The notes below the pieces were generated by a model, which saw only the letters and a list, made by a program, of their open reading frames with translations, was not told where the DNA came from and ran no database searches. A program made the translations under genes and the position numbers. This document shows, piece by piece, positions 1-64,000 of a stretch of 64,000 nt of DNA. The stretch covers positions 134,304 through 198,303 of the forward strand of contig JAPPNP010000026.1 of the NCBI GenBank assembly GCA_028873795.1, given 5' to 3'. This stretch comes from Chloroflexota bacterium. GTDB lineage: Bacteria; Chloroflexota; UBA11872. Position 1 is the stretch's first letter; each line of letters starts with the position of its first letter.

Positions 1-776
1 GCATCGCCCGCGACGAGCCGCGGTTCGTGCTGGTGCACTCCAGCGACCGCATCATTCCCGAGCTCAGCCGCGAGTTGGGCGACTACGCCCGCGAAAGGCT
101 CGAACGCCGCGGCATCGAGTTCGTGCTCGGCCGGCGCGTGGCCGCCGCCGATGCCGAAAGCGTCACTCTCGACGACGACTCCCGGCTTCCGACGCGCACC
201 CTGGTCTGGACCGCTGGAAACCAGCCCAGCCCGTTGCTGCGCGGGATGCCCTGTGAGCGGAACCGCCGCGGCCAGCTCGTGGTCGAGCCCACGCTGCAGG
301 TGCCCGGCATGGACGGCGTGTGGGCCTTGGGCGACGGCGCGCAGGTGCCGGACGTGCACCGGCCGGGCGCCTTTCACCCGCCCACCGCGCAGCACGCGAT
401 CCGCCAGGGCAAGACCGTGGCCAACAACGTGGTGTCCGTCGCGAGCGGGCGGGCGCCAAAACCGTTCAACTACCGCGCCATCGGCTCGCTGGTCGCGCTC
501 GGGTCCCGCACCGCCGCCGCCGAAGTGGCCGGCCGCAAGTTCTCCGGCTTCGTCGCCTGGGTCATGTGGCGCACGATCTACTTCACCAAGCTGCCGGGCA
601 TGGACCGCAAGGTGCGGGTGGCGCTCGACTGGGCCATCGATCTGCTGTTCCCGCGCGACATCGTGCTGCTGCCCGGGCCGTCGGACACCCCGGAGCCGAG
701 TGCGGGCGGCCGAAACGGCAAGGCCGATCCCCGTCCCGGCCCCGAGCCGGTCGCCCCAGGAGCGTCCGACGCATGA
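1..776 (+). CDS. NAD(P)/FAD-dependent oxidoreductase, type II NADH dehydrogenase-like (5' truncated by window)
   Basis: The frame is open to the first base, so the N-terminus lies outside the window; GTG at 27 is internal. What remains is the C-terminal half of an NDH-2-type flavoprotein: a second nucleotide-binding region, the FAD-contacting motif VWALGDGA, the stretch PTAQHAIRQGKTVANN, and the hydrophobic/amphipathic tail (AWVMWRTIYFTKLPG) that attaches such enzymes to the membrane. Family role: electron transfer from NADH to quinone without proton pumping. A Pro/Gly-rich tail follows. The stop overlaps the ATG of the next gene (ATGA), so the two are probably translated together. NDH-2 is the best reading; related sulfide:quinone or other pyridine-nucleotide-disulfide oxidoreductases cannot be excluded without the N-terminus. 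Confidence 0.85.
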   Translation, partial: IARDEPRFVLVHSSDRIIPELSRELGDYARERLERRGIEFVLGRRVAAADAESVTLDDDSRLPTRTLVWTAGNQPSPLLRGMPCERNRRGQLVVEPTLQVPGMDGVWALGDGAQVPDVHRPGAFHPPTAQHAIRQGKTVANNVVSVASGRAPKPFNYRAIGSLVALGSRTAAAEVAGRKFSGFVAWVMWRTIYFTKLPGMDRKVRVALDWAIDLLFPRDIVLLPGPSDTPEPSAGGRNGKADPRPGPEPVAPGASDA

Positions 777-2233
777 TCCGCTCCGATCGCCTCGGCGCAT
801 GGCTGCTCACCGGCGCGGTGGCCGGGCTGGTGGGCGGCGTGGTGCTGGCCCTCGCCATGCTGGAGCTCGGAATGATGGCGTCGATGGCGCTCATCGTCAC
901 CGCCCGCGAGTCGCTGGGCGTCGGGCTGGTGGTGCACTTCGCCCTTTCCGCCGTCTTCGGTGTCCTGTTCGCGGCCCTGGTGCGCAACCAGGCGCGCCGC
1001 AACGACGCTCTGGTGTTCTGGGGCCTCGCCTTCGGGGCGGTCGTGTGGTTCCTCGACCCGCTCACCCTCTACCCGCTCACGTCCGGCCAGCCGGTCACCT
1101 GGTCGCTGGCTGCCGCGCAATCGTCGTTCGACCTGCTGCTCGGCTTCCTGCTGTTCGGCGCGACGACGGGCCTGGCGCTGCTCATCCTGAGCCGGCCGGT
1201 CGTGCGCCGGCCCTCGCTGACGGGCCTGAGTCTGGGGGCCGCCGCGGGACTCGCGGCGGCGGCCATCGCGGCGGGCCTGCTGAACGACCAGGGGCAGACG
1301 CCAACGTTCGCCGCGCTGCCGGCCGACACGGCCGGGCCGGCTGCCTGGCTGGCCGCGCTGATCATCGGCGCGGTCGCCGGCGCGGGATTCGCGGCGCTGG
1401 CCCAGCGCCCCAGCGACAGCGCCGGGGCCGGACTGGTGCGCGGCGCCATGTACGGCTTTCTGCTCTGGGTCGTGCTGCGGCTCACGGTCCTGCCGCTCAT
1501 TTTGGAGGGCGGCCTCCCCTGGTCGGCGGGCGCCGCCGCGGACGCCTATCCCGCGCTCCTCGCCTATCTTGTCTTCGGCGGCTTTCTGGGCGTGGGCTAT
1601 CAATGGCTGCGCGGGCTCTGGCGTGTCCTCTTCGACGAGGTCGACAGCTCGGACGACGAGGAAGGCGTGGGAACACGCGGCCTGCGCGCCCTGGGACGAG
1701 GCATCGCCGCCGGGGTGGTCGGCGGACTGCTCTTTACCTACGTCATGATGCAGGTCGGCGCGCTGCGCGGCGTGGCCGGACTGATGGGCGGCGAGTCGCA
1801 GATCGCGGGCCTCGTGATCCACCTGGTCATCGCCATGCTCTTCGGCGCGGCCTACGGCCTGCTCTTCCGCCGCCAGAGCTACGACGCGGGCTCGGCCGTC
1901 GGCTGGGGCGTCTCCTACGGCTTCTTCCTGTGGATTCTCGGCCCGCAGATCCTCATGCCGATGCTGCTGGGCGCCACGCCCGCATGGTCCGCGGCAGGCG
2001 CCGCCTCATTGACCGCGAGCCTGGTCGGCCACCTCGCCTACGGCGCGGGGCTCGGGCTGACCTATCACTGGTTCGAGACGCGCCACAACCCCTGGTGGAT
2101 CGCCCGCCGCCAGGCCGACGAAGCCCGCCTGCAACGCCGCCGCGAAGCCCTCCAAAGCGCCGCCCCCGCCCTCTGGGCGCTCGTCCTCGTCGTGGGCCTC
2201 ACCCTGCCCGTGATCCTCGGCGCGCCGGCCTAG
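773..2233 (+). CDS. Polytopic membrane protein with internally repeated halves, function unknown
   Basis: 486 residues, starting at the ATG that overlaps the stop of the oxidoreductase gene. The protein is almost entirely hydrophobic segments rich in Gly, Ala and Leu, with short charged loops. Related units appear to recur: residues 10-40 (GAVAGLVGGVVLALAMLEL) and about 309-340 (RGIAAGVVGGLLFTYVMM) begin similar stretches, each followed by a segment with 'hxhHhhhshhFGhhhghLhR' character and then 'WGhxxGxxhWhhxP'. This suggests ancient duplication. No catalytic motif is recognised. The overlap with the NADH dehydrogenase-like gene suggests a role tied to that enzyme or to the membrane, but this is only context. 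The C-terminus ends in a predicted transmembrane helix. Confidence 0.75.
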   Translation: MIRSDRLGAWLLTGAVAGLVGGVVLALAMLELGMMASMALIVTARESLGVGLVVHFALSAVFGVLFAALVRNQARRNDALVFWGLAFGAVVWFLDPLTLYPLTSGQPVTWSLAAAQSSFDLLLGFLLFGATTGLALLILSRPVVRRPSLTGLSLGAAAGLAAAAIAAGLLNDQGQTPTFAALPADTAGPAAWLAALIIGAVAGAGFAALAQRPSDSAGAGLVRGAMYGFLLWVVLRLTVLPLILEGGLPWSAGAAADAYPALLAYLVFGGFLGVGYQWLRGLWRVLFDEVDSSDDEEGVGTRGLRALGRGIAAGVVGGLLFTYVMMQVGALRGVAGLMGGESQIAGLVIHLVIAMLFGAAYGLLFRRQSYDAGSAVGWGVSYGFFLWILGPQILMPMLLGATPAWSAAGAASLTASLVGHLAYGAGLGLTYHWFETRHNPWWIARRQADEARLQRRREALQSAAPALWALVLVVGLTLPVILGAPA

Positions 2234-2257
2234 CCAATCCTCTCGCGCGCACGTGAA

Positions 2258-2277
2258 GGGGCGGTTCGCGAACCGCC
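2258..2277. repeat. Palindromic intergenic repeat, family A (GGTTCGCGAACC core)
   Basis: Perfect palindrome with core GGCGGTTCGCGAACCGCC, here preceded by GAAGGGG instead of GTAGGGG. Same core as the copies at 20218 and 57131. It lies between convergent genes. Confidence 0.8.
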
Positions 2278-2310
2278 GCCTTCGCCAGTCATTCCCGCGC
2301 CCCCCGTCCG

Positions 2311-2337
2311 TCATTCCGGCGGAAGCCGGAATCCAGG
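2311..2337. repeat. Palindromic intergenic repeat, family B (TCATTCC...GGAATCCA)
   Basis: Hairpin TCATTCCGGC-ggaa-GCCGGAATCCAGG. Related copies lie at 8671, 8841 (inverted), 19414, 27791, 40577, 63151 and 63221. Confidence 0.75.
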
Positions 2338-2398
2338 CCTCAACTGTCGGCGGGCAGTGCGTTGGCCCCGTTATTCGCCGCAACCGGTAGAACCGAAC

Positions 2399-2423
2399 GG
2401 GCGGGTTTCAAACCCGGCCCTAC
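2399..2423. repeat. Palindromic intergenic repeat, family A, inverted orientation (TTTCAAA core)
   Basis: GGCGGGTTTCAAACCCGGCC followed by CTAC. This is the reverse-oriented partner of the copy at 2481 and forms a strong hairpin between convergent genes. Confidence 0.75.
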
Positions 2424-2480
2424 CCGACTCCGCATTTCGGGACTAGCGCTGCGCCGCGTCGTGACGCACTCGGCTGGACG

Positions 2481-2505
2481 GTAGGGGCCGGTTTCAAACC
2501 GGCCC
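2481..2505. repeat. Palindromic intergenic repeat, family A (TTTCAAA core)
   Basis: Starts GTAGGGGCCGG, core TTTCAAA, closing arm CCGGCCC. Together with the copy at 2399 it gives two opposite-facing elements about 60 bp apart, just downstream of the minus-strand acetyltransferase gene. Confidence 0.75.
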
Positions 2506-2512
2506 GTCCGAT

Positions 2513-2956
2513 CTATCCGCCCGTCTCCCCGCTCGGAATCCGGTCATACCGCCGAATGCACATGCCCACCGACCGCTGCATGCCAAAGCGCGCGTAGTAC
2601 GACTGCACATGGGCATCGCAGAGCACGTCCACCATGTAGAGGCCCTCGGTTTGCTCCAGCAGCCGCCGCATCAACTCTGAGCCGATCCCTCGGCCCTGGT
2701 ACTCCGGCAGCACCTCCAGCAGCGAGATGTAGGCGCTCAGAACGCCGTCGCTGATGGCCGTGACGAACCCGACCACCTGATCGGATTGCTCGTCGAGCGC
2801 CACCACCACGTGCCCGCTCCCGTGCAGGATGTCGAGATGCGCCTCCGGCGTCGGCTGCCGCAGCCAGTCGACGAAAAACCCGGCCAACTGGCTCGCCTCC
2901 AGCCCCTCGGCCGTTTCGCGGTACTCGATTGAATGCGCTTCGTCAGGGCACGCCAT
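2513..2956 (-). CDS. GNAT-family N-acetyltransferase
   Basis: 147 residues from ATG 2956, preceded by an AGGGAGG ribosome-binding site. A TTG six bases further upstream sits almost on that site and is less likely. The single GNAT domain shows motif A, LEVLPEYQGRGIGSELMRRL, whose Q-x-x-G-x-G loop binds the acetyl-CoA pyrophosphate. A beta-strand (HVVVALDEQSDQVVGFV) precedes it, and a C-terminal YYARFGM segment is typical of the family. It transfers an acetyl group from acetyl-CoA to an amine, but the substrate cannot be read from sequence. It is convergent with the membrane protein gene and divergent from the dehydratase gene. Confidence 0.85.
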   Translation of the reverse strand: MACPDEAHSIEYRETAEGLEASQLAGFFVDWLRQPTPEAHLDILHGSGHVVVALDEQSDQVVGFVTAISDGVLSAYISLLEVLPEYQGRGIGSELMRRLLEQTEGLYMVDVLCDAHVQSYYARFGMQRSVGMCIRRYDRIPSGETGG

Positions 2957-3131
2957 AGGCAAACCTCCCTCGTGGCGAGTGCGGATGGTCCTGCTCGATC
3001 AGAAGCTCCAGCTGCCGGTCGCGCAGATCGCGCCGCCGCATGCTACCCGGCGCTCAGCGCGGTTTTCGGAACCCGCTGCGGCATCCGCCTATCATCGGTC
3101 CCATAGCGGCCCTGCACGGAAAGCCTCCGCC

Positions 3132-4277
3132 ATGCGCATCACCGACATCCGCACGATTCCGGTCTTCGCCGAGCACCGGAACATCAACTACATGGTCACC
3201 AAGGTCGAGACCGATCGGGGCATTTACGGCCTCGGCGAGTCGGCCATCACCGGCAAGGAGCTCGCCATTCAGGGCGTCATTGAGCACTTCCGCCCGCTGC
3301 TGATCGGTGAGGATCCGCGGCGCATCGATCACCTGTGGCAGCGCATGTTCCGCGGCAGCTTCTTCAAGGCCGGGCCCATCCTGGGCGCCGCGATCTCCGC
3401 CATCGACATCGCCCTCTGGGACATCAAGGGCAAGGCGCTTGGCGTTCCGGTGTGGGAGCTGCTGGGCGGCAAGTGCCGCGACGGCGTGGTCGCCTATCCG
3501 CACGTCACGGGCAAGACCCTCGACCAGCTACTGGCCGACGCCGACCGCGCGCTGACGCAGAGCTATCGCTTCGTGCGCTACGGGATGCCGGGCGTCGAGC
3601 CGCAGGGCGGGGTGCTGGAACCGCGGCGCGCCGTGCCGGTCGCCATCGAGACCGCCGAGGCCATGCGCCGGCACGTCGGTCCGGACATCGAGATCTGCAT
3701 CGACTTCCATACGCGCCTCGACCCAAACGAGGCCGTCCGGTTGTGCAAGGGCCTGGAGCCGCTGGACATCTTCTTCGCCGAGGACCCGGTGCGCTCCGAA
3801 CGACCCGAGGCCTATGCCTACGTGCGCCGCCACACCCACGTCCCGATTGCCGGCGGCGAGGAGCTGTCCTCGAAGTGGGAGTTCCAGCCGCTCATCGAGG
3901 GCGACCTGATCGACTACGTGCGCACGGATCTCTGCATCGTCGGTGGATTCACCGAGGCGCGGAAGATCGCCGGCTGGGCCGAATCGCATCACCAATACCT
4001 CGCGCCGCATAGCCCCATGGGACCGATTTCGCTGGCCGCGTGCGTGCATTTGGATATCGCCAGCCCGTTGGTCGGCGTGCAGGAGCTCCCGGAGGTGCCC
4101 GGCGCGCTGGCGGATGTGTTCCCGCAGCAGATGACGTTCGAGGACGGCCACCTGATCGCTCCGACCGCGCCCGGAATCGGCGTGGACATCGACGAGGACG
4201 CCGCGGCCAACCACCCGTTCCAGATGCGTCCGGTCCACGAGCTCCGCCGCCACGACGGCTCGGTCACGAACTGGTAG
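3132..4277 (+). CDS. Enolase-superfamily sugar-acid dehydratase (mandelate racemase/galactonate or mannonate dehydratase-like)
   Basis: 381 residues from ATG 3132; a TATCAT box lies at 3090-3095, a normal distance upstream. N-terminal capping domain followed by a (beta/alpha)7-beta barrel. The metal ligands and catalytic residues line up with D-galactonate dehydratase: D191 and H193 in IDFH, E217 in FFAEDP, E243 in AGGEE and H293 in APHSPMGP. The C-terminal LRRHDGSVTNW also matches that family's ending. Expected reaction: Mg2+-dependent dehydration of a sugar acid to a 2-keto-3-deoxy acid. The exact substrate is unknown, and no sugar-acid transporter or aldolase is adjacent. Other family members (racemases, other acid-sugar dehydratases) are possible. 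Confidence 0.85.
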   Translation: MRITDIRTIPVFAEHRNINYMVTKVETDRGIYGLGESAITGKELAIQGVIEHFRPLLIGEDPRRIDHLWQRMFRGSFFKAGPILGAAISAIDIALWDIKGKALGVPVWELLGGKCRDGVVAYPHVTGKTLDQLLADADRALTQSYRFVRYGMPGVEPQGGVLEPRRAVPVAIETAEAMRRHVGPDIEICIDFHTRLDPNEAVRLCKGLEPLDIFFAEDPVRSERPEAYAYVRRHTHVPIAGGEELSSKWEFQPLIEGDLIDYVRTDLCIVGGFTEARKIAGWAESHHQYLAPHSPMGPISLAACVHLDIASPLVGVQELPEVPGALADVFPQQMTFEDGHLIAPTAPGIGVDIDEDAAANHPFQMRPVHELRRHDGSVTNW

Positions 4278-4298
4278 TCACGGCGGCGAATTGTTCAT

Positions 4299-4380
4299 GT
4301 AGGGGCGCCCCTTGTGGGCGCCCGTGACCCCGCGCCGGTTGACGCCTGGCGATCAGGGCAGCCACAAGGGCTGCCCCTAC
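4299..4380. repeat. Composite inverted repeat, two family-A-like arms facing each other
   Basis: Left unit 4299-4323 begins GTAGGGGCGCCCCTTGTGG; right unit 4356-4380 contains CCACAAGGGCTGCCCCTAC. The outer ends (GTAGGGGC/GCCCCTAC) and inner CTTGTGG/CCACAAG are inverted repeats. It lies between the convergent dehydratase and pgsA genes and may serve as a bidirectional terminator. Confidence 0.65.
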
Positions 4381-4405
4381 ACGGATGCGGACGTTTGCCC
4401 GTCGG

Positions 4406-5032
4406 CTATGTCGTGTCGCCCTCGCCCTCGCGTGCCTTCAGCTTCTTCGCGCGCTCGATTTGGCTGTGCACGTGGAGCACGCGCTGGGCGGCGGTGAGCT
4501 GGGTGGCGATGGCCAGGAACCACATGGCGCCGCTCAGCACCCCGAACGGCGTGAGCAGTGCGATGCCCAGCACGATCAGGCGCTCAGGCCGCTGGAAAAA
4601 GCCGACCTTGCACTCCACGCCCAGCCCCTCGGCGCGGGCGCGCGTGTAGCTGATCAGCATGGACCCGATCAGGGTCAGCAGGGCCAGCACCGTTTCCGCC
4701 CGCGCGCCCACGTCGACGAAATACCAGGTGAGCCCGGTGAAGATCACGCCTTCGCCCCAGCGGTCAATGGTCGAGTCCAGGAACGCACCGAAGTCGGACC
4801 GCCGGTTGCTGACGCGGGCCACGGCGCCGTCGAACATGTCGAATCCGGCGCTGAACAGCAGCATCACGCCGCCGGCGACCTGCCAGCCCAGCGCGATGAT
4901 CACGGCCGTCGGAAACGACAGCACGAGCCCGGTGATGGTGAGCACGTTGGGATCGATGCCGGTGCGCGCCAACGGCGCCACGACTCGCTCGGCCAGCCGG
5001 CGCGATCGGGCCTGCATGCGCTGGTTAATCAT
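4406..5032 (-). CDS. pgsA: CDP-alcohol phosphatidyltransferase, phosphatidylinositol-phosphate synthase-like
   Basis: 208 residues. Contains the CDP-alcohol phosphotransferase signature D-x2-D-G-x2-A-R-x8-G-x3-D-x3-D, here starting DMFDGAVARV and ending FLDSTID, embedded in about six hydrophobic helices. Family reaction: transfer of a phosphatidyl group from CDP-diacylglycerol to an alcohol. With inositol-phosphate synthase and a PimA-like enzyme in the same operon, the acceptor is probably inositol 1-phosphate, as in actinobacterial PgsA1, giving phosphatidylinositol phosphate. The ATG overlaps the stop of the mannosyltransferase gene (TGATG), so it is the last gene of a translationally coupled minus-strand operon. 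A phosphatidylglycerophosphate synthase role is the main alternative but fits the context less well. Confidence 0.85.
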   Translation of the reverse strand: MINQRMQARSRRLAERVVAPLARTGIDPNVLTITGLVLSFPTAVIIALGWQVAGGVMLLFSAGFDMFDGAVARVSNRRSDFGAFLDSTIDRWGEGVIFTGLTWYFVDVGARAETVLALLTLIGSMLISYTRARAEGLGVECKVGFFQRPERLIVLGIALLTPFGVLSGAMWFLAIATQLTAAQRVLHVHSQIERAKKLKAREGEGDTT

Positions 5033-6213
5033 CAGCGAGCCGCCGCTTCCGCCGCACTGGGCGCGAAGGCCCAGTAGCGCCCGCCGATCTCGCGTTCGTT
5101 GAGCAACTCTTCGTAGTAGTCCACCACGCGGGCCGCAATCTTGGGCCAGGCGAATGCTTGGGCGCGCTGCTCGCCGAACGCCGACATTTGCGCGCGCTTG
5201 GTTTCATTGCGCATCAGGCGCAGCAGCGTACGCGCCAGGGCCGCGTCGTCCTTGGGCGGCACCAGCAGCGCGCCCTCGCCGTCCAGCAGCAGCGCGCGGT
5301 AGCCCGGAATGTCGCTGGCCACCACCGGCAGGCCGGCGGCCATGGCTTCCAGCAGCACCACGCCCTGGCTCTCCCCGCCGAGCGCCGGCGAGCAAAAGAC
5401 GTGCGAGCTCTTGAGGTAGCGCTGCTTATCCTCCTGGCTCACGTAGCCCGCAAACACCACGTTGCGCAGGCCAAGCTGGTCCACTTGGCGCTGGTAGATG
5501 CGGCGTTGGCGCGGACGGTACGCCCCCACGAGCACCAGCCGGGTGCGGGGTTGCATCTGTTGGACCAGTTGCATCGCGCGAAGCAGCACCGAGAGGCCCT
5601 TGCGCTTGTCGAAGCGCCCCACGAACAGGATGTTGAAGAACCCGTCGTTCAACTGCGGCAGCGGCTCGACCTCGCGGCCGTAGAAGTCGACGTCGATGCC
5701 GTTGGGAATGATGCGGTACTCGCCGCGATAGGAGCGGTACACCAGGTCCCGCGCCGCCTGCGAGACGGCAATCTTGCCGTCCAGCTTGCGTTGCAGCCGC
5801 CGGATGAGCGGCCGCGTGGTGTGATAGACGAACGCCGACTTGCGCGCCGCGTGGAACGTGCCGACATTCAGCGCCTTGGAGTGGCGCAGCACGGTGAGCG
5901 GCAAGGCCGGCACCAACGGCTCCTGCAAATGGACCACGTCGAACTGGCGCTCGTCCAGGAAGCGCCGCACGCGCGGCAGCAGCGCAGGCGACAGCGTGAG
6001 CCGGGCCGTCGACTGATTCACCGGCAGCGGCACAATGCGGCGCCCGACCCGGTAGAAGTTGGGATTCTCCACCTCGGGCGACTCCGCCGATGACGGCGCC
6101 ATGATCGCGACCTCGTGCCCCAGCGCCCGGAACTCGCGGTCCAGGGCCAGCACGTGCTCCGTCACCCCGCCCGGGTACGGGAAGTCGTAGGGCGAAACCT
6201 GAAGAATGCGCAC
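5032..6213 (-). CDS. pimA: GT4-family glycosyltransferase, phosphatidylinositol mannosyltransferase PimA-like
   Basis: 393 residues from GTG 6213, which overlaps the stop of the upstream acyltransferase (TAGTG). N-terminal Rossmann domain starts MRILQVSPYDFPYPGGVTEH, closely resembling the start of mycobacterial PimA, including the glycine-rich loop. The C-terminal GT-B domain has IPNGIDVDFY, VGRFDKRKG and the EX7E motif in GGESQGVVLLEAMAAG. Family reaction: transfer of mannose from GDP-mannose to the inositol ring of phosphatidylinositol at the inner membrane face. The operon partners (ino1, acyltransferase, pgsA) support that substrate. An in-frame extension upstream of 6213 runs inside the preceding gene and is not used. 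Specificity for mannose is inference. Confidence 0.85.
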   Translation of the reverse strand: MRILQVSPYDFPYPGGVTEHVLALDREFRALGHEVAIMAPSSAESPEVENPNFYRVGRRIVPLPVNQSTARLTLSPALLPRVRRFLDERQFDVVHLQEPLVPALPLTVLRHSKALNVGTFHAARKSAFVYHTTRPLIRRLQRKLDGKIAVSQAARDLVYRSYRGEYRIIPNGIDVDFYGREVEPLPQLNDGFFNILFVGRFDKRKGLSVLLRAMQLVQQMQPRTRLVLVGAYRPRQRRIYQRQVDQLGLRNVVFAGYVSQEDKQRYLKSSHVFCSPALGGESQGVVLLEAMAAGLPVVASDIPGYRALLLDGEGALLVPPKDDAALARTLLRLMRNETKRAQMSAFGEQRAQAFAWPKIAARVVDYYEELLNEREIGGRYWAFAPSAAEAAAR

Positions 6214-7073
6214 TAGCCGGCGGCCTCCCACATGGACCGGAACATATACCACTGCTCCGGCGCCTTGCGGATCAGCGCCTCGAGATCCCACATGACCTGC
6301 TGCATGCCCCGCTGCACGGCCTCGTCCCGCGGCATGCTGCGATCCCAGAAAATCGGCGGCATCGCGTGTGCGGTATAGGTGCCGTCGCCGTTGCGCGTCA
6401 TGCCGCCCACCAGCAGCGGACTGCCGGCGCGCTGCGCCAGGGCGGCTGCTCCAGGCGGCACCCACGCCTCGCGTCCGAAGAACTCCACTTGAACGCCTCG
6501 TCCCGGCGTGGGCCGGTCGGCCAGCAGGGCGACATATTCACCGCGGCGCAGCGCGCGCAGAATCTCGCGCGCCGCGTTCCCGAGCTGGATGCTCTCGAGG
6601 TCGAGCTTGGCCCGCACGTGATCCAGCATGCCGGTCACCGCACGGCTGCGCATGGTCTCGGCGACCACGTGCGTCGGATGGTCCAGCGAGACCAGCCCGC
6701 CGCACCACTCCCAGTTCCCGAAGTGAGCCGTGATCATGATGCCGCCCTTGCGCTGCTCATGGAGCGCCTTGAAATGCTCAAAGCCCTCGATGCGCACCGT
6801 TCGACTGATCAGGTCCGCCTTCGACAGCCGGAAGCTGCGCAGGAAGTCGATCACGTGCTCGACGAACGCCACCACCGACCGCCGGGCCAGGTCTTGCGCC
6901 CGCGGGTCCGACGGCGGCAGGTCCAACACGACCGCCATGTTGGCGATCGTGTTGCGGCGCACGCGCGGTAGGAGCAGAAAAATCAGCGTGCCCAGCACGC
7001 GCGCGACCGACGTCGAGATCGGTCGCGGCATCCAGCCGACCAGATGCGACCCGAGCTCGAACAGGGCGATCAT
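6213..7073 (-). CDS. LpxL/HtrB-family lysophospholipid acyltransferase, PatA-like
   Basis: 286 residues. The acyltransferase HX4E motif is visible in ITAHFGNWEWCGG, with an N-terminal hydrophobic segment and a later LADRPTPGRGVQVEFFG stretch typical of LpxL/HtrB-type enzymes. These transfer an acyl chain to a glycolipid at the membrane. In mycobacteria a homologue (PatA) acylates phosphatidylinositol mannosides and is encoded between pgsA and pimA; here it lies immediately before the pimA-like gene. The ATG at 7073 follows the ino1 stop with no spacer (TAGATG). A lipid A role is unlikely without any lipid A genes nearby. The exact acceptor is inferred from context only. Confidence 0.8.
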   Translation of the reverse strand: MIALFELGSHLVGWMPRPISTSVARVLGTLIFLLLPRVRRNTIANMAVVLDLPPSDPRAQDLARRSVVAFVEHVIDFLRSFRLSKADLISRTVRIEGFEHFKALHEQRKGGIMITAHFGNWEWCGGLVSLDHPTHVVAETMRSRAVTGMLDHVRAKLDLESIQLGNAAREILRALRRGEYVALLADRPTPGRGVQVEFFGREAWVPPGAAALAQRAGSPLLVGGMTRNGDGTYTAHAMPPIFWDRSMPRDEAVQRGMQQVMWDLEALIRKAPEQWYMFRSMWEAAG

Positions 7074-8180
7074 CTACGCGGGATCGGCCGCCGATCCGGC
7101 CGCCGCAACCGTGGCCGACGCAATGAACTCCTCCACCATGGCGTGGGCTTCGGCATCGGTGTACTGAATGGGCGGCGACTTCATGAGGTACGCCGACGGG
7201 CCTTCGAGCGCCCCCGACACCCCGCGCGTCATGGCGATCTTGCAGCAGCGCACCGCGTCGATCACGATGCCCGCCGAGTTGGGCGAGTCCCAGACCTCGA
7301 GCTTCAACTCCAGGTTGAGCGGCTGCCCGCCGAAAGACTCACCCTCCAGGCGAATGAACGCCCACTTGCGGTCGCCGAGCCATTGAACGTAGTCGCTCGG
7401 GCCGATGTGGACGTTGCCCGGGCCGATGTCGTACTCGAGCTGACTCGTCACGGCGTTGGTCTTGGAGACCTTCTTGGACTCCAGCCGCTCGCGCTCCAGC
7501 ATGTTCTTGAAGTCGGAGTTGCCGCCCACGTTCAGCTGGTAGGTGCGATCGAGGTTGACGCCCCGGTCCCGGAACAGCCGGGTCAGGACCCGGTGCACGA
7601 TCGTGGCTCCCACCTGCGACTTGATGTCGTCGCCGATGATGGGCACCTTGGCCCGCTCGAAGCGCTGCTGCCAGTAGTCCTCGCGCGCGATGAACACCGG
7701 CATGCAGTTCACCATGGCGCAACCGGCCTGCAGCACCTGCTCGACGTACCACTTGGTGGCTTCCTCGCTGCCCACCGGCAGGTAGTTGATCACCACGTCG
7801 GTGTGGGTGTCCTGAAGCAGCTCGACGATGTCGTCCGTCGAGCCGTCGGCCTTCACCACCGTGTCCGCCATGTAGCGGCCGATGCCGTCGTGGGTCATGC
7901 CGCGCGCCACCGGGACGTCCTGGTGCGAGACGTCCGAGAACTTCACGGTGTTGTTCGGCTCGGCGAAGATCGCGTCGCTGAGGTCGGTTCCGACCTTGTT
8001 GCGGTCGACGTCGATGGCCGCCGAAAACTCGATATCGCCAACGTGATAGGGCCCCAGCACGGTGTGCATGAGCCCGGGGATGAACTCATCGGCAGGGGCG
8101 TTGCGATAGTGCGCAACCCCTTGCACCAACGACGAGGCGCAGTTGCCGACGCCAATGATCCCGACGCGAACCGTGGACAT
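7074..8180 (-). CDS. ino1: Inositol-3-phosphate synthase (myo-inositol-1-phosphate synthase)
   Basis: 368 residues, the usual size of the short actinobacterial/archaeal form. N-terminal NAD-binding loop [12 protein letters not shown], then NYLPVGSE, the conserved [17 protein letters not shown], and the signature [12 protein letters not shown] with [14 protein letters not shown] containing catalytic lysines. Reaction: NAD-dependent isomerisation of glucose 6-phosphate to inositol 3-phosphate in the cytosol, supplying the head group for the downstream pgsA and pimA products. ATG 8180 is preceded by GGGAG at 8186-8190. It starts 10 bp after the arsR stop, implying one transcript under that regulator. 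Confidence 0.95.
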
Positions 8181-8190
8181 GGTGACTCCC

Positions 8191-8553
8191 TTACGAACGG
8201 GCGGCGCCCGAATCCGGGCGTTCCGCGGTGTGTGCCTTTTGCACGGTGACCAAATGCTCCAAATAGGTCGTCAGTTCTTGATGCAGAGCCTCCAGGTGAT
8301 CGGCGACAAGCGAGTACTTCACCAGGCGCCCTTCACGACGCGCCCGCACCAGGCCGACCTGGCGCAGCCGTCGCACGTGCCATGACACGAGCGGTGGGCT
8401 GTGCCCGACCACCTCGGACAGCTCGGCCACCCCCTGGTCGGGGTTTTCGGACAGCCGCTGCAGGATTCGCAGGCGCGTGCCCGACCCGAGCGCCCGCGCA
8501 TACGAGCGCATGCCCAGGATGTCCCAGTCGTCCGGCGCGGTTGTTGGAGGCAC
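8191..8553 (-). CDS. ArsR/SmtB-family winged-helix transcriptional regulator
   Basis: 120 residues from GTG 8553. A single winged helix-turn-helix: [13 protein letters not shown], recognition helix region [19 protein letters not shown], wing [12 protein letters not shown]. No obvious cysteine metal site, so the effector is unlikely to be a metal. It is the first gene of the inositol-lipid operon and is probably an autoregulator of it. Two perfect palindromes lie just upstream of the start (8561-8578 and 8580-8592). No good ribosome-binding site precedes the GTG. An internal ATG at residue 15 would still leave the whole HTH domain, so the start is not certain. Confidence 0.85.
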
Positions 8554-8560
8554 AATACAT

Positions 8561-8578
8561 AAAGAAAAGTTTTTCTTT
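8561..8578. promoter_or_regulatory. Palindrome AAAGAAAA-GT-TTTTCTTT, candidate operator
   Basis: Perfect 8-bp arms around GT, in an AT-rich island 8 bp upstream of the arsR start codon. ArsR-type repressors commonly bind inverted repeats in their own promoters, so this is a likely autoregulatory site. On the minus strand TATGTAT follows and could be a -10 box. Confidence 0.55.
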
Positions 8579-8579
8579 C

Positions 8580-8592
8580 GCTAGACTCTAGC
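8580..8592. promoter_or_regulatory. Palindrome GCTAGA-C-TCTAGC, second candidate operator
   Basis: Perfect 6-bp arms with a single central base, 1 bp beyond the first palindrome; the centres are about 16.5 bp apart. It may be a second operator half or the promoter -35 region on the minus strand. Confidence 0.45.
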
Positions 8593-8670
8593 GCGGCGGC
8601 GGACGCTGTGTCAAAGCGTGTGGGAAAGGGATCGCGGCTGCCGTTGGCGCGCTATTGCGCGCCCTCCCTG

Positions 8671-8700
8671 TCATTCCGAGCGGAGCGAGGAATCTCAGAC
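8671..8700. repeat. Palindromic intergenic repeat, family B variant
   Basis: TCATTCCGAGCGGAGCGAGGA followed by ATCTCAGAC; imperfect hairpin with the family B start. Confidence 0.6.
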
Positions 8701-8780
8701 GTTCGACCACGGCCGCGGGGAGTTGAGGCGCGGCCCCATCGGTCATTTCCGTGGAGGGAGCCCCGTGCAAGGTCTGTTTT

Positions 8781-8801
8781 GGGCGGGTCTCAGACCCGCC
8801 C
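8781..8801. repeat. Palindromic intergenic repeat, family A (TCTCAGA core)
   Basis: GGGCGGGT-CTCAG-ACCCGCCC hairpin, the same core as the copy at 40660. Confidence 0.7.
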
Positions 8802-8840
8802 GACGCCAGGAATCCGGCCCGCCTCCAGATTTGACCGGAC

Positions 8841-8869
8841 TGGATTCCGGCCTCCGCCGGAATGACGAA
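8841..8869. repeat. Palindromic intergenic repeat, family B, inverted
   Basis: TGGATTCCGGCCTCCGCCGG followed by AATGACGAA; the reverse orientation of the copies at 2311 and 27791. Confidence 0.7.
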
Positions 8870-8954
8870 GGGTTACGCAAGCGTCTGCGGAGGCCGGAAT
8901 CCAACTCCAACGCGCCTGCGGGCCAATCGCCCGAGCCGCCCCTCCGCCGCGACG

Positions 8955-10508
8955 CTACTTGGCGTACTCGACCGCGCGCGTTTCCCGAATCGCCGTGATC
9001 TTGATCTGTCCGGGGTACTCCAGGTCCTCCTGCACGCGGTCGGCGATCTCCCGCGTCAGGCGGTGGACGCCCAACTCGTCGATCGAACTGGGTTGCACCA
9101 TCACCCGCAGCTCGCGCCCGGCCTGAATGGCGTAGCAGGACTTCACGCCGTCGAACGAGCGGGCGATCTCCTCCAGCTTCTCCAGTCGCTGCAGATATCG
9201 CGTCACCGTCTCGCGACGCGCCCCTGGACGTGAGCCCGAGATTGCGTCGGCCGCCGCCACGGCGAAGGCCTCGAAGCTGCGCAACTCGACCTCGAAGTGG
9301 TGCGCCTCCGCGGCGTGCGCCACGTCTTCGCGCACCCCGTGGCGCCGCAGCAGCTCGCCGCCGATCAGCGCATGCGGGCCGTCGACCTCATGGTCGATGC
9401 CCTTGCCGATGTCGTGCACGAACCCCGCGGTGCGCGCCAGCTCCACGTCGCCCCCGACCTCGCTGGCCATCGTCGCCGCGAGCAGCGCCACCTCGACCGA
9501 GTGACTGAGCACGTTCTGTCCGTAGCTGTGGCGGAAGCGCAGGCGCCCCATGTAGCGCAGGATCTCGGGCGGCAGGCCGGTGATCTTGGCGTCGAACGCG
9601 GCCCGCTCGCCTTCCTGGGCGATGATTTCCGTGACCTCGGACTGGGCCTTCGCCACCGCCTCCTCGATCCGGGCCGGATGGATGCGGCCGTCCTCGGTCA
9701 GGCGTCGCAGCGCCACGCGCGCCACCTCGCGCCGCACTGGGTCGAAGGCGGAAAGCACGACGGTTTCGGGCGTGTCGTCGATGATTACGTCCACCCCGGT
9801 GGCGGCTTCCAGCGCGCGAATGTTGCGGCCCTCGCGGCCGATGATCCGACCCTTCATGTCGTCGTTCTTGAGGTCCACGACCGACGTCGTCACCTCGGTG
9901 GTGTGAGACGCGGCGACGCGCTGCAGCGCCAGGCCGACCAGCCAGCGTGCGCGGGTTTCCGCCCGCTCCTTGGCGTCGGCTTCGACCTGGCGCACCATCT
10001 GCTCGGCGTCGGCGGACACCTCTTGCTCGATGCTGCGCACCAGCTCGGTGCGCGCCTCGTCCCGCGTCAGGCTGGCGGCGCGCTCTAACGCCGCCAAGTG
10101 CTCCTGGCGCGCGGCTTCCTGCGCCTGGGCGTCGGTCTCGAGTTGGCGACGCGCGGCGTCGAGCTCGGCCTCGCGGGCCAGCGACGCGCGCTCGCGCTCC
10201 TCAAGCGCCCCGGTGCGCGCCTCCAGTCGCTCGTCCCGCTGCTGCGCGCGCTGCTCTTGGCGCTGCATCTCGCGGCGACGGTCCGACAGCTCGCGCTCGC
10301 CCGCTTCCCAGGCTTGGCGCGCATTCCGCGTGGTGGTCTCGATCAGGGCTCGTTGCTGGGCTTCGGCGGCCTTCAGCTCCTCCTCGATCCGCTGCGCGAG
10401 GGTGCGCATGCGCGATCCGGATTGCCAAACTTGATAGAAGTAGCCCGCCACGAGCCCCAGCGCGAGCATCGCCACGCCGGCGATGATCGCTATCAATGGG
10501 GCAGCCAT
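8955..10508 (-). CDS. rny: Ribonuclease Y
   Basis: 517 residues, the normal length. N-terminal transmembrane anchor (residues about 4-26), a long Glu/Arg/Ala-rich coiled coil to about residue 190, a KH RNA-binding domain with the loop MKGRIIGREGRNIRALE, then an HD domain with FVHDIGKGIDHE supplying the metal-binding His-Asp pair. Role: membrane-bound endonuclease initiating mRNA decay. Most of the protein is highly conserved, including SSIDELGVHRLTREIA near the C-terminus. ATG 10508 is used. It is transcribed alone on the minus strand, with a repeat-rich region downstream. Confidence 0.97.
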   Translation of the reverse strand: MAAPLIAIIAGVAMLALGLVAGYFYQVWQSGSRMRTLAQRIEEELKAAEAQQRALIETTTRNARQAWEAGERELSDRRREMQRQEQRAQQRDERLEARTGALEERERASLAREAELDAARRQLETDAQAQEAARQEHLAALERAASLTRDEARTELVRSIEQEVSADAEQMVRQVEADAKERAETRARWLVGLALQRVAASHTTEVTTSVVDLKNDDMKGRIIGREGRNIRALEAATGVDVIIDDTPETVVLSAFDPVRREVARVALRRLTEDGRIHPARIEEAVAKAQSEVTEIIAQEGERAAFDAKITGLPPEILRYMGRLRFRHSYGQNVLSHSVEVALLAATMASEVGGDVELARTAGFVHDIGKGIDHEVDGPHALIGGELLRRHGVREDVAHAAEAHHFEVELRSFEAFAVAAADAISGSRPGARRETVTRYLQRLEKLEEIARSFDGVKSCYAIQAGRELRVMVQPSSIDELGVHRLTREIADRVQEDLEYPGQIKITAIRETRAVEYAK

Positions 10509-10655
10509 GGCTAGCCTCCAATAGGTTGATGGTGGGGTATGGCGTCAAAGGGTTCATGTCCACAATCGCTCCGGCGCGTGGCGCGGAGCGCACCCGATGC
10601 TAACGGGCATTTGATTTATGCGCCACCACGCACCGGGACGGCGCCGCCTCCCACC

Positions 10656-10661
10656 TATACT
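10656..10661 (+). promoter_or_regulatory. Candidate -10 box TATACT for the URO-D-like gene
   Basis: TATACT 44 bp before the ATG at 10705. The same hexamer type and spacing recur upstream of other genes here (15948, 57195, 54334). No clear -35 box. Confidence 0.45.
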
Positions 10662-10704
10662 GACTTCGGCAAGGCGTGGGCCGGCGGCAGACCGGGAGAG
10701 CCAA

Positions 10705-11856
10705 ATGACTCCGACCAACGGCGCGGGGACGATGACCGGCCGCGAGCGCTACGTGAACGCGCTGCTCGGCAAGCCGACCGACATGATCGCCGTGGGCAGC
10801 CCGACGTCACTGGCCACCTATGAGCAGATGCGCCTGCTCGGGGTTGAGTGGCCCGCGGCCCACTACTCCGCCGAAGCCGTGGCGCTGCTCGCCGAGCGCA
10901 GCTACACCGATCTCGGCTTCGACACCATCGCCCCCTATTTCTGCATCATCATGGGCGCGGCCGCCCTCGGCGCGACGATCGACTGGGGCTCGGACCCCTG
11001 GGAATTCGACAAGTCCACCGGGAAGATCATCACCGGCCCCCGCATGCCGGCGGTGAAGCCGCCGCCCCCGTGGGTCACGCCCGACGAAATCAAGATTCCC
11101 GACGACTTTCTCGAACGCCGCGAGTCGCGCGCCATCGTCGACGCGATCAAGATCCTCCGCGCCGACCACCCCGACGCCGGCATTGTGGGCAAGGTCATGG
11201 GCCCCTGGACGCTGGCCTATCACATGTTCGGGCCGCAGGAATTCCTCATCAACGTGATTCTCGACCCGGACTACGTGCACCAGGTGCTCGACCGGCTGCG
11301 GCACGTGTCGGTCATGTTCGCCAATGCCCAGCTCGAAGCCGGGGCGGACGTGATCACGCTGGCCGACCACTCCACCGGCGACCTGGTGCGCGCCGAGACC
11401 TACCGCGACTTCCTGCTGCCGGTGCACCAGAAAATCACCCCGCTGATCGAAGGGCCGGTGATCCTCCACTGCTGCGGCAAGACGATCGACCGCATGCCCT
11501 ACATCACCGAGGCCGGGTTCGAGGCCTTCCACTTCGCCACCGAAAACAATCCCCACGAGGCCAAGAAGACCGTCGGCGACTACAAGCTGGTGGGCAACGC
11601 GAGCAACTTCATCACCCTGCTGACGGGCCGTCCGGAGGATGTGGCGGTGGAGATTGACGACCTGCTGACCGCCGGCGTCGACATCATCGCGCCCGAGTGC
11701 GCCGTGCCGCCCCAGGTGCCCGACGCCAACCTGCGCGCGGTCGTCGCGGCCGCGCGCGGCCAGTTCGAGCCCGATCCCGCCGTGACCGACGCCACCAACA
11801 TGGCCGACGGCTACCGCGCGCAGGTTGCCGCGCAGAGTGGCGCGCTGCCGAGCTAG
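10705..11856 (+). CDS. Uroporphyrinogen decarboxylase-family protein, MtaA-type methyltransferase-like
   Basis: 383 residues from ATG 10705, with GGGAGAG four bases upstream. The fold family is URO-D, but it carries the zinc-site pattern of the MtaA/MtbA/CmuA branch: HxC in VILHCCGKTID and a later Cys in IAPECAVPP. The N-terminal T-G-R-E-R-Y-V-N-A-L-L-G-K-P is typical of the branch. This branch transfers methyl groups between corrinoid proteins and thiols; true haem-pathway HemE lacks the zinc motif. No corrinoid protein gene is adjacent, so the substrate is unknown. Convincing as a family call, not as a specific enzyme. Confidence 0.8.
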   Translation: MTPTNGAGTMTGRERYVNALLGKPTDMIAVGSPTSLATYEQMRLLGVEWPAAHYSAEAVALLAERSYTDLGFDTIAPYFCIIMGAAALGATIDWGSDPWEFDKSTGKIITGPRMPAVKPPPPWVTPDEIKIPDDFLERRESRAIVDAIKILRADHPDAGIVGKVMGPWTLAYHMFGPQEFLINVILDPDYVHQVLDRLRHVSVMFANAQLEAGADVITLADHSTGDLVRAETYRDFLLPVHQKITPLIEGPVILHCCGKTIDRMPYITEAGFEAFHFATENNPHEAKKTVGDYKLVGNASNFITLLTGRPEDVAVEIDDLLTAGVDIIAPECAVPPQVPDANLRAVVAAARGQFEPDPAVTDATNMADGYRAQVAAQSGALPS

Positions 11857-11950
11857 GCGCTGGCCCAGCGGCGCTGCCGCCGTGTCCGCATTCGCGCCGC
11901 CGCCCGCCACAGGCTGGCACGGTGGTGCCGGCGACTACGCCGACTGAATC

Positions 11951-13180
11951 GTGGCTGACGACCGCGACGACTCCCACGACCTCGCCGAGCGCTGGCGTGG
12001 CCTGAGCGGCATTCCGGTCGAGGCGGCCTTCCTCCACGCCTATCGAAATGCCGGCGCCGCTCGGCTTGGCTATCCGCTGACGCCGGGCGTGTTTCTCGAC
12101 GACACCCTGGTCCAATACTTCACCCACGGCCGCCTGGAAGCGCCCGGCCCGGCCACGCCGTGGCCCGTTGGCGTCGCGCGGCGCACGGACCTCGGCGAGC
12201 ACCTCGCGCGCGCGCTGGCCGGCACCGAACCGGCGCCGGAATCCCTGGGAGTCTTCGAGGCGGCGCTGGACACCCCCGAGCGGCGAACCCGCGCGGGTTC
12301 GAGCGTGGGCTCGCCGATCACCTGGCGCGGCACGCCGACCCAGCTGTTTCAGCGCGACGTGGTTCGCCTCATGCCGGTATCGCCCGGCACCCGGCGTCCC
12401 GTGCGCGGCAATCTCGGCGAGCTCTATGTCGGCCTCACCGTTGACGAGCGCGCCCGCGGCGACGAGCAGCCCTCGCCCATCGACCGACCGGTGGTCTCGA
12501 CGCCCGAGCCGGTGATCGCGCCGGTGCTCACCTATCACCACACCCGCGGCGCGGACGCCTTCCGCGACCACCTCACGGCACTCCTCGATGAGGGCCTGAC
12601 GCCGGTGTCGTTCGATCATCTGGTGGCGGCCTTGGAGGGTTGGGCCACGCTGCCGCCCCGCGCCTTCGCCCTGACCTTCGACGACGGCTGGCTCGGGCAG
12701 TACTACGACGCGCTGCCCGTCCTCCTTGAACTGCGAGTCCCCGCCACGTTCTTCGTGCTGCCGGGATTCGACCGCCATGGGCAGGGGCACATGACGCTCG
12801 ATCAGATTCGCGAGGTGCGCGCTGCCGGCATGACCGTGGGCTCGCACACGTTCAACCACGCCCGTTTGCCGTCCCTCATCAGGCGGAATCTCGGCGCGGC
12901 GCAGGCGGAGGTAGTCCTTTCGCGAGCCGACCTGGAGCGCGACGTCGACGGCGTCGACTACTTCGCCTACCCGAATGGCCTCTACGACGACGACGTGATT
13001 CGGCTCGTCCGCGATTCCGGCTACCGGGCGGCGGTGGCGACCGTGCGCGGCCTGGTCCACTCACTCGACCGCCGCTTCGAGTTGCGCCGGGTGGGCGCCA
13101 ACGCGTGGGGGTCGTTGGCGGCCACGCGCACGGCGATCCGCCAGGCGGCCGCCATTGACGGGGTCGAGTCGCCCATCTGA
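11951..13180 (+). CDS. Polysaccharide deacetylase (NodB domain) with N-terminal GG/GYP module
   Basis: 409 residues from GTG 11951. The C-terminal half (about 190-400) is a carbohydrate esterase family 4 domain: catalytic base and metal Asp in LTFDDGW (D244, D245) and metal ligands H299 and H303 in SHTFNH. The N-terminal 160 residues hold LHAYRNAGAARLGYPLTPG followed by LVQYFTHGRLE, and a second GTPTQLFQRDVVRLMP unit. This matches the extracytoplasmic module of the two proteins at 34919 and 43781. Expected activity: removal of N-acetyl groups from a cell-wall or exopolysaccharide sugar. No signal peptide is visible at this start, which is odd for such an enzyme. Confidence 0.85.
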   Translation: MADDRDDSHDLAERWRGLSGIPVEAAFLHAYRNAGAARLGYPLTPGVFLDDTLVQYFTHGRLEAPGPATPWPVGVARRTDLGEHLARALAGTEPAPESLGVFEAALDTPERRTRAGSSVGSPITWRGTPTQLFQRDVVRLMPVSPGTRRPVRGNLGELYVGLTVDERARGDEQPSPIDRPVVSTPEPVIAPVLTYHHTRGADAFRDHLTALLDEGLTPVSFDHLVAALEGWATLPPRAFALTFDDGWLGQYYDALPVLLELRVPATFFVLPGFDRHGQGHMTLDQIREVRAAGMTVGSHTFNHARLPSLIRRNLGAAQAEVVLSRADLERDVDGVDYFAYPNGLYDDDVIRLVRDSGYRAAVATVRGLVHSLDRRFELRRVGANAWGSLAATRTAIRQAAAIDGVESPI

Positions 13181-13245
13181 TTTGCGCGCAGGGTGGACAA
13201 TCGCGCAACCGTTGTTCCCCGGCGAAGGCCGCCGCACCACGTCAG

Positions 13246-14373
13246 ATGCACGTCGTCGCGCTCCACCTGCTCAACTTTCGCAACTACGCCCGGCTCGATC
13301 TCGAGCTGCCGCGCGGCCCCCTCGTGGTGCATGGGGGTAACGCGCAGGGCAAGAGCAATTTGCTGGACGCGGTGCACATCCTGGCCACCGGCCGCAGCCT
13401 GCGCGGCGGCCCCGAGGCCGCCTGGATCAATGTGGACGCGCCCGACGCGGCCCACTTTGCGCGGGTCCGGGCGCAGGTTCAGGCTGCTGCCTCGGAGGAG
13501 CACCTGGAGCTTATTGTCGCCCGGACGAGCGCCGGGGGCGGCGTCAGGCGCCGGGTGCGCATCGGTGGCGCGGCTCGGCGGCTGGCCGATTTGCCGGGCC
13601 GCTTGCAGGCCGTCAGCTTCGCGCCGGCGGATTTGACGCTGCTCACCGGTCCGCCGCGCGAGCGGCGGCGCTGGCTGGACATGGCGCTGGCGCAGCTCGA
13701 TCGCGACTACGTGGCGGCGCTTGCCGACTTCGACGTGGTGCTCACCCGCCGCAACGCCCTGCTCCGCCGCATCCGCGCCGGTCAGGCCCGGCCGCAGGAG
13801 CTGGACTTCTGGGACGCGCGTCTCGCCCCGCTTGCGGACCGGATCGTGCGCCGGCGGCAGGCATTCGCGGAGGCCCTGCAGCCGTTGCTGGCGGCGGAGT
13901 ATGCGCAGATCACGGACGATCCAACCCTCACCCTCGGCTACGCCGCCACGGCGACGGGCGCGCACCCCTCGGATTTCGTGGAGGCGCTGCGGCAGGCACG
14001 ATCCGCCGACATCGAGCGCGGCGCCACGAGCCTCGGACCGCATCGAGACGATCTGGTGCTGCACCTCCGCGCGCACCCGCTCGCCAGCTTCGGCTCGCGC
14101 GGCCAGCTACGCTTGGCCGGGGTGGCACTCAAGTTGGCCCAATTCGAGCTTGCCCAGCGCCGGACCGGTGAACGGCCGGTGCTGCTGCTCGACGACGTGA
14201 CGGCCGAGCTCGACCCCCATCATCGTCGCCTGCTGCTGGAACGGCTGGCGCCGGCCGCACAGACCATCATCACCACCGCCGACCCGGCCGGCCTGGACGC
14301 GCCCATGCTCGGCGAGGCGACCTGGCTGCTGGTCGAGGGTGGACGCATTCGCGCGACCAATGCCCCCGCGTAG
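13246..14373 (+). CDS. recF: DNA replication and repair protein RecF
   Basis: 375 residues. The SMC-like ATPase is complete: Walker A GGNAQGKS at residues 30-37 after the LLNFRNYARL strand, the signature region FGSRGQLRLAGVALKLAQ, and Walker B with D-loop PVLLLDDVTAELD. Role: loads RecA at single-strand gaps together with RecO and RecR. The next gene, dciA, overlaps its 3' end, an arrangement also seen in actinobacteria near oriC. However, dnaA, dnaN and gyrB are not in this window. Confidence 0.95.
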   Translation: MHVVALHLLNFRNYARLDLELPRGPLVVHGGNAQGKSNLLDAVHILATGRSLRGGPEAAWINVDAPDAAHFARVRAQVQAAASEEHLELIVARTSAGGGVRRRVRIGGAARRLADLPGRLQAVSFAPADLTLLTGPPRERRRWLDMALAQLDRDYVAALADFDVVLTRRNALLRRIRAGQARPQELDFWDARLAPLADRIVRRRQAFAEALQPLLAAEYAQITDDPTLTLGYAATATGAHPSDFVEALRQARSADIERGATSLGPHRDDLVLHLRAHPLASFGSRGQLRLAGVALKLAQFELAQRRTGERPVLLLDDVTAELDPHHRRLLLERLAPAAQTIITTADPAGLDAPMLGEATWLLVEGGRIRATNAPA

Positions 14374-14698
14374 GTCGGGCGCCCTCCGGCCGCTCGCCGA
14401 ATGGCTCGCGGAGCTCGGCGAGCGCCCCGACATGCGCTACGGCCGCCGTCGACTTGAAACCACACAGGCGATCGAGGCCGCCCTGAAGGCCGTGTTGGGC
14501 AATGACGCCGCCGCGCGGTGCCGGCCGGCGGGCTATGCGGGACGGGCCGCGATTCTGGCCTGCCGCTCCAATGCCTCGGCCCAGATCGTGGGCATGCACG
14601 TGCCCCAAATCCTGGACGAGGTGAAGCGCCGCGTGGCCCATGCCGACGTGCGGGAGCTGCGCCTGACCGTCGCGCCCGAGCGCTGGGCGGCCGAGTAG
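14360..14698 (+). CDS. dciA: DciA-like protein (DUF721), replicative helicase loader candidate
   Basis: 112 residues from ATG 14360, overlapping the recF end by 14 bp; a GTG at 14339 would lengthen the overlap. The pattern of LAEWLAELGERPDMRY then AAILACRSNASAQIVGMH and a C-terminal VRELRLTVAPERW matches the short DUF721 fold. DciA interacts with the DnaB helicase in bacteria lacking DnaC/DnaI. Position directly after recF strongly supports the call, because sequence conservation in this family is low. Confidence 0.75.
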   Translation: MPPRRSGALRPLAEWLAELGERPDMRYGRRRLETTQAIEAALKAVLGNDAAARCRPAGYAGRAAILACRSNASAQIVGMHVPQILDEVKRRVAHADVRELRLTVAPERWAAE

Positions 14699-14717
14699 CC
14701 CATCTGGTGCGGCCAAG

Positions 14718-14723
14718 TATCCT
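14718..14723 (+). promoter_or_regulatory. Candidate -10 box TATCCT
   Basis: 43 bp before ATG 14766, the usual spacing in this window. No -35 box recognised. Confidence 0.35.
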
Positions 14724-14765
14724 GGGCGCGCGCCCGTCCGTACGGGCCAACGGGGATGGGCTTGC

Positions 14766-15821
14766 ATGCACAACATCGCACTGATTCCGGGAGACGGCAC
14801 TGGGCCGGAGGTCACCGCCGAAGCACTGAAGGTCCTGGAGGCCGCCGCGCGCGTCGGCGGATTCACCTACGAGACCACGACCCTTGACTTCGGCGGCGAG
14901 CGCTATCTGCGCACCGGCGAGACCCTGCCCGACGGCGCCATCGACGACCTGCGGCAGTTCGACGCCATCTTCCTCGGCGCGATCGGGCATCCGGACGTGG
15001 CGCCCGGCATTCTCGAGAAGAACATCCTGCTGCGGATTCGCTTCGAGCTCGACCAGTACATCAATCTGCGCCCGGTCAAGCTCTATCCCAACGTCGAGAC
15101 GCCGCTGCGCGACAAGGGCCCCGAGGACATCGACTTCATCATCGTGCGCGAGAACACCGAGGGGATCTACACCGGTATGGGCGGCGTGCAGTACGCCGGC
15201 ACGCCCAACGAGGTGTCCACCCAGATCCACTGCACCACCTATCACGGCGCGTCGCGCTGCGTGCGCTACGCCTTCGAACTCACCCGGGCCCGCGCGCGAG
15301 AGAACCAACTGCACCTGGTCGCGAAAACCAATGTGCTCACCTACGTTCACGGCACCTGGTGGCGGGCCTTCAACGAGATCGGCGACGCCGACTTCCCGGA
15401 CATCACCCGGGACTACGCCCACGTGGACGCCGCCACGATGTGGATGGTGAAGAATCCCGAGTGGTTCGACGTCGTCGTCACCGAAAACCTCTTCGGCGAC
15501 ATCATCACCGACCTCGGCGCGATGATTCAGGGCGGCATGGGCATCGCCGCCGGGGGCAACGTGAACCCCGAGGGCGTCTCGATGTTCGAGCCGATCGGCG
15601 GCTCCGCGCCGAAGTACACGGGGCAGGGCGTCATCAATCCGCTGGCGGCGATCAACGCCATGCAGATGCTGCTGACCGACGTCGGCGAGCATGTGGCTGC
15701 CCAGCGCGTCGAATCGGCTGTGGTTCAGGCCCTGGAGTCCGGTCGCTTCGAGTCCATGAGCGCCGGCCGCATGGGCATGTCCACGTCCGAAGCCGGCGAT
15801 TTCGTCGCGAGCCTCGTTTAG
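14766..15821 (+). CDS. Isocitrate/isopropylmalate dehydrogenase family enzyme
   Basis: 351 residues. N-terminal [14 protein letters not shown], substrate-binding [13 protein letters not shown], catalytic Lys in [12 protein letters not shown], metal-binding [12 protein letters not shown] and the NAD-site region [17 protein letters not shown]. Family reaction: NAD(P)-dependent oxidative decarboxylation of a beta-hydroxyacid. It is of 3-isopropylmalate dehydrogenase size and NAD-type, but no other leu genes are here. Instead, it precedes a 2-oxoacid dehydrogenase operon, so tartrate/malate- or homoisocitrate-like specificity is possible. The PIGGSAP variant of the usual PxHGSAP is notable. Confidence 0.85.
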
Positions 15822-15936
15822 CCGATTCCGTGACCGCGGCACGGCCGCGAATCGCGGCGACTTCGGGCGCCGCCGCGCATCGAGCGGAGCCCGGCGCAGC
15901 GGCTTTCGCGGTGTGCGGCGCCGGACCGCCGCGCTG

Positions 15937-16989
15937 ATGGCCGGTGATATACTGCGGCGCCTTCGGCGGCGGGCCCATCCACCCGCTCAACCATCCGAGG
16001 ACACCCTCATCGCTTCGTCCAACGGCTCGCTAGCCGGCCTCAGTCAAGAGCGCCTGTTGTGGATGTACCGCACCATGCGCCGCATCCGCCGCTTCGAGGA
16101 GGCCGCCGAGGTCGCCTACCGCGCGGCCAAGATGCGCGGCGCGCTGCACTTCTACATCGGTGAAGAAGCCACGGCGACCGGCGTCTGCGCCGCGCTGAAC
16201 GAGGGCGACTTCATCACCAGCACCCACCGCGGCCACGGCCACTGCATCGCCAAGGGCGCGCGCCTGGACAAGATGATGGCGGAGCTCTACGGCCGCACGA
16301 CCGGCTACTGCGGCGGCAAGGGCGGCTCGATGCACATCGCCGACGTCGCCAGCGGCAATCTGGGCGCCAACGGCATCGTCGGCGCGGGCGTGCCCATCGC
16401 CGTGGGCGCCGCGCTCGGATCCAAACTGCGCAACGACGGCAAGGTCACCGTCTGCTTCTTCGGCGACGCCGCCGGGCCGACCGGCGCCTTTCATGAAGGC
16501 GTGAACATGGGCTCGGTGCTCAACGTGCCGGTCGTCTTTGTCTGCGAGAACAATCAGTACGGCATGGCGACCCACACCGAGTACGCCAACGCCGCCCCCG
16601 TGGGCGACCGCGGCCCGGCCTACGGCATGCCCAGCGAGCGCATCGACGGCAACGACGTGTTTCAGGTCTACGAGCGGGCCAAGGTCGCCATCGACCGCGC
16701 CCGCGACGGCGAAGGCCCGACGCTGATCGAAGCCGTCACCTACCGCCAGAAGGGCCACACCATCCACGACTCGAAGGGTTACCGCGACGAGGAAGAGATC
16801 GCCAAGTGGATCGCGCAGGATCCCATCGAGCGCTTCAAGCGGGCGGTCCTCGAGGCCAAGGCGCTGACCGAAAACGACATGCAGGCGATCGACGATGAGG
16901 TCGAGGAAGCCATTACGCAGGCCGAGGAGTTCGCCGAGGCCAGCCCCTGGCCCACCCTCGACGCCATTGAACAGGATGTGTACGTCTAG
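15937..16989 (+). CDS. 2-oxoacid (pyruvate/acetoin) dehydrogenase E1 component, alpha subunit
   Basis: 350 residues from the first ATG. The enzymatic region begins near GLSQERLLWMYRTMRRIRRFE. Thiamine diphosphate site: FFGDAAGPTGAFHEG through CENNQYGMAT (GDA instead of the commoner GDG). The phosphorylation-loop region is THRGHGHCIAKGA. With E1beta and E2 it oxidatively decarboxylates a 2-oxoacid, probably pyruvate or acetoin, to acyl-CoA. The start is doubtful: an extended -10 (TGATATACT, 15945-15953) lies downstream of this ATG, and a GAGGA ribosome-binding site at 15997-16001 points to an in-frame ATC at 16009. The true protein may therefore be 24 residues shorter. Confidence 0.9.
   Translation: MAGDILRRLRRRAHPPAQPSEDTLIASSNGSLAGLSQERLLWMYRTMRRIRRFEEAAEVAYRAAKMRGALHFYIGEEATATGVCAALNEGDFITSTHRGHGHCIAKGARLDKMMAELYGRTTGYCGGKGGSMHIADVASGNLGANGIVGAGVPIAVGAALGSKLRNDGKVTVCFFGDAAGPTGAFHEGVNMGSVLNVPVVFVCENNQYGMATHTEYANAAPVGDRGPAYGMPSERIDGNDVFQVYERAKVAIDRARDGEGPTLIEAVTYRQKGHTIHDSKGYRDEEEIAKWIAQDPIERFKRAVLEAKALTENDMQAIDDEVEEAITQAEEFAEASPWPTLDAIEQDVYV
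15945..15953 (+). promoter_or_regulatory. Extended -10 promoter element TGATATACT
   Basis: TGn plus TATACT, the strongest extended -10 match in the window. It lies in front of the E1alpha-E1beta-E2 operon. No -35 needed or seen. Confidence 0.55.
15997..16001 (+). promoter_or_regulatory. Ribosome-binding site GAGGA in front of an in-frame ATC
   Basis: GAGGA with 7 bases to ATC at 16009, which is in frame with E1alpha. No ATG, GTG or TTG lies at a suitable distance. It suggests a rare AUC start. Confidence 0.4.
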
Positions 16990-16991
16990 CC

Positions 16992-18017
16992 ATGGCCGTA
17001 ACCAGCGCACCTGACGCCCCCGCCGAAGCCGCCACGCGCCAGATCTTCATGAGCCAGGCGCTGCACGAAGCCCTGGACGAAGAGATGGCCCGTGACCCCA
17101 ACGTCTTCGTCATGGGCGAGGAAGTCGGCATCTGGGGCGGCGCCTATAACGTCACCGCCGGCCTGCTGGAGAAGTGGGGCGAGGCACGCATCATCGACAC
17201 GCCCATCTCCGAGGCGGCCATCGGCGGCGCGGCGGTTGGCGCTGCGGTCACCGGTTGCCGGCCCGTGGCCGAGTTCATGTACTCCGACTTCATGGGCATC
17301 GCCATGGACCAGATCGTCAATCAGGCCGCCAAGAACCGCTATATGTTCGGCGGCGCGGCCAAGCTGCCGATCACCTACCGCGCGCCCTTCGGCGCCGGAA
17401 CCGGCAACGCGGCCCAGCACACCCAGAGCCTCGAAGCCTGGTTTGCCCACGTGCCTGGCCTCAAGGTCGTCACCTGCTCGTCGCCCCACGACGCCAAGGG
17501 CTTGCTGAAGTCGTCCATCCGCGAGGACAACGTGGTGGTGTTCTTTGAGCACAAGGCCATCTACTCCATGCGCGGCCCCGTGCCCGAGGATGAATACACC
17601 ATCCCGCTCGGCATGGCCGACGTGAAGCGCGAGGGCAGCGACGTCAGCGTCGTGACCTACGCCCGCCAGGTGCACTACGCGCTGGAAGCGGCCGAGCAGC
17701 TGGCCGGCGAGGGCATCGACGTGGAAGTCGTTGACGTCCGCACCCTCTATCCGCTCGACGTCGACACCATCCTGGCCTCCGTGCACAAGACGAATCACGC
17801 CGTCGTCGTCTACGAGGCGGCGCGCTTCGGCGGCTTTGGCGCCGAGATCGCCTCCCAGATCCAGGAGCACGGATTCGACGACCTGGACGCGCCCGTGCTG
17901 CGCGTGGCCGGGTCGCACTCGCCCATTCCGTTCTCGGAGCCGCTCGAAAAGGGCGCCATCCCCGACCCGGAGCGGATCGCCGCGGCCGTTCGAGAGTCGC
18001 TGCAAGGCTCCCGCTAG
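16992..18017 (+). CDS. 2-oxoacid (pyruvate/acetoin) dehydrogenase E1 component, beta subunit
   Basis: 341 residues, starting 2 bp after the E1alpha stop. Typical landmarks: FVMGEEVGIWGGAYNVT, DTPISEAAIGGAAVGAA, FMYSDFMGIAMDQIVNQAAK, and the transketolase C-terminal domain with VEVVDVRTLYPLDVDTI. It forms the alpha2beta2 E1 with its neighbour; the beta subunit contributes the pyrimidine-ring side of the thiamine diphosphate site. The following E2 gene is 27 bp away, so all three form one operon. Pyruvate and acetoin dehydrogenases cannot be told apart from these motifs. Confidence 0.93.
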   Translation: MAVTSAPDAPAEAATRQIFMSQALHEALDEEMARDPNVFVMGEEVGIWGGAYNVTAGLLEKWGEARIIDTPISEAAIGGAAVGAAVTGCRPVAEFMYSDFMGIAMDQIVNQAAKNRYMFGGAAKLPITYRAPFGAGTGNAAQHTQSLEAWFAHVPGLKVVTCSSPHDAKGLLKSSIREDNVVVFFEHKAIYSMRGPVPEDEYTIPLGMADVKREGSDVSVVTYARQVHYALEAAEQLAGEGIDVEVVDVRTLYPLDVDTILASVHKTNHAVVVYEAARFGGFGAEIASQIQEHGFDDLDAPVLRVAGSHSPIPFSEPLEKGAIPDPERIAAAVRESLQGSR

Positions 18018-18044
18018 CCCCAGCCTCAACGAAAGGACCCAGCC

Positions 18045-19379
18045 GTGGCCACCCCGGTCCTCATGCCTCTGATGGGCATGACGATGGAAGAAGGCATCGT
18101 CAGCAGTTGGCTCGTGGAGGACGGGGCCACGGTGACCAAGGGTCAACCGATCCTCGAGTTCGAGACCGACAAGATCAACGCCACCGTCGAAGCGCCCGAG
18201 GACGGCGTGCTCGGCGGAATTGCCGCCCAGCCCGGCGACGCCGTGCCGGTGCAGGGAACCCTGGCCTACATCCTGGAGCCCGGCGAAGAGCCGCCCGCCG
18301 CCGAGGCGCCTCCGGCCGCCGCGCCTGAGCCGGCGCCTGCCCCGGCTCCCGCTCCCGCGCCTGCCGCACCGCCTCCCGCTCCGGCGGCTCCACCGCCCGC
18401 CCCGGCACCCGCCCCCGCGCCCATCCCAGCCGCTGCACCTGCGGTTGCAGTGGCTCCGGCGGCAGCCGACGGGCGCGTCAAGTCGTCACCCCTGGCCCGG
18501 CGCATCGCCCGCGAGTTGGGTGTCGCCCTGGCCGGCCTTGTCGGCAGCGGACCCGGCGGACGCGTCATCGAGCGCGACGTGCGCGAGGCCGCAGCCGCCG
18601 CGCCGGTGGCCGCCCCGGCCGTCGCCGTGGCGCCCGCCATTGCTCCGGCGGCGCCCATGCCCGCGGTGGCCGCCGCGACCGGCGAACCGGCCGCCGGCTC
18701 GACCATCCCCGTCACCGGCGTGCGCAAGGTCATCGCCGAGCGCATGCTGCAGAGCCTGCAGCAGACCGCGCAGGTCACTCTGGTCACCGAGGCCGACGGT
18801 CGCCGCTTCCACGAGCTGCGCACCGAGCTGGCCGCCCGCCACGAGCCGACCCTTGGCTTCAAGATCAGCTACAACGACCTGCTCATTCGAGTCTGCGCCC
18901 ACGCCCTGCGTGAGCACACCCGCGCCAACGCCAGCCTGGAAAGCGATGCCATCCGGCTGCACGACTCGGTGAACGTGGGGCTGGCCATCGAGGCCGGCGG
19001 CGATCTGGTGGTGGCCAACGTCAAGCAGGCCGACCGCAAGTCGCTGGTCGAGATCGCCTCCGACGTGCGCGGCGTGGTCGACCGCGCCCGCGCCAACCAG
19101 CTCGCGCTGGACGACATCACCGGCGGCACCTTCACGATCTCCAACCTGGGCCTCTACGGCATCGACGCCTTCACCCCGGTGCTCAACCCGCCGGAATCCG
19201 CCATCCTGGGCGTCGGCGCGCTGCGCGAGAAGGCCGTGGCCCGCGACGGCGAGGTCGTCGCCCAGCTCTCGGTCACCCTCAGCCTCACCTTCGACCACCG
19301 CGTCATCGACGGCGCCCCCGCCGCCCGCTTCCTCGCCCGCATCCGGGAGCTCATCGAGCAGCCGTACCTTCTGTTGTAA
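18045..19379 (+). CDS. Dihydrolipoamide acyltransferase (E2) of 2-oxoacid dehydrogenase complex
   Basis: 444 residues from GTG 18045 (GAAAGGAC upstream). Order: one lipoyl domain (residues 1-80) with the lipoylated Lys in EFETDKINA; a long Ala/Pro linker (about 85-140); a peripheral-subunit-binding domain (SSPLARRIARELGV, about 145-185); a second Ala-rich linker; and the catalytic acyltransferase domain with FDHRVIDGAPAARFL, whose His and Asp are catalytic. It passes the acyl group from lipoate to CoA. No E3 (dihydrolipoamide dehydrogenase) is in the window. The last 25 coding bases are repeated at 20121. Confidence 0.93.
   Translation: MATPVLMPLMGMTMEEGIVSSWLVEDGATVTKGQPILEFETDKINATVEAPEDGVLGGIAAQPGDAVPVQGTLAYILEPGEEPPAAEAPPAAAPEPAPAPAPAPAPAAPPPAPAAPPPAPAPAPAPIPAAAPAVAVAPAAADGRVKSSPLARRIARELGVALAGLVGSGPGGRVIERDVREAAAAAPVAAPAVAVAPAIAPAAPMPAVAAATGEPAAGSTIPVTGVRKVIAERMLQSLQQTAQVTLVTEADGRRFHELRTELAARHEPTLGFKISYNDLLIRVCAHALREHTRANASLESDAIRLHDSVNVGLAIEAGGDLVVANVKQADRKSLVEIASDVRGVVDRARANQLALDDITGGTFTISNLGLYGIDAFTPVLNPPESAILGVGALREKAVARDGEVVAQLSVTLSLTFDHRVIDGAPAARFLARIRELIEQPYLLL
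19341..19365 (+). repeat. Left copy of a direct repeat, 3' end of the E2 gene
   Basis: Begins ATCCGGGAGCTCATCGAG. It differs at two positions in 25 from the copy at 20121-20145, and similarity continues weakly past the stop codon. Confidence 0.7.
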
Positions 19380-19413
19380 CCGCGGGCTGCAGGGCCGCAC
19401 GGCTGAGGCTTCG

Positions 19414-19463
19414 TCATTCCCGCGATGAGCCTGCCCCGTTCCTGATACGGGGCGAGAGTCCAG
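19414..19463. repeat. Palindromic intergenic repeat, family B long variant
   Basis: TCATTCCCGCGATGAGCCTG, an inner hairpin (CCCCGT-tcctgat-ACGGGG), then GAGAGTCCAGG. The layout resembles the long copy at 40577. Confidence 0.6.
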
Positions 19464-19580
19464 GCCACATCAAGCTTCGTCCGGTGGCCCGCGCTGCGTG
19501 CAGCGTGGGATTGGCGCACCCGAGCCCGTGGCGGTCCAACAGAGCTCATTGAATAGCCGCGCGCTTGAATTGGCAATAAT

Positions 19581-19605
19581 GCTAGCTACTGGCTAGTATT
19601 GCTAG
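19581..19605. promoter_or_regulatory. Three phased GCTAG motifs, candidate operator
   Basis: GCTAG at 19581, 19592 and 19601, about one helical turn apart, in an AT-rich stretch 38 bp before the start of the following small gene. Confidence 0.35.
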
Positions 19606-19642
19606 CATAGGTGGGAAAATCCGGATCAGAGGGTGAGGAGCC

Positions 19643-20065
19643 ATGCGTCGTAGGAGCCACGGGTTTCTTGAAGAGGCTGTGAAAGAGATTGCGATGCGAC
19701 CGGGGCAGTCGGCAACCGAGATTGCGAAGCGATTGCTTGCAGACGGGAGGGCCACCAGCATGGCTAAGAACCCGGTCGCGTCATTGGTGGCAACGCTCCA
19801 CAAATACCATGCCGAGAAGCCAGTGCGACGCGAGTGGGATGGCCGGGAGTATCGGTACTACCCCGAGTCCGAACTCGACGAAACGAAACCTCATCCACCT
19901 ATGCCGGAGAGCAGATCAGGTGCGGATGACGCTCTCCTTCTGCAGCTTCCGGAGGATTGCCGGCAATACGTGAACGCGTTGGCGGTGCTACCGCAGTTCG
20001 ACACCAGCCTTGATGCGATTGTCTGGTTGCTCCGAAAGGGGATGCAATCGACGCGCGTTAGCTGA
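19643..20065 (+). CDS. Hypothetical protein, possible winged-helix N-terminus, atypical base composition
   Basis: 140 residues from ATG 19643 with GTGAGGAG directly upstream. Residues 8-65 (FLEEAVKEIAMRPGQSATEIAKRLL then ATLHKYHAEKPVRREWDGREYRYYP) look like a winged-helix domain: helix-helix-helix followed by a two-strand wing. The C-terminal part contains ALLLQLPEDCRQYVNALAVL. The gene is visibly less GC-rich (mid-50s percent by eye) and uses more A/T-ending codons than its neighbours. It lies between the two copies of the E2 3' end, so it was probably acquired. I do not recognise a family. Confidence 0.65.
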   Translation: MRRRSHGFLEEAVKEIAMRPGQSATEIAKRLLADGRATSMAKNPVASLVATLHKYHAEKPVRREWDGREYRYYPESELDETKPHPPMPESRSGADDALLLQLPEDCRQYVNALAVLPQFDTSLDAIVWLLRKGMQSTRVS

Positions 20066-20120
20066 GGCGATCGGGAAGCTGTAGTGAATGTTCGCCGTCC
20101 GTCAAGGTACGAAAGACGCT

Positions 20121-20145
20121 ATCCGGAAACTCATCGAGCAGCCGT
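20121..20145 (+). repeat. Right copy of the direct repeat, remnant of the E2 3' end
   Basis: Begins ATCCGGAAACTCATCGAG and reads on in the same frame as the E2 tail to a TAG at 20156-20158. It is not part of a longer gene. The region between the copies is about 780 bp. Confidence 0.7.
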
Positions 20146-20217
20146 GCTTGTTGCGGTAGCGGGCAGCCCACTCTGTGTGCGGCGTGGGCAGTGTCCGCGG
20201 GCGCCCGCAGGACGGGC

Positions 20218-20245
20218 GTAGGGGCGGTTCGCGAACCGCCCCTAC
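20218..20245. repeat. Palindromic intergenic repeat, family A, perfect 28-bp copy
   Basis: Perfect palindrome from GTAGGGGCGG through the TTCGCGAA core to CCGCCCCTAC; the most complete copy in the window. It lies between convergent genes. Confidence 0.85.
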
Positions 20246-20294
20246 CTCAGGTGGTCGTGAATTTGTAGCGGGGTTGCTCTTTCGGGCGCTTGGG

Positions 20295-20519
20295 TCAGCC
20301 GTGACGTTCTCGGCCTTCGCGAACGAGGCTGACGACCTCGTCGGTCGTGAGGTCGAGGTCAACGCCGGCCACGTCTAGCGGCGAGCGCGTGGCCGGTTGC
20401 GGCTGTACGACGTACGCGCGACCGTCCTTCCGGCGAATGCCGACGGCGCCGTCGCGCTGTGCGGCTTCCAGCAGGGATGCCAGGTTCTGGCGGGCTTCGG
20501 AATAGGTGTAGACCTTCAT
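20295..20519 (-). CDS. Phd/YefM-family antitoxin
   Basis: 74 residues from ATG 20519; the frame extends upstream but that part lies inside the toxin gene. The N-terminus MKVYTYSEARQNLASLLEAA and the following KDGRAYVVQPQ strand are the usual DNA-binding Phd fold. The C-terminus (LDLTTDEVVSLVREGRERHG) would be the toxin-binding tail. It overlaps the upstream PIN toxin stop by 4 bp (ATGA). The gene order is toxin first, the reverse of most Phd/VapB modules. Confidence 0.85.
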   Translation of the reverse strand: MKVYTYSEARQNLASLLEAAQRDGAVGIRRKDGRAYVVQPQPATRSPLDVAGVDLDLTTDEVVSLVREGRERHG

Positions 20520-20917
20520 GTGTTGTTTACCTCCAGAATCCTCACGCCGATCCGAGACGCTGCTTCCGCGAGTCGCTTGTCCAGTGTGAGCAGCGGAGCA
20601 CGCAGGTTCAAGGCGCACGCGACCATGTAGGCGTCGTAGGCGTACAGCCCCAGGCGCTCCGACAGCTCCAGCGACTGGCCGAGATCTATATCGACGAAGC
20701 GCAGCAGCATCTGCTGGTAGCTTTCGACCGCCTCCCGCGCCTGGTCCAGGGTGATCCGCCGCCGTCGAAACATCGCGGAAAAGGCGTTGCCCACTTCCCA
20801 ATGCAGGGATGCGGGAGCAACCAAACCAGCGTCGGCGGTGTACCGGATCATGGCCGGACGTTCGGGCGCCCAGACGATCACGGCGATCACGGCTGAAGTG
20901 TCGATTACCACGTCCAT
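20516..20917 (-). CDS. PIN-domain ribonuclease toxin (VapC-like)
   Basis: 133 residues from ATG 20917. PIN-domain acidic residues are present: D in VVIDTSAVIAVI, E in LHWEVGNAF, D in YAYDAYMVACAL and D in LTLDKRLAEAA. Family activity: Mg2+-dependent RNA cleavage, often of tRNA or rRNA, held in check by the partner antitoxin encoded just downstream. A 14-bp palindrome lies 7 bp upstream of the start codon and may be the autoregulatory operator. Longer upstream in-frame extension to 21097 runs through this palindrome and is rejected. Confidence 0.85.
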   Translation of the reverse strand: MDVVIDTSAVIAVIVWAPERPAMIRYTADAGLVAPASLHWEVGNAFSAMFRRRRITLDQAREAVESYQQMLLRFVDIDLGQSLELSERLGLYAYDAYMVACALNLRAPLLTLDKRLAEAASRIGVRILEVNNT

Positions 20918-20924
20918 AGGCAAT

Positions 20925-20938
20925 TGTACATTTGTACA
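20925..20938. promoter_or_regulatory. Palindrome TGTACA-TT-TGTACA, candidate operator of the toxin-antitoxin pair
   Basis: Two identical self-complementary hexamers separated by TT, 7 bp upstream of the toxin ATG on the minus strand, in a local AT-rich stretch. Confidence 0.5.
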
Positions 20939-21034
20939 GTCACAGATCACAACCTGTGGGAACGCACGCGTTTGAACGACGAACTTGCGCGCGCGCCCTG
21001 GCATCATGCGCCCATGAAGCCGAAGGATCCCACC

Positions 21035-21868
21035 ATGGACCTCGTTGAATCGCACGTCCACGTCTGGACCGTCCGCAATCCGCGCTTTCCGAAGCACCCG
21101 GACTCCAACTTCTCCACGGAGCAGGAGGCGTCACCGGAGGACCTGTTCGCGGCGCAGGACGAGGTTGGCGGCGTGGCCTGGACGGTGCTGATTCAGCCGC
21201 GTCTTTACCTGTGGGACAACTCCTACCTGGCCCAGGCCGCCGAGGCGCACCCGGATCGATTCGTGGTCGCCGGCCGTGTGAATCCGATGGACGGCGAAGC
21301 GCCCCGGCAGCTGCGGGAGCTCATGCAGCGGGCCGGCTATCGCGGCATTCGCCTGGCGGCGACCGAGGACCCCGCCACGCGCTGGCTGGACGATGGCTCA
21401 CAGGATCCGCTCTGGGACGCCGCCGCGGAGACGCGCGCCACCATCGGTCTGCTCATCCAGTGGCGCCAGCTCCCGCAGGCCGCGGCCATGGCGGGGCGGC
21501 ATCCGGACGTCACCGTCGTGATCGACCACCTGGGGTTCCCCGACTACGACGATCTCGACTCGCTACAGAACCTGCTGGACCTCGCCCGCCTGCCAAACGT
21601 CTACGTCAAGCTCTCGGGCTATCCCCACAACACCGGCAACGCCTATCCCTACCTGCGCGCCCGACCATTCATCGAGCGCATGCTCGACGCCTTCGGCCCT
21701 TCGCGCGTGATGTGGGGCAGCGACTGGCCGGTCTGTCTGGCCCACGCGACCTATGGCCAAGCCTTCAAGTCTGCGTGGGAGCTGCCGTGGCTCACCGACT
21801 CCGACCGCGAATGGATCTTCAGCCGTACCGCGCGCGCCGCGTGGCGCATCCCGGACGCCCAGTCCTGA
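21035..21868 (+). CDS. Amidohydrolase family protein (Amidohydro_2, metal-dependent TIM barrel)
   Basis: 277 residues from ATG 21035, chosen because AAGGA precedes it by a good distance; ATG 21014 would add seven residues. N-terminal ESHVHVW provides the first metal ligands (HxH), VVIDHLGFPD the middle His, and GSDWPV the catalytic Asp. This is the COG3618 branch, which includes L-fuconolactonase and other sugar-lactone hydrolases. The substrate is not evident, as neighbours are a toxin-antitoxin pair and thioredoxin. A strong hairpin follows the stop. Confidence 0.85.
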   Translation: MDLVESHVHVWTVRNPRFPKHPDSNFSTEQEASPEDLFAAQDEVGGVAWTVLIQPRLYLWDNSYLAQAAEAHPDRFVVAGRVNPMDGEAPRQLRELMQRAGYRGIRLAATEDPATRWLDDGSQDPLWDAAAETRATIGLLIQWRQLPQAAAMAGRHPDVTVVIDHLGFPDYDDLDSLQNLLDLARLPNVYVKLSGYPHNTGNAYPYLRARPFIERMLDAFGPSRVMWGSDWPVCLAHATYGQAFKSAWELPWLTDSDREWIFSRTARAAWRIPDAQS

Positions 21869-21878
21869 GTTAAAGAAA

Positions 21879-21915
21879 TCCGGGTGCAAGGCCGGGCGGA
21901 GGCCTTGCACCCGGA
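21879..21915. terminator. Strong hairpin between convergent genes, likely bidirectional terminator
   Basis: Perfect 15-bp stem: TCCGGGTGCAAGGCC, 7-base loop, GGCCTTGCACCCGGA. On the minus strand it is followed by TTTCTTTAA, giving a reasonable intrinsic terminator for trxA; on the plus strand it ends the amidohydrolase transcript. Confidence 0.8.
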
Positions 21916-21933
21916 TGAAGTCCGGGAAAGCGC

Positions 21934-22281
21934 CTAGGCGGGCTGGAGGTGACCCTCCAGCTGCTCCCGCAGATGCCTTTCCGGCAGGACGCCCACGACT
22001 CGATCGACTTCCTGACCGTTGCGAAAGACGATCAGCGTCGGGATACCGCGAACGCCGTACTGGCTCGGCGCGTCGGGGCTCGCGTCCACGTCCACCTTGA
22101 CGAACTTCACGCGCCCAGCGAACTCGCCGGCCAGCTTTTCGAACGTCGGCGCGAGCATACGACACGGCGCGCACCACTCGGCCCAGAAATCGACGATCAC
22201 GAGTCCGTCGGCCTCGAGGACTTCCTGCCGGAAGTCGGCGTCGGTGGCGTGCGTCAAGTTGTCAGCGGTCTCGGCGACCAT
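21934..22281 (-). CDS. trxA: Thioredoxin
   Basis: 115 residues. Classical thioredoxin fold with redox motif WCAPC at residues 36-40 (one residue different from the usual WCGPC), cis-Pro in RGIPTLIVFRNG and the FVKVDVDASPD strand. It acts as a cytosolic disulfide reductant. It is a single gene on the minus strand ending in the hairpin at 21879-21915. Confidence 0.95.
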   Translation of the reverse strand: MVAETADNLTHATDADFRQEVLEADGLVIVDFWAEWCAPCRMLAPTFEKLAGEFAGRVKFVKVDVDASPDAPSQYGVRGIPTLIVFRNGQEVDRVVGVLPERHLREQLEGHLQPA

Positions 22282-22444
22282 TGCTCGGCCCTGAGGGGAG
22301 GTGAGCTATCCAGACACCCCAACCTTAGGCCGGGCTGACGGCCGCGTCGGTTGGAATCGTCACAAAAGCCAGCGGCATTCACGCGATTTCACAGCCAGCA
22401 GCGACACCGGCCCGCCGGTCGGCATTCGGCTGGGCGGCGCCGAG

Positions 22445-22669
22445 CTACTCGATCTTGATCTGCTCGGCCGACGAGCCCTGACGCTCCGACGGACCCAGCG
22501 TTTGAATGCCGGCGTCCAGGACTTCGCGCAAGCTCAGGAGCACCTCGCGGACGGCGCCGCGCATGTGAACGCTGGCCTTGCCCACCCCGAGTTGCGGCCG
22601 GTCGATTTCGATTGTGATGCGAAGCGGCGCGCCGTGCTGCTGGGCCCCGTTCGCCGAATTCTCTGTCAT
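22445..22669 (-). CDS. Small hypothetical protein
   Basis: 74 residues from ATG 22669. The middle reads LRITIEIDRPQLGVGKASV followed by a helix REVLLSLREVLDAG, suggesting a small beta-alpha fold; there is no signal peptide or known motif. It stands alone on the minus strand, downstream of the zinc-ribbon regulator gene. No function assigned. Confidence 0.55.
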   Translation of the reverse strand: MTENSANGAQQHGAPLRITIEIDRPQLGVGKASVHMRGAVREVLLSLREVLDAGIQTLGPSERQGSSAEQIKIE

Positions 22670-22753
22670 AGCCCCGTGCCGCCTCCTGTCCGTGCGTCCC
22701 GGTTCGCAGTATATGACTCGACCTGGGCCTGACGACAGAGCTCGGCGGTTCGG

Positions 22754-23236
22754 TTATGCCTGCGTCGCCGGCATGGTGGTGGCCACCGGCTCGCCGCAGT
22801 AGGCGCAGAACCGCGAGTCGGCGCGAATGATGCGCCCGCACGTCTCGCAGACCGTCTCGAGCGGCAGCTGCTCGCCGCAGTTCACGCAGTACTTGGCGTC
22901 CCAGGGGTTGGAAGCGCCGCACATGCCGCAGCCGCGGTCGATGGTGCCGCTCGAGGTGGGCGAGGCCCCCGTCCCTCGCGGCGCGGATTGCGCGCGGGCC
23001 CGCCGAAGCAACGCTACCTCCAGGCCGAGAATCGCCGCCACCGCGTCCAGGTCGTTGTCGGGCACGTGCATGATCTTGCCCGTCTCGACGTCGCTCACCC
23101 AGGGGCGATCGCGGTCGATGCGGCTCGCCAGCTCAGCCTGGGTCAGACGCTTGCGCTTGCGGGCGCCGAACAGCATCGCGCCCAGAGGGCCGCGATCGAT
23201 GTCGCGAAACGCTCGCTTCTGCAGCTTGCGCCGCAC
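22754..23236 (-). CDS. XRE-family helix-turn-helix protein with C-terminal double zinc ribbon
   Basis: 160 residues from GTG 23236. Residues about 18-75 form a Cro/C1-type HTH: LFGARKRKRLTQAELASRI, recognition helix DRPWVSDVETGKI. The C-terminus has four CxxC pairs (CGMC, CVNC, CETC, CAYC), the DZANK-type double zinc ribbon. It is probably a DNA-binding regulator with a protein- or nucleic-acid-binding zinc module. No target is evident. The AT-richer 90 bp upstream contains a spaced inverted repeat (GGAACAA...TTGTTCC). Confidence 0.8.
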   Translation of the reverse strand: MRRKLQKRAFRDIDRGPLGAMLFGARKRKRLTQAELASRIDRDRPWVSDVETGKIMHVPDNDLDAVAAILGLEVALLRRARAQSAPRGTGASPTSSGTIDRGCGMCGASNPWDAKYCVNCGEQLPLETVCETCGRIIRADSRFCAYCGEPVATTMPATQA

Positions 23237-23367
23237 TGCTCGCCCCTCTGGAGGCCCGCCGTTCGCGGGGGCGGAATGCTAGCACGCCGCCCATGCACCG
23301 TCTATGGGATTTGGGAACAAAATCTGCGATCCCCTTCTGCCAGACCCCACATTGCCCGATATTGTTC

Positions 23368-24537
23368 CTACAACCGGTCGTCGGTGTGGGCTACGTAGCG
23401 GATGGCCGCCAGGGCTCCCACGACCATCAGCGCGCCGATGAGCACGAACACGCGCTCCAGCCCCAGCCACTCGCCCAGCACGCCCGCGCTCACGGGACCC
23501 AGGAACATGCCCAGCGCATAGACGCCCTGAAACACGCCCATCGCCGTCGCTCGCTCGGCGGGCGCCGCGCGCTCGATGCTGTGCGCCATGAGCGCCGGGA
23601 ACACCAGCCCGCGCCCGAATCCCCCGATCCCCTGCACGACGATCAGCACCGCCAAGCTCGGCAATATGGGAATCAGAAGGCTCGACACCGCCGTCAAGGC
23701 GAATCCTACGACCGCGGCCAGGCGTCCGTTCAGCCGCGCCCCGGCGCCCACCAGAACCAGCGCGCCCAGGCCGTTGGCCGTGATGGCGACGGTTGCCAGC
23801 AACCCGAGGTCGAAGTTGCTAGCGCCGAGCGAGTCGGCCCAAAGCGGCACGAAGGCGAACGTGAGCCCGAACTGCGCGTATTGCAGCAGGGCGGCCAGCG
23901 CCGCGGCCACCAGGGTGCTGCGCTGCGTACCGGCGCGAGCCAGCGTCTGCACCCGCGGCGGCTGTTCCTGGAGGGGGCGCGCATGGTCGGGCAGCGGCAG
24001 CAGCACCGCCACGCCGACCACGCCCAGGCCGACGGCGACCCAAAACGTCATGGCCACCGTGCTGACCTCGGCCACCGCGCCGCCGATCAACATGATCACG
24101 ACCTGGCTCGCCGCGCTCAGCCCCACCGCGATGCCGGTCGCTCGGGCCACCGTGCGGCTGGGAAAGAACTCGGCCAAGTGCACCGAGGCGATCACGAAGG
24201 TCGACGCGCCGAGCCCCGTGACGGCCCGTCCGAGGACCAGCAGCCAGGCCACCGGTGACAGCGCCAGCGCGGCCGCCCCCGCCGCATTGGCCAGCATGCC
24301 GCCGATCAGGAACGGCTTGCGGCGCGCCACGCGGTCCGACCAGACCCCGATGGGAATGCGCAGCAGCAGCTGCGTCAATCCGTACGCCCCCACGATCAGC
24401 CCAACCATCCCCAGCGAAGCCCCCAGGTCGCGGGCGTACGTCGGCAGCACCGGCACATAGACGTAGAGCGACATCCAGAACAGCACGTGGGCGGCGATAG
24501 CGAGGGCGCGGTGCGTGTGGGCCGGTGCGCGTATCAC
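23368..24537 (-). CDS. Major facilitator superfamily transporter
   Basis: 389 residues from GTG 24537, with about twelve hydrophobic helices. The MFS motif A between helices 2 and 3 is visible (PIGVWSDRVARRKPFLIGG), as is the helix-5 region GIAVGLSAASQVVIM. It would move a small solute by proton coupling, and the drug-efflux-like subgroup is plausible. The gene lies 22 bp after the LysM protein stop on the same strand, so co-transcription is possible. Substrate unknown. Confidence 0.85.
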   Translation of the reverse strand: MIRAPAHTHRALAIAAHVLFWMSLYVYVPVLPTYARDLGASLGMVGLIVGAYGLTQLLLRIPIGVWSDRVARRKPFLIGGMLANAAGAAALALSPVAWLLVLGRAVTGLGASTFVIASVHLAEFFPSRTVARATGIAVGLSAASQVVIMLIGGAVAEVSTVAMTFWVAVGLGVVGVAVLLPLPDHARPLQEQPPRVQTLARAGTQRSTLVAAALAALLQYAQFGLTFAFVPLWADSLGASNFDLGLLATVAITANGLGALVLVGAGARLNGRLAAVVGFALTAVSSLLIPILPSLAVLIVVQGIGGFGRGLVFPALMAHSIERAAPAERATAMGVFQGVYALGMFLGPVSAGVLGEWLGLERVFVLIGALMVVGALAAIRYVAHTDDRL

Positions 24538-24559
24538 TCGGTGGGCGGCGCGTGCGCCG

Positions 24560-24979
24560 CTATTCCGACGGAATCGTGATCTGCTGACCGATCTGCAGGC
24601 TGTCCGGATCGACCAGCCGATTGGCTTGCACGAGTTCCTCCACCGTCAATCCAAATCGTCCCGCAATGGCCGAGAGCGTGTCGCCGGCCTGCACCGTGTA
24701 GACGAACGGCGTGGGCGTCGGAGTGGGTCGCGCCACCGGCGTCGCCGTCGGGGTGGGATTGGGCGTCGGGGTGGCGATCACGTTCTGGAACGCCCGGTTG
24801 GGGTCGTCGATGATCGCCGTCGGGCTCACCACCGGCGACTGCGTGGGCGCCGGCTCGGCGGTGTTGGGATCTTCCGGCCGGAGCAGCAGAAACCACAGCA
24901 AGAACACCAGGAACGCCACCACCAGCATGCCGACGAATAGCTCACTGCCGCGCCCTACCGTGCGATCGGAATCCTGCAT
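24560..24979 (-). CDS. Membrane-anchored LysM-domain protein
   Basis: 139 residues. A short polar N-terminus, one transmembrane helix (about 15-33: LFVGMLVVAFLVFLLWFLLL), a Pro/Thr-rich linker with repeated PTPTPT, and a single C-terminal LysM domain (YTVQAGDTLSAIAGRFGL to IGQQITIPSE). LysM binds N-acetylglucosamine-containing polymers such as peptidoglycan. Topology puts the LysM outside. It sits between ugd and the MFS gene on the same strand. Confidence 0.85.
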   Translation of the reverse strand: MQDSDRTVGRGSELFVGMLVVAFLVFLLWFLLLRPEDPNTAEPAPTQSPVVSPTAIIDDPNRAFQNVIATPTPNPTPTATPVARPTPTPTPFVYTVQAGDTLSAIAGRFGLTVEELVQANRLVDPDSLQIGQQITIPSE

Positions 24980-25060
24980 CTGCCGGTCGGCCTAGCGGTC
25001 CGCGGCGCGGATCGAGAGCGGGCGCGCGGTCGGCGGCAGCGGCCGTCGCCGCATCGCCGT

Positions 25061-26386
25061 CTACGCGCCGCCGGCCACGGGGGCCATCGTCTCGTGGGCC
25101 GACGCGCGCGGCGAGCGACCCATGGCGTAGTAGGCAAACCCAAGCTGGGCCATGCGCGCGGGGTCGTGCATGTTGCGTCCGTCCACCAGCACGTTGCCGC
25201 GCATCGCCGCCCGCATCGCCGCCCAGTCCAGCTCCCGAAACTCATTCCACTCGGTGGTGATCAGCACCGCGTCGGCGCCCTGCGCCGCCTCGAGCGGTGA
25301 CGCCGTCAGCGTCATGCGGTCGCCGAGCTCCTCCTGCGCGCGTGGTCCGGCGACCGGATCGTACGCGCGCACCTCGGCCCCTTCGCCCGTGAGCAGGTGG
25401 ATGATGTCCACCGCCGGGGCGTCGCGCACGTCGTCGGTGTTCGGCTTGAACGACAGGCCCAGCACGGCGACCGTCCGGCCGCGCAGATCGTCCAGCCCAT
25501 CGCGCAGCTTGCGCACCGCCGAGTGCCGCGCGTCGCGGTTGATCTCCATCACCGCGCGCAGCAGCTGCGGGTGGCAGCCGTGGACCAACGCCATGTGTTC
25601 GAGCGCGCGCACATCCTTCGGGAAGCAGCTTCCGCCCCACCCGATGCCCGCGTTCAGATAGCCGCGGCCGACCCGACGATCGAGCTCCATGCCGCGCCCG
25701 ACGACCTCGACGTCGGCCCCCAGCGCTTCGCAGATCGCCCCCATCTCATTGATGAACGAAATGCGCGTGGCGAGGAAGGCGTTCGAGGCGTACTTGATCA
25801 TCTCGGCGGTGCGCAGGTCCGTGATGATGATGGGACAGTCGAACGTCCGGTAGAGTTCGGCCACGCGCCGGGCGGCCGCTTCATCGCCCGAGCCAATCAC
25901 CACCCGGTCCGGCTTGAGAAAGTCCTGGATCGCCGACCCCTCGCGCTGGAACTCGGGATTGGACACCACCGGAAAGTCGTCGGCCCCGTGTTCCCGCAGG
26001 ATGCGCGAGATCAGGTCCCCCGTGCCCAGCGGCACGGTGCTCTTGGTCACGATCGTCGCCCCGGCGGTCATCAGCGGGGCGAGGGTGGACACCGCGGCAT
26101 CGACGCCCGCCAGGCTGGCCTCACCGGCCGCGCCCGTCGGCGTATCGACGGCGATGAAGATGAATTCGCGACCGGGGACCGCCTCGTCGTAGTCGGTGGA
26201 GAACCGCAGGCGGCCGGCGCGCACGCCGCGATCGATCAGCGTCTCCAGGCCCGGCTCGTAGATCGGCACGCGGCCGGCCCGCAGCGACTCGATCTTCGCC
26301 TCGTCGATGTCGAGGCAGGTCACCTCGTGGCCAAGGTCCGCGAAGCACGCGCCAACCGTCAGCCCAACGTAGCCAGTGCCCACCAC
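25061..26386 (-). CDS. ugd: UDP-glucose 6-dehydrogenase
   Basis: 441 residues. NAD-binding loop VGTGYVGLTVGACFADLGH, catalytic Cys in GWGGSCFPKDVRAL, the EMIKYASNAFLATRISFINE helix, and C-terminal LGLSFKPNTDDVRDAP. It oxidises UDP-glucose (or a related nucleotide sugar) to the uronate using two NAD+. GTG 26386 leaves almost no N-terminus before the glycine loop. A GAGGAG ribosome-binding site at 26410-26415 is correctly spaced for an in-frame CTG at 26401, which would add five residues and restore the usual first strand. It supplies uronic acid precursor for surface polysaccharide. Confidence 0.93.
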   Translation of the reverse strand: MVGTGYVGLTVGACFADLGHEVTCLDIDEAKIESLRAGRVPIYEPGLETLIDRGVRAGRLRFSTDYDEAVPGREFIFIAVDTPTGAAGEASLAGVDAAVSTLAPLMTAGATIVTKSTVPLGTGDLISRILREHGADDFPVVSNPEFQREGSAIQDFLKPDRVVIGSGDEAAARRVAELYRTFDCPIIITDLRTAEMIKYASNAFLATRISFINEMGAICEALGADVEVVGRGMELDRRVGRGYLNAGIGWGGSCFPKDVRALEHMALVHGCHPQLLRAVMEINRDARHSAVRKLRDGLDDLRGRTVAVLGLSFKPNTDDVRDAPAVDIIHLLTGEGAEVRAYDPVAGPRAQEELGDRMTLTASPLEAAQGADAVLITTEWNEFRELDWAAMRAAMRGNVLVDGRNMHDPARMAQLGFAYYAMGRSPRASAHETMAPVAGGA

Positions 26387-26409
26387 GGATAGCGTGCTCA
26401 GGGGCCGTG

Positions 26410-26415
26410 CTCCTC
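26410..26415 (-). promoter_or_regulatory. Ribosome-binding site GAGGAG favouring a CTG start for ugd
   Basis: On the minus strand GAGGAG is followed after 8 bases by CTG (26401), in frame with ugd. The later GTG at 26386 has no such site. Confidence 0.45.
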
Positions 26416-26557
26416 ACGCCGGCCGGCGCCGGCACGATGACTTGCCACCCCCAAGTTTAGTAGGCCCGTGGCGACTTGGGCCGGAGTCGGTCGGGATCGG
26501 GTCCGGCGGGGTGCGATACGCTCGCGGGCCGCTGGGACCAGCTGACCGTGGGGACCC

Positions 26558-27766
26558 GTGTCGAGCAGCCCGCACGTGCATGACTACCTGGAGACGCTGG
26601 CGTGCGGCGCTTGCGATCGCGAGCACGACGCGCGCCACATTCACACCGTGTGCGAGAGGTGTGGTCACTCGTTGCTCGCCCGTTACGACTTGTCCCGTGT
26701 CTCGCGCGCCGTCACGCCCGTCGAGGTGGCCCACCGCCCGCGCGGCATCTGGCGCTTTCGTGAGCTGCTGCCGCCGGTGGCCGGAAGCGAAGGCGGGAAC
26801 CTCGGCGCGGGCGATACGCCCCTGTTGCCCCTGCGACGCCTGGGCCGGCGGCTCGGCATGTCCAATCTCTGGCTCAAAGACGAAGGGGCCAATCCGACCG
26901 GAACCTTCAAGGCGCGCGGGGCCGCCGTCGGGGTCGCCGCCGCCGCCGCGCTGGGCGTCCGCGAGCTGGCGATACCCACCGCGGGTAACGCCGGCAGCGC
27001 CTGGGCCGCCTACAGCGCCGCCTACGGCCTGCCGATCCACGTGGTGATGCCGGTTGACACGCCGCCTCCCATCAAGGCGGAGTGCGTGGCCTACGGCGCC
27101 GACGTGACCGAGGTCGACGGCCTCATCAGCGACGCCGCGGGCATCGTGGGCGAGCGCGCCGCGCGTCACGGCTGGTTCGACGCTTCCACCATGCGCGAGC
27201 CCTACCGCGTCGAGGGCAAGAAGACCATGGGGCTCGAGATCGCCGAAGCGTTCGACTGGAAGCCGCCGGACGCCGTGCTGTATCCCACCGGCGGCGGCGT
27301 GGGACTCATCGGCATCTGGAAGGCCATGCGCGAGCTCGACGAGATGGGTTGGCTCGAGGGTCCGCCGCCGCGATTGATTGCCGTCCAGGCCGCCGGGTGC
27401 GCCTCCATCGTGGACGCGTGGGACGCGGGCGCCGCGACGGCGGAGCGAGTGGCCGACGCCCACACGATCGCGCCGGGGCTGCGGGTGCCGCTGCCCTTTG
27501 CCCACGCCCTGGTGCTGCGGGCCATCCGCGAGACCGGCGGAACCGCCGTGGCCGTCAGCGACGACGAGCTGGTGGCAGCCATGTCGGAGCTTGCCGAGAG
27601 CGAGGGCGTTTTCGCCTGTCCCGAGGGCGCCGCGCTGCTGCCGGCGCTGCGGCGCTTGCTCGAGCGCGGCGACCTGACGCGCGATCAAACCGTCGTGCTG
27701 CTGAATACGGGCAACGCCCTCAAATACACGGATCTCATGCAAGCGCCCCGCGGATCGGCCGCATGA
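26558..27766 (+). CDS. thrC: Threonine synthase
   Basis: 402 residues from GTG 26558. An N-terminal zinc-ribbon-like segment (CGAC, CERC) precedes the fold-type II PLP domain. PLP Lys118 is in GTFKARG, the phosphate loop is PTGGGVG, and AGNAGSAWAAYSAAYG is the asparagine loop. It converts O-phosphohomoserine to threonine. The same scaffold is used by related PLP lyases, but the N-terminal zinc ribbon and overall length are typical of this threonine synthase group. No other threonine pathway genes adjoin. Confidence 0.9.
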   Translation: MSSSPHVHDYLETLACGACDREHDARHIHTVCERCGHSLLARYDLSRVSRAVTPVEVAHRPRGIWRFRELLPPVAGSEGGNLGAGDTPLLPLRRLGRRLGMSNLWLKDEGANPTGTFKARGAAVGVAAAAALGVRELAIPTAGNAGSAWAAYSAAYGLPIHVVMPVDTPPPIKAECVAYGADVTEVDGLISDAAGIVGERAARHGWFDASTMREPYRVEGKKTMGLEIAEAFDWKPPDAVLYPTGGGVGLIGIWKAMRELDEMGWLEGPPPRLIAVQAAGCASIVDAWDAGAATAERVADAHTIAPGLRVPLPFAHALVLRAIRETGGTAVAVSDDELVAAMSELAESEGVFACPEGAALLPALRRLLERGDLTRDQTVVLLNTGNALKYTDLMQAPRGSAA

Positions 27767-27790
27767 GAAGGCCCACGCGCACCCCCTCCG

Positions 27791-27817
27791 TCATTCCCGC
27801 GGAGGCGGGAATCCACC
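27791..27817. repeat. Palindromic intergenic repeat, family B, consensus copy
   Basis: TCATTCCCGC-ggag-GCGGGAATCCACC; virtually identical to the copy at 63151. Confidence 0.8.
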
Positions 27818-27872
27818 AGCCATTCAATCTGGGGCCGCCCGTGGCGCGCGCCCCGCACAGGCAGGGGACAGC

Positions 27873-28853
27873 ATGACCGGCACCGCCCGCCCAACGGTAA
27901 TGGTGACCGAGACGATCGACCCGGCCGGGATTGAGCTCTTGCTGGAGTTCGCCGAGGTCGTCACTCCCGCCGCTCCCGACGAGACCGGCCTCATGAAAAA
28001 CGCGGGCGACGCGGACGCCATGCTGGTACGCGTGACGCCCATCACGGCTCGCGTCATCGACGCCGCGCCGCGCCTGCGCCACATTCAGAAGCACGGGGTG
28101 GGCGTCGACGCCATCGACGTGGCCCACGCGACGGCGCGCGGCATTCCCGTCAGCTTCACGCCGGACGCCAACGCCACGGCGGTGGCGGAGCACGCGGTGA
28201 CCGCGGCGCTGGCGGCGTTCAAGCGGATCGCGATCCAGGACGCCATCGTGAGCGCGGGCGAGTGGCGCGCGTCCATGACCCTGCCAGTGCACGAGTTGGC
28301 CGGACGCACGGCGGGCGTGGTCGGGGGCGGGCGCATCGGGCGCAAAGTGATTCACGCCCTGGTCCACGGGTTCGGCATGCGGGGGCTGATCTTCGATCCC
28401 TACCTCACGCCGCAAGACGTGCCGGACGCGGACGTTGAGCTGACCGCCACGCTGCCCGAGCTGCTGCGGCGGGCGGACCTGGTGTCGCTGCACGTGCCGC
28501 TGACGCCGGACACGCGGCATCTGATCGACGCCGACGCGCTGGCCGAGATGCGGCCGACCGCCGTGCTGGTCAACACCTGTCGCGGACCGGTGGTCGACGA
28601 AGCCGCGCTGGCCCGGGCGCTCGAGGCGGGCCAGATCGCCGGTGCGGCCATCGACGTCTTCGAGCAGGAGCCGCCGGCGTCGAGTTCGCTGCTGCTCGCG
28701 CCCAACGTCACCTTGTCGCCTCACTTTGCCGGGCTCACCGTGGAGTCCAACCGGCGCATGGCGGTGCACGCGGCGGAGGAGATTCGCCGCGTCCTGGCCG
28801 GCGAGCCGCCGCGCTGGTGCATCAATCCCGCCGTGCTCGGAGCGTCGGGCTAG
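27873..28853 (+). CDS. D-2-hydroxyacid dehydrogenase (phosphoglycerate dehydrogenase-like)
   Basis: 326 residues from ATG 27873. NAD-binding motif VVGGGRIGRKV, catalytic Arg in NTCRGPVVDEAAL, Glu in DVFEQEPP and His in LSPHFAGLT. The N-terminus (VMVTETIDPAGIELL) resembles 3-phosphoglycerate dehydrogenases, but there is no C-terminal ACT regulatory domain. It reduces or oxidises a 2-oxo/2-hydroxyacid pair with NAD(H). A serine-pathway role is possible given the fused SHMT further on, but glyoxylate or hydroxypyruvate reductases have the same layout. Confidence 0.85.
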   Translation: MTGTARPTVMVTETIDPAGIELLLEFAEVVTPAAPDETGLMKNAGDADAMLVRVTPITARVIDAAPRLRHIQKHGVGVDAIDVAHATARGIPVSFTPDANATAVAEHAVTAALAAFKRIAIQDAIVSAGEWRASMTLPVHELAGRTAGVVGGGRIGRKVIHALVHGFGMRGLIFDPYLTPQDVPDADVELTATLPELLRRADLVSLHVPLTPDTRHLIDADALAEMRPTAVLVNTCRGPVVDEAALARALEAGQIAGAAIDVFEQEPPASSSLLLAPNVTLSPHFAGLTVESNRRMAVHAAEEIRRVLAGEPPRWCINPAVLGASG

Positions 28854-28888
28854 GGGAGAATCGACCGCCCAGCCGGAGGAGGGCCGCC

Positions 28889-29479
28889 ATGGCGACTGCC
28901 CGCCGCATCGACCGCCTGCGGTCCGTGGCGGCGTCCCGGCAGCGCGGTCTGACGGTCGTGCTGGAAGACATCCACGATCCGCACAACGCCGAGGCCGTCT
29001 TTCGCAGTTGCGACGCGTTCGGCGTGCAGCAGGTGCATCTTGTTTTCGAGCGCGAGGCGCCATTCAAGCCGCGCCGCATCGGCAAGGCCTCGTCCGCCTC
29101 GGCCAACAAGTGGCTGAGCTTTGCGGTTCACCACTCCACCACCGCGTGCCTGGACGCGCTGCGCGCGTCTGGCCACGCGTTGGTCGCCGCAGCCCCGCCG
29201 CCTCGGGGGTGCGAGCTCGCCGCCGCCGATCTCGCGGCGCCACGACTCGCCCTGCTATTCGGCAACGAACACCGCGGGCTTTCCGAGGAAGCGCTGGTCG
29301 CCGCCGATCAGGTCATGAGCATCGCGACGGTCGGCATGGTGCGCAGCCTCAACCTTTCCGTCGCCGCCGCCATCTGTCTCTACGAAACGACGCGCCAACG
29401 CGCCGCGACGGGCCGCGACTTCCGCCTGTCGACCGAGGAGCAGGCCCGGCTTGTGGACGATTGGCTCGACCGTGTCTAG
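28889..29479 (+). CDS. trmH: tRNA (guanosine-2'-O)-methyltransferase, TrmH/SpoU family
   Basis: 196 residues from ATG 28889, with GGAGGAGG upstream; the earlier in-frame codons lie in the previous gene. SPOUT fold with motif 1 VLEDIHDPHNAEAVFRSCDA, motif 2 LALLFGNEHRGLSEEAL and motif 3 GMVRSLNLSVAAAICLYE, which form the knotted SAM site. The layout follows TrmH, which methylates G18 in tRNA. RlmB-type rRNA methyltransferases share the motifs but have an extra N-terminal domain, absent here. Confidence 0.88.
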   Translation: MATARRIDRLRSVAASRQRGLTVVLEDIHDPHNAEAVFRSCDAFGVQQVHLVFEREAPFKPRRIGKASSASANKWLSFAVHHSTTACLDALRASGHALVAAAPPPRGCELAAADLAAPRLALLFGNEHRGLSEEALVAADQVMSIATVGMVRSLNLSVAAAICLYETTRQRAATGRDFRLSTEEQARLVDDWLDRV

Positions 29480-29511
29480 CGCGGCGAGTGGAGCGCGGCG
29501 CACGCCCCGAC

Positions 29512-29517
29512 TATGCT
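29512..29517 (+). promoter_or_regulatory. Candidate -10 box TATGCT
   Basis: 32 bp before ATG 29549. An apparent ATG at 29513 is part of this hexamer and is unlikely to be the start. Confidence 0.4.
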
Positions 29518-29548
29518 CAATGCGCGCCACGAGCAGGAGTCAACGCTC

Positions 29549-30094
29549 ATGACCGGGGATGTCTTCTACCGCGAGGTCAAGTCGGCGCGCTCCCCCCGCG
29601 GGTCCATCGTCCCGCCGGGATGCCACCTCGAGACCGTGGATGGTCGCCAGGAGCTCCGAATTCCGGCGGACGTGACCCGGGTCGAGACGCCGATCGTTTT
29701 TCCCGGATTCACCGTCGTCGTCGAGGGCGCCGAGCTGAATATTGACGGACCGGCCATTGTTGACGCGGCGCTCGCGGCCGAAGGCCTGGAAGCTCCCAAC
29801 ACGGTGCTGACCAGCGAGAAAGAGGTCGAAGTCATCGGGCTCCTGCGCGTCAAGTCGGTGCGCGCGCGCATCGTTCGCGGCGCCCGCATCGAGGCCCAGG
29901 CCATCGACGCCGGCGTCTCCACGCGGGCCGAGGAAGCCATCGTCGCCCGCAGCGTGACGGTTCGCGACGGCGCGGTGCGCGCGCCGCAGCTCATCGCCGC
30001 GGACGTCAGCGGCGAGAACTCCGCCGAGTCGCACGTCGGTTGGGACGACGCGTTGGCGCAGGGCCTCGTGCCGGAGTGGCTGCGCGACGGCTGA
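29549..30094 (+). CDS. Hypothetical protein with repetitive beta-strand pattern
   Basis: 181 residues from ATG 29549 (AGGAG 9 bases upstream). The sequence alternates short hydrophobic strands with turns, e.g. VEVIGLLRVKSVRARIVRGARIEAQ and AIVARSVTVRDGAVRAPQL, as in bactofilin-like or other beta-helical proteins. I cannot place it in a family with confidence. No signal peptide. It is directly followed, with little space, by a methyltransferase frame. Confidence 0.6.
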   Translation: MTGDVFYREVKSARSPRGSIVPPGCHLETVDGRQELRIPADVTRVETPIVFPGFTVVVEGAELNIDGPAIVDAALAAEGLEAPNTVLTSEKEVEVIGLLRVKSVRARIVRGARIEAQAIDAGVSTRAEEAIVARSVTVRDGAVRAPQLIAADVSGENSAESHVGWDDALAQGLVPEWLRDG

Positions 30095-30110
30095 CCCAGC
30101 CACGGAGGCG

Positions 30111-30890
30111 GTTGCCGCGTCGGACGCCGACGGCTACACCCTGTTCGCGTCGGTCTACGATCAATGGCAGCAGACCTACGGCGCCGAGTACGCCGATCTC
30201 GTCGCGCCGCGCGTCGATCGGCAACTGGCGCGGTTGCTCGGCGGTCCGCCTCGCAACCTGATCGACCTGGCCTGCGGCACCGGTACGCACGCGCTGCGGC
30301 ACGCCGGACGCGGCGTCGCCGTGACGGGACTCGATCTGTCGGAGGGCATGCTCGCCATCGCGCGGGCGAAAGCCACGGCTGCCGGCTACCCCGTGACCTT
30401 CGTGCACGCCGACATGCGCTCGTTTGATCTGCCAGGGCCGGTCGACGCCGTGACGTGTCTCTACGCCTCTCTCAACCACCTGGCCGATGCAGCGGACCTC
30501 ACGCGCACGTTCGAGCGAGTCGCCGCGCACCTGCGTCCCGGCGGGGCATTCGTCTTCGACCTGAACACGCGCGCCGGATTCGAGGCGCTATGGCGCGAGC
30601 CCGGCACGGACTGCGGCCCGGGACTAACGCTCGATCGGCGCTACGTCTGGGACGACGACGATCCCTGGGTCGCGATGCATCTGACCATCGAGCGCCGATC
30701 TGGCGAGACCATCCAGCGCGGCCGTTCCATGCTGCGGGCGCGATGGTTCGAGGACTCCGAGGTGCGCGCGGCGCTGGCCGGCGCCGGACTGGCGCTTGCG
30801 GACTGCACGCCGTTCAACCCCTTCCCCGAGGTTGACCGTCCGGCCATCAAGCAGCTCTGGTCCGCGACGCGCCCCGGCGACGATCGCTAG
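30111..30890 (+). CDS. Class I SAM-dependent methyltransferase (start codon unresolved)
   Basis: About 259 residues. SAM-binding motif I is LIDLACGTGTHALRHA, followed by VTGLDLSEGMLAIARAKA, motif HADMRSF and LRPGGAFVFDLNTRAGF. N-terminal similarity (DGYTLFASVYDQWQQTY) begins around 30129, far upstream of the first ordinary start (TTG 30234). Between the previous gene's stop and that region there is no in-frame ATG, GTG or TTG; a CTG lies at 30141 and a GGAGG at 30104-30108. The left edge given is therefore approximate. Its substrate is unknown. Its stop overlaps by 4 bp the stop of the convergent queC-like gene. Confidence 0.75.
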   Translation, partial: VAASDADGYTLFASVYDQWQQTYGAEYADLVAPRVDRQLARLLGGPPRNLIDLACGTGTHALRHAGRGVAVTGLDLSEGMLAIARAKATAAGYPVTFVHADMRSFDLPGPVDAVTCLYASLNHLADAADLTRTFERVAAHLRPGGAFVFDLNTRAGFEALWREPGTDCGPGLTLDRRYVWDDDDPWVAMHLTIERRSGETIQRGRSMLRARWFEDSEVRAALAGAGLALADCTPFNPFPEVDRPAIKQLWSATRPGDDR

Positions 30891-31555
30891 AGCGGACCGA
30901 GACGCGCGTAGCTGGTGGGGTCGTCGACGCCCGCGTCGATGAAGCCGCGCCGCCGCTCGCCGCACTTGCCGCACACGCCGCAGTGGCCGCCGTCGACCGG
31001 GTCGGCGCATGAGAGCGCATGCTGCACGGGCAGGTGGGCGCCGGCCCGAATCACGTCGGCCTTGTGCATGCCGGCCAGCGGCGTGAGGATGTGAACCGGC
31101 GCATCCAACGCCAGACCGGTGGACCGCTCCAGGCTGCGAAAGAACTCCGGTCGGGCGTCGGGAAACGGATTGCTGGCCAGGATGCCGATGGCCAGGTGAG
31201 CAATCCCATGAATCGCGCCATAAGTCGCCGCCGTGCTGAGCAGCAGCAGGTTGCGTCCCGGCAGATACCACTCCTCGTCCGGCCGGCTGGCGTCGGGCAC
31301 GGCATCGCCTCCGGTGCTCCAGTGCCGGCCGTAGAGCGACCGCGCGCCAAGATCCAGCTCCACGAGTGGCTGCACGGCCGCCGCGCCCAGCGCTTCGAAA
31401 TACCGTTCCAGGGCGTCCCGCTCGGCGTCTTCCCACTTCAGCCCAGCCCGCACGAACAGCGGCGTCACCCGCTCGTACTCGCGCGTGAGCAAGCCGGCCA
31501 TGATCGCGCTGTCGAGCCCGCTCACCAATGCGGCCACCGCTTGCGTCTGCGGCAT
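30887..31555 (-). CDS. queC: QueC-like 7-cyano-7-deazaguanine synthase (PP-loop protein)
   Basis: 222 residues from ATG 31555. The QueC signature WYLPGRNLLLLSTAATYGA and the C-terminal zinc-binding cysteines CADP...HCGVCGKC match the family, as does HILTPLAGMHKADVI. The N-terminal ATP-binding loop reads LVSGLDSA, one glycine shorter than the usual SGGxDS. Family reaction: ATP-dependent conversion of 7-carboxy-7-deazaguanine to preQ0. A QueD gene lies divergently 870 bp away, supporting the pathway. QueE and later queuosine genes are not present here. Confidence 0.8.
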   Translation of the reverse strand: MPQTQAVAALVSGLDSAIMAGLLTREYERVTPLFVRAGLKWEDAERDALERYFEALGAAAVQPLVELDLGARSLYGRHWSTGGDAVPDASRPDEEWYLPGRNLLLLSTAATYGAIHGIAHLAIGILASNPFPDARPEFFRSLERSTGLALDAPVHILTPLAGMHKADVIRAGAHLPVQHALSCADPVDGGHCGVCGKCGERRRGFIDAGVDDPTSYARLGPL

Positions 31556-31675
31556 TCACCCCGCTCCCGGCCTGTGCCTGATCCTTCGGCCCCTCGCGCG
31601 GAACCCATGCTAGGTTAGAGGCCACCGCACTGCTTCCAGGCGCGACCACGGCGGTCGCGCACCAACGAGTCGCCC

Positions 31676-32410
31676 ATGGATCTTCAAGGCGCCACCGTCG
31701 TCGTCACCGGCGGCGCGATTCGGGTCGGACGCCACGTCGCGGGACGCCTGGCCGAGCGCGGCGCCAACATCGTGGTGAACTACCGCACCTCGGCGCGCGA
31801 AGCCGAGGGGGCCGTGGCGGAGTTTCGCGGACAGGGCGTCGGCAGCCTGGCCGTCCAGGCGGACGTGTCGACCCACGCCGGCGTCCAGGCGATCCTGGAC
31901 GCGGCGATCGCCGAGTTCGGGTCGGTCGAGGTGCTCCTCAACAACGCCTCCATCTACGGCCCGACGCCCTTCGACGAGCTGGACGAGGCGGACTTCGACC
32001 GCAACATCGCCGTCAATCTCAAGGGCCCCTATCTGGGCTGCTGTCTGTTCGGGCGGCACATGCAGGCGCAGGGGCGGGGCAAGATCGTCAACGTCGCCGA
32101 CTGGGCGGTGGAACGCCCCTACGTGAACTACGCGCCCTATTTCGTGGCCAAGGGCGGTGTCGTGGCGCTCACCCGTGTCATGGCCAAGGAGCTTGCCCCC
32201 GCCGTTCAGGTGAACGCCGTGGCGCCGGGGCCTATCCTGATGCCGGCCGACTTCGACCAGGAGACCATTCGCGCGGTGGAGCAAGCCACGCCCCTCGGAC
32301 GCATCGGCGATCCCGAAGACATCGCCCAGACGGTTCTCTATCTCGTCGAGGGCACCGATTTCGTGACGGGGGCGGTGCTCCCGGTCGACGGCGGCCGCAC
32401 CGTCTCGTGA
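31676..32410 (+). CDS. Short-chain dehydrogenase/reductase, pteridine reductase-like
   Basis: 244 residues. Cofactor motif VTGGAIRVGRHVAGRLAERG, structural NNAS, catalytic Tyr/Lys in YAPYFVAKGG and the VNAVAPGPI loop. The GGAxRhGR start and NIVVNYRTS resemble pteridine reductases (FolM/PTR1) more than sugar SDRs. It lies 17 bp upstream of queD, whose product is a pterin-like compound, so reduction of a pterin or of a deazaguanine precursor is a reasonable guess but unproven. It is divergent from the queC-like gene. Confidence 0.82.
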   Translation: MDLQGATVVVTGGAIRVGRHVAGRLAERGANIVVNYRTSAREAEGAVAEFRGQGVGSLAVQADVSTHAGVQAILDAAIAEFGSVEVLLNNASIYGPTPFDELDEADFDRNIAVNLKGPYLGCCLFGRHMQAQGRGKIVNVADWAVERPYVNYAPYFVAKGGVVALTRVMAKELAPAVQVNAVAPGPILMPADFDQETIRAVEQATPLGRIGDPEDIAQTVLYLVEGTDFVTGAVLPVDGGRTVS

Positions 32411-32427
32411 GCTAACGGAGGCCTTTG

Positions 32428-32886
32428 ATGTTCGAGATCGTCAAGCACATCGACTTCTGCTTCGGCCACCGCCTGCTGGACTACGACGGCAAGTGCAACC
32501 AGCCCCACGGGCACAACGGCCGCGCGGAGATTCGCCTGCAGGCGGAATCCCTCGACGACCTGGGCATGGTCGCCGACTTTCGGGACGTGCGGCGCACCGT
32601 CGAGGCGTGGGTCAACGCCAATCTGGACCATCGCATGATCCTGCGTCGCGGCGACCCGCTGATCGACGCCATCGAAGGCCTCGGCCAGCGGGCCTTTGTG
32701 ATGGACGAGAATCCGACCACCGAGAACATGGCCCGCATGTTGTTCCACCAGGTCCAGCAGCTCGGGCTGCCCGTGGTGGGAGTGACCCTGTGGGAGACGC
32801 CGGACTCCTACGCCACGTATGCGCCCGAGCCGGCGCGCGCGGCGCGGCCAAACGGCTCGGCGCGCGCCGCGGTGACGTCCAACTAG
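32428..32886 (+). CDS. queD: 6-carboxy-5,6,7,8-tetrahydropterin synthase (QueD/PTPS family)
   Basis: 152 residues from ATG 32428, with GGAGG 6 bases upstream. Zinc ligands and catalytic residues are all visible: the first His in FCFGHRL, catalytic Cys and HxH in KCNQPHGHNG, then VADFRDV, LDHRMIL and PTTENMARMLF. Reaction: dihydroneopterin triphosphate to carboxytetrahydropterin, the first committed step towards 7-deazaguanine. It is co-transcribed with the preceding SDR gene. The C-terminal tail after YAPEPARAA is unconserved. Confidence 0.92.
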   Translation: MFEIVKHIDFCFGHRLLDYDGKCNQPHGHNGRAEIRLQAESLDDLGMVADFRDVRRTVEAWVNANLDHRMILRRGDPLIDAIEGLGQRAFVMDENPTTENMARMLFHQVQQLGLPVVGVTLWETPDSYATYAPEPARAARPNGSARAAVTSN

Positions 32887-32899
32887 CTCGGCGGGGCGC

Positions 32900-34804
32900 A
32901 TGGCCGCGCGGGCGTTTGCCGGGGCCCATCGGTCGATCCGACAGCGGCTGGGCAGGGCGCGTGACGGCGTGATCGGCTGGCGCGCGGCGCTCTGCGTGCC
33001 GGGGCTGCTCGCGGTCGTTGCGCTCGGAGGCTGCGAACCGACGCCCGATGACGCCGCTCCGACCGCCGCGCCATCGCCGGCCGCGGTCGCGTCAACCCCT
33101 GCGGCCACGCCCACGCCTCGACCGGCGCCCGAGTCGACGCCACCGCCGTCCGACACTCCGACGCCGCGACCCCGGGCCGACTTCGGCGACGCACCCGATG
33201 GAGTCGCCGCCGGCTATCCCAATTCGCGAGTGATCGGCCGTTTTCCGACGCGGCTGTCCTCGCTCACGGCCGAAGGTCCGGGCGCCCACGTGCGCCGGCC
33301 CGGTCTCGACCGGCTGGGTACCGCCGTAACCGCCGAAGCGGATGCCGACGACGCCGCCGACGTCGACGGGGCGCCGAACCTCGTCAATCAGGACGCGGGT
33401 GACGACGGCGTGCTCGGCCTTACGGTGAGCCTGGCGCCGCCGCGGGCGCTGGCGCAGCTCACCGTCGAGGTCACGCTGAGCCCAGCGGCTCCCGCCGGTC
33501 CGCGGCACATCAATGTCTTGATCGACATCGATCGCGACGGGCGCTGGACGAGCCCCGGGGAATGGGTGCTCCAGGATTGGGAAGTGGAGCTTCAGCCGGG
33601 CGCCTCCGAGACCTTCGTCAGCCCGGGATTCTCCATGCTTGACGGCGAGGTGCTGCCCGAAGGGGCGTGGATGCGCGTGCTGCTCACGCGCGAGAGCCTG
33701 GCCGGCGAGCCGTGGGACGGCAGCGGAAGCTGGGAGTTTGGAGAGGTTGAGGACTACCGGATCGCCCTGCCGCAGATTGCGCGACCCGACGGTTCGCGTC
33801 CGGCGCTGGCGGTCGTGGAGTGTCCCGGCCCGCTCGAGTGGATCGGGGCGGTGATCGTCATGGAGGCCGCCTGCGCCGTCACGAACATTGGCGAGGAGGG
33901 AGACTTCACGGCGCGCGTGGTGCGCAGCGCAGGCTCGGTCACCCTGATTCCCAACACGGTGGCAAGCGAGACCCTGCACGCCGGCGCCACGCGGACCGCC
34001 ACGTTTGTGCTTGTGCGCGCCGACGCGGAAACCAACTGGCGGGTGCGCCCCATCACGGTGTCGATGGCCGGGCAGGTTGAGTCGGGCGTCGTGGTGCTCG
34101 GCCTCACGCCGCATCGAACCGCCATCAGCGCCGCCCCTGCCGATCCAGCCGTGCGCACGTTCGATCGCGACGCGCAGGAGGACTACTTCGACATCACCAA
34201 CCTGTCTCCGACGGAGGGCTTCGGCTTTGCGGACATTCAGCGGGTCGCCCTCGGCGTGGCCGCCGTTGACAGCGTTGGACTCGACATTCTGCGGCGGGCG
34301 TATTTCACCGTGGGTGGATTGAGCGGGGCGGTGCCCGGCGACTACGTCGCCGCCATCATCGACATGGTCGACCCAATCCCTCTGGACGAGTCTGCCCTCG
34401 GCTGGCGCGTCTCCCTGGCGCTCGAAGCCAACGACAACCCCGACGACGACTGGCGCCCGCGCGTGCGGGATTTCGACCTCTATCAGGGCACCGACCACTG
34501 GTACGAGCTCATCTATCTGCCGACGCTCGATCCCGAGTGGCGCATTCAGCGCCGCGTTGCGCTGGCGCCGTCACAGGCTCTGCCCTCGAATGCCGTCGCC
34601 TTTATCGACGGACGGCGCGTGCTGCTGCTGATCCCGGGGTCCGAACTCGATCGCCAGGTCGCCGACGTGCGATTCCGCGTCATGACCTTCGTGCACGAGC
34701 CCGATGATCCCAGCGGGACGGAAGAGCCGTCGATGGCCGATGTGTTTCCCCCGCTCGATCAGCCCTTGCAAACGTTTGGCCCGCGCACCGATCCGCTCGG
34801 CTAG
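32900..34804 (+). CDS. Large lipoprotein with GEVED domain
   Basis: 634 residues. N-terminal signal peptide with a lipobox (LLAVVALGGC, Cys45), then a Pro/Thr-rich spacer to about residue 95. From DFGDAPDG to WEFGEVEDYRIAL is the Asp-rich GEVED-type beta domain found in surface and secreted proteins. Two further beta-rich regions follow (about 300-400, including RTATFVLVRAD, and 430-620). No catalytic motif. It is likely exposed on the cell surface, but its ligand or role is unknown. The gene starts 13 bp after queD but is functionally unrelated. Confidence 0.8.
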   Translation: MAARAFAGAHRSIRQRLGRARDGVIGWRAALCVPGLLAVVALGGCEPTPDDAAPTAAPSPAAVASTPAATPTPRPAPESTPPPSDTPTPRPRADFGDAPDGVAAGYPNSRVIGRFPTRLSSLTAEGPGAHVRRPGLDRLGTAVTAEADADDAADVDGAPNLVNQDAGDDGVLGLTVSLAPPRALAQLTVEVTLSPAAPAGPRHINVLIDIDRDGRWTSPGEWVLQDWEVELQPGASETFVSPGFSMLDGEVLPEGAWMRVLLTRESLAGEPWDGSGSWEFGEVEDYRIALPQIARPDGSRPALAVVECPGPLEWIGAVIVMEAACAVTNIGEEGDFTARVVRSAGSVTLIPNTVASETLHAGATRTATFVLVRADAETNWRVRPITVSMAGQVESGVVVLGLTPHRTAISAAPADPAVRTFDRDAQEDYFDITNLSPTEGFGFADIQRVALGVAAVDSVGLDILRRAYFTVGGLSGAVPGDYVAAIIDMVDPIPLDESALGWRVSLALEANDNPDDDWRPRVRDFDLYQGTDHWYELIYLPTLDPEWRIQRRVALAPSQALPSNAVAFIDGRRVLLLIPGSELDRQVADVRFRVMTFVHEPDDPSGTEEPSMADVFPPLDQPLQTFGPRTDPLG

Positions 34805-34918
34805 GCCCCACGACACGGTCGCCACCGTCGGCTCGCCCGAGGGCCGGATTCCCAGGTGCCGCCCCGCCTTGCGTGGCGTAAGGTTCGCAGGCAGCGCTCC
34901 AGGGGAGGCACGCCGCTG

Positions 34919-36520
34919 ATGCGTGGTCATTTCGGCCGGCGTCGCCTTCTGGCGCTCGGCGCGACGTCGGCGCTGGCCGCCGCCGTTATGGGGCCCGCAA
35001 CCGCGATGCCGGCGGGCGCGGACCCTGCGGCTGCCGCTCCCGAGCATGACTTTCCCATCCAAAACGGCCGCCATTTCCCGCAGGGGACTGACGAATCCGG
35101 GCGCGGCTACGAAGTCCGCAACGTCGGCGACGTCACCTGGTGGGATAGCTACCGCGGCCTCGGCGGCCTGCCGGTACTGGGTCCGCCGCGCAGCGCGATC
35201 TTCGCGGCCAATGGCTTCGAGTATCAGGCCCTGCGCTACGGCCTGCTGCAATGGAAGCCGAGCGAGGGCCGGGTCGTGCTGGCGAATGCGCTGGAGATCA
35301 TGGACCGGGCCGGGCACACCGATTGGCTCTACGCCGCGCGCCAGGTGCCCCACCCCATCGAGAACGACGGCTCGACGTCGTTCCAGCACGCCGTCGAGAT
35401 TCGCACCGGCTGGCTCACCGACGACGCGATTCGCGGGGTGTTCGAGTCCAACCCCGATCCCATCGGTCGACTCGTCTGGACGGCCGACCACGCCCGCGAC
35501 CGATGGGGGCTGCCGATGTCCCGGCCCGAGCGGCTGGGGCCGTTCGTGGCGCAGCGATTCCAGCGCGGCGTCTTGCAGCACTGGATCGAGGAAGTCGAGG
35601 GACTTCCAGCCCCAGGGAGCGTGACGGCGGTGCTGCTGGATGAGGTGCTGCGGGACGCCGGTGTGATGCCGGAGACGGCGCTCGCTCCCGTCGACTCGGC
35701 CGCGGCGGCGACCCAAGCGGCTGGCAACACCGTCGGCGACCAGTTGGAAACCGCCATCAACGCCCGCCTGGCCGGCGAGCCGGGCACTTGGGCGGTGTAT
35801 GCGGCGCCCGCCGGATCGGACGCCGAGGTCGCCATCAACGCCGACGCCGTCGTGCGGGCCGCGAGCTTGTGGAAGCTGGCCGTCCTCGTCGAGGCCTTTC
35901 GCCAGCGCGCGGTCATCGGTCTCGGATTCGACACCATGCTCGAGATGAACCAGAGCGTGCTCGACCGGGTCGATCCCCCGGCAACGCTCGCGATCGGCCA
36001 CCGCCTCACGATCGCGAACGCGTTGGAACGGTCCATGACCTTCAGCGACAACTCGGCGGCCGTCTTGCTGGCCGATCACATCGGCTACGCCAACATGCAA
36101 TGGTCGCTGAATCAGCTCGGCCTCACGGCCACCAATGTGTTTACCACGCACCCGGTGACCACGGCGCGCGAGGCGGCCAAGCTGCTGGAGGTCGCGCTGG
36201 GCATGCGGCCGGCGCACTGGTCCCGGACGCTCGCCGACGTCCAGGGCATGCGCACTCTGCTGCTCGGCGAGACGCGCAACAACCGCATTCCCGCCCGGCT
36301 GCCCGCGGGGACGCCCGTGGCCCACAAGACCGGGGACCTCGCGGGCATCTCCAACGACGTCGGCGTCGTCTACGTCTCCACCGGCCCGGTCACCATCGCC
36401 ATCCTGGCGCACGACGTTCCGGGCCACGACCGCGCCGAGGCCACGGCGGCCGAGATTGCCTCCATGGTCGTCGGCAGCTACGACCCCCAAGCGGTGCAAG
36501 GTTCCTCACCAGCGGGCTGA
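34919..36520 (+). CDS. Secreted serine hydrolase of the class A beta-lactamase/PBP fold with N-terminal GG/GxP module
   Basis: 533 residues from ATG 34919 (GGGGAGG upstream). A Tat-like signal (RRRLLALGATSALAAAV) is followed by the module at about 48-250: WWDSYRGLGGLPVLGPP, then FEYQALRYGLLQWKP and a second unit RWGLPMSRPERLGPFVAQRF. The C-terminal domain has all three active-site motifs: S316-L-W-K319, S376-D-N378 and K470-T-G472. The omega-loop Glu of true class A beta-lactamases is not evident, so a peptidoglycan-acting peptidase or esterase is at least as likely as beta-lactam hydrolysis. It shares its N-terminal half with the protein at 43781-45133. Confidence 0.82.
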   Translation: MRGHFGRRRLLALGATSALAAAVMGPATAMPAGADPAAAAPEHDFPIQNGRHFPQGTDESGRGYEVRNVGDVTWWDSYRGLGGLPVLGPPRSAIFAANGFEYQALRYGLLQWKPSEGRVVLANALEIMDRAGHTDWLYAARQVPHPIENDGSTSFQHAVEIRTGWLTDDAIRGVFESNPDPIGRLVWTADHARDRWGLPMSRPERLGPFVAQRFQRGVLQHWIEEVEGLPAPGSVTAVLLDEVLRDAGVMPETALAPVDSAAAATQAAGNTVGDQLETAINARLAGEPGTWAVYAAPAGSDAEVAINADAVVRAASLWKLAVLVEAFRQRAVIGLGFDTMLEMNQSVLDRVDPPATLAIGHRLTIANALERSMTFSDNSAAVLLADHIGYANMQWSLNQLGLTATNVFTTHPVTTAREAAKLLEVALGMRPAHWSRTLADVQGMRTLLLGETRNNRIPARLPAGTPVAHKTGDLAGISNDVGVVYVSTGPVTIAILAHDVPGHDRAEATAAEIASMVVGSYDPQAVQGSSPAG

Positions 36521-36624
36521 AAGCGACCGCGCTCCCGCAGGTTTCCGTGCCTGATCCCACGCACCACCGGACGACGTGGGCAGTACCATCGGGTAACAGC
36601 TACGCGTTGCTCATGGAGCGGACC

Positions 36625-37329
36625 ATGTTCGACCGGCTCTTTGGCTCGCGCGCCCAGGTGGCGCCCGACACGCCCGACGTCAGCCCACGCCCTCCCGAGC
36701 TGCGCGAGCCGCGCCTTCCGCCCGGCCAAACCCTCACCTCCAAATGGCCGGTGCTGCACTACCAGGAGCCGGGCCGCTACGACATGGCCCGCTGGGACTT
36801 CCGCGTGACCGGGCTGGTGGAGGAAGAGGCGCGCTGGAGTTGGGATGAGTTCACCTCGCTGCCCCGCACCGAAATCACCTCGGATATCCACTGCGTCACC
36901 CACTGGAGCCGCTACGACAACCGCTGGGAGGGCGTGCACGTCCGCGAGGTGCTCAAGCGGATCAAGCCGCTGCCCGGCGCGGACTACGTGATGATTCACG
37001 CCGATCCTGGCTACACCACCAACGTCACGCTGGACGAGCTCGACCAGGACGACGTGCTCTTCGCCATCAACCACGACGACGCCCCGCTGCCGCAACAGCA
37101 CGGGGGTCCGCTGCGACTGGTCTTGCCCAGCCTCTACTTCTGGAAGAGCGCCAAGTGGGTGCGCGGCCTGGAGTTCATGGATCACGAAGAGCCCGGCTTC
37201 TGGGAAAAGGGCGGCTATCACGTCCGCGGCGATCCCTGGCTCAATGAGCGCTTTGGTGGGCGCGTGCGAATGACCATGCAGGAGGCTCGGTCCAAAGCCC
37301 TCCGCGAAGGCCGGCGGGTCGTCGAATAG
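36625..37329 (+). CDS. Molybdopterin-dependent oxidoreductase (sulfite oxidase/YedY-like Moco domain)
   Basis: 234 residues from ATG 36625, with GGAG shortly before it. A single sulfite-oxidase-type Moco domain: the molybdenum-ligating Cys lies in SDIHCVTHWSRYDNRWEGV, followed by DVLFAINHDDAPLPQQHGGP and LYFWKSAKWVRGLEF. No signal peptide is visible, unlike E. coli MsrP/YedY, so it may be cytosolic or anchored by a partner. The electron acceptor is unknown. It stands between the serine hydrolase and the SHMT fusion, all on the plus strand but with separate gaps. Confidence 0.88.
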   Translation: MFDRLFGSRAQVAPDTPDVSPRPPELREPRLPPGQTLTSKWPVLHYQEPGRYDMARWDFRVTGLVEEEARWSWDEFTSLPRTEITSDIHCVTHWSRYDNRWEGVHVREVLKRIKPLPGADYVMIHADPGYTTNVTLDELDQDDVLFAINHDDAPLPQQHGGPLRLVLPSLYFWKSAKWVRGLEFMDHEEPGFWEKGGYHVRGDPWLNERFGGRVRMTMQEARSKALREGRRVVE

Positions 37330-37395
37330 CCTGCCGCGTTCGTCGCCCTCGCCAAGCCGCCGTACGCTTATGACGCCGACCGCAAGGATTCGTTG

Positions 37396-40300
37396 ATGTC
37401 CCTCGACCCGACTTACGCCGACCTCGCGCTCAACCGCTCGGTGGGCGACGTCGATCCGCTGGTGGCCGACCTCATCGAGCGTGAGCACGCGCGCCAGCGG
37501 GACAAGCTCATTCTCATCCCGTCCGAGAGCCTGACGCCCAAGCCGGTGCGGGACGCGCTGGCCTCGCCCTTCACCAGCATCTACGCCGAGGGCTACGCGG
37601 CGGCAGCCATGATCCGCGAACAGGAGGCGGCGCTGGCGGACCTCGACCGGCAGCTCGCCCGCACCCGGCGGTACGGCGATCGCCGCTACTACCAGGGCAA
37701 CGAGTTCAGCAACCTGGTGGAGGCGCTGGCCCAGCGCCGCTGCGCCGACCGCTTCGCCAACGACCGCGTGTCAGCCGACCGGCTGTGGGTCAACGTGCAG
37801 CCGCTGTCGGGCGCGGCGGCCAACAACGCCGTCGAGGAAGCCCTGCTCGAGCCCGACGACACCATCATGGGCCTGGCCCTGGCCCACGGCGGACACCTGA
37901 GCCACGGCGCGTCCGTCAACCGCTCGGGACGGCGCTTCAAGTCGACCAGCTACCGCATTCCAGGGCCCGACGCGCAGCTCGACTACGACGACATCGCGGC
38001 TCGCGCCAAGGCCGCCCGCCCCCGGCTGATCATCGCCGGATATACCTCGTACCCGTGGGCGCCCGACTGGGAGCGCTTCCGCGCCATCGCCGACGACGTG
38101 GGCGCGCTGCTGATGGCGGACATCTCACATCCGGCCGGTCTCGTGGTCGCGGGCGCCTATCCCTCGCCGGTGGGCATCGCCGACGTGGTCACCTTCACCA
38201 CGCACAAGACGCTGTTCGGCCCGCGCGGCGCCGTGATCCTCTCGCATCGACGCGATTTGATGCGTGCCATCGATCGCTCCGTCTTTCCCGGTGAGCAGGG
38301 TGGCCCGCACCTCAACAAGATTGCGGCCATGGCGGTCATGTTCAAGATGGCGGCCACGGAGGCCTTCCACCGCACCCAGCACAAGATCATTGCCAACGCC
38401 AGGGCGCTGGTCGACGCCCTGGAGTCGGAAGGCGTCGGCGTGGCCTACGGAGGCACCGACACGCACCTGTTCGTAGTGAATCTGCGTCGGGTCGGCGCGC
38501 AAGGAGATCTGCGCGGCGAGCCGGCCGTGCGCATGCTGGAAGCCCTTGGCGTGGTGGCCAACCGCAATTCGGTGCCTGGCGACCGCGGTTTCGCCGCGCC
38601 AACCGGCATTCGCATGGGCACGCCCTGGCTGACCCAGCGCGGCTACGGCACGGACGACATGAAGACGCTGGCCGGCATCCTGGCGCGCGCGTTTCGCGCC
38701 ATGCAGGGCGTGACCTACACCGGCCGCCGGACTCCGCGCTATCGCGGGCGCATGGCCTACGACGCCATGCGGTCGTTGCGCGCCGAGGTGCTCGACTTTG
38801 CCCGCCGGGGGCACGCCGAGGGTGCGCCGCCCAGCGATCCGCCGGCGAGCACCTCCGGCCTCCTGCGCGTTCGCGGCGCCCGCGCGCTTCCGTTCCTGGA
38901 CGAGGTCGCCAACCGGCGCGTGCGCGATCTCGAGCCGGGACAGTCCCGTCATGTCGCCCTTGCGGGTCCTCCGGGGAGCGAGCCGGTGAACGCCATGGTG
39001 GTCCCACCCGCCGACGATGCCGAGGTCTCGGCCTGGCTCATCGTCGACCCCGACCGCGCCGCTGAACTCGCCGATTGGCTCCAGGCGGCCTCGGACGGCT
39101 ACGTGATCGTCGATCCTGACGAGCCGAGCCGGAAGCTCAGCGGTCCGGTCGCGGTGACCGTGGCCGCCGACGATGCCCGGGCAAGCCTCGGGATCACCGG
39201 CGCGCCGCCGCCGGACGCGCCCCCCGACGATGCGTCCCGCCCCTGGTTCGTGGGCCGGCGTCCGGTCGCCGCCGCCGCCGACGGCCCGCAGCCGTTCGAG
39301 TGGCGCGAGCCCGAGTCCGGTGATCCGCTGCGCACGCCGCTGCACCCCTTCCATGCCGAGCATGCCAAGAAGCTGATCCCCTTCGCGGGCTGGGACATGC
39401 CCGTCTGGTACACGAGCATCGCGGCGGAGCACGAGGCCGTGCGGAAGTCGGCCGGCTTGTTCGACGTGGGGCACATGGGCGCCTTCGCCGTCTCCGGCCC
39501 CAACGCCGCCGAGTTCCTGGACCTCGTCGTCACCGGCAGCGCCGGCCGCCTTCGGGTGGGCCGCGCGGCCTACACCTACCTGCTCGACGCCAACGGCGAC
39601 TGCCTGGACGACCTCATCATCTACCGTCTGGCCCGCGACCGCTTCATGGCGGTGGTCAACGCGGCCAACGCGCCGAAGGCCTGGGCCTGGCTGACGGGCG
39701 TCAACGATGGCGTCCATCAGGTGATTGCCGGCGACGGCGCGGCCCGACTGCCCGTGCGCGCCGAGCTTCTGGACCTCAAGAGCCCGGCCGCGGGCGACGC
39801 CGCGCGGCTCGACCTGGCGTTCCAGGGACCGAAGTCGCGTCAAGTTCTGCAGCGGATTGTCGCTTCGGACGAGGAGCGCCGTGCGCTCGACGCCATGCGC
39901 ATGAATCACGTTCGCGCCTTCACGCTCGCCGGCGCCGATGTCGAGATCTCCCACACCGGCTACACGGGCGAAGCAACCGGCTTCGAGATCTTCGTGCACC
40001 CGGACGCGGCCCGCACCGTGTGGGACGCGATCCTCGAAGCGGGCGCCGGCGACGGCGTCGTGCCGGTTGGCCTCGGCGCCCGCGACTCCACCCGCACCGA
40101 GGCCGGTTTCCCGCTCTATGGGCACGAGCTTGCCGGGCCGCTGGACCTCACGCCGGGCGACGCCGGGTTTGGTCGTTTTGTGAAGGCCTACAAGCCGTTC
40201 TTCGTCGGACGCGATCCCTATGTGCGGCGCGAGGCCGAGCGCCAGTCGGCCATCGTGCGCTTCTCGATCGCCGACGAGCGCGTGCCCATGGCGCGGCAGG

Positions 40301-40551
40301 GCGATCCGGTCACGGATCCGCGCGGCGCCTGGATCGGCACGGTCACCAGCGCCACGCGGGCTTCCAGCGGTCGTCAGATTGGCATGGCCCACGTCGGTAC
40401 GCGGCACACGCGGCGACGCACCGAGCTGCGCGTCTTCGCCGGCGTCTCGGCGCGGCGCGCCGGCCGCCCCCAATCCCCCGCCGACCTGGGACCGGGCGGA
40501 CGCTACGCTCTCCCCGCCGCCGCCACCGTCATCACGCGATTCCGAGGGTAG
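37396..40551 (+). CDS. glyA-gcvT: Fused serine hydroxymethyltransferase - GcvT-like - aminomethyltransferase
   Basis: 1051 residues from ATG 37396 (AAGGA upstream). Residues 1-465 are SHMT: IYAEGY, AHGGHLSHG, ADISHPAGLV, PLP Lys271 in THKTLFGPRG and the carboxylate-binding Arg in TGIRMGTPW. Residues about 488-600 (LLRVRGARALPFLDEVANR to LSGPVAVTV) resemble a GcvT N-domain without its active residues. Residues about 648-1045 are a complete T-protein: FAGWDMPVWYTS, FDVGHMG, the catalytic-type Asp in CLDDLIIY, TGYTGEATGFE and GARDSTRTEAG. The two activities share methylene-tetrahydrofolate and glycine, so the fusion would couple glycine cleavage to serine formation. No gcvH or gcvP is adjacent. 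No frameshift or stop interrupts the chain. Confidence 0.92.
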   Translation: MSLDPTYADLALNRSVGDVDPLVADLIEREHARQRDKLILIPSESLTPKPVRDALASPFTSIYAEGYAAAAMIREQEAALADLDRQLARTRRYGDRRYYQGNEFSNLVEALAQRRCADRFANDRVSADRLWVNVQPLSGAAANNAVEEALLEPDDTIMGLALAHGGHLSHGASVNRSGRRFKSTSYRIPGPDAQLDYDDIAARAKAARPRLIIAGYTSYPWAPDWERFRAIADDVGALLMADISHPAGLVVAGAYPSPVGIADVVTFTTHKTLFGPRGAVILSHRRDLMRAIDRSVFPGEQGGPHLNKIAAMAVMFKMAATEAFHRTQHKIIANARALVDALESEGVGVAYGGTDTHLFVVNLRRVGAQGDLRGEPAVRMLEALGVVANRNSVPGDRGFAAPTGIRMGTPWLTQRGYGTDDMKTLAGILARAFRAMQGVTYTGRRTPRYRGRMAYDAMRSLRAEVLDFARRGHAEGAPPSDPPASTSGLLRVRGARALPFLDEVANRRVRDLEPGQSRHVALAGPPGSEPVNAMVVPPADDAEVSAWLIVDPDRAAELADWLQAASDGYVIVDPDEPSRKLSGPVAVTVAADDARASLGITGAPPPDAPPDDASRPWFVGRRPVAAAADGPQPFEWREPESGDPLRTPLHPFHAEHAKKLIPFAGWDMPVWYTSIAAEHEAVRKSAGLFDVGHMGAFAVSGPNAAEFLDLVVTGSAGRLRVGRAAYTYLLDANGDCLDDLIIYRLARDRFMAVVNAANAPKAWAWLTGVNDGVHQVIAGDGAARLPVRAELLDLKSPAAGDAARLDLAFQGPKSRQVLQRIVASDEERRALDAMRMNHVRAFTLAGADVEISHTGYTGEATGFEIFVHPDAARTVWDAILEAGAGDGVVPVGLGARDSTRTEAGFPLYGHELAGPLDLTPGDAGFGRFVKAYKPFFVGRDPYVRREAERQSAIVRFSIADERVPMARQGDPVTDPRGAWIGTVTSATRASSGRQIGMAHVGTRHTRRRTELRVFAGVSARRAGRPQSPADLGPGGRYALPAAATVITRFRG

Positions 40552-40576
40552 CGGCAGACGCTCCGTCAACCGTCCG

Positions 40577-40624
40577 TCATTCCGGCGGAGCCTGTCCCCG
40601 CGCAGGCGGGGAGCCGGAATCCAG
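40577..40624. repeat. Palindromic intergenic repeat, family B long variant
   Basis: TCATTCCGGCGGAGCCTGTC, inner hairpin CCCCGCgcaggCGGGG, closing GCCGGAATCCAG. It lies between convergent genes. Confidence 0.7.
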
Positions 40625-40659
40625 TCCGGTCAATCCCAGCGGCGAGTTGAATGCCTACC

Positions 40660-40684
40660 GTAGGGGCGGGTCTCAGACCCGCCC
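40660..40684. repeat. Palindromic intergenic repeat, family A (TCTCAGA core)
   Basis: GTAGGGGCGGGT-CTCAG-ACCCGCCC hairpin, 40 bp from the stop of the minus-strand BNR gene. Confidence 0.75.
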
Positions 40685-40724
40685 GTTCCAAACCATCCAG
40701 GGATCGGCCCTGAGGCGGTCGCTC

Positions 40725-41651
40725 CTAGCCAGGTCCTCGCTCGACCAACAGCGCATACACCCTCGGCAGCCCGTCGAGCGTGCATTCCCAGGTGCGCCCG
40801 CTGTCGTCCGAGCAATAGATCGCGCCGTCTGGACCCGCGAAGGCCGCGTTGGGCCCGTCGGCCGCGAGGGTGTGGCTGTCGATGTTGCCGTCGAAGTGGT
40901 CGGGCAGCCCGTCGCGGCAGCGTTCGAACGGCTCGTCCCCGTCGAGGTCGCGCCGATAGAGGGCGGCGTCCTGGCCGCGCGGTCCGCGCGCCACGGAGAG
41001 CAGGATCGTGGTGCCGCTCAGGGCCACGGCACGCGCGTAGGTCGCGTGCAGGCCGCGGGCGTCGATTTCCCACGAGTCGCCTCGGTCACGCGATGCGGCC
41101 AGTCCGCGGGCGGTTGCGGCCAGCAGCAGCCCGTCATGGCCCGCCGGCGCGATGACCTGGTGCGCGTCGGCGCGGATGTCCAGGGCCGTCGCCTGCCAGG
41201 TTTCGCCGGCGTCGTCCGACCGCAGCACCCCGCCCACGTGGACGTTGGCGTAGAGCGCACCCTGTTCGTCCCTGTCCAAGGAGCGAGTCGCCGGCGGCCC
41301 GCCCCAGGGCGTGAACCACTCGTCGCGTCCGTCGGCCTCGTCGAAGCCCGCTACCGGCACGAGCGACGAGCCGTTCAACCGTCGCAGATACGCACCGTCA
41401 GTTCCCAGGAGAACGCTCGTTGGCGTGGGCATCGCGCACGTCAGCGCCGGATCTTTCAGCGCGCCCGCGGCGGCGGCCGGGATCATTCGTCGGCCCTGTA
41501 GCCGCCAGACCTCGCGCCCGTCGACGATCAACCACGCGTCGTCCGGCCGTCCGGCCAGCGCCCGAATCGACCGTCCGCCCAGGCCCAAGGGTGCGCCGTC
41601 GGCGTCTCGAAGCCCTTCGCGGGTGCCGATGAGCAGCTTCACGGGTGGCAC
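40725..41651 (-). CDS. BNR/Asp-box beta-propeller protein
   Basis: 308 residues from GTG 41651. Three clear Asp-box motifs (SDDAGETW, SRDRGDSWE, SDDSGRTWE) at regular spacing indicate a sialidase-like or photosystem-stability-factor-like propeller of about six blades. There is no signal peptide and no sialidase catalytic set. Many Chloroflexota encode such proteins with unknown function. It begins 7 bp after the stop of the tag gene on the same strand, so the two are co-transcribed. Confidence 0.8.
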   Translation of the reverse strand: MPPVKLLIGTREGLRDADGAPLGLGGRSIRALAGRPDDAWLIVDGREVWRLQGRRMIPAAAAGALKDPALTCAMPTPTSVLLGTDGAYLRRLNGSSLVPVAGFDEADGRDEWFTPWGGPPATRSLDRDEQGALYANVHVGGVLRSDDAGETWQATALDIRADAHQVIAPAGHDGLLLAATARGLAASRDRGDSWEIDARGLHATYARAVALSGTTILLSVARGPRGQDAALYRRDLDGDEPFERCRDGLPDHFDGNIDSHTLAADGPNAAFAGPDGAIYCSDDSGRTWECTLDGLPRVYALLVERGPG

Positions 41652-41658
41652 CTCCGGA

Positions 41659-42276
41659 TCAGGCCGCGTCCACTGCCTTGTAGCAGTAGGGGTGATGCGG
41701 CACCGGAATCAGACCCGTGGCTTCCAAGAAGCCGCGCGCCACTCCCGGTCCCATGAAGGCAAATGTCTTCCGCAGCACCTTGATCTTGTCTTCGGCGTCG
41801 TCGGGAAGCTGCCGCAGAAACGTCGCCAGGTCGCCGTGCTCGGCCTGGAGCGCGAGCACCGTGCGCGCGTTGGCGATGGCCGCGTCGATCTTCTTGGCGC
41901 TGCGGACCACGTTCGGGTCGTTCATCAGGCGCGTCACCTCGGCGGGGCCATAGGAAGCGACGGCGTCGATGTCGAAGGCGTCGTAGGCCCGGCGCAGACT
42001 CTCGCGCTTGTTCCAGATGAGCGTCCAGCTCAGACCGGCGTGGAAGACCTCCAGCATCATCCGCTCGAAATACTCGCGGTCGTCAGCCGGAGGCTCGCCC
42101 CAGAATTCGTCGTGATAGATCGTCAAGTCCGGGTTGCGCTGGGCCCACTCGCAGCGCATCGTCTGCCCGGCCGCGCGGCGCAGACCGGCGTCGGTCATGT
42201 CCTCCGGCGTGGCGGACTTGCGCAGCTTCACGCGGCGCGGCGGCACTACCTCGTCCGGCCGGCGTCGGGTTGCCAT
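41659..42276 (-). CDS. tag: DNA-3-methyladenine glycosylase I
   Basis: 205 residues. Typical Tag features: MRCEWAQRNPDLTIYHDEFWGEP with the first zinc-binding Cys and His, LEVFHAGLSWTLIWNKRE with the substrate-pocket Trp, and FMGPGVARGFLEATGL followed by HHPYCYK, which provides the remaining zinc ligands. It removes 3-methyladenine from alkylated DNA. An N-terminal extension of about 40 basic residues is not part of the core fold. Confidence 0.92.
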   Translation of the reverse strand: MATRRRPDEVVPPRRVKLRKSATPEDMTDAGLRRAAGQTMRCEWAQRNPDLTIYHDEFWGEPPADDREYFERMMLEVFHAGLSWTLIWNKRESLRRAYDAFDIDAVASYGPAEVTRLMNDPNVVRSAKKIDAAIANARTVLALQAEHGDLATFLRQLPDDAEDKIKVLRKTFAFMGPGVARGFLEATGLIPVPHHPYCYKAVDAA

Positions 42277-42341
42277 ACAGCCTCCTGGGCAGGCGTCGTC
42301 GTGAACTCCGAGAGTAGCGGCCCGCGGCGATGCCCGGCCAC

Positions 42342-43580
42342 CTACGGTCCCACGACGACGCGGTGATACCGCTTGCGCCCGGCCCGCAGCAACAGGCCGT
42401 CGTCCGGCACCTGGGAATGGGTGACGGTGGCCTCCGCGTCCTCGGCGCGGGCTTCGCCGACGTACGCCCCACCCTGGGCGATCAGGCGGCGCGCGGCCGC
42501 CCGTGACGGCGCAAGTCCGGTGCGCACCAGCAGGTCGACCACAGAGATGCCCGCGTCAAGCTCGGCGGCGGCCACCAGGGTCGTTGGCACCGCGTCGGCG
42601 TCACCTGCCGCCGCGGCAAAGAGCGACCGGGCCGATTCGCGCGCGGCGTCGGCCGCCTCGCGGCCGTGCACGGTCGCCGTCACGTCGTGCGCTAGCGCCT
42701 GCTTGGCGCGGCGGACATCCGGCCCGCGCAGGTCGCGCAGCTCGGCAACTTCCGACATCGGCAGCGTCGTCAACATCCCCAGCGCCTGCGGCACGAGCGC
42801 GTCGGCCAGGTTGATCCAGTGCTGGTAGAAATCGAACGGTGACGTGCGGTCGGCGTCCAGCCACACCGCGCCCGCCGCGGTCTTGCCCATCTTGGCGCCT
42901 TCTGCCGTCGTCAGCAGCGGGGCCACGAGGCCGAAGGCCTGCGTGCGCTCCACGCGGCGAATCAGGTCGACGCCGGCCAGGATGTTGGACCACTGATCGC
43001 TGCCGGCGATCTGCAGCGTGCAGTCGTATTCGCGGTAGAGATGCAGGAAGTCGTAGGCCTGCAGCAGCCGGTAGTTCAACTCGATGAAATTCAGGTTTTC
43101 GCCGGCCTCCAGGCGGTTGCGATAGGTGTCGGTCGCCAGCATCTCGTTCACGCTGAAGTGGCGGCCGATGTCCCGCAGAAATCCCAGGTAGCCCAGCTCC
43201 GAAAGCCAGTCGGCGTTGTTGAGCACCAGGGCGTCGCCCTCGCTGAGGTCGACGAACCGCTCCAATTGGGTGCGAATCGCGGCCACGTTCGCCGCCACGT
43301 CCGCTTCCGTGAGCAGCGCCCGGGTGTCCAGCCGGTCCGAAGGGTCGCCGATCATCCCCGTGCCGCCGCCCGCGATCAGGATGGGCCGGTGGCCCGCCTG
43401 TTCAAGGTGGTGCGCCATCATCAGCGTCACCAGGTGGCCGGCGGTCAGACTCGACGCGGTGGGGTCGAACCCGACGTAAAACGTGAGCGGCCGATCGAAG
43501 GCGCGGCGCAGCGCGGCGGCGTCGCTGGCGGCCGAGATCAGGCCGCGCGCGTCGAGAACGTCAAAGGCATTGGCAGGCAT
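42342..43580 (-). CDS. tyrS: Tyrosyl-tRNA synthetase
   Basis: 412 residues from ATG 43580; upstream in-frame codons have no support. Class I catalytic core: YVGFDPTASSLTAGHLVTLM carries the HIGH-like motif, NADWLSELGYLGFLRDIG, the tyrosine-binding LLQAYDFLHLY and GSDQWSNI, and KMGKT as the KMSKS loop. A C-terminal S4 RNA-binding domain follows (ISVVDLLVRTGLAPSRAAARRLIAQGG). The 200 bp upstream contain no T-box signature (no conserved specifier or TGGNACC-type antiterminator). Confidence 0.95.
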   Translation of the reverse strand: MPANAFDVLDARGLISAASDAAALRRAFDRPLTFYVGFDPTASSLTAGHLVTLMMAHHLEQAGHRPILIAGGGTGMIGDPSDRLDTRALLTEADVAANVAAIRTQLERFVDLSEGDALVLNNADWLSELGYLGFLRDIGRHFSVNEMLATDTYRNRLEAGENLNFIELNYRLLQAYDFLHLYREYDCTLQIAGSDQWSNILAGVDLIRRVERTQAFGLVAPLLTTAEGAKMGKTAAGAVWLDADRTSPFDFYQHWINLADALVPQALGMLTTLPMSEVAELRDLRGPDVRRAKQALAHDVTATVHGREAADAARESARSLFAAAAGDADAVPTTLVAAAELDAGISVVDLLVRTGLAPSRAAARRLIAQGGAYVGEARAEDAEATVTHSQVPDDGLLLRAGRKRYHRVVVGP

Positions 43581-43780
43581 GGTGAAGCTCGCTGTGGAAG
43601 GCGCCTGGCGTTGGCGCCGGCATACGTCGGATGGCGCGCCACGGGGGGACACGCACAGCCGGCGGTGTGTCGCTAGGCGACGACCGCCGGCCGCCTATAT
43701 GCCCGGCGCTTGCGGGACTTCGAGGCATTCCAAACAGCCATGGACGATGCTAGGCGGCGGCTGCCCGCACCGTCAATGGC

Positions 43781-45133
43781 TCAATGGTGCTGCGAACACT
43801 GCTCGGCCCACCCGTCCTCCACCAGCGCGCGGACCGTTTCGCTTCCCGCCTGCACGGCCTGCAGCCGGGCATTCTCCATCCGTTCCAGGGCCGATTGCGG
43901 GCTCTCAACGCCGGTGGGTCCCATCAGCGAGGCCCAGGCGCTGGCTTCGGCGGTCACGGCGCGGATCTCCGCCTCGAAACAGGCAGCCTCCGATGGAACG
44001 TATTGCTGGTCATGGAAGTCCGCCAGGTGTTGCAGCTCGTGGGCGAGGACGGCCGCCACGGCTTCGAGGCGTTCGTCTTGGAGGGCGCGGCTGACGGCGA
44101 TGCGCGACGGGGCCGTGAACGAGGCGAACACGTTGGGTGCGAGCGACCGGAAACGGATTGGGGCCGAATATTCGGCGGCGGCCTTTAGGCCTGGCGCGGC
44201 CGACGGCACCCCCTCCAGCAGCCGGAGCGCTTCGGCCAGCGTGTCGTCGACGACGTTGTAGGTCCGCTCCGTTGCGGTGGCGAGGACAGTGGCCGCGTAG
44301 ACCTCTTCCCCATCGCGCCGGTCCAGCATGCGCGTGTCGTCATGCGCGTGCGGCGCGACCACCGGCGAGTCGCCGAGGAGCAGGTCCTTGTAGTGATCGC
44401 CGCTGTTGACCAGCACCACCGTGCCAACTGGCTGGCCGCCGTCGACCGCTTCCACCCAGTGCTGCAGCGCCGTGCGCTGGAAGCGCTGCACCACGAACGG
44501 ACCGAAGGTTTCGGGGTACGACATGGGCAGTCCGTGGAGTTCGATGGCGGCATCCACGCTTTCGACCTCGATGGGATTGGCGAGGAACGCCTGCGTGATG
44601 GCCGCATCGGTCATCCAGCCCATCCGCACGGCCCGTGCGTCGGCGAGCGAGGTCGAATCGTCGGGTTCGGTGCGGGGAATCGAGCGGGCATAGAGCGCGT
44701 CGTCGTACCCCGCCTCACGCAGGATCTCAAAGATGTTGGCCAGCTGGACCCTCTGCTCGTCCGGCGACCATTGCATCAGCGCACGCTGGGTGAGCTGATA
44801 GATGAAACCGCCCGGGCCGATCCAGGGTCGCGAGGACGGATATCCCATCACGTCGACGCCGCCGTAGCGGACGAACGCGTCGAAGAACCGCGGCCCGTCG
44901 GCAAAGTTGCGCACGCCGAAGCCCGCGCCGTCCTCGCCCAGTCCCGGATAGAACCGGCCAGACGGGACGACGATCGCCACGGGAGCCCCATGTTTGGCGG
45001 TGTCGACCTCGGGCTCGGCGGCGGCGGCGGTGCTCGATGCCGCCACGGCGACGATGAGTCCAAGCCCCAACGCGACCGCTCGGCTTCGCCGCAGCCAGCC
45101 GCGGCCCGCCTGCCCGGTCGAATTCTGCGGCAC
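43781..45133 (-). CDS. Secreted putative zinc metallopeptidase with N-terminal GG/GxP module
   Basis: 450 residues from GTG 45133. Signal peptide (RRSRAVALGLGLIVAVAASS...AAAA). Residues 59-250 form the same module as the serine hydrolase at 34919: GRFYPGLGEDGAGFGVRN, VRYGGVDVMGYPSSRP, FIYQLTQRALMQWSPDE and the second unit LHGLPMSYPETFGPFVVQRF. The C-terminal part contains the zinc motif H365-E-L-Q-H369 in AAVLAHELQHLADFHDQQ, with a possible third ligand at E387. Probable extracellular peptidase, substrate unknown. It is divergent from selD, with only 54 bp between the starts. Confidence 0.75.
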   Translation of the reverse strand: MPQNSTGQAGRGWLRRSRAVALGLGLIVAVAASSTAAAAEPEVDTAKHGAPVAIVVPSGRFYPGLGEDGAGFGVRNFADGPRFFDAFVRYGGVDVMGYPSSRPWIGPGGFIYQLTQRALMQWSPDEQRVQLANIFEILREAGYDDALYARSIPRTEPDDSTSLADARAVRMGWMTDAAITQAFLANPIEVESVDAAIELHGLPMSYPETFGPFVVQRFQRTALQHWVEAVDGGQPVGTVVLVNSGDHYKDLLLGDSPVVAPHAHDDTRMLDRRDGEEVYAATVLATATERTYNVVDDTLAEALRLLEGVPSAAPGLKAAAEYSAPIRFRSLAPNVFASFTAPSRIAVSRALQDERLEAVAAVLAHELQHLADFHDQQYVPSEAACFEAEIRAVTAEASAWASLMGPTGVESPQSALERMENARLQAVQAGSETVRALVEDGWAEQCSQHH

Positions 45134-45187
45134 GGACTACACCCTTTGGAGCCATGCGGCGCCTCCCGCGTACTGTAGATTGCCAGA

Positions 45188-46273
45188 ATGACCTCGGATG
45201 TGACGCGACCCAAGCTCACGCGGTATTCGCCCGGCGCCGGCTGAGCCTGCAAGCTCAGCCCGACCGAGTTGGCGCACGTGATGCGCCGCATGCCGCAGAT
45301 GGCGCACGTCGACCTGTTGGTGGACGCCGCCACGATGGACGACGCCGCCGTCTATCGGGTGCGCGACGACCTCGCCATCGTGGCGACGATCGACGTCTTC
45401 ACGCCCATCGTCGACGACCCCTACGACTTTGGCGCCATCGCGGCGGCGAATGCCCTCAGCGACGTCTACGCGATGGCCGCCACGCCGTTATTTGCGCTCA
45501 ACCTTGCCGGGTTTCCGCGCGACACGCTCTCACTCGACGTGCTGGCTGAAATCCAGCGCGGCGGCGCCGACACGGTGCTCGAGGCGGGCGCCGTCGTCGC
45601 TGGCGGGCACTCCGTGGACGATCCGGTACCGAAATACGGCATGGCGGTTGTCGGCGCGGCGCATCCGGATGCGCTCATCACCAACGCCGGGGCGCGTCCC
45701 GGCGACCTGCTGGTGCTCACCAAACCCATCGGCACGGGCGTCATCAGCACCGCGCTCAAGCACGACGCCGCGCCGCCGGAGGCGTTGGACGCCGCCGTGG
45801 CCAGCATGCGGACGCTGAATCGAGCGGCCGCCGACGCCGCGTCCAGGTTCGGCGCCCACGCCATGACGGATGTCACCGGCTACGGGCTCTTGGGGCATCT
45901 GCGCGAAATGATGCAGGCCAGCGGCTGCTCGGCCACCGTGTTTGCCGACCAGGTGCCGGTGTTCCCGGGAGTGCGCGACCTAATCGCGGCGGACGAGGTG
46001 CCGGGTGGTACGGAGCGCAACCTCGCCGCGCTCGACGGCCAGGTGGAGTGGGCGGCGGAGCTGCCCATCGCGGAGCGGCTGCTGCTCGCCGACGCCCAAA
46101 CGAGCGGGGGGCTGCTCATCGCCATTCCGCCGGAGGATGAGCACGCGCTTCGCGAAGCGCTTGCCGGGGCGGGTGTGACGGCCGCGGCCACCGTCGGGCG
46201 GGTGGTTGCCCGGCGCGAGGCGCCGCTGGAGGTGAGCCTCTCGCGACTGGAGCCCGACATTGCCACCCGCTGA
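45188..46273 (+). CDS. selD: Selenide, water dikinase (selenophosphate synthetase), selenocysteine-containing
   Basis: 361 residues if the in-frame TGA at 45242-45244 is read as selenocysteine. From ATG 45188 the N-terminus translates MTSDVTRPKLTRYSPGAG-U-ACKLSP, which matches the SelD active-site loop (Y-S-x-G-A-G-C/U-x-C-K), with Sec19 in the catalytic position and K22 present. The remainder has DVFTPIVDDPYDFGAIAAANALSDVYAMAATP, AGGHSVDDPVPKYGMAV and TDVTGYGLLGHLREM. Reaction: ATP + selenide to selenophosphate. A conventional start at 45269 would delete the catalytic loop and leave an inactive enzyme. It overlaps the arsA-like gene by 14 bp. A hairpin downstream of the UGA may be the SECIS element. 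Confidence 0.9.
45242..45244 (+). other. Selenocysteine UGA codon of selD
   Basis: TGA in frame, at the position of the catalytic Cys/Sec of SelD, flanked by GAG and ACK. Open coding continues on both sides. Confidence 0.85.
45271..45287 (+). promoter_or_regulatory. Candidate bacterial SECIS hairpin
   Basis: GGCGCA-CGTGA-TGCGCC, 6-bp stem with a 5-base loop having G in its second position. The loop begins 33 bases after the UGA. Distance and size fit bacterial SECIS elements. Confidence 0.5.
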
Positions 46274-47477
46274 CGACGCCCGCGTCATCCTCTATACGGG
46301 CAAGGGCGGCGTGGGGAAGACTAGCGTCGCCGCCGCCGCCGCCCTGCGCTGCGCCGAGCGTGGCGCGCGCACCATCGTGCTCAGCACGGATGCCGCGCAC
46401 AGTCTGGGCGACTCGCTCGACCAACCGCTGGGCCCCGAGCCGATCAAGGTGGCCGAGCGCCTGTGGGCGCAGGAATGCGACATCTACTACAACCTCGAAA
46501 CCTATTGGGGCACCGTGCAGTCCTGGGTCGAGGCGCTGCTCACCTGGCGCGGCGTCAGCGATCTGCTGGCCGAGGAGATCGCCGTGCTCCCGGGCATGGA
46601 GGAGCTCGCCAATCTGCTCTGGATCACCCGTCACGTCGAGTCCGGCGACTTCGACGTGGTGATCGTGGACTGCGCGCCGACGGGCGAGACGCTGCGCCTG
46701 CTGGCGTTTCCCGAAGTCGGTCGCTGGTGGATGGACAAGCTGCTGCCGATCAACCGTCAGCTCGCCCGCATGGTCCGCCCCATGGCGCGGCGCGTCACCG
46801 ACCTACCGCTGCCGGAAGACTCGGTCTTCGTGGCCATGGGCGAGCTGGTCGAGGAGTTGGAGAAGCTGCGGGAGTTGCTCACGCGTCCGGGCCAATCGAC
46901 TGTCCGGATCGTGGTGAACCCGGAGAAGATGGTCATTCGCGAGGCCCAGCGCAGCTACACCTACCTGACGCTCTACGACCACATCACCGATGCGCTGGTC
47001 GTGAACCGGCTCGTCCCGACCGACGCCACCGGCGACTTTGTCGCGAGTTGGCGCCGCATGCAGCAGCGCTATATGGGCGAAATCCACTCGATGTTCGACC
47101 CCGTGCCGGTGCTGCAGATTCCGCACTTCCCGGAGGAAGTGGTCGGCCTGGACCGACTGCGGGCGATGGGCGAACGGATGCATGGGGATCAGGATCCGGC
47201 CGCCGTGCTCGTCCGGGAGCGGCCCTATCACATCGCCCAGATCGACGGCGAGTTTGAGTTTCAGATTCCGGCGCCCTTCATCGACCGGCGCGACGCGGCG
47301 CTGATCCGGCGCGGCGACGAGCTGGTGGTTCGCATGGGCGCGGCGCGACGCAACATCGTGCTGCCGCGCGCCCTGGCCCGCATGGAGCATCAACGGGCGC
47401 GGCTCGAGGAGGGCCAGCTGCGGATCAGGTTCGCGCCGCGACCCTCGGCCGCGGCGCCGCCAGACGCCGCCGATTAA
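46260..47477 (+). CDS. ArsA/GET3-family ATPase
   Basis: 405 residues from TTG 46260. Deviant Walker A GKGGVGKT at residues 14-21, STDAAHSLGDSL (switch I), and VIVDCAPTGETLRLL (Walker B/switch II). One ATPase unit only, followed by a C-terminal beta domain with YHIAQIDGEFEFQIP, as in many bacterial homologues with an HSP20-like end. Classical ArsA powers arsenite export through ArsB, which is absent here; bacterial single-unit homologues have other, mostly unknown roles. Overlap with selD is notable because both concern oxyanion/metalloid chemistry, but this link is only inference. Confidence 0.85.
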   Translation: MPPADDARVILYTGKGGVGKTSVAAAAALRCAERGARTIVLSTDAAHSLGDSLDQPLGPEPIKVAERLWAQECDIYYNLETYWGTVQSWVEALLTWRGVSDLLAEEIAVLPGMEELANLLWITRHVESGDFDVVIVDCAPTGETLRLLAFPEVGRWWMDKLLPINRQLARMVRPMARRVTDLPLPEDSVFVAMGELVEELEKLRELLTRPGQSTVRIVVNPEKMVIREAQRSYTYLTLYDHITDALVVNRLVPTDATGDFVASWRRMQQRYMGEIHSMFDPVPVLQIPHFPEEVVGLDRLRAMGERMHGDQDPAAVLVRERPYHIAQIDGEFEFQIPAPFIDRRDAALIRRGDELVVRMGAARRNIVLPRALARMEHQRARLEEGQLRIRFAPRPSAAAPPDAAD

Positions 47478-47483
47478 GCACCC

Positions 47484-47513
47484 GGCGCCCAGGCGGTGAA
47501 TCGCCTGGGCGCC
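47484..47513. terminator. Perfect 12-bp hairpin between convergent genes
   Basis: GGCGCCCAGGCG, 6-base loop, CGCCTGGGCGCC, 7 bp after the arsA-like stop. A second 9-bp hairpin (CCATCGCCG-gtc-CGGCGATGG, 47525-47545) faces the crp-like gene. Neither has a T-tract. Confidence 0.6.
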
Positions 47514-47555
47514 TGAAGATCCTTCCATCGCCGGTCCGGCGATGGGGGGGGTGGG

Positions 47556-48227
47556 CTACGTCCCCGTGGGGTAGTAGCCCAGGAGCTGCTGGAGCTTCGA
47601 GAGGCTCAGAATGGAGATCAGTCGCTTACGCCCTTGCGCGGGGGCCAGGGCGCCCGCCCGCCGCAGCGTGCTGATGGCCAGGCTCACGCTTTCGCGCACC
47701 GTGCCGAGGCGTTGCGCCAGCTCTTCGTGCGTCACTTCCAGGTCCGTCGTGCCCTCGCGTTCGGCCATCTGCAGCAGGGCCAGCGCCACCGAGTCGGCCA
47801 CGCTGGCCAGGGCCGTGTGGCTCGCCCGCGTCTCAACCGCAGCCAGGCGCCGAACCTGCGATCGGACGAGCTCGACGCCGAAGGTTGGGTACTTGCGCAA
47901 CAGACGCTGAAAGGAGGCCCCTTCGAGCCAGGCCACATGCGCCGGCGCATCGGCCTCGATGAACGTGCGCTCGTGGGCCTCGCTTGGGAAGAGGTTCTCG
48001 AACCAATCACCCTGCCGCAGGGATGCCGCGGCCAGCTGCTTGCCCTTCGGGCTAAGCCGCCACACGGTGATCGCCCCGTCGCACACGATGCCGACCCGCG
48101 GACGGTCCACGGCTGGATCCATCACGAGGTCGCCGGCGCGATAGGTCGCCGGGTGCGCGCCTTCGGCGCGTAGATTCGCCATGAGCTTCGCGCCCACGGT
48201 CCGGTCTCCGTCAGTGTTCGACGACAT
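47556..48227 (-). CDS. Crp/Fnr-family transcriptional regulator
   Basis: 223 residues from ATG 48227. N-terminal cyclic-nucleotide-binding-type beta barrel (YRAGDLVMDPAVDRPRVGIV, LRQGDWFENLFP), a long dimerisation helix (LLRKYPTFGVELVRSQVRRLA) and a C-terminal winged helix (LEVTHEELAQRLGTVRESVSLAISTLRRAGAL). No cluster-ligating cysteines, so it is not Fnr-like. The cAMP-contacting residues are not clearly conserved; the effector is unknown. It is separate from the downstream two-component genes by 124 bp and convergent with the ArsA-like gene. Confidence 0.88.
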   Translation of the reverse strand: MSSNTDGDRTVGAKLMANLRAEGAHPATYRAGDLVMDPAVDRPRVGIVCDGAITVWRLSPKGKQLAAASLRQGDWFENLFPSEAHERTFIEADAPAHVAWLEGASFQRLLRKYPTFGVELVRSQVRRLAAVETRASHTALASVADSVALALLQMAEREGTTDLEVTHEELAQRLGTVRESVSLAISTLRRAGALAPAQGRKRLISILSLSKLQQLLGYYPTGT

Positions 48228-48351
48228 TGTCGACCACTCCTCCGTTTAGCACGGGCGACGTCCGCCACGTCATGGGGAGCATAGGCCGCCGCCCCGGAAG
48301 AATCATGAGAATAGGGTGAGGACGTGACGCTGGCCCCAATGGGCTCGTGCG

Positions 48352-49791
48352 TCAGATCTGATACCGCACATCCGCGTGGTCGTCCGTCGGGCTGGGGTCA
48401 CCGTCCGCGGGCAGACGCACCTCGAAGACCGCGCCGCCAAGCTCGCTGCGTCCCGCCTCCACGCTTCCCCCATGCGCTTCGGCCACGCGCTTGACGATCG
48501 TCAGGCCCAGCCCCGTGCCGCCGGTCGCACGCGACCGCGACGTATCCACTCGATAGAACCGCTCGAAGATGTGGGGCACGTGCTCGGGGTCGATACCGCG
48601 GCCGTCGTCCGCCACCACGAGCCGTGCCATGCCGTTGTGCCGACGCACGTCAACCTCGATCCGCCCGGCCGGCTCCGTCGCCGCGATGGCGTTCTGCACC
48701 AGGTTTCGCAACGCGCGTTCCAGCTTGTCGACGTCGCCAGAGACCAGCACCTCGCCGTCCCCTTGCACTTGCAGCTCGCGGCTGCCGGCCAGCGATTCGA
48801 GGTCGTGGACGGCGCGCTCGGCGAGGGCGCGCACCTCCACGGGCTCGAATCGCATTTCCGTCGCGGCGTCCAACTCGGCGATCGCCAGGAGATCGTCCAC
48901 GATCCGCTGCATGCGCGTGGCTTCGCGCAGGATCGCGCCCGCGGCCTCATCATCGTCGCCGGCTGATGCACCGCGGCACAGGATCTCGGCATTGCCGCGA
49001 ATCACGGTCAACGGCGTCTTCAGCTCATGCGACGCGTCGGCCAGGAACCGGTGCTGCGAGGTCACCAACTGCTCGATCGAGTCGAGCATCCGGTTAAAGG
49101 TCCGACCCAGCGTCTTGATTTCGTCTCCGCCCTTCCCAACCTCGATCCGTCGGCTAAGGTCCCCGACCTGATAGATCGCCTCTGCGGTGCGCGTCAGGGC
49201 CTTGACCGGGTTCATCGACTTGCGCGTGAGGTACAAGCCGCTCACCAGGGCCACGGCAACCACGCCGGCCATCCCGCCAAGCAGATAGCCATGGAAGGGC
49301 AGAATGGCGCCCTCGGCGACGTCGACTGAGCTCGCGACCTGCAGCACCCCCTCGATCCGGCCCTGCCACACGATCGGAGCAACCAGGACGCGCATCCGGC
49401 TGCCGTCCTGCAATCGCACGTCCTCGAACTGCTCTTCTCCCGTGCGCAGCGCCTCGTATACCCCCGGAGTCACGGGCAGCTGCCGTCCTTGCAGATTCGC
49501 CGACGTCATTTCGGGTATGCCGGACGGGTTTACGAATTGGTGGTAGATGTCGGGCTGCGCCAGCTGCGTCGTGATCGCGTCCGGGAGGAGGCGCAGCGTC
49601 GGCTGCACGCCCGCGATCGGCTGGCCCGCCTCGCCGAGTTCCAGCACGTGACCCGCACGGCCTTGCAGCGCCACGTCCACGTCGCTCCGCACCCGCGCCG
49701 CAAGGAGAAAGTGCAGCAGCAGTCCAAATCCGAGCACCGTGACCACCACGAAGCCCACGTACCAAAGGGCGAGCTTGAGCCGAATGCTCAC
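48352..49791 (-). CDS. Sensor histidine kinase
   Basis: 479 residues from GTG 49791 (AGGAGG upstream), overlapping the response regulator stop (GTGA). Two transmembrane helices (about 8-30 and 180-200) enclose a periplasmic sensor region of about 150 residues. A HAMP segment precedes HisKA with phospho-His in LADASHELKTPLTVIRG. The ATPase domain has N-box LVQNAIAAT, G1 VVADDGRGIDP, F-box IFERFYRVD and G2 GTGLGLTIVKR. It pairs with the adjacent OmpR-type regulator. The signal is unknown. Confidence 0.95.
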   Translation of the reverse strand: MSIRLKLALWYVGFVVVTVLGFGLLLHFLLAARVRSDVDVALQGRAGHVLELGEAGQPIAGVQPTLRLLPDAITTQLAQPDIYHQFVNPSGIPEMTSANLQGRQLPVTPGVYEALRTGEEQFEDVRLQDGSRMRVLVAPIVWQGRIEGVLQVASSVDVAEGAILPFHGYLLGGMAGVVAVALVSGLYLTRKSMNPVKALTRTAEAIYQVGDLSRRIEVGKGGDEIKTLGRTFNRMLDSIEQLVTSQHRFLADASHELKTPLTVIRGNAEILCRGASAGDDDEAAGAILREATRMQRIVDDLLAIAELDAATEMRFEPVEVRALAERAVHDLESLAGSRELQVQGDGEVLVSGDVDKLERALRNLVQNAIAATEPAGRIEVDVRRHNGMARLVVADDGRGIDPEHVPHIFERFYRVDTSRSRATGGTGLGLTIVKRVAEAHGGSVEAGRSELGGAVFEVRLPADGDPSPTDDHADVRYQI

Positions 49792-50489
49792 GCGGCCTCC
49801 TGGCGCAGCACGTAGCCAACCCCTCGCACCGTGTGAATCAAGCGCGGGTGGCCATTCGTCTCCAGCTTGCGTCTGAGGTAGCCCACGTACACGTCCACCA
49901 CGTTGGAAACGGCCCGGGGCTGATAGCCCCACATGCGATCGAGCAATTCTCCCCGCGTAAGCACGCGTCCCGGCTGTTCCATCAACGCGCGCAAGAGCTC
50001 AAACTCGGTTTGCGTCAGGCTCACGGGCTCGCCCATGGCGGTAACCTCTCGCGCGCCGAGGTCCATTTGCACGCTGTCAAAGGCCAGCACCCGGCGTTCG
50101 GCCGGCCCATGTCGACGCAGCAGCGCCCGGACCCGGGCGACCAACTCGCCAAAGGTGAAGGGCTTGGGCAAATAGTCGTCGGCCCCGGCGTCAAGGCCGC
50201 GTATGCGATCCGCCACGCGGTCCCGGGCCGTCAGGAACAGCACCGGAACGTCGTTCTTCGCCCGAACCTGGCTGAGCACGTCGAAGCCGTCGAGCCCCGG
50301 CATCATCACGTCCAGGATCACCACGTCGGCTGCGCCGGCGTTGATGGCCGCGAGCGCCTGCACGCCATTTGAGGCGACCCGTACGTCGAATCCCTCGATG
50401 CTCAGGCCGCGGCGCAGCATGTTGAGGATCTCGGGGTCGTCATCAACTGCCAAGACTCGGGGCGTGGGTTTAACTTCGAGGCGCGCCAT
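49788..50489 (-). CDS. OmpR/PhoB-family response regulator
   Basis: 233 residues. Receiver domain with acidic pocket VDDDPE, phospho-acceptor D60 in VVILDVMMPGLDG, T in LFLTARD and K in YLPKPF. The C-terminal winged helix of the OmpR class ends with VDVYVGYLRRKLE and LIHTVRGVGYVLR. It controls genes in response to the downstream kinase; the two are translationally coupled. Confidence 0.96.
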   Translation of the reverse strand: MARLEVKPTPRVLAVDDDPEILNMLRRGLSIEGFDVRVASNGVQALAAINAGAADVVILDVMMPGLDGFDVLSQVRAKNDVPVLFLTARDRVADRIRGLDAGADDYLPKPFTFGELVARVRALLRRHGPAERRVLAFDSVQMDLGAREVTAMGEPVSLTQTEFELLRALMEQPGRVLTRGELLDRMWGYQPRAVSNVVDVYVGYLRRKLETNGHPRLIHTVRGVGYVLRQEAA

Positions 50490-50615
50490 GTGCCGCCGGC
50501 CTATCGCGTCGGAGGCACGGCGGGGCCTGGGTACCGCCCGACGTCATCGTGCCTCGGCCTTGTCGCCATGCCGCTCTGCATCCGACTGCCTGCCGGCAGT
50601 GTAGTGATCCGAGCC

Positions 50616-51422
50616 TCACCCACGCACAAGGTCCGTTTCAACGAGGCGCCGCAGGATGCTCACCGCGTCGAGCAGCTCCGCCGTGTCGTCGATCCGCGCG
50701 ATCTGAATGACGACCCCGGCGACGCCGTCGCGATGGGCCACCGCCACACGGGCCTCGTAAATGTCGCCGCCGCTTGCCACGCGGGTGCGAGCGGCGCCCG
50801 AGGCGGTGCCGATTCCCGGTGACGGCAGCAGCTCGAGCTCGGTCACGTCCGCCGCCCGCGCTGCCGCCTGGAGACCTTCCACGAGGCCGCGCGCCAGGCT
50901 TTCGAGAAAGGTATCCGGTCGCTCGATGATGCCCGTGATCACTTGCAGGTCCACGGTCTCGACGGCGCGCCCCGCCAGCACCAGCGCGAGGAGGAACGGT
51001 TCGCCGCGCCGCACCACCAAGGGGTCGAGAAATTGATCGCCCAGTCCCACCGCATCGGCCGTGATGTCGCCGGCGCCGGGCTGGAACACCGTCAACGCGG
51101 GGTCGTCCGGCAAGTCCGCCGGGCCGGGCAGCAGCGCCAGGAGCTCCGCGTCGGTGGGAGGCACCGGACCCGTCGGCGTCGGCGGGATCGTCGGCGACGT
51201 TGTCGGAGCCGGTGACGGCTCGACCGTCGGCGAAGCAGCCGGAGTCACCGGCTGCACCGGAGCCGGCGCCGGAAACGGCGTCACCGTCACGGAAGGCGCG
51301 GGCGTCGGCGTCGCGGTGGCGAATGGGATCGGGGTCCATGTGGGGGTGGGGCCGGGCGTAGCCGTCGCTGGTGGGCGAGCCGTGGTGACTGGAGAACCCG
51401 GCAGGTCACAGCCGCCGAGCAT
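50616..51422 (-). CDS. Pro/Thr-rich lipoprotein, function unknown (start upstream of first ATG)
   Basis: 268 residues from ATG 51422. The sequence begins MLGGC, and the in-frame codons upstream translate as SGAALLLVAA, so the true start lies earlier and the protein is a lipoprotein with lipobox AMLGGC. Between the upstream stop and this ATG there is no ATG, GTG or TTG in frame. A Pro/Thr-rich spacer (PTPTWTPIP etc.) runs to about residue 90, followed by a 170-residue alpha/beta domain that I do not recognise (DPALTVFQPGAGDITADAVG, RTRVASGGDIYEARVAVAHRDG). Surface anchored; no function assigned. Confidence 0.65.
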   Translation of the reverse strand: MLGGCDLPGSPVTTARPPATATPGPTPTWTPIPFATATPTPAPSVTVTPFPAPAPVQPVTPAASPTVEPSPAPTTSPTIPPTPTGPVPPTDAELLALLPGPADLPDDPALTVFQPGAGDITADAVGLGDQFLDPLVVRRGEPFLLALVLAGRAVETVDLQVITGIIERPDTFLESLARGLVEGLQAAARAADVTELELLPSPGIGTASGAARTRVASGGDIYEARVAVAHRDGVAGVVIQIARIDDTAELLDAVSILRRLVETDLVRG

Positions 51423-51557
51423 GGCGGCAACGAGCAGCAGGGCGGCCCCCGACCTGATCGCCGCCCGCGCGGCGGTGGCGTTGACGTGGTGCGACGTGAC
51501 TGGCGGCCCTCACAAGGCAGGCCCGCGATTCTAGTGGGGCTGCGGGCGACCCGGCGT

Positions 51558-52571
51558 TCAGCGGGTGGGCGTCACGCGCCGTCCGTCCCGGATGACGACT
51601 CGGCCGTCGACGTGGATGGTCGGACTGGCAATGACTCCATCGAGATGAAACGGCACGTCGACGGTGCCGCCAATGTGGAGGCTCGCGCCCAACGCCACGT
51701 GCGCCGTGCCCGCCACTTTCTCGCTCTCCAAGACGTTGCCGCTCAGCCGGGCCGTCGGGTTCGTGCCGATGCCGAGCTCCGCGACATTGCGCGCCCCGTC
51801 GCCCAAGTCCGCAAACACCGTCTCGAGTTGCTCCGCGCCGGGCCCATCCACGGCTACGGCCAGGCCGTCCTGCACGCGTATCCGCATGGGTGGATTCGGC
51901 GGGGATTCCGGAAACATTGACTCCGCGTCGATCACCACGGTGCCGGACGCGGTCCCCTCCACCGGAGCAATGAATGCCTCGCCCGCCGGGAGGTTTCCCA
52001 TGTCGCCCGGCGACGTGAAGTGCCCGGTGTCGGCCATCGCGTCCCGATCCTGCGCGCTAAACGTCAGATCACAGCCGCCCGGCGAGGTCAGCGTGACCTC
52101 GGCAGCGGCGCTCAGAACGTCGGCCAGCTCAATGGAGGCTCGGGCTACGGCCGAGTAGTCCGCCGCCAGCGTGCGCATGGCCATCTCGTAGGTGATCGAC
52201 GGCATGCTGGCGACCCGCGCGCCGGCGTCGGTCGCCGCCGTGCGCGCCCGGGTGTGGGTCAGCGACATCGAGGTCGGCAGTACGCACACTGTCGCCTGGC
52301 GCATGGCCTCGGCGACGTCCGGCGGCGGCTCGCTGCCGTGGCGTTCGGCCACCGGCATCACCAGCAGCGTCACGTCGCGTGCGTGCCGCAGCGCGCCGGC
52401 GTAGAACAGCTCACCGATGGGCCGTCGGGGAGGGTCGGTGACCACCACCACGCGATCATCGGCGCCTACCGCCAGGCACTGGCGCATCACGTTGTCGACC
52501 ATGGCCGACTCGTCGTCGGTCAGCGCGCGCGGCGGCTGCGAGTCCGGCCGCACAGATATCACGTCGCCCAT
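51558..52571 (-). CDS. M29-family aminopeptidase-like protein
   Basis: 337 residues from ATG 52571. The C-terminal half shows family landmarks: GDMGNLPAGEAFIAPVEGTASG, NVAELGIGTNPTARLSGNVLE, EKVAGTAHVALG and VDVPFHLDGV, which carry the metal-binding Glu and His/Asp residues of the M29 (AmpS/leucyl aminopeptidase) family. Cytosolic; no signal peptide. It would release N-terminal amino acids with a pair of divalent metals. Shorter than the roughly 410-residue typical members, missing mainly in the N-terminal domain. Confidence 0.8.
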   Translation of the reverse strand: MGDVISVRPDSQPPRALTDDESAMVDNVMRQCLAVGADDRVVVVTDPPRRPIGELFYAGALRHARDVTLLVMPVAERHGSEPPPDVAEAMRQATVCVLPTSMSLTHTRARTAATDAGARVASMPSITYEMAMRTLAADYSAVARASIELADVLSAAAEVTLTSPGGCDLTFSAQDRDAMADTGHFTSPGDMGNLPAGEAFIAPVEGTASGTVVIDAESMFPESPPNPPMRIRVQDGLAVAVDGPGAEQLETVFADLGDGARNVAELGIGTNPTARLSGNVLESEKVAGTAHVALGASLHIGGTVDVPFHLDGVIASPTIHVDGRVVIRDGRRVTPTR

Positions 52572-52655
52572 GCGGAGTCTCCGAAGCGGCGATCCGGGGA
52601 ATGATATCCGCGGCGTGATCGCCGGCGCCTGGCTGGAGTTTCTCCGACCCGATGC

Positions 52656-54167
52656 CTAGCCGCGCGCGAGAAACTGCGCGGCTGACCGAACCACTGCGGC
52701 GTCGTGTCCGATGACCACCAGTACCGAATCCGCCAGAAGCCGAGCGTGCGCCGTGCGGCGGTCTCCCCGCCAGATCGCCGTCGTGGCATCCACTTCCGAC
52801 GCACCCGCTCCCAGACCTCCGCCGACAAGGTGGTCGACGATCGACGTCCAGAACTCGCCGAGGTCCCGTTCGGTATCCCAGCGAAACTTCATGGTCAGCA
52901 ACCCTTGGCCATCCTCGTGCTGATACAGCGCATAGGCATCGCCACCCCATCCCGCCGCCGCTTCCGTCGCCGCCGAGGCGAACTGTGTTCCACCAAGCCA
53001 CACGCCCACCATGAACTCACCGAATACATCGCGCCGCACCTCGCTCCAGCCCGGCGGCAGGATGTCGGCGAGCGGCGGCAGATCAACCTCCAGCGGCGCT
53101 TCCTTCGCGGCGTACTTCTCCGGATGCAGCACCTGCTCGGTCGACGCGGGCAATTGGGCATAGGCGGCGTCCACCGCACGCCAACCGCCGTCCAGAAGGG
53201 CCGCCACGAACGTGGGCCCGGCCACGTAGGGAAAGAGCAGCACGGCCTGCAACGCCGGCGGTGTCCGGGAGATCACATCGTCGGGCGGCGGCGCGGACGA
53301 TCCCGGCCCAGCGAAATCCTCCCGCCGCAATTCCCGCATGGCGTACTGCAACCCGGCCACCGTCGCGTCGCCTTCGATAAGCGCCACGAGCGCGGCCAGC
53401 GCATCTTGATTGCCCTCGACGCTCTCCTCCAGCGCATCCAGATCGAACGCCCGGTCCTGCAGCGCATGCACGTATTCGTGCGCGAGCGTCACGATGATCA
53501 TCGGGGCCGCCGCATCGTGGTCGCCGATGACGACGATCTCCTCCGTCTCCGAGTCGTAGAAGCCCGCCACTTGCTCGGTATAGAGCGCCAATTGCAGGTC
53601 GTAGAGGTTCTGCTCCGGCCGAATCAGACCCAGCAGCTCCCACTCCAGTTGATCGGCCGCGGCCTCATCCGCCGGGTACTCCTCCTCGAACGCGGCGATG
53701 AGCCAGACCGCAAATTCCTGCTGCGTCATCAGCGACGCCGGAACATCCCACGGCTCGAGGCCGCGCCAGGCCGCAAGCCCCGGGCCCATGTCCGCCAGCA
53801 GCGCCGCGAGCTCCGGCGCCACCGGGGAGGCCGGCGGTGGCGTCGCGGTCGGGGTCGGCGTCGGTGCGAGCACGCCGGGCGTGGGTGTTGGGATGGGCGT
53901 TGGCGGCGGCGTCGGCGTGGCGGTTGGCGGTGCAGCCACGACCGTGGGTGAGACCTCCGCGCGAACGCTGGTCGGGACTGCCGTCGCCGCCGCCGTTTGG
54001 GACGGGGTCGGAGCCGTCGGCGGCGTTCCAACAACCGTCGCAACCACCGCGGGCGCATCGACCGCCGGTCTCGCGTCGTCTGACGCGTCGCATGCCCATG
54101 TCAGCGTCAGCGCGAGCACGAGGGCCGCCGTCCACGCGAGGCGTCGACGCGGTGGCCGCAATGTCAC
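52656..54167 (-). CDS. Lipoprotein with HExxH putative metallopeptidase domain
   Basis: 503 residues from GTG 54167, chosen because the signal peptide (RRRLAWTAALVLALTLTWAC, Cys26) then begins normally; a longer frame exists upstream. A Pro/Thr spacer to about 115 precedes the folded domain. Zinc motif H230-E-Y-V-H234 in TLAHEYVHALQD, with the likely third ligand E265 in LIEGDATVAG, as in gluzincin-like families. The remaining C-terminal part includes SEVRRDVFGEFMVGVWLGG. Likely extracellular peptidase attached to the membrane; substrate unknown. Confidence 0.75.
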   Translation of the reverse strand: MTLRPPRRRLAWTAALVLALTLTWACDASDDARPAVDAPAVVATVVGTPPTAPTPSQTAAATAVPTSVRAEVSPTVVAAPPTATPTPPPTPIPTPTPGVLAPTPTPTATPPPASPVAPELAALLADMGPGLAAWRGLEPWDVPASLMTQQEFAVWLIAAFEEEYPADEAAADQLEWELLGLIRPEQNLYDLQLALYTEQVAGFYDSETEEIVVIGDHDAAAPMIIVTLAHEYVHALQDRAFDLDALEESVEGNQDALAALVALIEGDATVAGLQYAMRELRREDFAGPGSSAPPPDDVISRTPPALQAVLLFPYVAGPTFVAALLDGGWRAVDAAYAQLPASTEQVLHPEKYAAKEAPLEVDLPPLADILPPGWSEVRRDVFGEFMVGVWLGGTQFASAATEAAAGWGGDAYALYQHEDGQGLLTMKFRWDTERDLGEFWTSIVDHLVGGGLGAGASEVDATTAIWRGDRRTAHARLLADSVLVVIGHDAAVVRSAAQFLARG

Positions 54168-54333
54168 CAATGGATTGCGCGAATCATTCGAGTACGCGCG
54201 GGGCTCAGCGTGACCCAAGCGTCCTATCGTTGCCCGCCTGCGGGAGAGTGGATACAAGCCACGCGATGGCAAGTCTCTAGACGCAACGTCAGCGAGGGTA
54301 TCCTCCCGGCTCGCGGCGCGCTGTGCCGGCTCC

Positions 54334-54339
54334 TACACT
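54334..54339 (+). promoter_or_regulatory. Candidate -10 box TACACT
   Basis: Same hexamer as in front of rpmH, 39 bp before the amidase ATG. Confidence 0.4.
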
Positions 54340-54377
54340 CGCCCCGCTCGGCCGACTGACCTTGCGGAGCCGCCGCC

Positions 54378-55793
54378 ATGTCACCCGACGATCTGGCCTA
54401 CGCGCGCGCGGTTGATATCGCGCGCTGGATCCGCGGCGGCGAGCTGACCGCGCGCGCGGCGGTGACGGCCAGCCTTGACCGGATCGAAGCCGAGGACGCG
54501 CGCCTGCACGCCTTCGTGGACCTTGCCCCGGAGCGAGCGCTGGCCGCGGCCGCCGAGGCCGACGCCGCCGTGAGCCGAGGTGACTCGCTCGGGCCGCTGC
54601 ACGGCGTGCCAGTCGCCATCAAAGTGCAGGTGCAGGTGCGGGGGATGGCGTTCCACCGCGGCTCGCGACTCTTCGCGGACGACGTGGGTGAACGCGACGC
54701 CCCAGCCGTCGAGCGGCTCAAGCGCGCCGGCGCCATCATCGTCGGCATGACCGCCATGCCCGAGTTCGGGCACCTGGCCTTCGCCCACAACCCCATGGGC
54801 CCAACCACACGCAATCCCTGGAGTCACGCCCATACCTGCGGCGGGTCGAGCAGCGGTTCCGCCGTTGCGCTGGCCGCCGGCTACGTGCCGCTGGTGCTCG
54901 GCTCCGACGGCGGCGGGTCCATTCGCATCCCGGCGAGCTGCTGCGGCGTGTTCGGTATCAAGCCCTCCCTCGGCCGCGTGCCCTATGTGCCCATAGTCGG
55001 CGGCCGCGACGCCGTATCCCACCTGGGCCCCATGGCGCGCTCGGCGGCGGATATGGCACTTGGGTTGGCGGTCATTGCCGGACCGCACGATGCCGACTTG
55101 ATCACGCTGCCACCCGACGAGGCCGACTATCGCGAGGCGGCGGTTGCCGGCGTCGACGGCGCCCGCGTGGCCTGGGCGCCGCAACTTGGCGCCGATGTGG
55201 TCGACGCCGAAGTGGTGGACATCTGCACGGCCGCGCTCGACGCCTTCCGCGCGGCCGGCTGCGAGATTGCCTCGGTCGAGCCGATGCTCAGCGACGCGAC
55301 GCGCGAGTGGGCCACGCTGTTCACCACCCTCCTCGCCGCCCAGGTGGGACACCGGATGGACGAGGTGCGGGCCGTCAGCGAGGCCAGCCTGCTCGCAGCC
55401 GCCGAAGCCGGGCTTGCGGTCTCCGGCATGGAGATGATGGCGGCGGGTTCGGCGCGGCGCCGGCTATGGGACGAGATGGCCGACCTCTTTGCGCGGCACG
55501 ACGTGGTGGTCACGCCCACCCTCCTGATGCCGCCGCTGCCGATTGACGAGCCCGGCGGCAGACCCGCCGATCCCAACGTGTGGGCCCAGCGCTGGTTCCG
55601 CCACGTCTACCCCTTCAACATGACCGGCCAGCCGGCGGCAACCGTTCCCGCCGGGATCACGCGCGACGGCCTCCCGGTTGGGCTGCAGATCGTCGGCGCC
55701 CGCCATGCCGACGCCGACGTACTGCGCTTCGCGGCGGCATTCGACGCCCACTGGCCCCAGGCCCGCCTCGAGCCGCCGGACCCTGAGTCCTAG
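54378..55793 (+). CDS. Amidase signature family enzyme
   Basis: 471 residues. Ser-cisSer-Lys triad is visible: K82 in VPVAIKVQV, the serine-rich CGGSSSGSA loop at 154-161 and the nucleophile S181 in SDGGGSIRIPAS. It hydrolyses an amide; GatA-type glutamyl-tRNA amidotransferase subunits share this fold, but no gatB or gatC is adjacent and the C-terminal half lacks the GatA pattern. A stand-alone amidase is therefore preferred. Substrate unknown. Confidence 0.9.
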   Translation: MSPDDLAYARAVDIARWIRGGELTARAAVTASLDRIEAEDARLHAFVDLAPERALAAAAEADAAVSRGDSLGPLHGVPVAIKVQVQVRGMAFHRGSRLFADDVGERDAPAVERLKRAGAIIVGMTAMPEFGHLAFAHNPMGPTTRNPWSHAHTCGGSSSGSAVALAAGYVPLVLGSDGGGSIRIPASCCGVFGIKPSLGRVPYVPIVGGRDAVSHLGPMARSAADMALGLAVIAGPHDADLITLPPDEADYREAAVAGVDGARVAWAPQLGADVVDAEVVDICTAALDAFRAAGCEIASVEPMLSDATREWATLFTTLLAAQVGHRMDEVRAVSEASLLAAAEAGLAVSGMEMMAAGSARRRLWDEMADLFARHDVVVTPTLLMPPLPIDEPGGRPADPNVWAQRWFRHVYPFNMTGQPAATVPAGITRDGLPVGLQIVGARHADADVLRFAAAFDAHWPQARLEPPDPES

Positions 55794-55939
55794 CGCGGCA
55801 TCGGCTACCATGGCTCGACAAACTCGTAGCCCGGCCGGCCCACGCGTGGAATTCCACGGGATTCCCGCCTCACCCAGAGCGCCGCATCTGCGGGCGGGTG
55901 GTGCGCTGCCTGGCGCCCCCGGCTGATGAAGGACAGGCG

Positions 55940-57061
55940 ATGACCAGTCGCTCCGGTGGTCTCGAAGGGGTCGTGGCCGGTACCTCGGCGATCAGTTCGA
56001 TCGATGGCTTGGCCGGCAAGCTCACCTATCGCGGGATCGATATATTCAAACTGGCGAGTGACGCCACGTTTGAAGAAGTGGCGCATCTGCTCTGGCACGA
56101 CGAGCTGCCGACGCAGAGCCAGCTCGACGGCCTGCTCAATGAGCTATCCGCGGCCTATACCCTGCCCCCGCCGGTCATCGACGCCTTGCGCCTCGTCCCC
56201 CAGTCCACGCCGCCGATGGACGCCCTGCGCAGCGGTGTCTCGATGCTGGGTGCGTTCGATCCCGACCTGGGCGACAACTCCCTCGAGGCCAACGCGCGCA
56301 AATCGGTGCGCCTGCTCGCGCAGGTGTCGGCCGTCGTGGCCACCTTCGCCCGGCTCGCGGCCGGCAACGAGCCCATCACCTCGGCGGAAGGCCCGGTCGC
56401 CGACGCGTTCCTGCAGATGTACACCGGGGAGCGCCCCGACGAGACCGCGGCCCGGGCCTTGGACGTGCTGCTCGTGTTGCAGGCCGACCATGAGCTCAAT
56501 GCCAGCACCTTCGCGGGCCGCGTGATCGCCGCCACGCTTTCCGACATGCACTCGGCCGTCACCGGCGCCATCGGCGCGCTCCGAGGCCCCCTGCACGGCG
56601 GCGCCAACCAGGGCGTGATGGAAATGCTGATCGAAATCGGCTCGCCCGACGCGGCCGAGGACTGGGTGCGCGAACGGCTGGCCCGCCGCGAGCTGATCAT
56701 GGGCTTTGGTCACCGCGTCTACAAGACCGCCGACCCCCGCGCCACGATACTTCGCGGCATGTCCCGGGAGCTCAGCCGCACCTCCGGCCACCCCGAGTGG
56801 TTCGAGATTTCCCAGGTGGTCGAGCGCGTGATGATGGATGAGAAGGGGATCGACTCCAACGTGGACTTCTTCTCCGCGACCGTCTACGCGGCGCTGGGAC
56901 TGCCGGTCAACCTGTTCACGCCGATTTTCGCCATGAGCCGCACCAGCGGCTGGACCGCCCACGTGCTGGAACAGCTTGGCGACAACCGGCTGATCCGACC
57001 CCGTGCCGAGTACATCGGCCACACGGATCGGGCGTACACCCCGATGGCGGAGCGCGGCTAG
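55940..57061 (+). CDS. gltA: Citrate synthase
   Basis: 373 residues from ATG 55940 (AAGGACAGG upstream). Active-site residues: His in LQADHELNASTFAGR, His in GPLHGGANQGVMEM, and Asp in IDSNVDFFSATVYAALG. The CoA/oxaloacetate loop GFGHRVYKTADPRA is intact. Size and motifs match the short bacterial/archaeal type rather than the larger hexameric NADH-sensitive form. It condenses acetyl-CoA with oxaloacetate; methylcitrate synthase is closely similar and cannot be fully excluded. Confidence 0.93.
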   Translation: MTSRSGGLEGVVAGTSAISSIDGLAGKLTYRGIDIFKLASDATFEEVAHLLWHDELPTQSQLDGLLNELSAAYTLPPPVIDALRLVPQSTPPMDALRSGVSMLGAFDPDLGDNSLEANARKSVRLLAQVSAVVATFARLAAGNEPITSAEGPVADAFLQMYTGERPDETAARALDVLLVLQADHELNASTFAGRVIAATLSDMHSAVTGAIGALRGPLHGGANQGVMEMLIEIGSPDAAEDWVRERLARRELIMGFGHRVYKTADPRATILRGMSRELSRTSGHPEWFEISQVVERVMMDEKGIDSNVDFFSATVYAALGLPVNLFTPIFAMSRTSGWTAHVLEQLGDNRLIRPRAEYIGHTDRAYTPMAERG

Positions 57062-57130
57062 CGCCGAGAGTCCGGCTCGCTTGTCCCCAACGACGTATTC
57101 CGGCGATGGATTTGGTGGCAATGGACGCAC

Positions 57131-57154
57131 GTAGGGGCGGTTCGCGAACCGCCC
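57131..57154. repeat. Palindromic intergenic repeat, family A (TTCGCGAA core)
   Basis: GTAGGGGCGGTTCGCGAACC followed by GCCC; the same core as 2258 and 20218. It lies between citrate synthase and rpmH. Confidence 0.8.
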
Positions 57155-57191
57155 GCGCGCCGCACCCTGAATCAGTCGGAATCGCCCGCGG

Positions 57192-57200
57192 TGCTACACT
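57192..57200 (+). promoter_or_regulatory. Extended -10 TGCTACACT, candidate promoter of the rpmH operon
   Basis: TGn plus TACACT, 42 bp before the rpmH ATG. No DnaA box cluster and no dnaA gene on the other side. Confidence 0.45.
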
Positions 57201-57242
57201 TCAGCCCTGCGGCATGTCTTGTCGCCGCGCTCTTCCCCTCCG

Positions 57243-57377
57243 ATGAAACGCACGTACCAGCCCAAGGTTCGCAAACGCAAGCGTGAGCACGGCTTTCGTG
57301 CCCGCATGTCCAGCCGATCCGGGCGCGCGATTCTTCGCCGCCGGCGGCGTAAGGGTCGCAAGCGGCTCACGGTCTAG
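57243..57377 (+). CDS. rpmH: 50S ribosomal protein L34
   Basis: 44 residues, [18 protein letters not shown]... ending in a run of basic residues ([13 protein letters not shown]). The opening KRTYQPxxxKRKR and GFRARM are the family signature. First gene of the conserved rpmH-rnpA-yidD-yidC-khpB block. The usual neighbour dnaA is missing; citrate synthase lies upstream instead. Confidence 0.97.
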
Positions 57378-57425
57378 GCCGCTGGCGCTCGGGATGGGCA
57401 GCGGCCGCCTCGGCGTGAACGCTCC

Positions 57426-57776
57426 ATGAGCAACCGCCATCGGCTGCGCCGTGCCGCCGACATCGCACGCGTGCGGCGGCGCGGCACGCGAGTCGCCTGC
57501 CCCTATTTCGTGCTCTTCGTCGCGCCGGGCTCGGCGGAGACGACGCGCCTGGCCGTCACGGCGCCGCGCCGCCTCGGCACTGCTGTCGTGCGCAACCGCA
57601 TGCGCCGGCGCCTGCGGGCGGCGTTCCAGCCGCACCTGACCACGCGGCGTCCAGTCGTCGACATGGTGGCCCAAGCCCGCGCGCCGGTGAGCGACGCCCC
57701 CTGGGACTGCCTCGGGCGCGCCGTCGCCCAGTCCCTGGCGCGGGCGCCCGCCGCACAATCGCCGAGCCTCGCGTGA
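57426..57776 (+). CDS. rnpA: Ribonuclease P protein component
   Basis: 116 residues. The RNR signature is present as RLGTAVVRNRMRRRLR, following a basic N-terminus (RHRLRRAADIARVRRRGTR). It binds the RNase P RNA and aids 5' processing of tRNA precursors. 48 bp after rpmH, and its stop overlaps the GTG of yidD. Confidence 0.93.
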   Translation: MSNRHRLRRAADIARVRRRGTRVACPYFVLFVAPGSAETTRLAVTAPRRLGTAVVRNRMRRRLRAAFQPHLTTRRPVVDMVAQARAPVSDAPWDCLGRAVAQSLARAPAAQSPSLA

Positions 57777-57982
57777 AACGCCTGGTGCTTGCGCTAATCC
57801 GCGGCTATCAGCGGTGGCTATCCGGGGGGCTCGGGGCCAACTGCATCTACGAGCCCACGTGTTCCGAGTTTGCTCACGTCGCCGTCGAGCGCTACGGCGT
57901 GGCTCGTGGGGCGTGGCTGGCGCTGCGCCGCATCGCCCGATGCCATCCCTTCGCCGCCGGCGGCTTCGACCCGGTGCCCTAA
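57773..57982 (+). CDS. yidD: Membrane protein insertion efficiency factor YidD
   Basis: 69 residues from GTG 57773 (GTGA overlap with rnpA). Family hallmark sequence ANCIYEPTCSEFAHVAVERYG with its paired cysteines, and RCHPFAAGGFDPVP at the C-terminus. It assists the insertase encoded next, 15 bp downstream. Confidence 0.95.
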   Translation: MKRLVLALIRGYQRWLSGGLGANCIYEPTCSEFAHVAVERYGVARGAWLALRRIARCHPFAAGGFDPVP

Positions 57983-57997
57983 CCGCGGGTCTGAATC

Positions 57998-59638
57998 ATG
58001 GAAGTCTTTTCCAGCATCGGCGAAACCTGGCAGACGTGGGCCGTCAACCCACTCAGCGAGGTTCTCAATCTCATCCGCGACGGGGTCGGCAGCTATGCCA
58101 TCGCGATCATCCTGTTCACGATCGGCATTCGCACCCTCATGGTCCCGCTCACCGTCAAGCAGATCCGCTCGCAGCGGCGCATGCAGGTCCTGCAGCCCGA
58201 GATGGCGGAGATCCGCCGCAAGTACCGAAACGACCGGCAGGCGCAGTCGCAAGCCACGATGAAGCTCTACAAGGAGCACGGCGTCAGCCCGCTCTCGGGC
58301 TGTCTGCCCATCTTCGTGCAGCTGCCGATCCTGCTGGCGCTCTACGGGGGCATTCTCACCTTGAGTGGCCAGGGGCTTCTCAACGAGCAATTCCTTTGGT
58401 TCAACCTGGCGCGCGAGGACTCCACGATCCCGATTCTTGGCGAATCCAGCCCCACGGCCCCCACCGACGTGCACCTGGCGACGACGTTTCCGATCACTCC
58501 GCTCGAATCGCAGCTGTCGGCGGAGTTCGCCGGCCAGAACGCCAACTTCCGCTTCACCATCGATACCGTCGACCCCGCCGATTCGGCGGCCGCGGTCGCC
58601 AGCGGGAGCGCGAGCGCGGCGTTCGTCGAGGAGCGGATGGATCTCGCCCAGTTTCCGCCGGGCACCTCGGAAGCGCGGCTCGTGCAGGCGGCGGCTTTCG
58701 TGGTGGAGCGCGATCGACCGGTCACGAGGCTCACCGAGGCCGAAGCGGCGCGGATTCTGCGCGGCGAGATCACCGATTGGTCGCAACTCGGCTTGCCTCC
58801 CGGCCCCATCAATGTCTTTGGCCTGGGGAACGACATCGGCACGCGCGACTTGCTCTCAACGCTGCTCCTCGACGGCGAGCCGATTCCGCCGCGGACCATT
58901 CAGCTGCGGGCGACGGTCGAAGACTACGTCGCGGAACTCATTGCCGATCCGGGATCGCTCGGCATCTCCGGGCCGGTCGTCCACGACAACATTCGTATGG
59001 TCAACATCGAGGCCGAAGGCAAGGAGCGCGCCTTCTCAGCGAATGTGGCGGCGCTGCGCGATGAGAACTATTCCCTGGCCCGTGAGGCCTACGTCTATTG
59101 GGCGCCGGGCGAAACCGACGGCGAGAAGTTCGTGCAGAAGTGGTGGGACAGCCGCGAGGGTCAGACCGCCGCCGGCAACGCCGGCTTCACGCGGATTCCC
59201 ATCCAGCAAGACGTGTTTGGCCAGGGCGGCTTCTATATCTCGCTGCTGGCGCTGCTCGCCGGAGCCTTCCAGTTCGTGCAGGCCCGGATGATGGCCTCGA
59301 AGACCGCCGAGGGACAGCAGGCGACGGTGAATCGGGTCATGCAGTTCATGCCGATCATCGTGGTCATCTTCGCCTGGTCGTTCCAGGCCGGCCTGGTGCT
59401 GTATTGGGTGATTTCCAGCATCATTGCCATCGTGCAGCAATACTTCACCACCGGAACCGGCGCGCTGATTCCCGCGCACTGGCCCATCGCGCGCGATATG
59501 ACGGCTCGCCCGGCCGCCTCGACCCCGGACAAGACCTTGGAAGACAAAGCAACCAGCGAAGCGGCGAGCCAAAGCCCGGGCGAGGGCGTGGCGACGACAC
59601 CGCGGCGGCGACGACGTCGAAGGAGGCGCAGTGGCTGA
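57998..59638 (+). CDS. yidC: YidC/Oxa1 membrane insertase with inserted PstS-like solute-binding domain
   Basis: 546 residues; a plain Oxa1-type YidC of this kind is about 250-300. Residues 30-140 are the usual first part: helix GSYAIAIILFTIGIRTLMVP with the conserved groove Arg45, the cytoplasmic hairpin to 100, and helix LPIFVQLPILLALYG. Residues 410-485 complete it (ISLLALLAGAFQF, FMPIIVVIFAW, LVLYWVISSIIAIVQQ). Between them, residues about 150-405 match a periplasmic phosphate-type binding protein: LTEAEAARILRGEITDW, NDIGTRDLLSTLLL, AYVYWAPGE and WWDSREGQTAAGNAGFTRI. By topology the insert faces outside. The frame is continuous. The C-terminus is an Arg-rich tail. Known role: inserting membrane proteins with or without SecYEG. 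Confidence 0.93.
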   Translation: MEVFSSIGETWQTWAVNPLSEVLNLIRDGVGSYAIAIILFTIGIRTLMVPLTVKQIRSQRRMQVLQPEMAEIRRKYRNDRQAQSQATMKLYKEHGVSPLSGCLPIFVQLPILLALYGGILTLSGQGLLNEQFLWFNLAREDSTIPILGESSPTAPTDVHLATTFPITPLESQLSAEFAGQNANFRFTIDTVDPADSAAAVASGSASAAFVEERMDLAQFPPGTSEARLVQAAAFVVERDRPVTRLTEAEAARILRGEITDWSQLGLPPGPINVFGLGNDIGTRDLLSTLLLDGEPIPPRTIQLRATVEDYVAELIADPGSLGISGPVVHDNIRMVNIEAEGKERAFSANVAALRDENYSLAREAYVYWAPGETDGEKFVQKWWDSREGQTAAGNAGFTRIPIQQDVFGQGGFYISLLALLAGAFQFVQARMMASKTAEGQQATVNRVMQFMPIIVVIFAWSFQAGLVLYWVISSIIAIVQQYFTTGTGALIPAHWPIARDMTARPAASTPDKTLEDKATSEAASQSPGEGVATTPRRRRRRRRRSG

Positions 59639-60488
59639 CCATCCAACCGACTCCCCCGAGGCTCCGGAGAGCGTCGAAGCGTCCGGCGCCTCTGTCGAGG
59701 AGGCGCTGCGCCAGGCCCTGCGGCAGCTCAACGCCACCATCGACGATGTCGACGTCGAGATTCTGTCCAGCGGCGGCTCGCGCCTGCTGCGTCGCGATGC
59801 CGAGGCGCGCGTGCGCGTGGTGCGCCGCGAGCGACCGTTTTCCGCCACCATCGACGACGTGGAGCATGAGCCTCCAGGCGAACCCGAGGTTGAACCCCCG
59901 CCCAGAGACGCCGCGCCCATGGAGCCGGAGGTCGAACCGCCTCCGCCTGCCGCACCACCGCCCGAACCCGTGGAGGAGCCCGTCGCGGAGCAACCGGCGC
60001 CCCGAGCCCGCCAGTCGCGATCCCTGGTTGAGAGCGGCGAGGAGTTGCAGGACATCGTCGAAGACCTGCTCGTCGGCATGCTGGACCGGATGGGATTCAT
60101 CGCCGAAATCGAGCTCGTCGAAGAGGCCCCGCTCGCGTACAACGTCGTCGGCGACGACGACTTCTCCAAGCTCATCGGCAGGCATGGGTCCACGCTGCGG
60201 TCGTTCGGCTACCTCATCAACCTCATGGCCGGACGTCAGCTCGGCCAGCCGTGCCGCGTGCTCATCGACGTCAACAGCTATCGCGCCCGCCGCGCCGACC
60301 ACCTGCGCGAGCTTGCCGAGACTCTGGCCGACCAGGTGAACGAGACCCAAGAGCCCGTCACGCTGGAATCCATGCCCGCCAACGAGCGCCGGCTTATTCA
60401 CGTGGCCCTGGCCGACGACGAAAGCGTCCGCACCTACAGCATCGGCGAGGGCGATGAGCGCCGGGTCGTGATCAGCCCCAAGGCGTAA
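59631..60488 (+). CDS. khpB: KhpB/Jag RNA-binding protein (Jag-N, KH, R3H)
   Basis: 285 residues from GTG 59631, overlapping the yidC end by 8 bp, with AAGGAGG upstream. Jag-N domain at about 20-65 (VEEALRQALRQLNATIDDVDVEIL), a Pro/Glu-rich linker to 135, KH domain with the loop FSKLIGRHGSTLRSFGYLIN, and R3H domain ANERRLIHVALADDESVRTYS ending in GEGDERRVVI. A cytosolic RNA-binding protein linked to cell-envelope growth in other bacteria. Last of the rpmH block. Confidence 0.93.
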   Translation: MADHPTDSPEAPESVEASGASVEEALRQALRQLNATIDDVDVEILSSGGSRLLRRDAEARVRVVRRERPFSATIDDVEHEPPGEPEVEPPPRDAAPMEPEVEPPPPAAPPPEPVEEPVAEQPAPRARQSRSLVESGEELQDIVEDLLVGMLDRMGFIAEIELVEEAPLAYNVVGDDDFSKLIGRHGSTLRSFGYLINLMAGRQLGQPCRVLIDVNSYRARRADHLRELAETLADQVNETQEPVTLESMPANERRLIHVALADDESVRTYSIGEGDERRVVISPKA

Positions 60489-60506
60489 CCGACCTCCCAT
60501 CCGGTC

Positions 60507-60529
60507 CCTTCCCCCTGGAAGGGGGAAGG
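60507..60529. repeat. Hairpin CCTTCCCCCT-gga-AGGGGGAAGG, terminator-like element
   Basis: Perfect 10-bp arms, flanked by a further CCCATCC/GGATGGG inverted pair. It lies 18 bp after the khpB stop and contains no T-tract. An apparent ATG at 60535 for the next gene lies in its flank. Confidence 0.6.
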
Positions 60530-60606
60530 CTAGGATGGGGGTCAGTGCCCAAGGACCCGCCTGGGGCTGGGCGGCCTCCCGCCCGTCAGCCGTGTCGCAC
60601 ACTTCT

Positions 60607-61449
60607 GTGGTCAGTTCACCTAGCTCGACCTACCTAGCAATCGGGCACGTCACCCGCGACCTCCACCCTTCCGGCTGGGAATTCGGGGGAACGGCGTACT
60701 ACAGCAGCCTTGTGGCCCAACGCCTTGGGATGTGCGTCACCGCGGTCACGCGCACCGCCCCTGCGGACGCGGACGCGCTGGCGGCGGCCTGCCCCGGCAT
60801 CCGCTGGAAGGCCCGTGCCGTTCCCGCTACCACCACGATGCGCAACATGTATGGATCGCGAGGCCGAACCCAACACGCCCCCGCGGTCGCCGCGCCGGTC
60901 GCCGCCGCCGACCTGGACGGGCTACCCGATGAATTCGGGGTCGTGCACCTGGCGCCGGTTGTGCGCGAGATCGGCCCCGACCTCCTCGCCCGTCTGCCGC
61001 GTGCCGACCTCACGGGCCTGACCGCGCAGGGCTTGCTCCGCCGCGTGGACCCCGACGGCGTCGTGCATGGGAGAGACTGGCCCGACGCCGAGGATTTCCT
61101 CGAGGCAGTCGACGTGCTCGTGTTGAGCAGCGAAGACATCGCCGTCGATCCCGCCGGCGCAACCCAGCATCTCCGGCGCGCGCGAGTGGGCGTGCTCACT
61201 CGGGGGCCGTTGCCGGTGCAGGTGTTCGCGGACGGCGACTGTTCCGAGATACCCGTCCGCCAGGTCGCCGACGCAGACCCAACCGGCGCCGGCGACGTGT
61301 TTGCGACGGCGATGTTCGTCAATCTGCAGCGCACTGGCCGGATCGGTGACGCCGTCCAGACCGCCGCCACGATCGCCACGCGCTGGGTCGAGCGCCGGTG
61401 GGACGCGTTTCCGTCGGACTCTGGGCCCCCGACGCCCGGACCGCGATGA
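60607..61449 (+). CDS. PfkB-family carbohydrate kinase-like protein
   Basis: 280 residues from GTG 60607; an ATG at 60535 falls in the flank of the preceding hairpin and adds residues that do not fit the family. Start of fold: YLAIGHVTRDLHPSGWEFGG with the substrate-binding Gly pair. C-terminal motif DADPTGAGDVFATAMFVNL supplies the catalytic Asp and the anion hole. It phosphorylates a sugar or nucleoside with ATP; its substrate cannot be told. Its stop overlaps the rqcH start (ATGA), so it is transcribed with rqcH. Confidence 0.85.
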   Translation: MVSSPSSTYLAIGHVTRDLHPSGWEFGGTAYYSSLVAQRLGMCVTAVTRTAPADADALAAACPGIRWKARAVPATTTMRNMYGSRGRTQHAPAVAAPVAAADLDGLPDEFGVVHLAPVVREIGPDLLARLPRADLTGLTAQGLLRRVDPDGVVHGRDWPDAEDFLEAVDVLVLSSEDIAVDPAGATQHLRRARVGVLTRGPLPVQVFADGDCSEIPVRQVADADPTGAGDVFATAMFVNLQRTGRIGDAVQTAATIATRWVERRWDAFPSDSGPPTPGPR

Positions 61450-63137
61450 ACTTCGACGTCCTCACCCTGGCGGCGGTGCGCCGCGAGATCGAGGAGCGCG
61501 CCGTCGGCGGACGCATCCAGCGCGTCGTGGCGCCTCAGCCCAACCAAATTGGCCTGGAAATCTACGCCAACCGCGCCGCGCACCACCTGCTGATCCAGGC
61601 CGGTCCGGTGAACTCCCGGGTGCACTTCGTCCGCGACCGCCTGCCCGCCGGGAGGGCCCCGCCGAGTCCGCTGCTGTTGCTGTTGCGCAAGTGGGTGCGC
61701 GGCGGTCGCTTGGTGAGCGCGACCCAGCTCCCCGTCGAGCGCGTGCTCGTGTTGCAGATGCGCGCGCGTCCAAACGCCGACGGGCCTGTGGCCGAGCACC
61801 GCCTCATCGTGGAGATCATCGGCCGGCAGGCGAACGTCATCCTGGTCGACGAGCAGGGGCTCATCCGCGACGCGCTGCGGCGGGTCCCCGGCGATGGCGG
61901 GCGCCGCCGCATCATGCCGCGCGCGCCGTATCAGCCACCCGCCCGGCTGTCGCTGCCGGCCCCGAGCATTGCCGCGCCGGCGGACGTGTCGGCGCAGGCC
62001 CGTCCCGGCGTGCCGGCCTGGCGCGCCCTGCTGCAGGCCGTCGCGGGCGTGAGCCCCACACTCGCCCGCGAGTCGCTGGCGCGCGCCGACGTCGATCCCG
62101 GAACGCCAAGCCTCGACGTCGTCGCTTGGCCGGCGGCGCTCGCGGCGCTGCGCGACACGGCGGCCGACATCGACTCTGGCGCGGCGCATCCGTGCCTGGT
62201 GCCGACCGACGGCGGCTGGCAAGCCTTCGCGCCCTACGCTCTGACGCACCTCGACCGACGCTGCCAACCGATCGAGTCCATGAGCGATGCGCTGGAGACC
62301 TACTACGAAGCTGACGAGACGGCGTCCTCCGTGGACACGATCAAGTCGCGAGTGCTGGAGCCGCTCAACGCGGCCATTGAGCGGGTTGAACGTCGCATCG
62401 CGTCCCTGCGCACTGCAGCGCCGACCGGCGCCGAGATCAGCGCGGCGCGCGTCGCTGGCCAGGCGCTGCTGGAACACGCGCACGAGATTCCGTCCGGCGC
62501 CGACCATTTCGAGGCGCACGGGCAACGGCTCGCCCTCGACCCCGGCAAATCGGTCGGCGCCAACGCCCAAACCTACTTCGCACGCTATCGAGATCTGAAG
62601 CGCGCCGCGCGTCTGACGCCACGACGCCTGCGGCGAGCGGAGCTGGAGCTGGCCTTCTTGCGGCAGGCGGCGGATGACCTGCGGCGATCGGGTTCATCGC
62701 AGGTCTCGCGCCAGATCGAGGGTCTCCTTGCCGAAGCAGGCCACCTGCGCCCGCCGCGCCGCAAGCGGAGGCCCGGACCGGCGGCCCCGGTTGAACGCCG
62801 CATGCACGGGCATCGAGTGCTCGCCGGCCGAACCGCGGCGGAAAACCATCGCCTCACCTTTCGCGAGGCGGCGCCCGACGATCTCTGGTTTCACGCGCGC
62901 AACATGCCGGGAGCCCACGTGCTGCTGCGAGACCCGGGCGACGACCCGCCGCCCGAGCTAGTCCACGCGGTGGCTCGGCTGGCCGCGCACCTGAGCGCCG
63001 GCCATGCCTCGACCGCCGTCGACGTCGACGTGACCCGCCGCCGCCACGTGCGCGCCATTCGCGGCGCCGGACCGGGCCAGGTCACCTACCGCCGCCACCG
63101 CACCCTCCGCGTAACCCCACTCGCGGACGACGACTGA
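61446..63137 (+). CDS. rqcH: RqcH/NFACT-family ribosome quality control protein
   Basis: 563 residues. NFACT-N domain (NFDVLTLAAVRREIEERAVGGRI to HFVRDRLPAGR with the conserved Asp-Arg), helical middle with coiled coil (EPLNAAIERVERRIASL) and the NFACT-R domain at the C-terminus (MHGHRVLAGRTAAENHRLTF, DDLWFHARNMPGAHVLLR). It binds the 50S subunit with stalled nascent chains and recruits Ala-tRNA to add alanine tails. It follows the kinase gene with an ATGA overlap and is convergent with mutM. Confidence 0.93.
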   Translation: MNFDVLTLAAVRREIEERAVGGRIQRVVAPQPNQIGLEIYANRAAHHLLIQAGPVNSRVHFVRDRLPAGRAPPSPLLLLLRKWVRGGRLVSATQLPVERVLVLQMRARPNADGPVAEHRLIVEIIGRQANVILVDEQGLIRDALRRVPGDGGRRRIMPRAPYQPPARLSLPAPSIAAPADVSAQARPGVPAWRALLQAVAGVSPTLARESLARADVDPGTPSLDVVAWPAALAALRDTAADIDSGAAHPCLVPTDGGWQAFAPYALTHLDRRCQPIESMSDALETYYEADETASSVDTIKSRVLEPLNAAIERVERRIASLRTAAPTGAEISAARVAGQALLEHAHEIPSGADHFEAHGQRLALDPGKSVGANAQTYFARYRDLKRAARLTPRRLRRAELELAFLRQAADDLRRSGSSQVSRQIEGLLAEAGHLRPPRRKRRPGPAAPVERRMHGHRVLAGRTAAENHRLTFREAAPDDLWFHARNMPGAHVLLRDPGDDPPPELVHAVARLAAHLSAGHASTAVDVDVTRRRHVRAIRGAGPGQVTYRRHRTLRVTPLADDD

Positions 63138-63150
63138 CCGCTCCCCTGCG

Positions 63151-63177
63151 TCATTCCCGCGGAGGCGGGAATCCACC
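63151..63177. repeat. Palindromic intergenic repeat, family B, consensus copy
   Basis: TCATTCCCGC-ggag-GCGGGAATCCACC, nearly identical to 27791. Between convergent rqcH and mutM. Confidence 0.8.
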
Positions 63178-63220
63178 CCACCGCTACCTCGGGCCGCCCC
63201 ACAAACCGCGGCCGCCGAAG

Positions 63221-63263
63221 TCATCCCCGGGAGCCTGTCCCCGCACGCGGCGAGCCGAAATGA
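63221..63263. repeat. Palindromic intergenic repeat, family B, degenerate long variant
   Basis: TCATCCCCGGGAGCCTGTCC ... GAGCCGAAATGA; imperfect inverted ends, resembling 40577. Confidence 0.5.
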
Positions 63264-63300
63264 CAAAGAAGCCTCCGTCAACCCGGATGAGGCAACCGCC

Positions 63301-64000
63301 CTACCCCCGCCGCCGCTGACACCGCGGGCAGATGTGCGTCCCCCGCTGCCCGACCACTAGCCGCGTGATCGCGCGGCCGCACCGCGGGCAGGGCTCCCCG
63401 GTGCGCTGGAATACGTTGAGCCGCTCCTGATACTGGCCGCGCTCGCCACGGCTTCCAACGTGCGTGAGAAAGCTCGTACCGCCATACTCGATTCCTGCCC
63501 GCAGCGTGGTGCCGATTGCCCGCGCGAGCTTGTTGAGCCGCCGCAGGCTCAGCGATCCGGCCGGCGTGTCCGGGTGAATGCGCGCCAGCCACAGCGCCTC
63601 GTCCGCGTAGATGTTGCCCACGCCGGCCACGATCCGCTGATCGAGCAACGTCGGCTTGATGGCGCGACGTCGATGGCGCACCGCGGCCTGCAGCACGCGC
63701 CCATCGAACCCCGGCTCCAGCGGCTCCGGCCCCAGGTCTGCCAGCAGCGCGTCAACCCCCGGCGGCGGTAGCAGCCAGGCCCTGCCAAAGCGCCGCATGT
63801 CCACGAAGTGCAGCGCCGGTCCCTTATCGAACTCGACCACCAACCGCGTATGCCCCACCGGATCCCGCGCCGGCCGCAGGAAGATGCGACCGCTCATCAT
63901 CAAGTGCAGCACCAGCACGCCGTCGTCCAGGTGGAGCAGCAGATACTTGCCGCGCCGGTCGGCGCGTTGCACGGCCTTCCCGCGAAGGCCGCGTCTGAAC
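63301..64000 (-). CDS. mutM: Formamidopyrimidine-DNA glycosylase (Fpg/MutM), N-terminus beyond window
   Basis: At least 233 residues; the frame is open to the last base (FRRGLRGKAVQRADRRGKYL), so GTG 63972 is internal. H2TH domain with LLDQRIVAGVGNIYADEALW and the C-terminal zinc finger CPRCGRAITRLVVGQRG to CPRC. The catalytic N-terminal Pro and Glu lie outside the window. It excises 8-oxoguanine and formamidopyrimidines from DNA. Minus strand, convergent with rqcH across a repeat-rich gap. Confidence 0.93.
   Translation of the reverse strand, partial: FRRGLRGKAVQRADRRGKYLLLHLDDGVLVLHLMMSGRIFLRPARDPVGHTRLVVEFDKGPALHFVDMRRFGRAWLLPPPGVDALLADLGPEPLEPGFDGRVLQAAVRHRRRAIKPTLLDQRIVAGVGNIYADEALWLARIHPDTPAGSLSLRRLNKLARAIGTTLRAGIEYGGTSFLTHVGSRGERGQYQERLNVFQRTGEPCPRCGRAITRLVVGQRGTHICPRCQRRRG

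Follow-up and report, generated by a model that had tools for sequence, protein, structure and literature searches.

A PstS-like substrate-binding-protein domain within the core of YidC in a family of Chloroflexota

Introduction

YidC is a near-universal and usually essential membrane protein insertase. A large outside domain, P1, has been described on it, the role of which is still debated, but its core is otherwise conserved. In Escherichia coli, P1 makes contact with SecF and has a cleft in which unfolded polypeptide may bind, although a large part of it can be deleted and is dispensable for insertion (PMC7618853). Lewis and Hegde, in their scheme, place the P1 domain of diderm YidCs ahead of the conserved core (PMC8675477, Table 1). 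Outside the YidC family, a chaperone-like activity is reported for the substrate-binding protein OppA (PMC7442780; PMC9967938).

Here, we describe a yidC gene in a 64,000-nucleotide stretch of Chloroflexota DNA (hereafter, the window), in which a domain resembling PstS, the phosphate receptor of an ABC importer, interrupts the core. The tests made identify the protein as a YidC, and the domain is PstS-like by profile and predicted fold, not by its ligand site.

Results

A single-copy YidC in its usual gene neighborhood

The yidC gene (57998-59638, plus strand) is a single uninterrupted open reading frame of 546 codons. The Pfam profile 60KD_IMP matched its product with an E value of 1.4e-52, in two stretches corresponding to profile positions 1-104 and 100-161, which bears out a preliminary description of this DNA in stating that both halves of the insertase are present. 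That description also noted the normal gene context, and Pfam matches and translation gave the same order, i.e., rpmH-rnpA-yidD-yidC-khpB, with all genes on the plus strand: rpmH (57243-57377, 44 residues, identified from its translation), rnpA (57426-57776, Ribonuclease_P, 1.5e-21), yidD (57773-57982, YidD, 7.3e-27), and khpB, also called jag (59631-60488, R3H, 1.5e-18, with Jag_N and KH). The genes rnpA, yidD, and khpB also adjoin yidC in other loci that we examined, one of them from the sister family. A search of the source genome, which is about 97% complete, yielded one YidC/Oxa1 gene, as well as genes for SecD and SecF. By these tests the protein is a bona fide single-copy YidC, and it would be expected to have insertase activity.

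The insert occupies the extracytoplasmic loop that joins core helices 2 and 3

Alignment with Bacillus halodurans YidC2 and other YidCs, combined with hydropathy, assigned core helix 1, the cytoplasmic hairpin, core helix 2, and an FLWFNL motif to residues 1-142 (57998-58423). Within core helix 1, Arg45 (58130-58132) is nearly invariant among 28 aligned YidCs and aligns with the positively charged groove arginine of YidC2. Core helix 2 ends at about residue 122 and is followed, on the outside, by the motif FLWFNLARED. The insert begins after this motif and stops just before core helix 3, and the remaining core, together with a polybasic tail, occupies residues 402-546 and the stop codon (59201-59638; 60KD_IMP positions 100-161 and alignment). 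The hydropathy peaks and charges fit five core helices, and YidC2 aligns with them. By contrast, a full-length AlphaFold prediction from 28 aligned rows was poor, its pLDDT of 46 being too low to place the domain relative to the membrane. The net charges of the insert-bearing loop (-20) and of the hairpin (+7) agree with the positive-inside rule if the loop is outside and the hairpin cytoplasmic. The preliminary description had put the inserted domain outside the membrane, in the loop from core helix 2 to core helix 3, and homology to YidC2 together with hydropathy predicts the same location.

At its C terminus, the protein carries a run of arginines (RRRRRRRRR, 59609-59635) that is common to the sister family and may help ribosome binding.

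The insert is a substrate-binding-protein domain of the PstS type

The inserted domain comprises residues from about 155 to 401 (58460-59200, plus strand), with inferred boundaries within about 20 bases of the limits initially proposed (58440-59205). In Pfam searches PBP_like_2 matched residues 151-372 of the whole YidC, between the two 60KD_IMP stretches (2.1e-14; 54 bits, the gathering score being 27), and matched the insert alone at 2.9e-15 (57 bits against 27). The NCBIfam model ptsS_2 (TIGR02136) also matched (1.2e-11), although its 46.8 bits did not reach the curated cut-off of 206.6. All 17 family inserts scanned matched PBP_like_2. Tested individually, so did 19 of 19 YidCs of the family and none of nine from outside it, and the identification is therefore far above chance. 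When the PDB was searched with the single sequence, Sll0540 and PstS proteins were returned, and a profile of family inserts only, built without free PstS rows, again returned phosphate-binding proteins (1.7e-8).

AlphaFold modelled the domain with a pLDDT of 86.9 and a pTM of 0.80, with the two lobes of the PstS fold both intact in the prediction. The alignment supplied to it consisted of 55 rows (15 inserts and 40 free PstS proteins), and because PstS was among them the model and the profile evidence are not independent. When the model was searched with Foldseek, the top 35 matches were all phosphate-binding proteins or PstS-type receptors (best E value, 2.7e-17), and VIA aligned it with 4jwo with a Z score of 21.2 over 251 residues and an rmsd of 5.0. 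The rmsd values of 5-9 despite high Z scores may mean that the lobes of the model stand at a different angle to each other. Embedded in YidC, the domain lacks a separate signal peptide or lipobox. These results show that the insert belongs to the type II substrate-binding-protein domains of the PstS (PBP_like_2) kind, so that the original reading of some 255 residues as a phosphate-type binding protein stands. The motifs on which that reading drew were located at residues 245-261 (LTEAEAARILRGEITDW), 278-284 (NDIGTRD), and 387-397 (EGQTAAGNAGF).

The phosphate-binding motifs have been replaced

In E. coli PstS, phosphate is contacted by T10, F11, S38, D56, R135, S139, G140, and T141 (PMC10846223), and in Xanthomonas citri PhoX by Ser34, Ser62, Asp80, Arg159, Gly164, Thr165, and Asn201 (PMC5439949). 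The corresponding motifs (GS.T, a Gly-rich loop, SR, and SGT) were almost invariant in 40 free PstS proteins of Chloroflexota. We mapped the ligand positions onto the insert by alignment, using column counts. At motif 1 (GS.T; residues 162-165, 58481-58492) the insert has TTFP, and only a Thr in place of the Ser is kept, which is invariant in the family. The Gly-rich loop (residues 191-196, 58568-58585) is lost. At the position of the ASR motif (residues 210-212, 58625-58633) the insert has VEE, with acidic or neutral residues replacing SR throughout the family. At the fourth motif (R...SGT; residues 276-282, 58823-58843) it has LGNDIGT; across the inserts the Arg is replaced by Leu or Met and the Ser of SGT by Ile, Leu, Val, or Phe. 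The Gly-Thr of SGT is retained in the first genus and gone also in the main group of the second, so that this motif reads IGTR in one and LSAP in the other.

Overall, the inserts retain 0-2 of 12 near-invariant ligand-motif positions, compared with 8-9 of 19 other conserved PstS positions. Across four lineages of the family, conservation was 0.41 in the ligand columns and 0.57 in the remainder of the domain, and 2.7% of random column sets scored as low as the ligand columns. In addition, 55 columns are invariant within the family yet untypical of PstS (e.g., R83, R94-D95-R96, W224, and W239, insert numbering), as would be expected if a new surface were in use. Judged from the alignment, these comparisons show that the phosphate-binding motifs are gone while residues of the fold are kept.

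The preliminary description had also raised the sensing or binding of a ligand. With the phosphate-contacting motifs replaced in every family member, and less conserved than the rest of the domain, ligand binding of the PstS kind is not supported, and we reject a PstS-type phosphate receptor. The description's alternative suggestion of a degenerate remnant was half right: the ligand site has been lost, but the complete domain still carries its fold signature, and purifying selection acts on it (see below). Its further suggestion of a chaperone enters into the reading preferred in the Discussion. Phosphate uptake would in any case be independent of the YidC domain, since a set of genes in the order phoB-phoR-pstS-pstC-pstA-pstB-phoU, with its own PstS, lies on another contig of the source genome (genes assigned by sequence and order, with a family search for pstS only).

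Contig C71 of the same genome encodes a second free PBP_like_2 protein (L052:877-1923, minus strand; 348 residues) with a signal-peptide-like start. It has no adjoining pst genes, and a molybdate-type ABC transporter set lies a few kb away.

Distribution and origin of the insert

The insert was found at the same place in YidC in all 19 sampled genomes of the source's family of uncultured Chloroflexota, which represent two genera. It was absent from the YidCs of five genomes of the sister family, two of these YidCs being incomplete. Elsewhere in the class, the other families have YidC frames that are unsplit and shorter. Among 400 sampled genomes of the phylum, a query with the insert found no further insert-bearing YidC. 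The best other matches in that sample were free PstS-like proteins, with identities of about 30% or less among those read. Viral contigs scanned with an insert profile contained no relatives.

Named records of the family are Chloroflexi/Chloroflexota metagenome bins, as are the majority of the genomes, and bins are where an assembly chimera or a frameshift artefact might be looked for. However, the same arrangement recurred in 19 separate genomes of two genera, in open frames of 540-551 residues without stop codons, and one of these genomes is a single 3.0-Mb contig. We regard a chimera as refuted, and the residual chance of an artefact as negligible.

In a tree of the YidC core, from which the insert columns had been left out, the family (support 97/94) and the order (100/99) were recovered and the branching followed taxonomy. 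In a tree of the insert, the family inserts formed one clade (100/100) on a long stem with no close donor. Given this distribution, a core tree that follows taxonomy, and a single clade of inserts, the phylogeny is best explained by one insertion in the ancestor of the family followed by vertical descent. A recent copy of the genome's own PstS is an unlikely source (13.8 bits, with the long stem and lack of a close donor).

Selection on the insert

Within genera, pairwise dN/dS ranged from 0.04 to 0.16 in the insert and from about 0.015 to 0.07 in the core, and one deeper pair gave 0.22 in the insert. The insert has evolved 2-4 times faster than the core, and between genera it is about 46% identical, compared with 72-84% for the core. 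By these substitution ratios, the insert is under purifying selection, weaker than that on the core. This alone is no proof of a function of the domain, because folding is required of whatever domain an essential protein contains.

Other additions in the same loop

Unrelated additions occur elsewhere in the phylum. In family f56 (genus g106; L152:1384-2826, plus strand; L153:1345-2850, plus strand; L154:451-1899, minus strand) the same extracytoplasmic loop of YidC is enlarged, ahead of the FLW motif, by a different insert of about 170 residues. This insert looks β-rich, gave no Pfam or PDB match, and belongs to no recognized family. In the sister family (f2; L038, L039, L040, and L041), about 20-30 residues that include a cysteine pair are inserted after core helix 2 and before the FLWFNL motif. 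The loop appears, then, to accept additions repeatedly in the phylum, and given the unrelated f56 insert the general story would concern the loop between core helices 2 and 3 more than this particular domain. A permissive loop of this kind would be helpful to know of when new genomes are interpreted or a site for a tag is chosen. One further YidC frame (genome G080; L158 and L164) has a run of N within the same loop. The long YidC frames of family f24 (538 residues; L149, L150, and L151) were considered as further cases and rejected, as they have N-terminal extensions only. These contain a lipobox-like motif before the core, and the f24 proteins may be lipoproteins.

Discussion

A fold that has been kept, with the residues that grip phosphate gone, argues for reuse of the domain: it seems that a domain of an importer has become an outside attachment of an essential membrane machine. 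The reading that we tentatively prefer, while rating it at somewhat under an even chance, is that the domain was exapted as a tethered platform or chaperone on the outer side of the membrane. The insertase core would work normally, through its groove with Arg45 and its ribosome-facing cytoplasmic parts, and the two-lobed domain would form a platform, permanently tethered, above the outer side of the groove. There it would most likely bind or shield extracytoplasmic segments as they emerge from YidC, or hold YidC against partners such as SecDF or Sec. This would be the role proposed for E. coli P1, reached independently with an unrelated domain at another position in the chain. Support comes from the profile and fold evidence, presence in 19 of 19 family genomes with absence from the sister family, the trees, and the dN/dS of 0.04-0.16; from the loss of ligand motifs with other positions kept, the 55 family-invariant columns, and the presence of SecD and SecF; and from precedents, i.e., E. 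coli P1 (PMC7618853) and OppA (PMC7442780; PMC9967938). Against it, a passenger that has to fold should also show purifying selection and invariant columns, and no more than about four independent lineages are available in the family. The rate of evolution of the insert is 2-4 times that of the core, and a close sister family functions without it. Much of E. coli P1, moreover, can be deleted (PMC7618853). A more specific proposal, which we consider doubtful, is a working clamp in which the former solute receptor, placed at the mouth of YidC, would close on polypeptide segments or a new ligand and thereby gate or assist insertion. Were this so, the insertase would have gained a co-chaperone of the substrate-binding-protein type in cis.

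The main rival is a folded but functionless passenger, i.e., a PstS-like fragment that landed in a permissive loop and persists, with no function of its own, as an essential protein needs it to fold cleanly. The missing ligand site and the lower constraint on the insert than on the core fit this account, and the same loop bears unrelated additions in the sister family (about 28 residues) and in f56 (about 170 residues), which argues that it is permissive. Nevertheless, the whole domain is present in all 19 genomes, without visible shortening across two genera whose inserts have diverged by about 55%, and many positions, several of them charged or aromatic, are invariant specifically in this family; we consider a passenger unlikely, though a serious competitor. 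Less probable again is a sensor, in which binding of some small molecule that is not phosphate would be coupled to YidC activity. In its favor, closing on ligands is what a two-lobed fold is made for, both lobes are complete in the model, and one Thr of motif 1 is invariant. On the other hand, ligand columns that are less conserved than the rest (0.41 versus 0.57, a value reached by 2.7% of random sets) are the opposite of what a kept receptor should show, and motif 4 is unlike between genera (IGTR versus LSAP). PstS-type proteins dock on PstCA, and since the genome has pstC and pstA, a retained docking surface might tether YidC to PstCA or a similar permease for assembly or regulation. Nothing in the data points there, and the pst genes lie on another contig with their own PstS, making such docking highly improbable.

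This sole YidC copy, to which a large unrelated domain has been added independently at a different place, offers a natural test of the role of outside domains. It further shows, in clean form, how a domain from a transport receptor can lose its ligand site and yet be retained in a different machine. The preliminary description knew of no YidC of this design, and we found none in the open-access literature, an absence that is weak evidence.

The comparison with known systems is as follows. The insert shares its profile, predicted fold, and conserved fold residues with PstS/PBP_like_2 proteins (PDB: 4jwo, 1twy, 4n13, and 9l8j), but differs from them in its lost ligand motifs, in falling below the ptsS_2 cut-off, and in being embedded in YidC. 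The f56 YidCs likewise have a large insert in the same extracytoplasmic loop, although theirs, of about 170 residues, precedes rather than follows the FLW motif and has no match to binding proteins. With B. halodurans YidC2 (PDB: 3wo6 and 3wo7), the present protein shares the groove arginine and the FLWF motif after core helix 2 and, as predicted from the alignment, the core helices and the cytoplasmic hairpin; whereas the loop between core helices 2 and 3 is short in YidC2, here it has about 260 residues and holds the PstS-like domain. With E. coli YidC, it shares the possession of a large extracytoplasmic domain, for which contacts with clients and SecF have been proposed in E. coli (PMC7618853), but the fold and place are different and the sequences unrelated, with no match to the P1 family in Pfam at E values up to 1. 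In the scheme of Lewis and Hegde (PMC8675477), the insert falls between helix H4 and the next helix. Because P1 stands before the core and the insert within it, the two domains are not positional equivalents.
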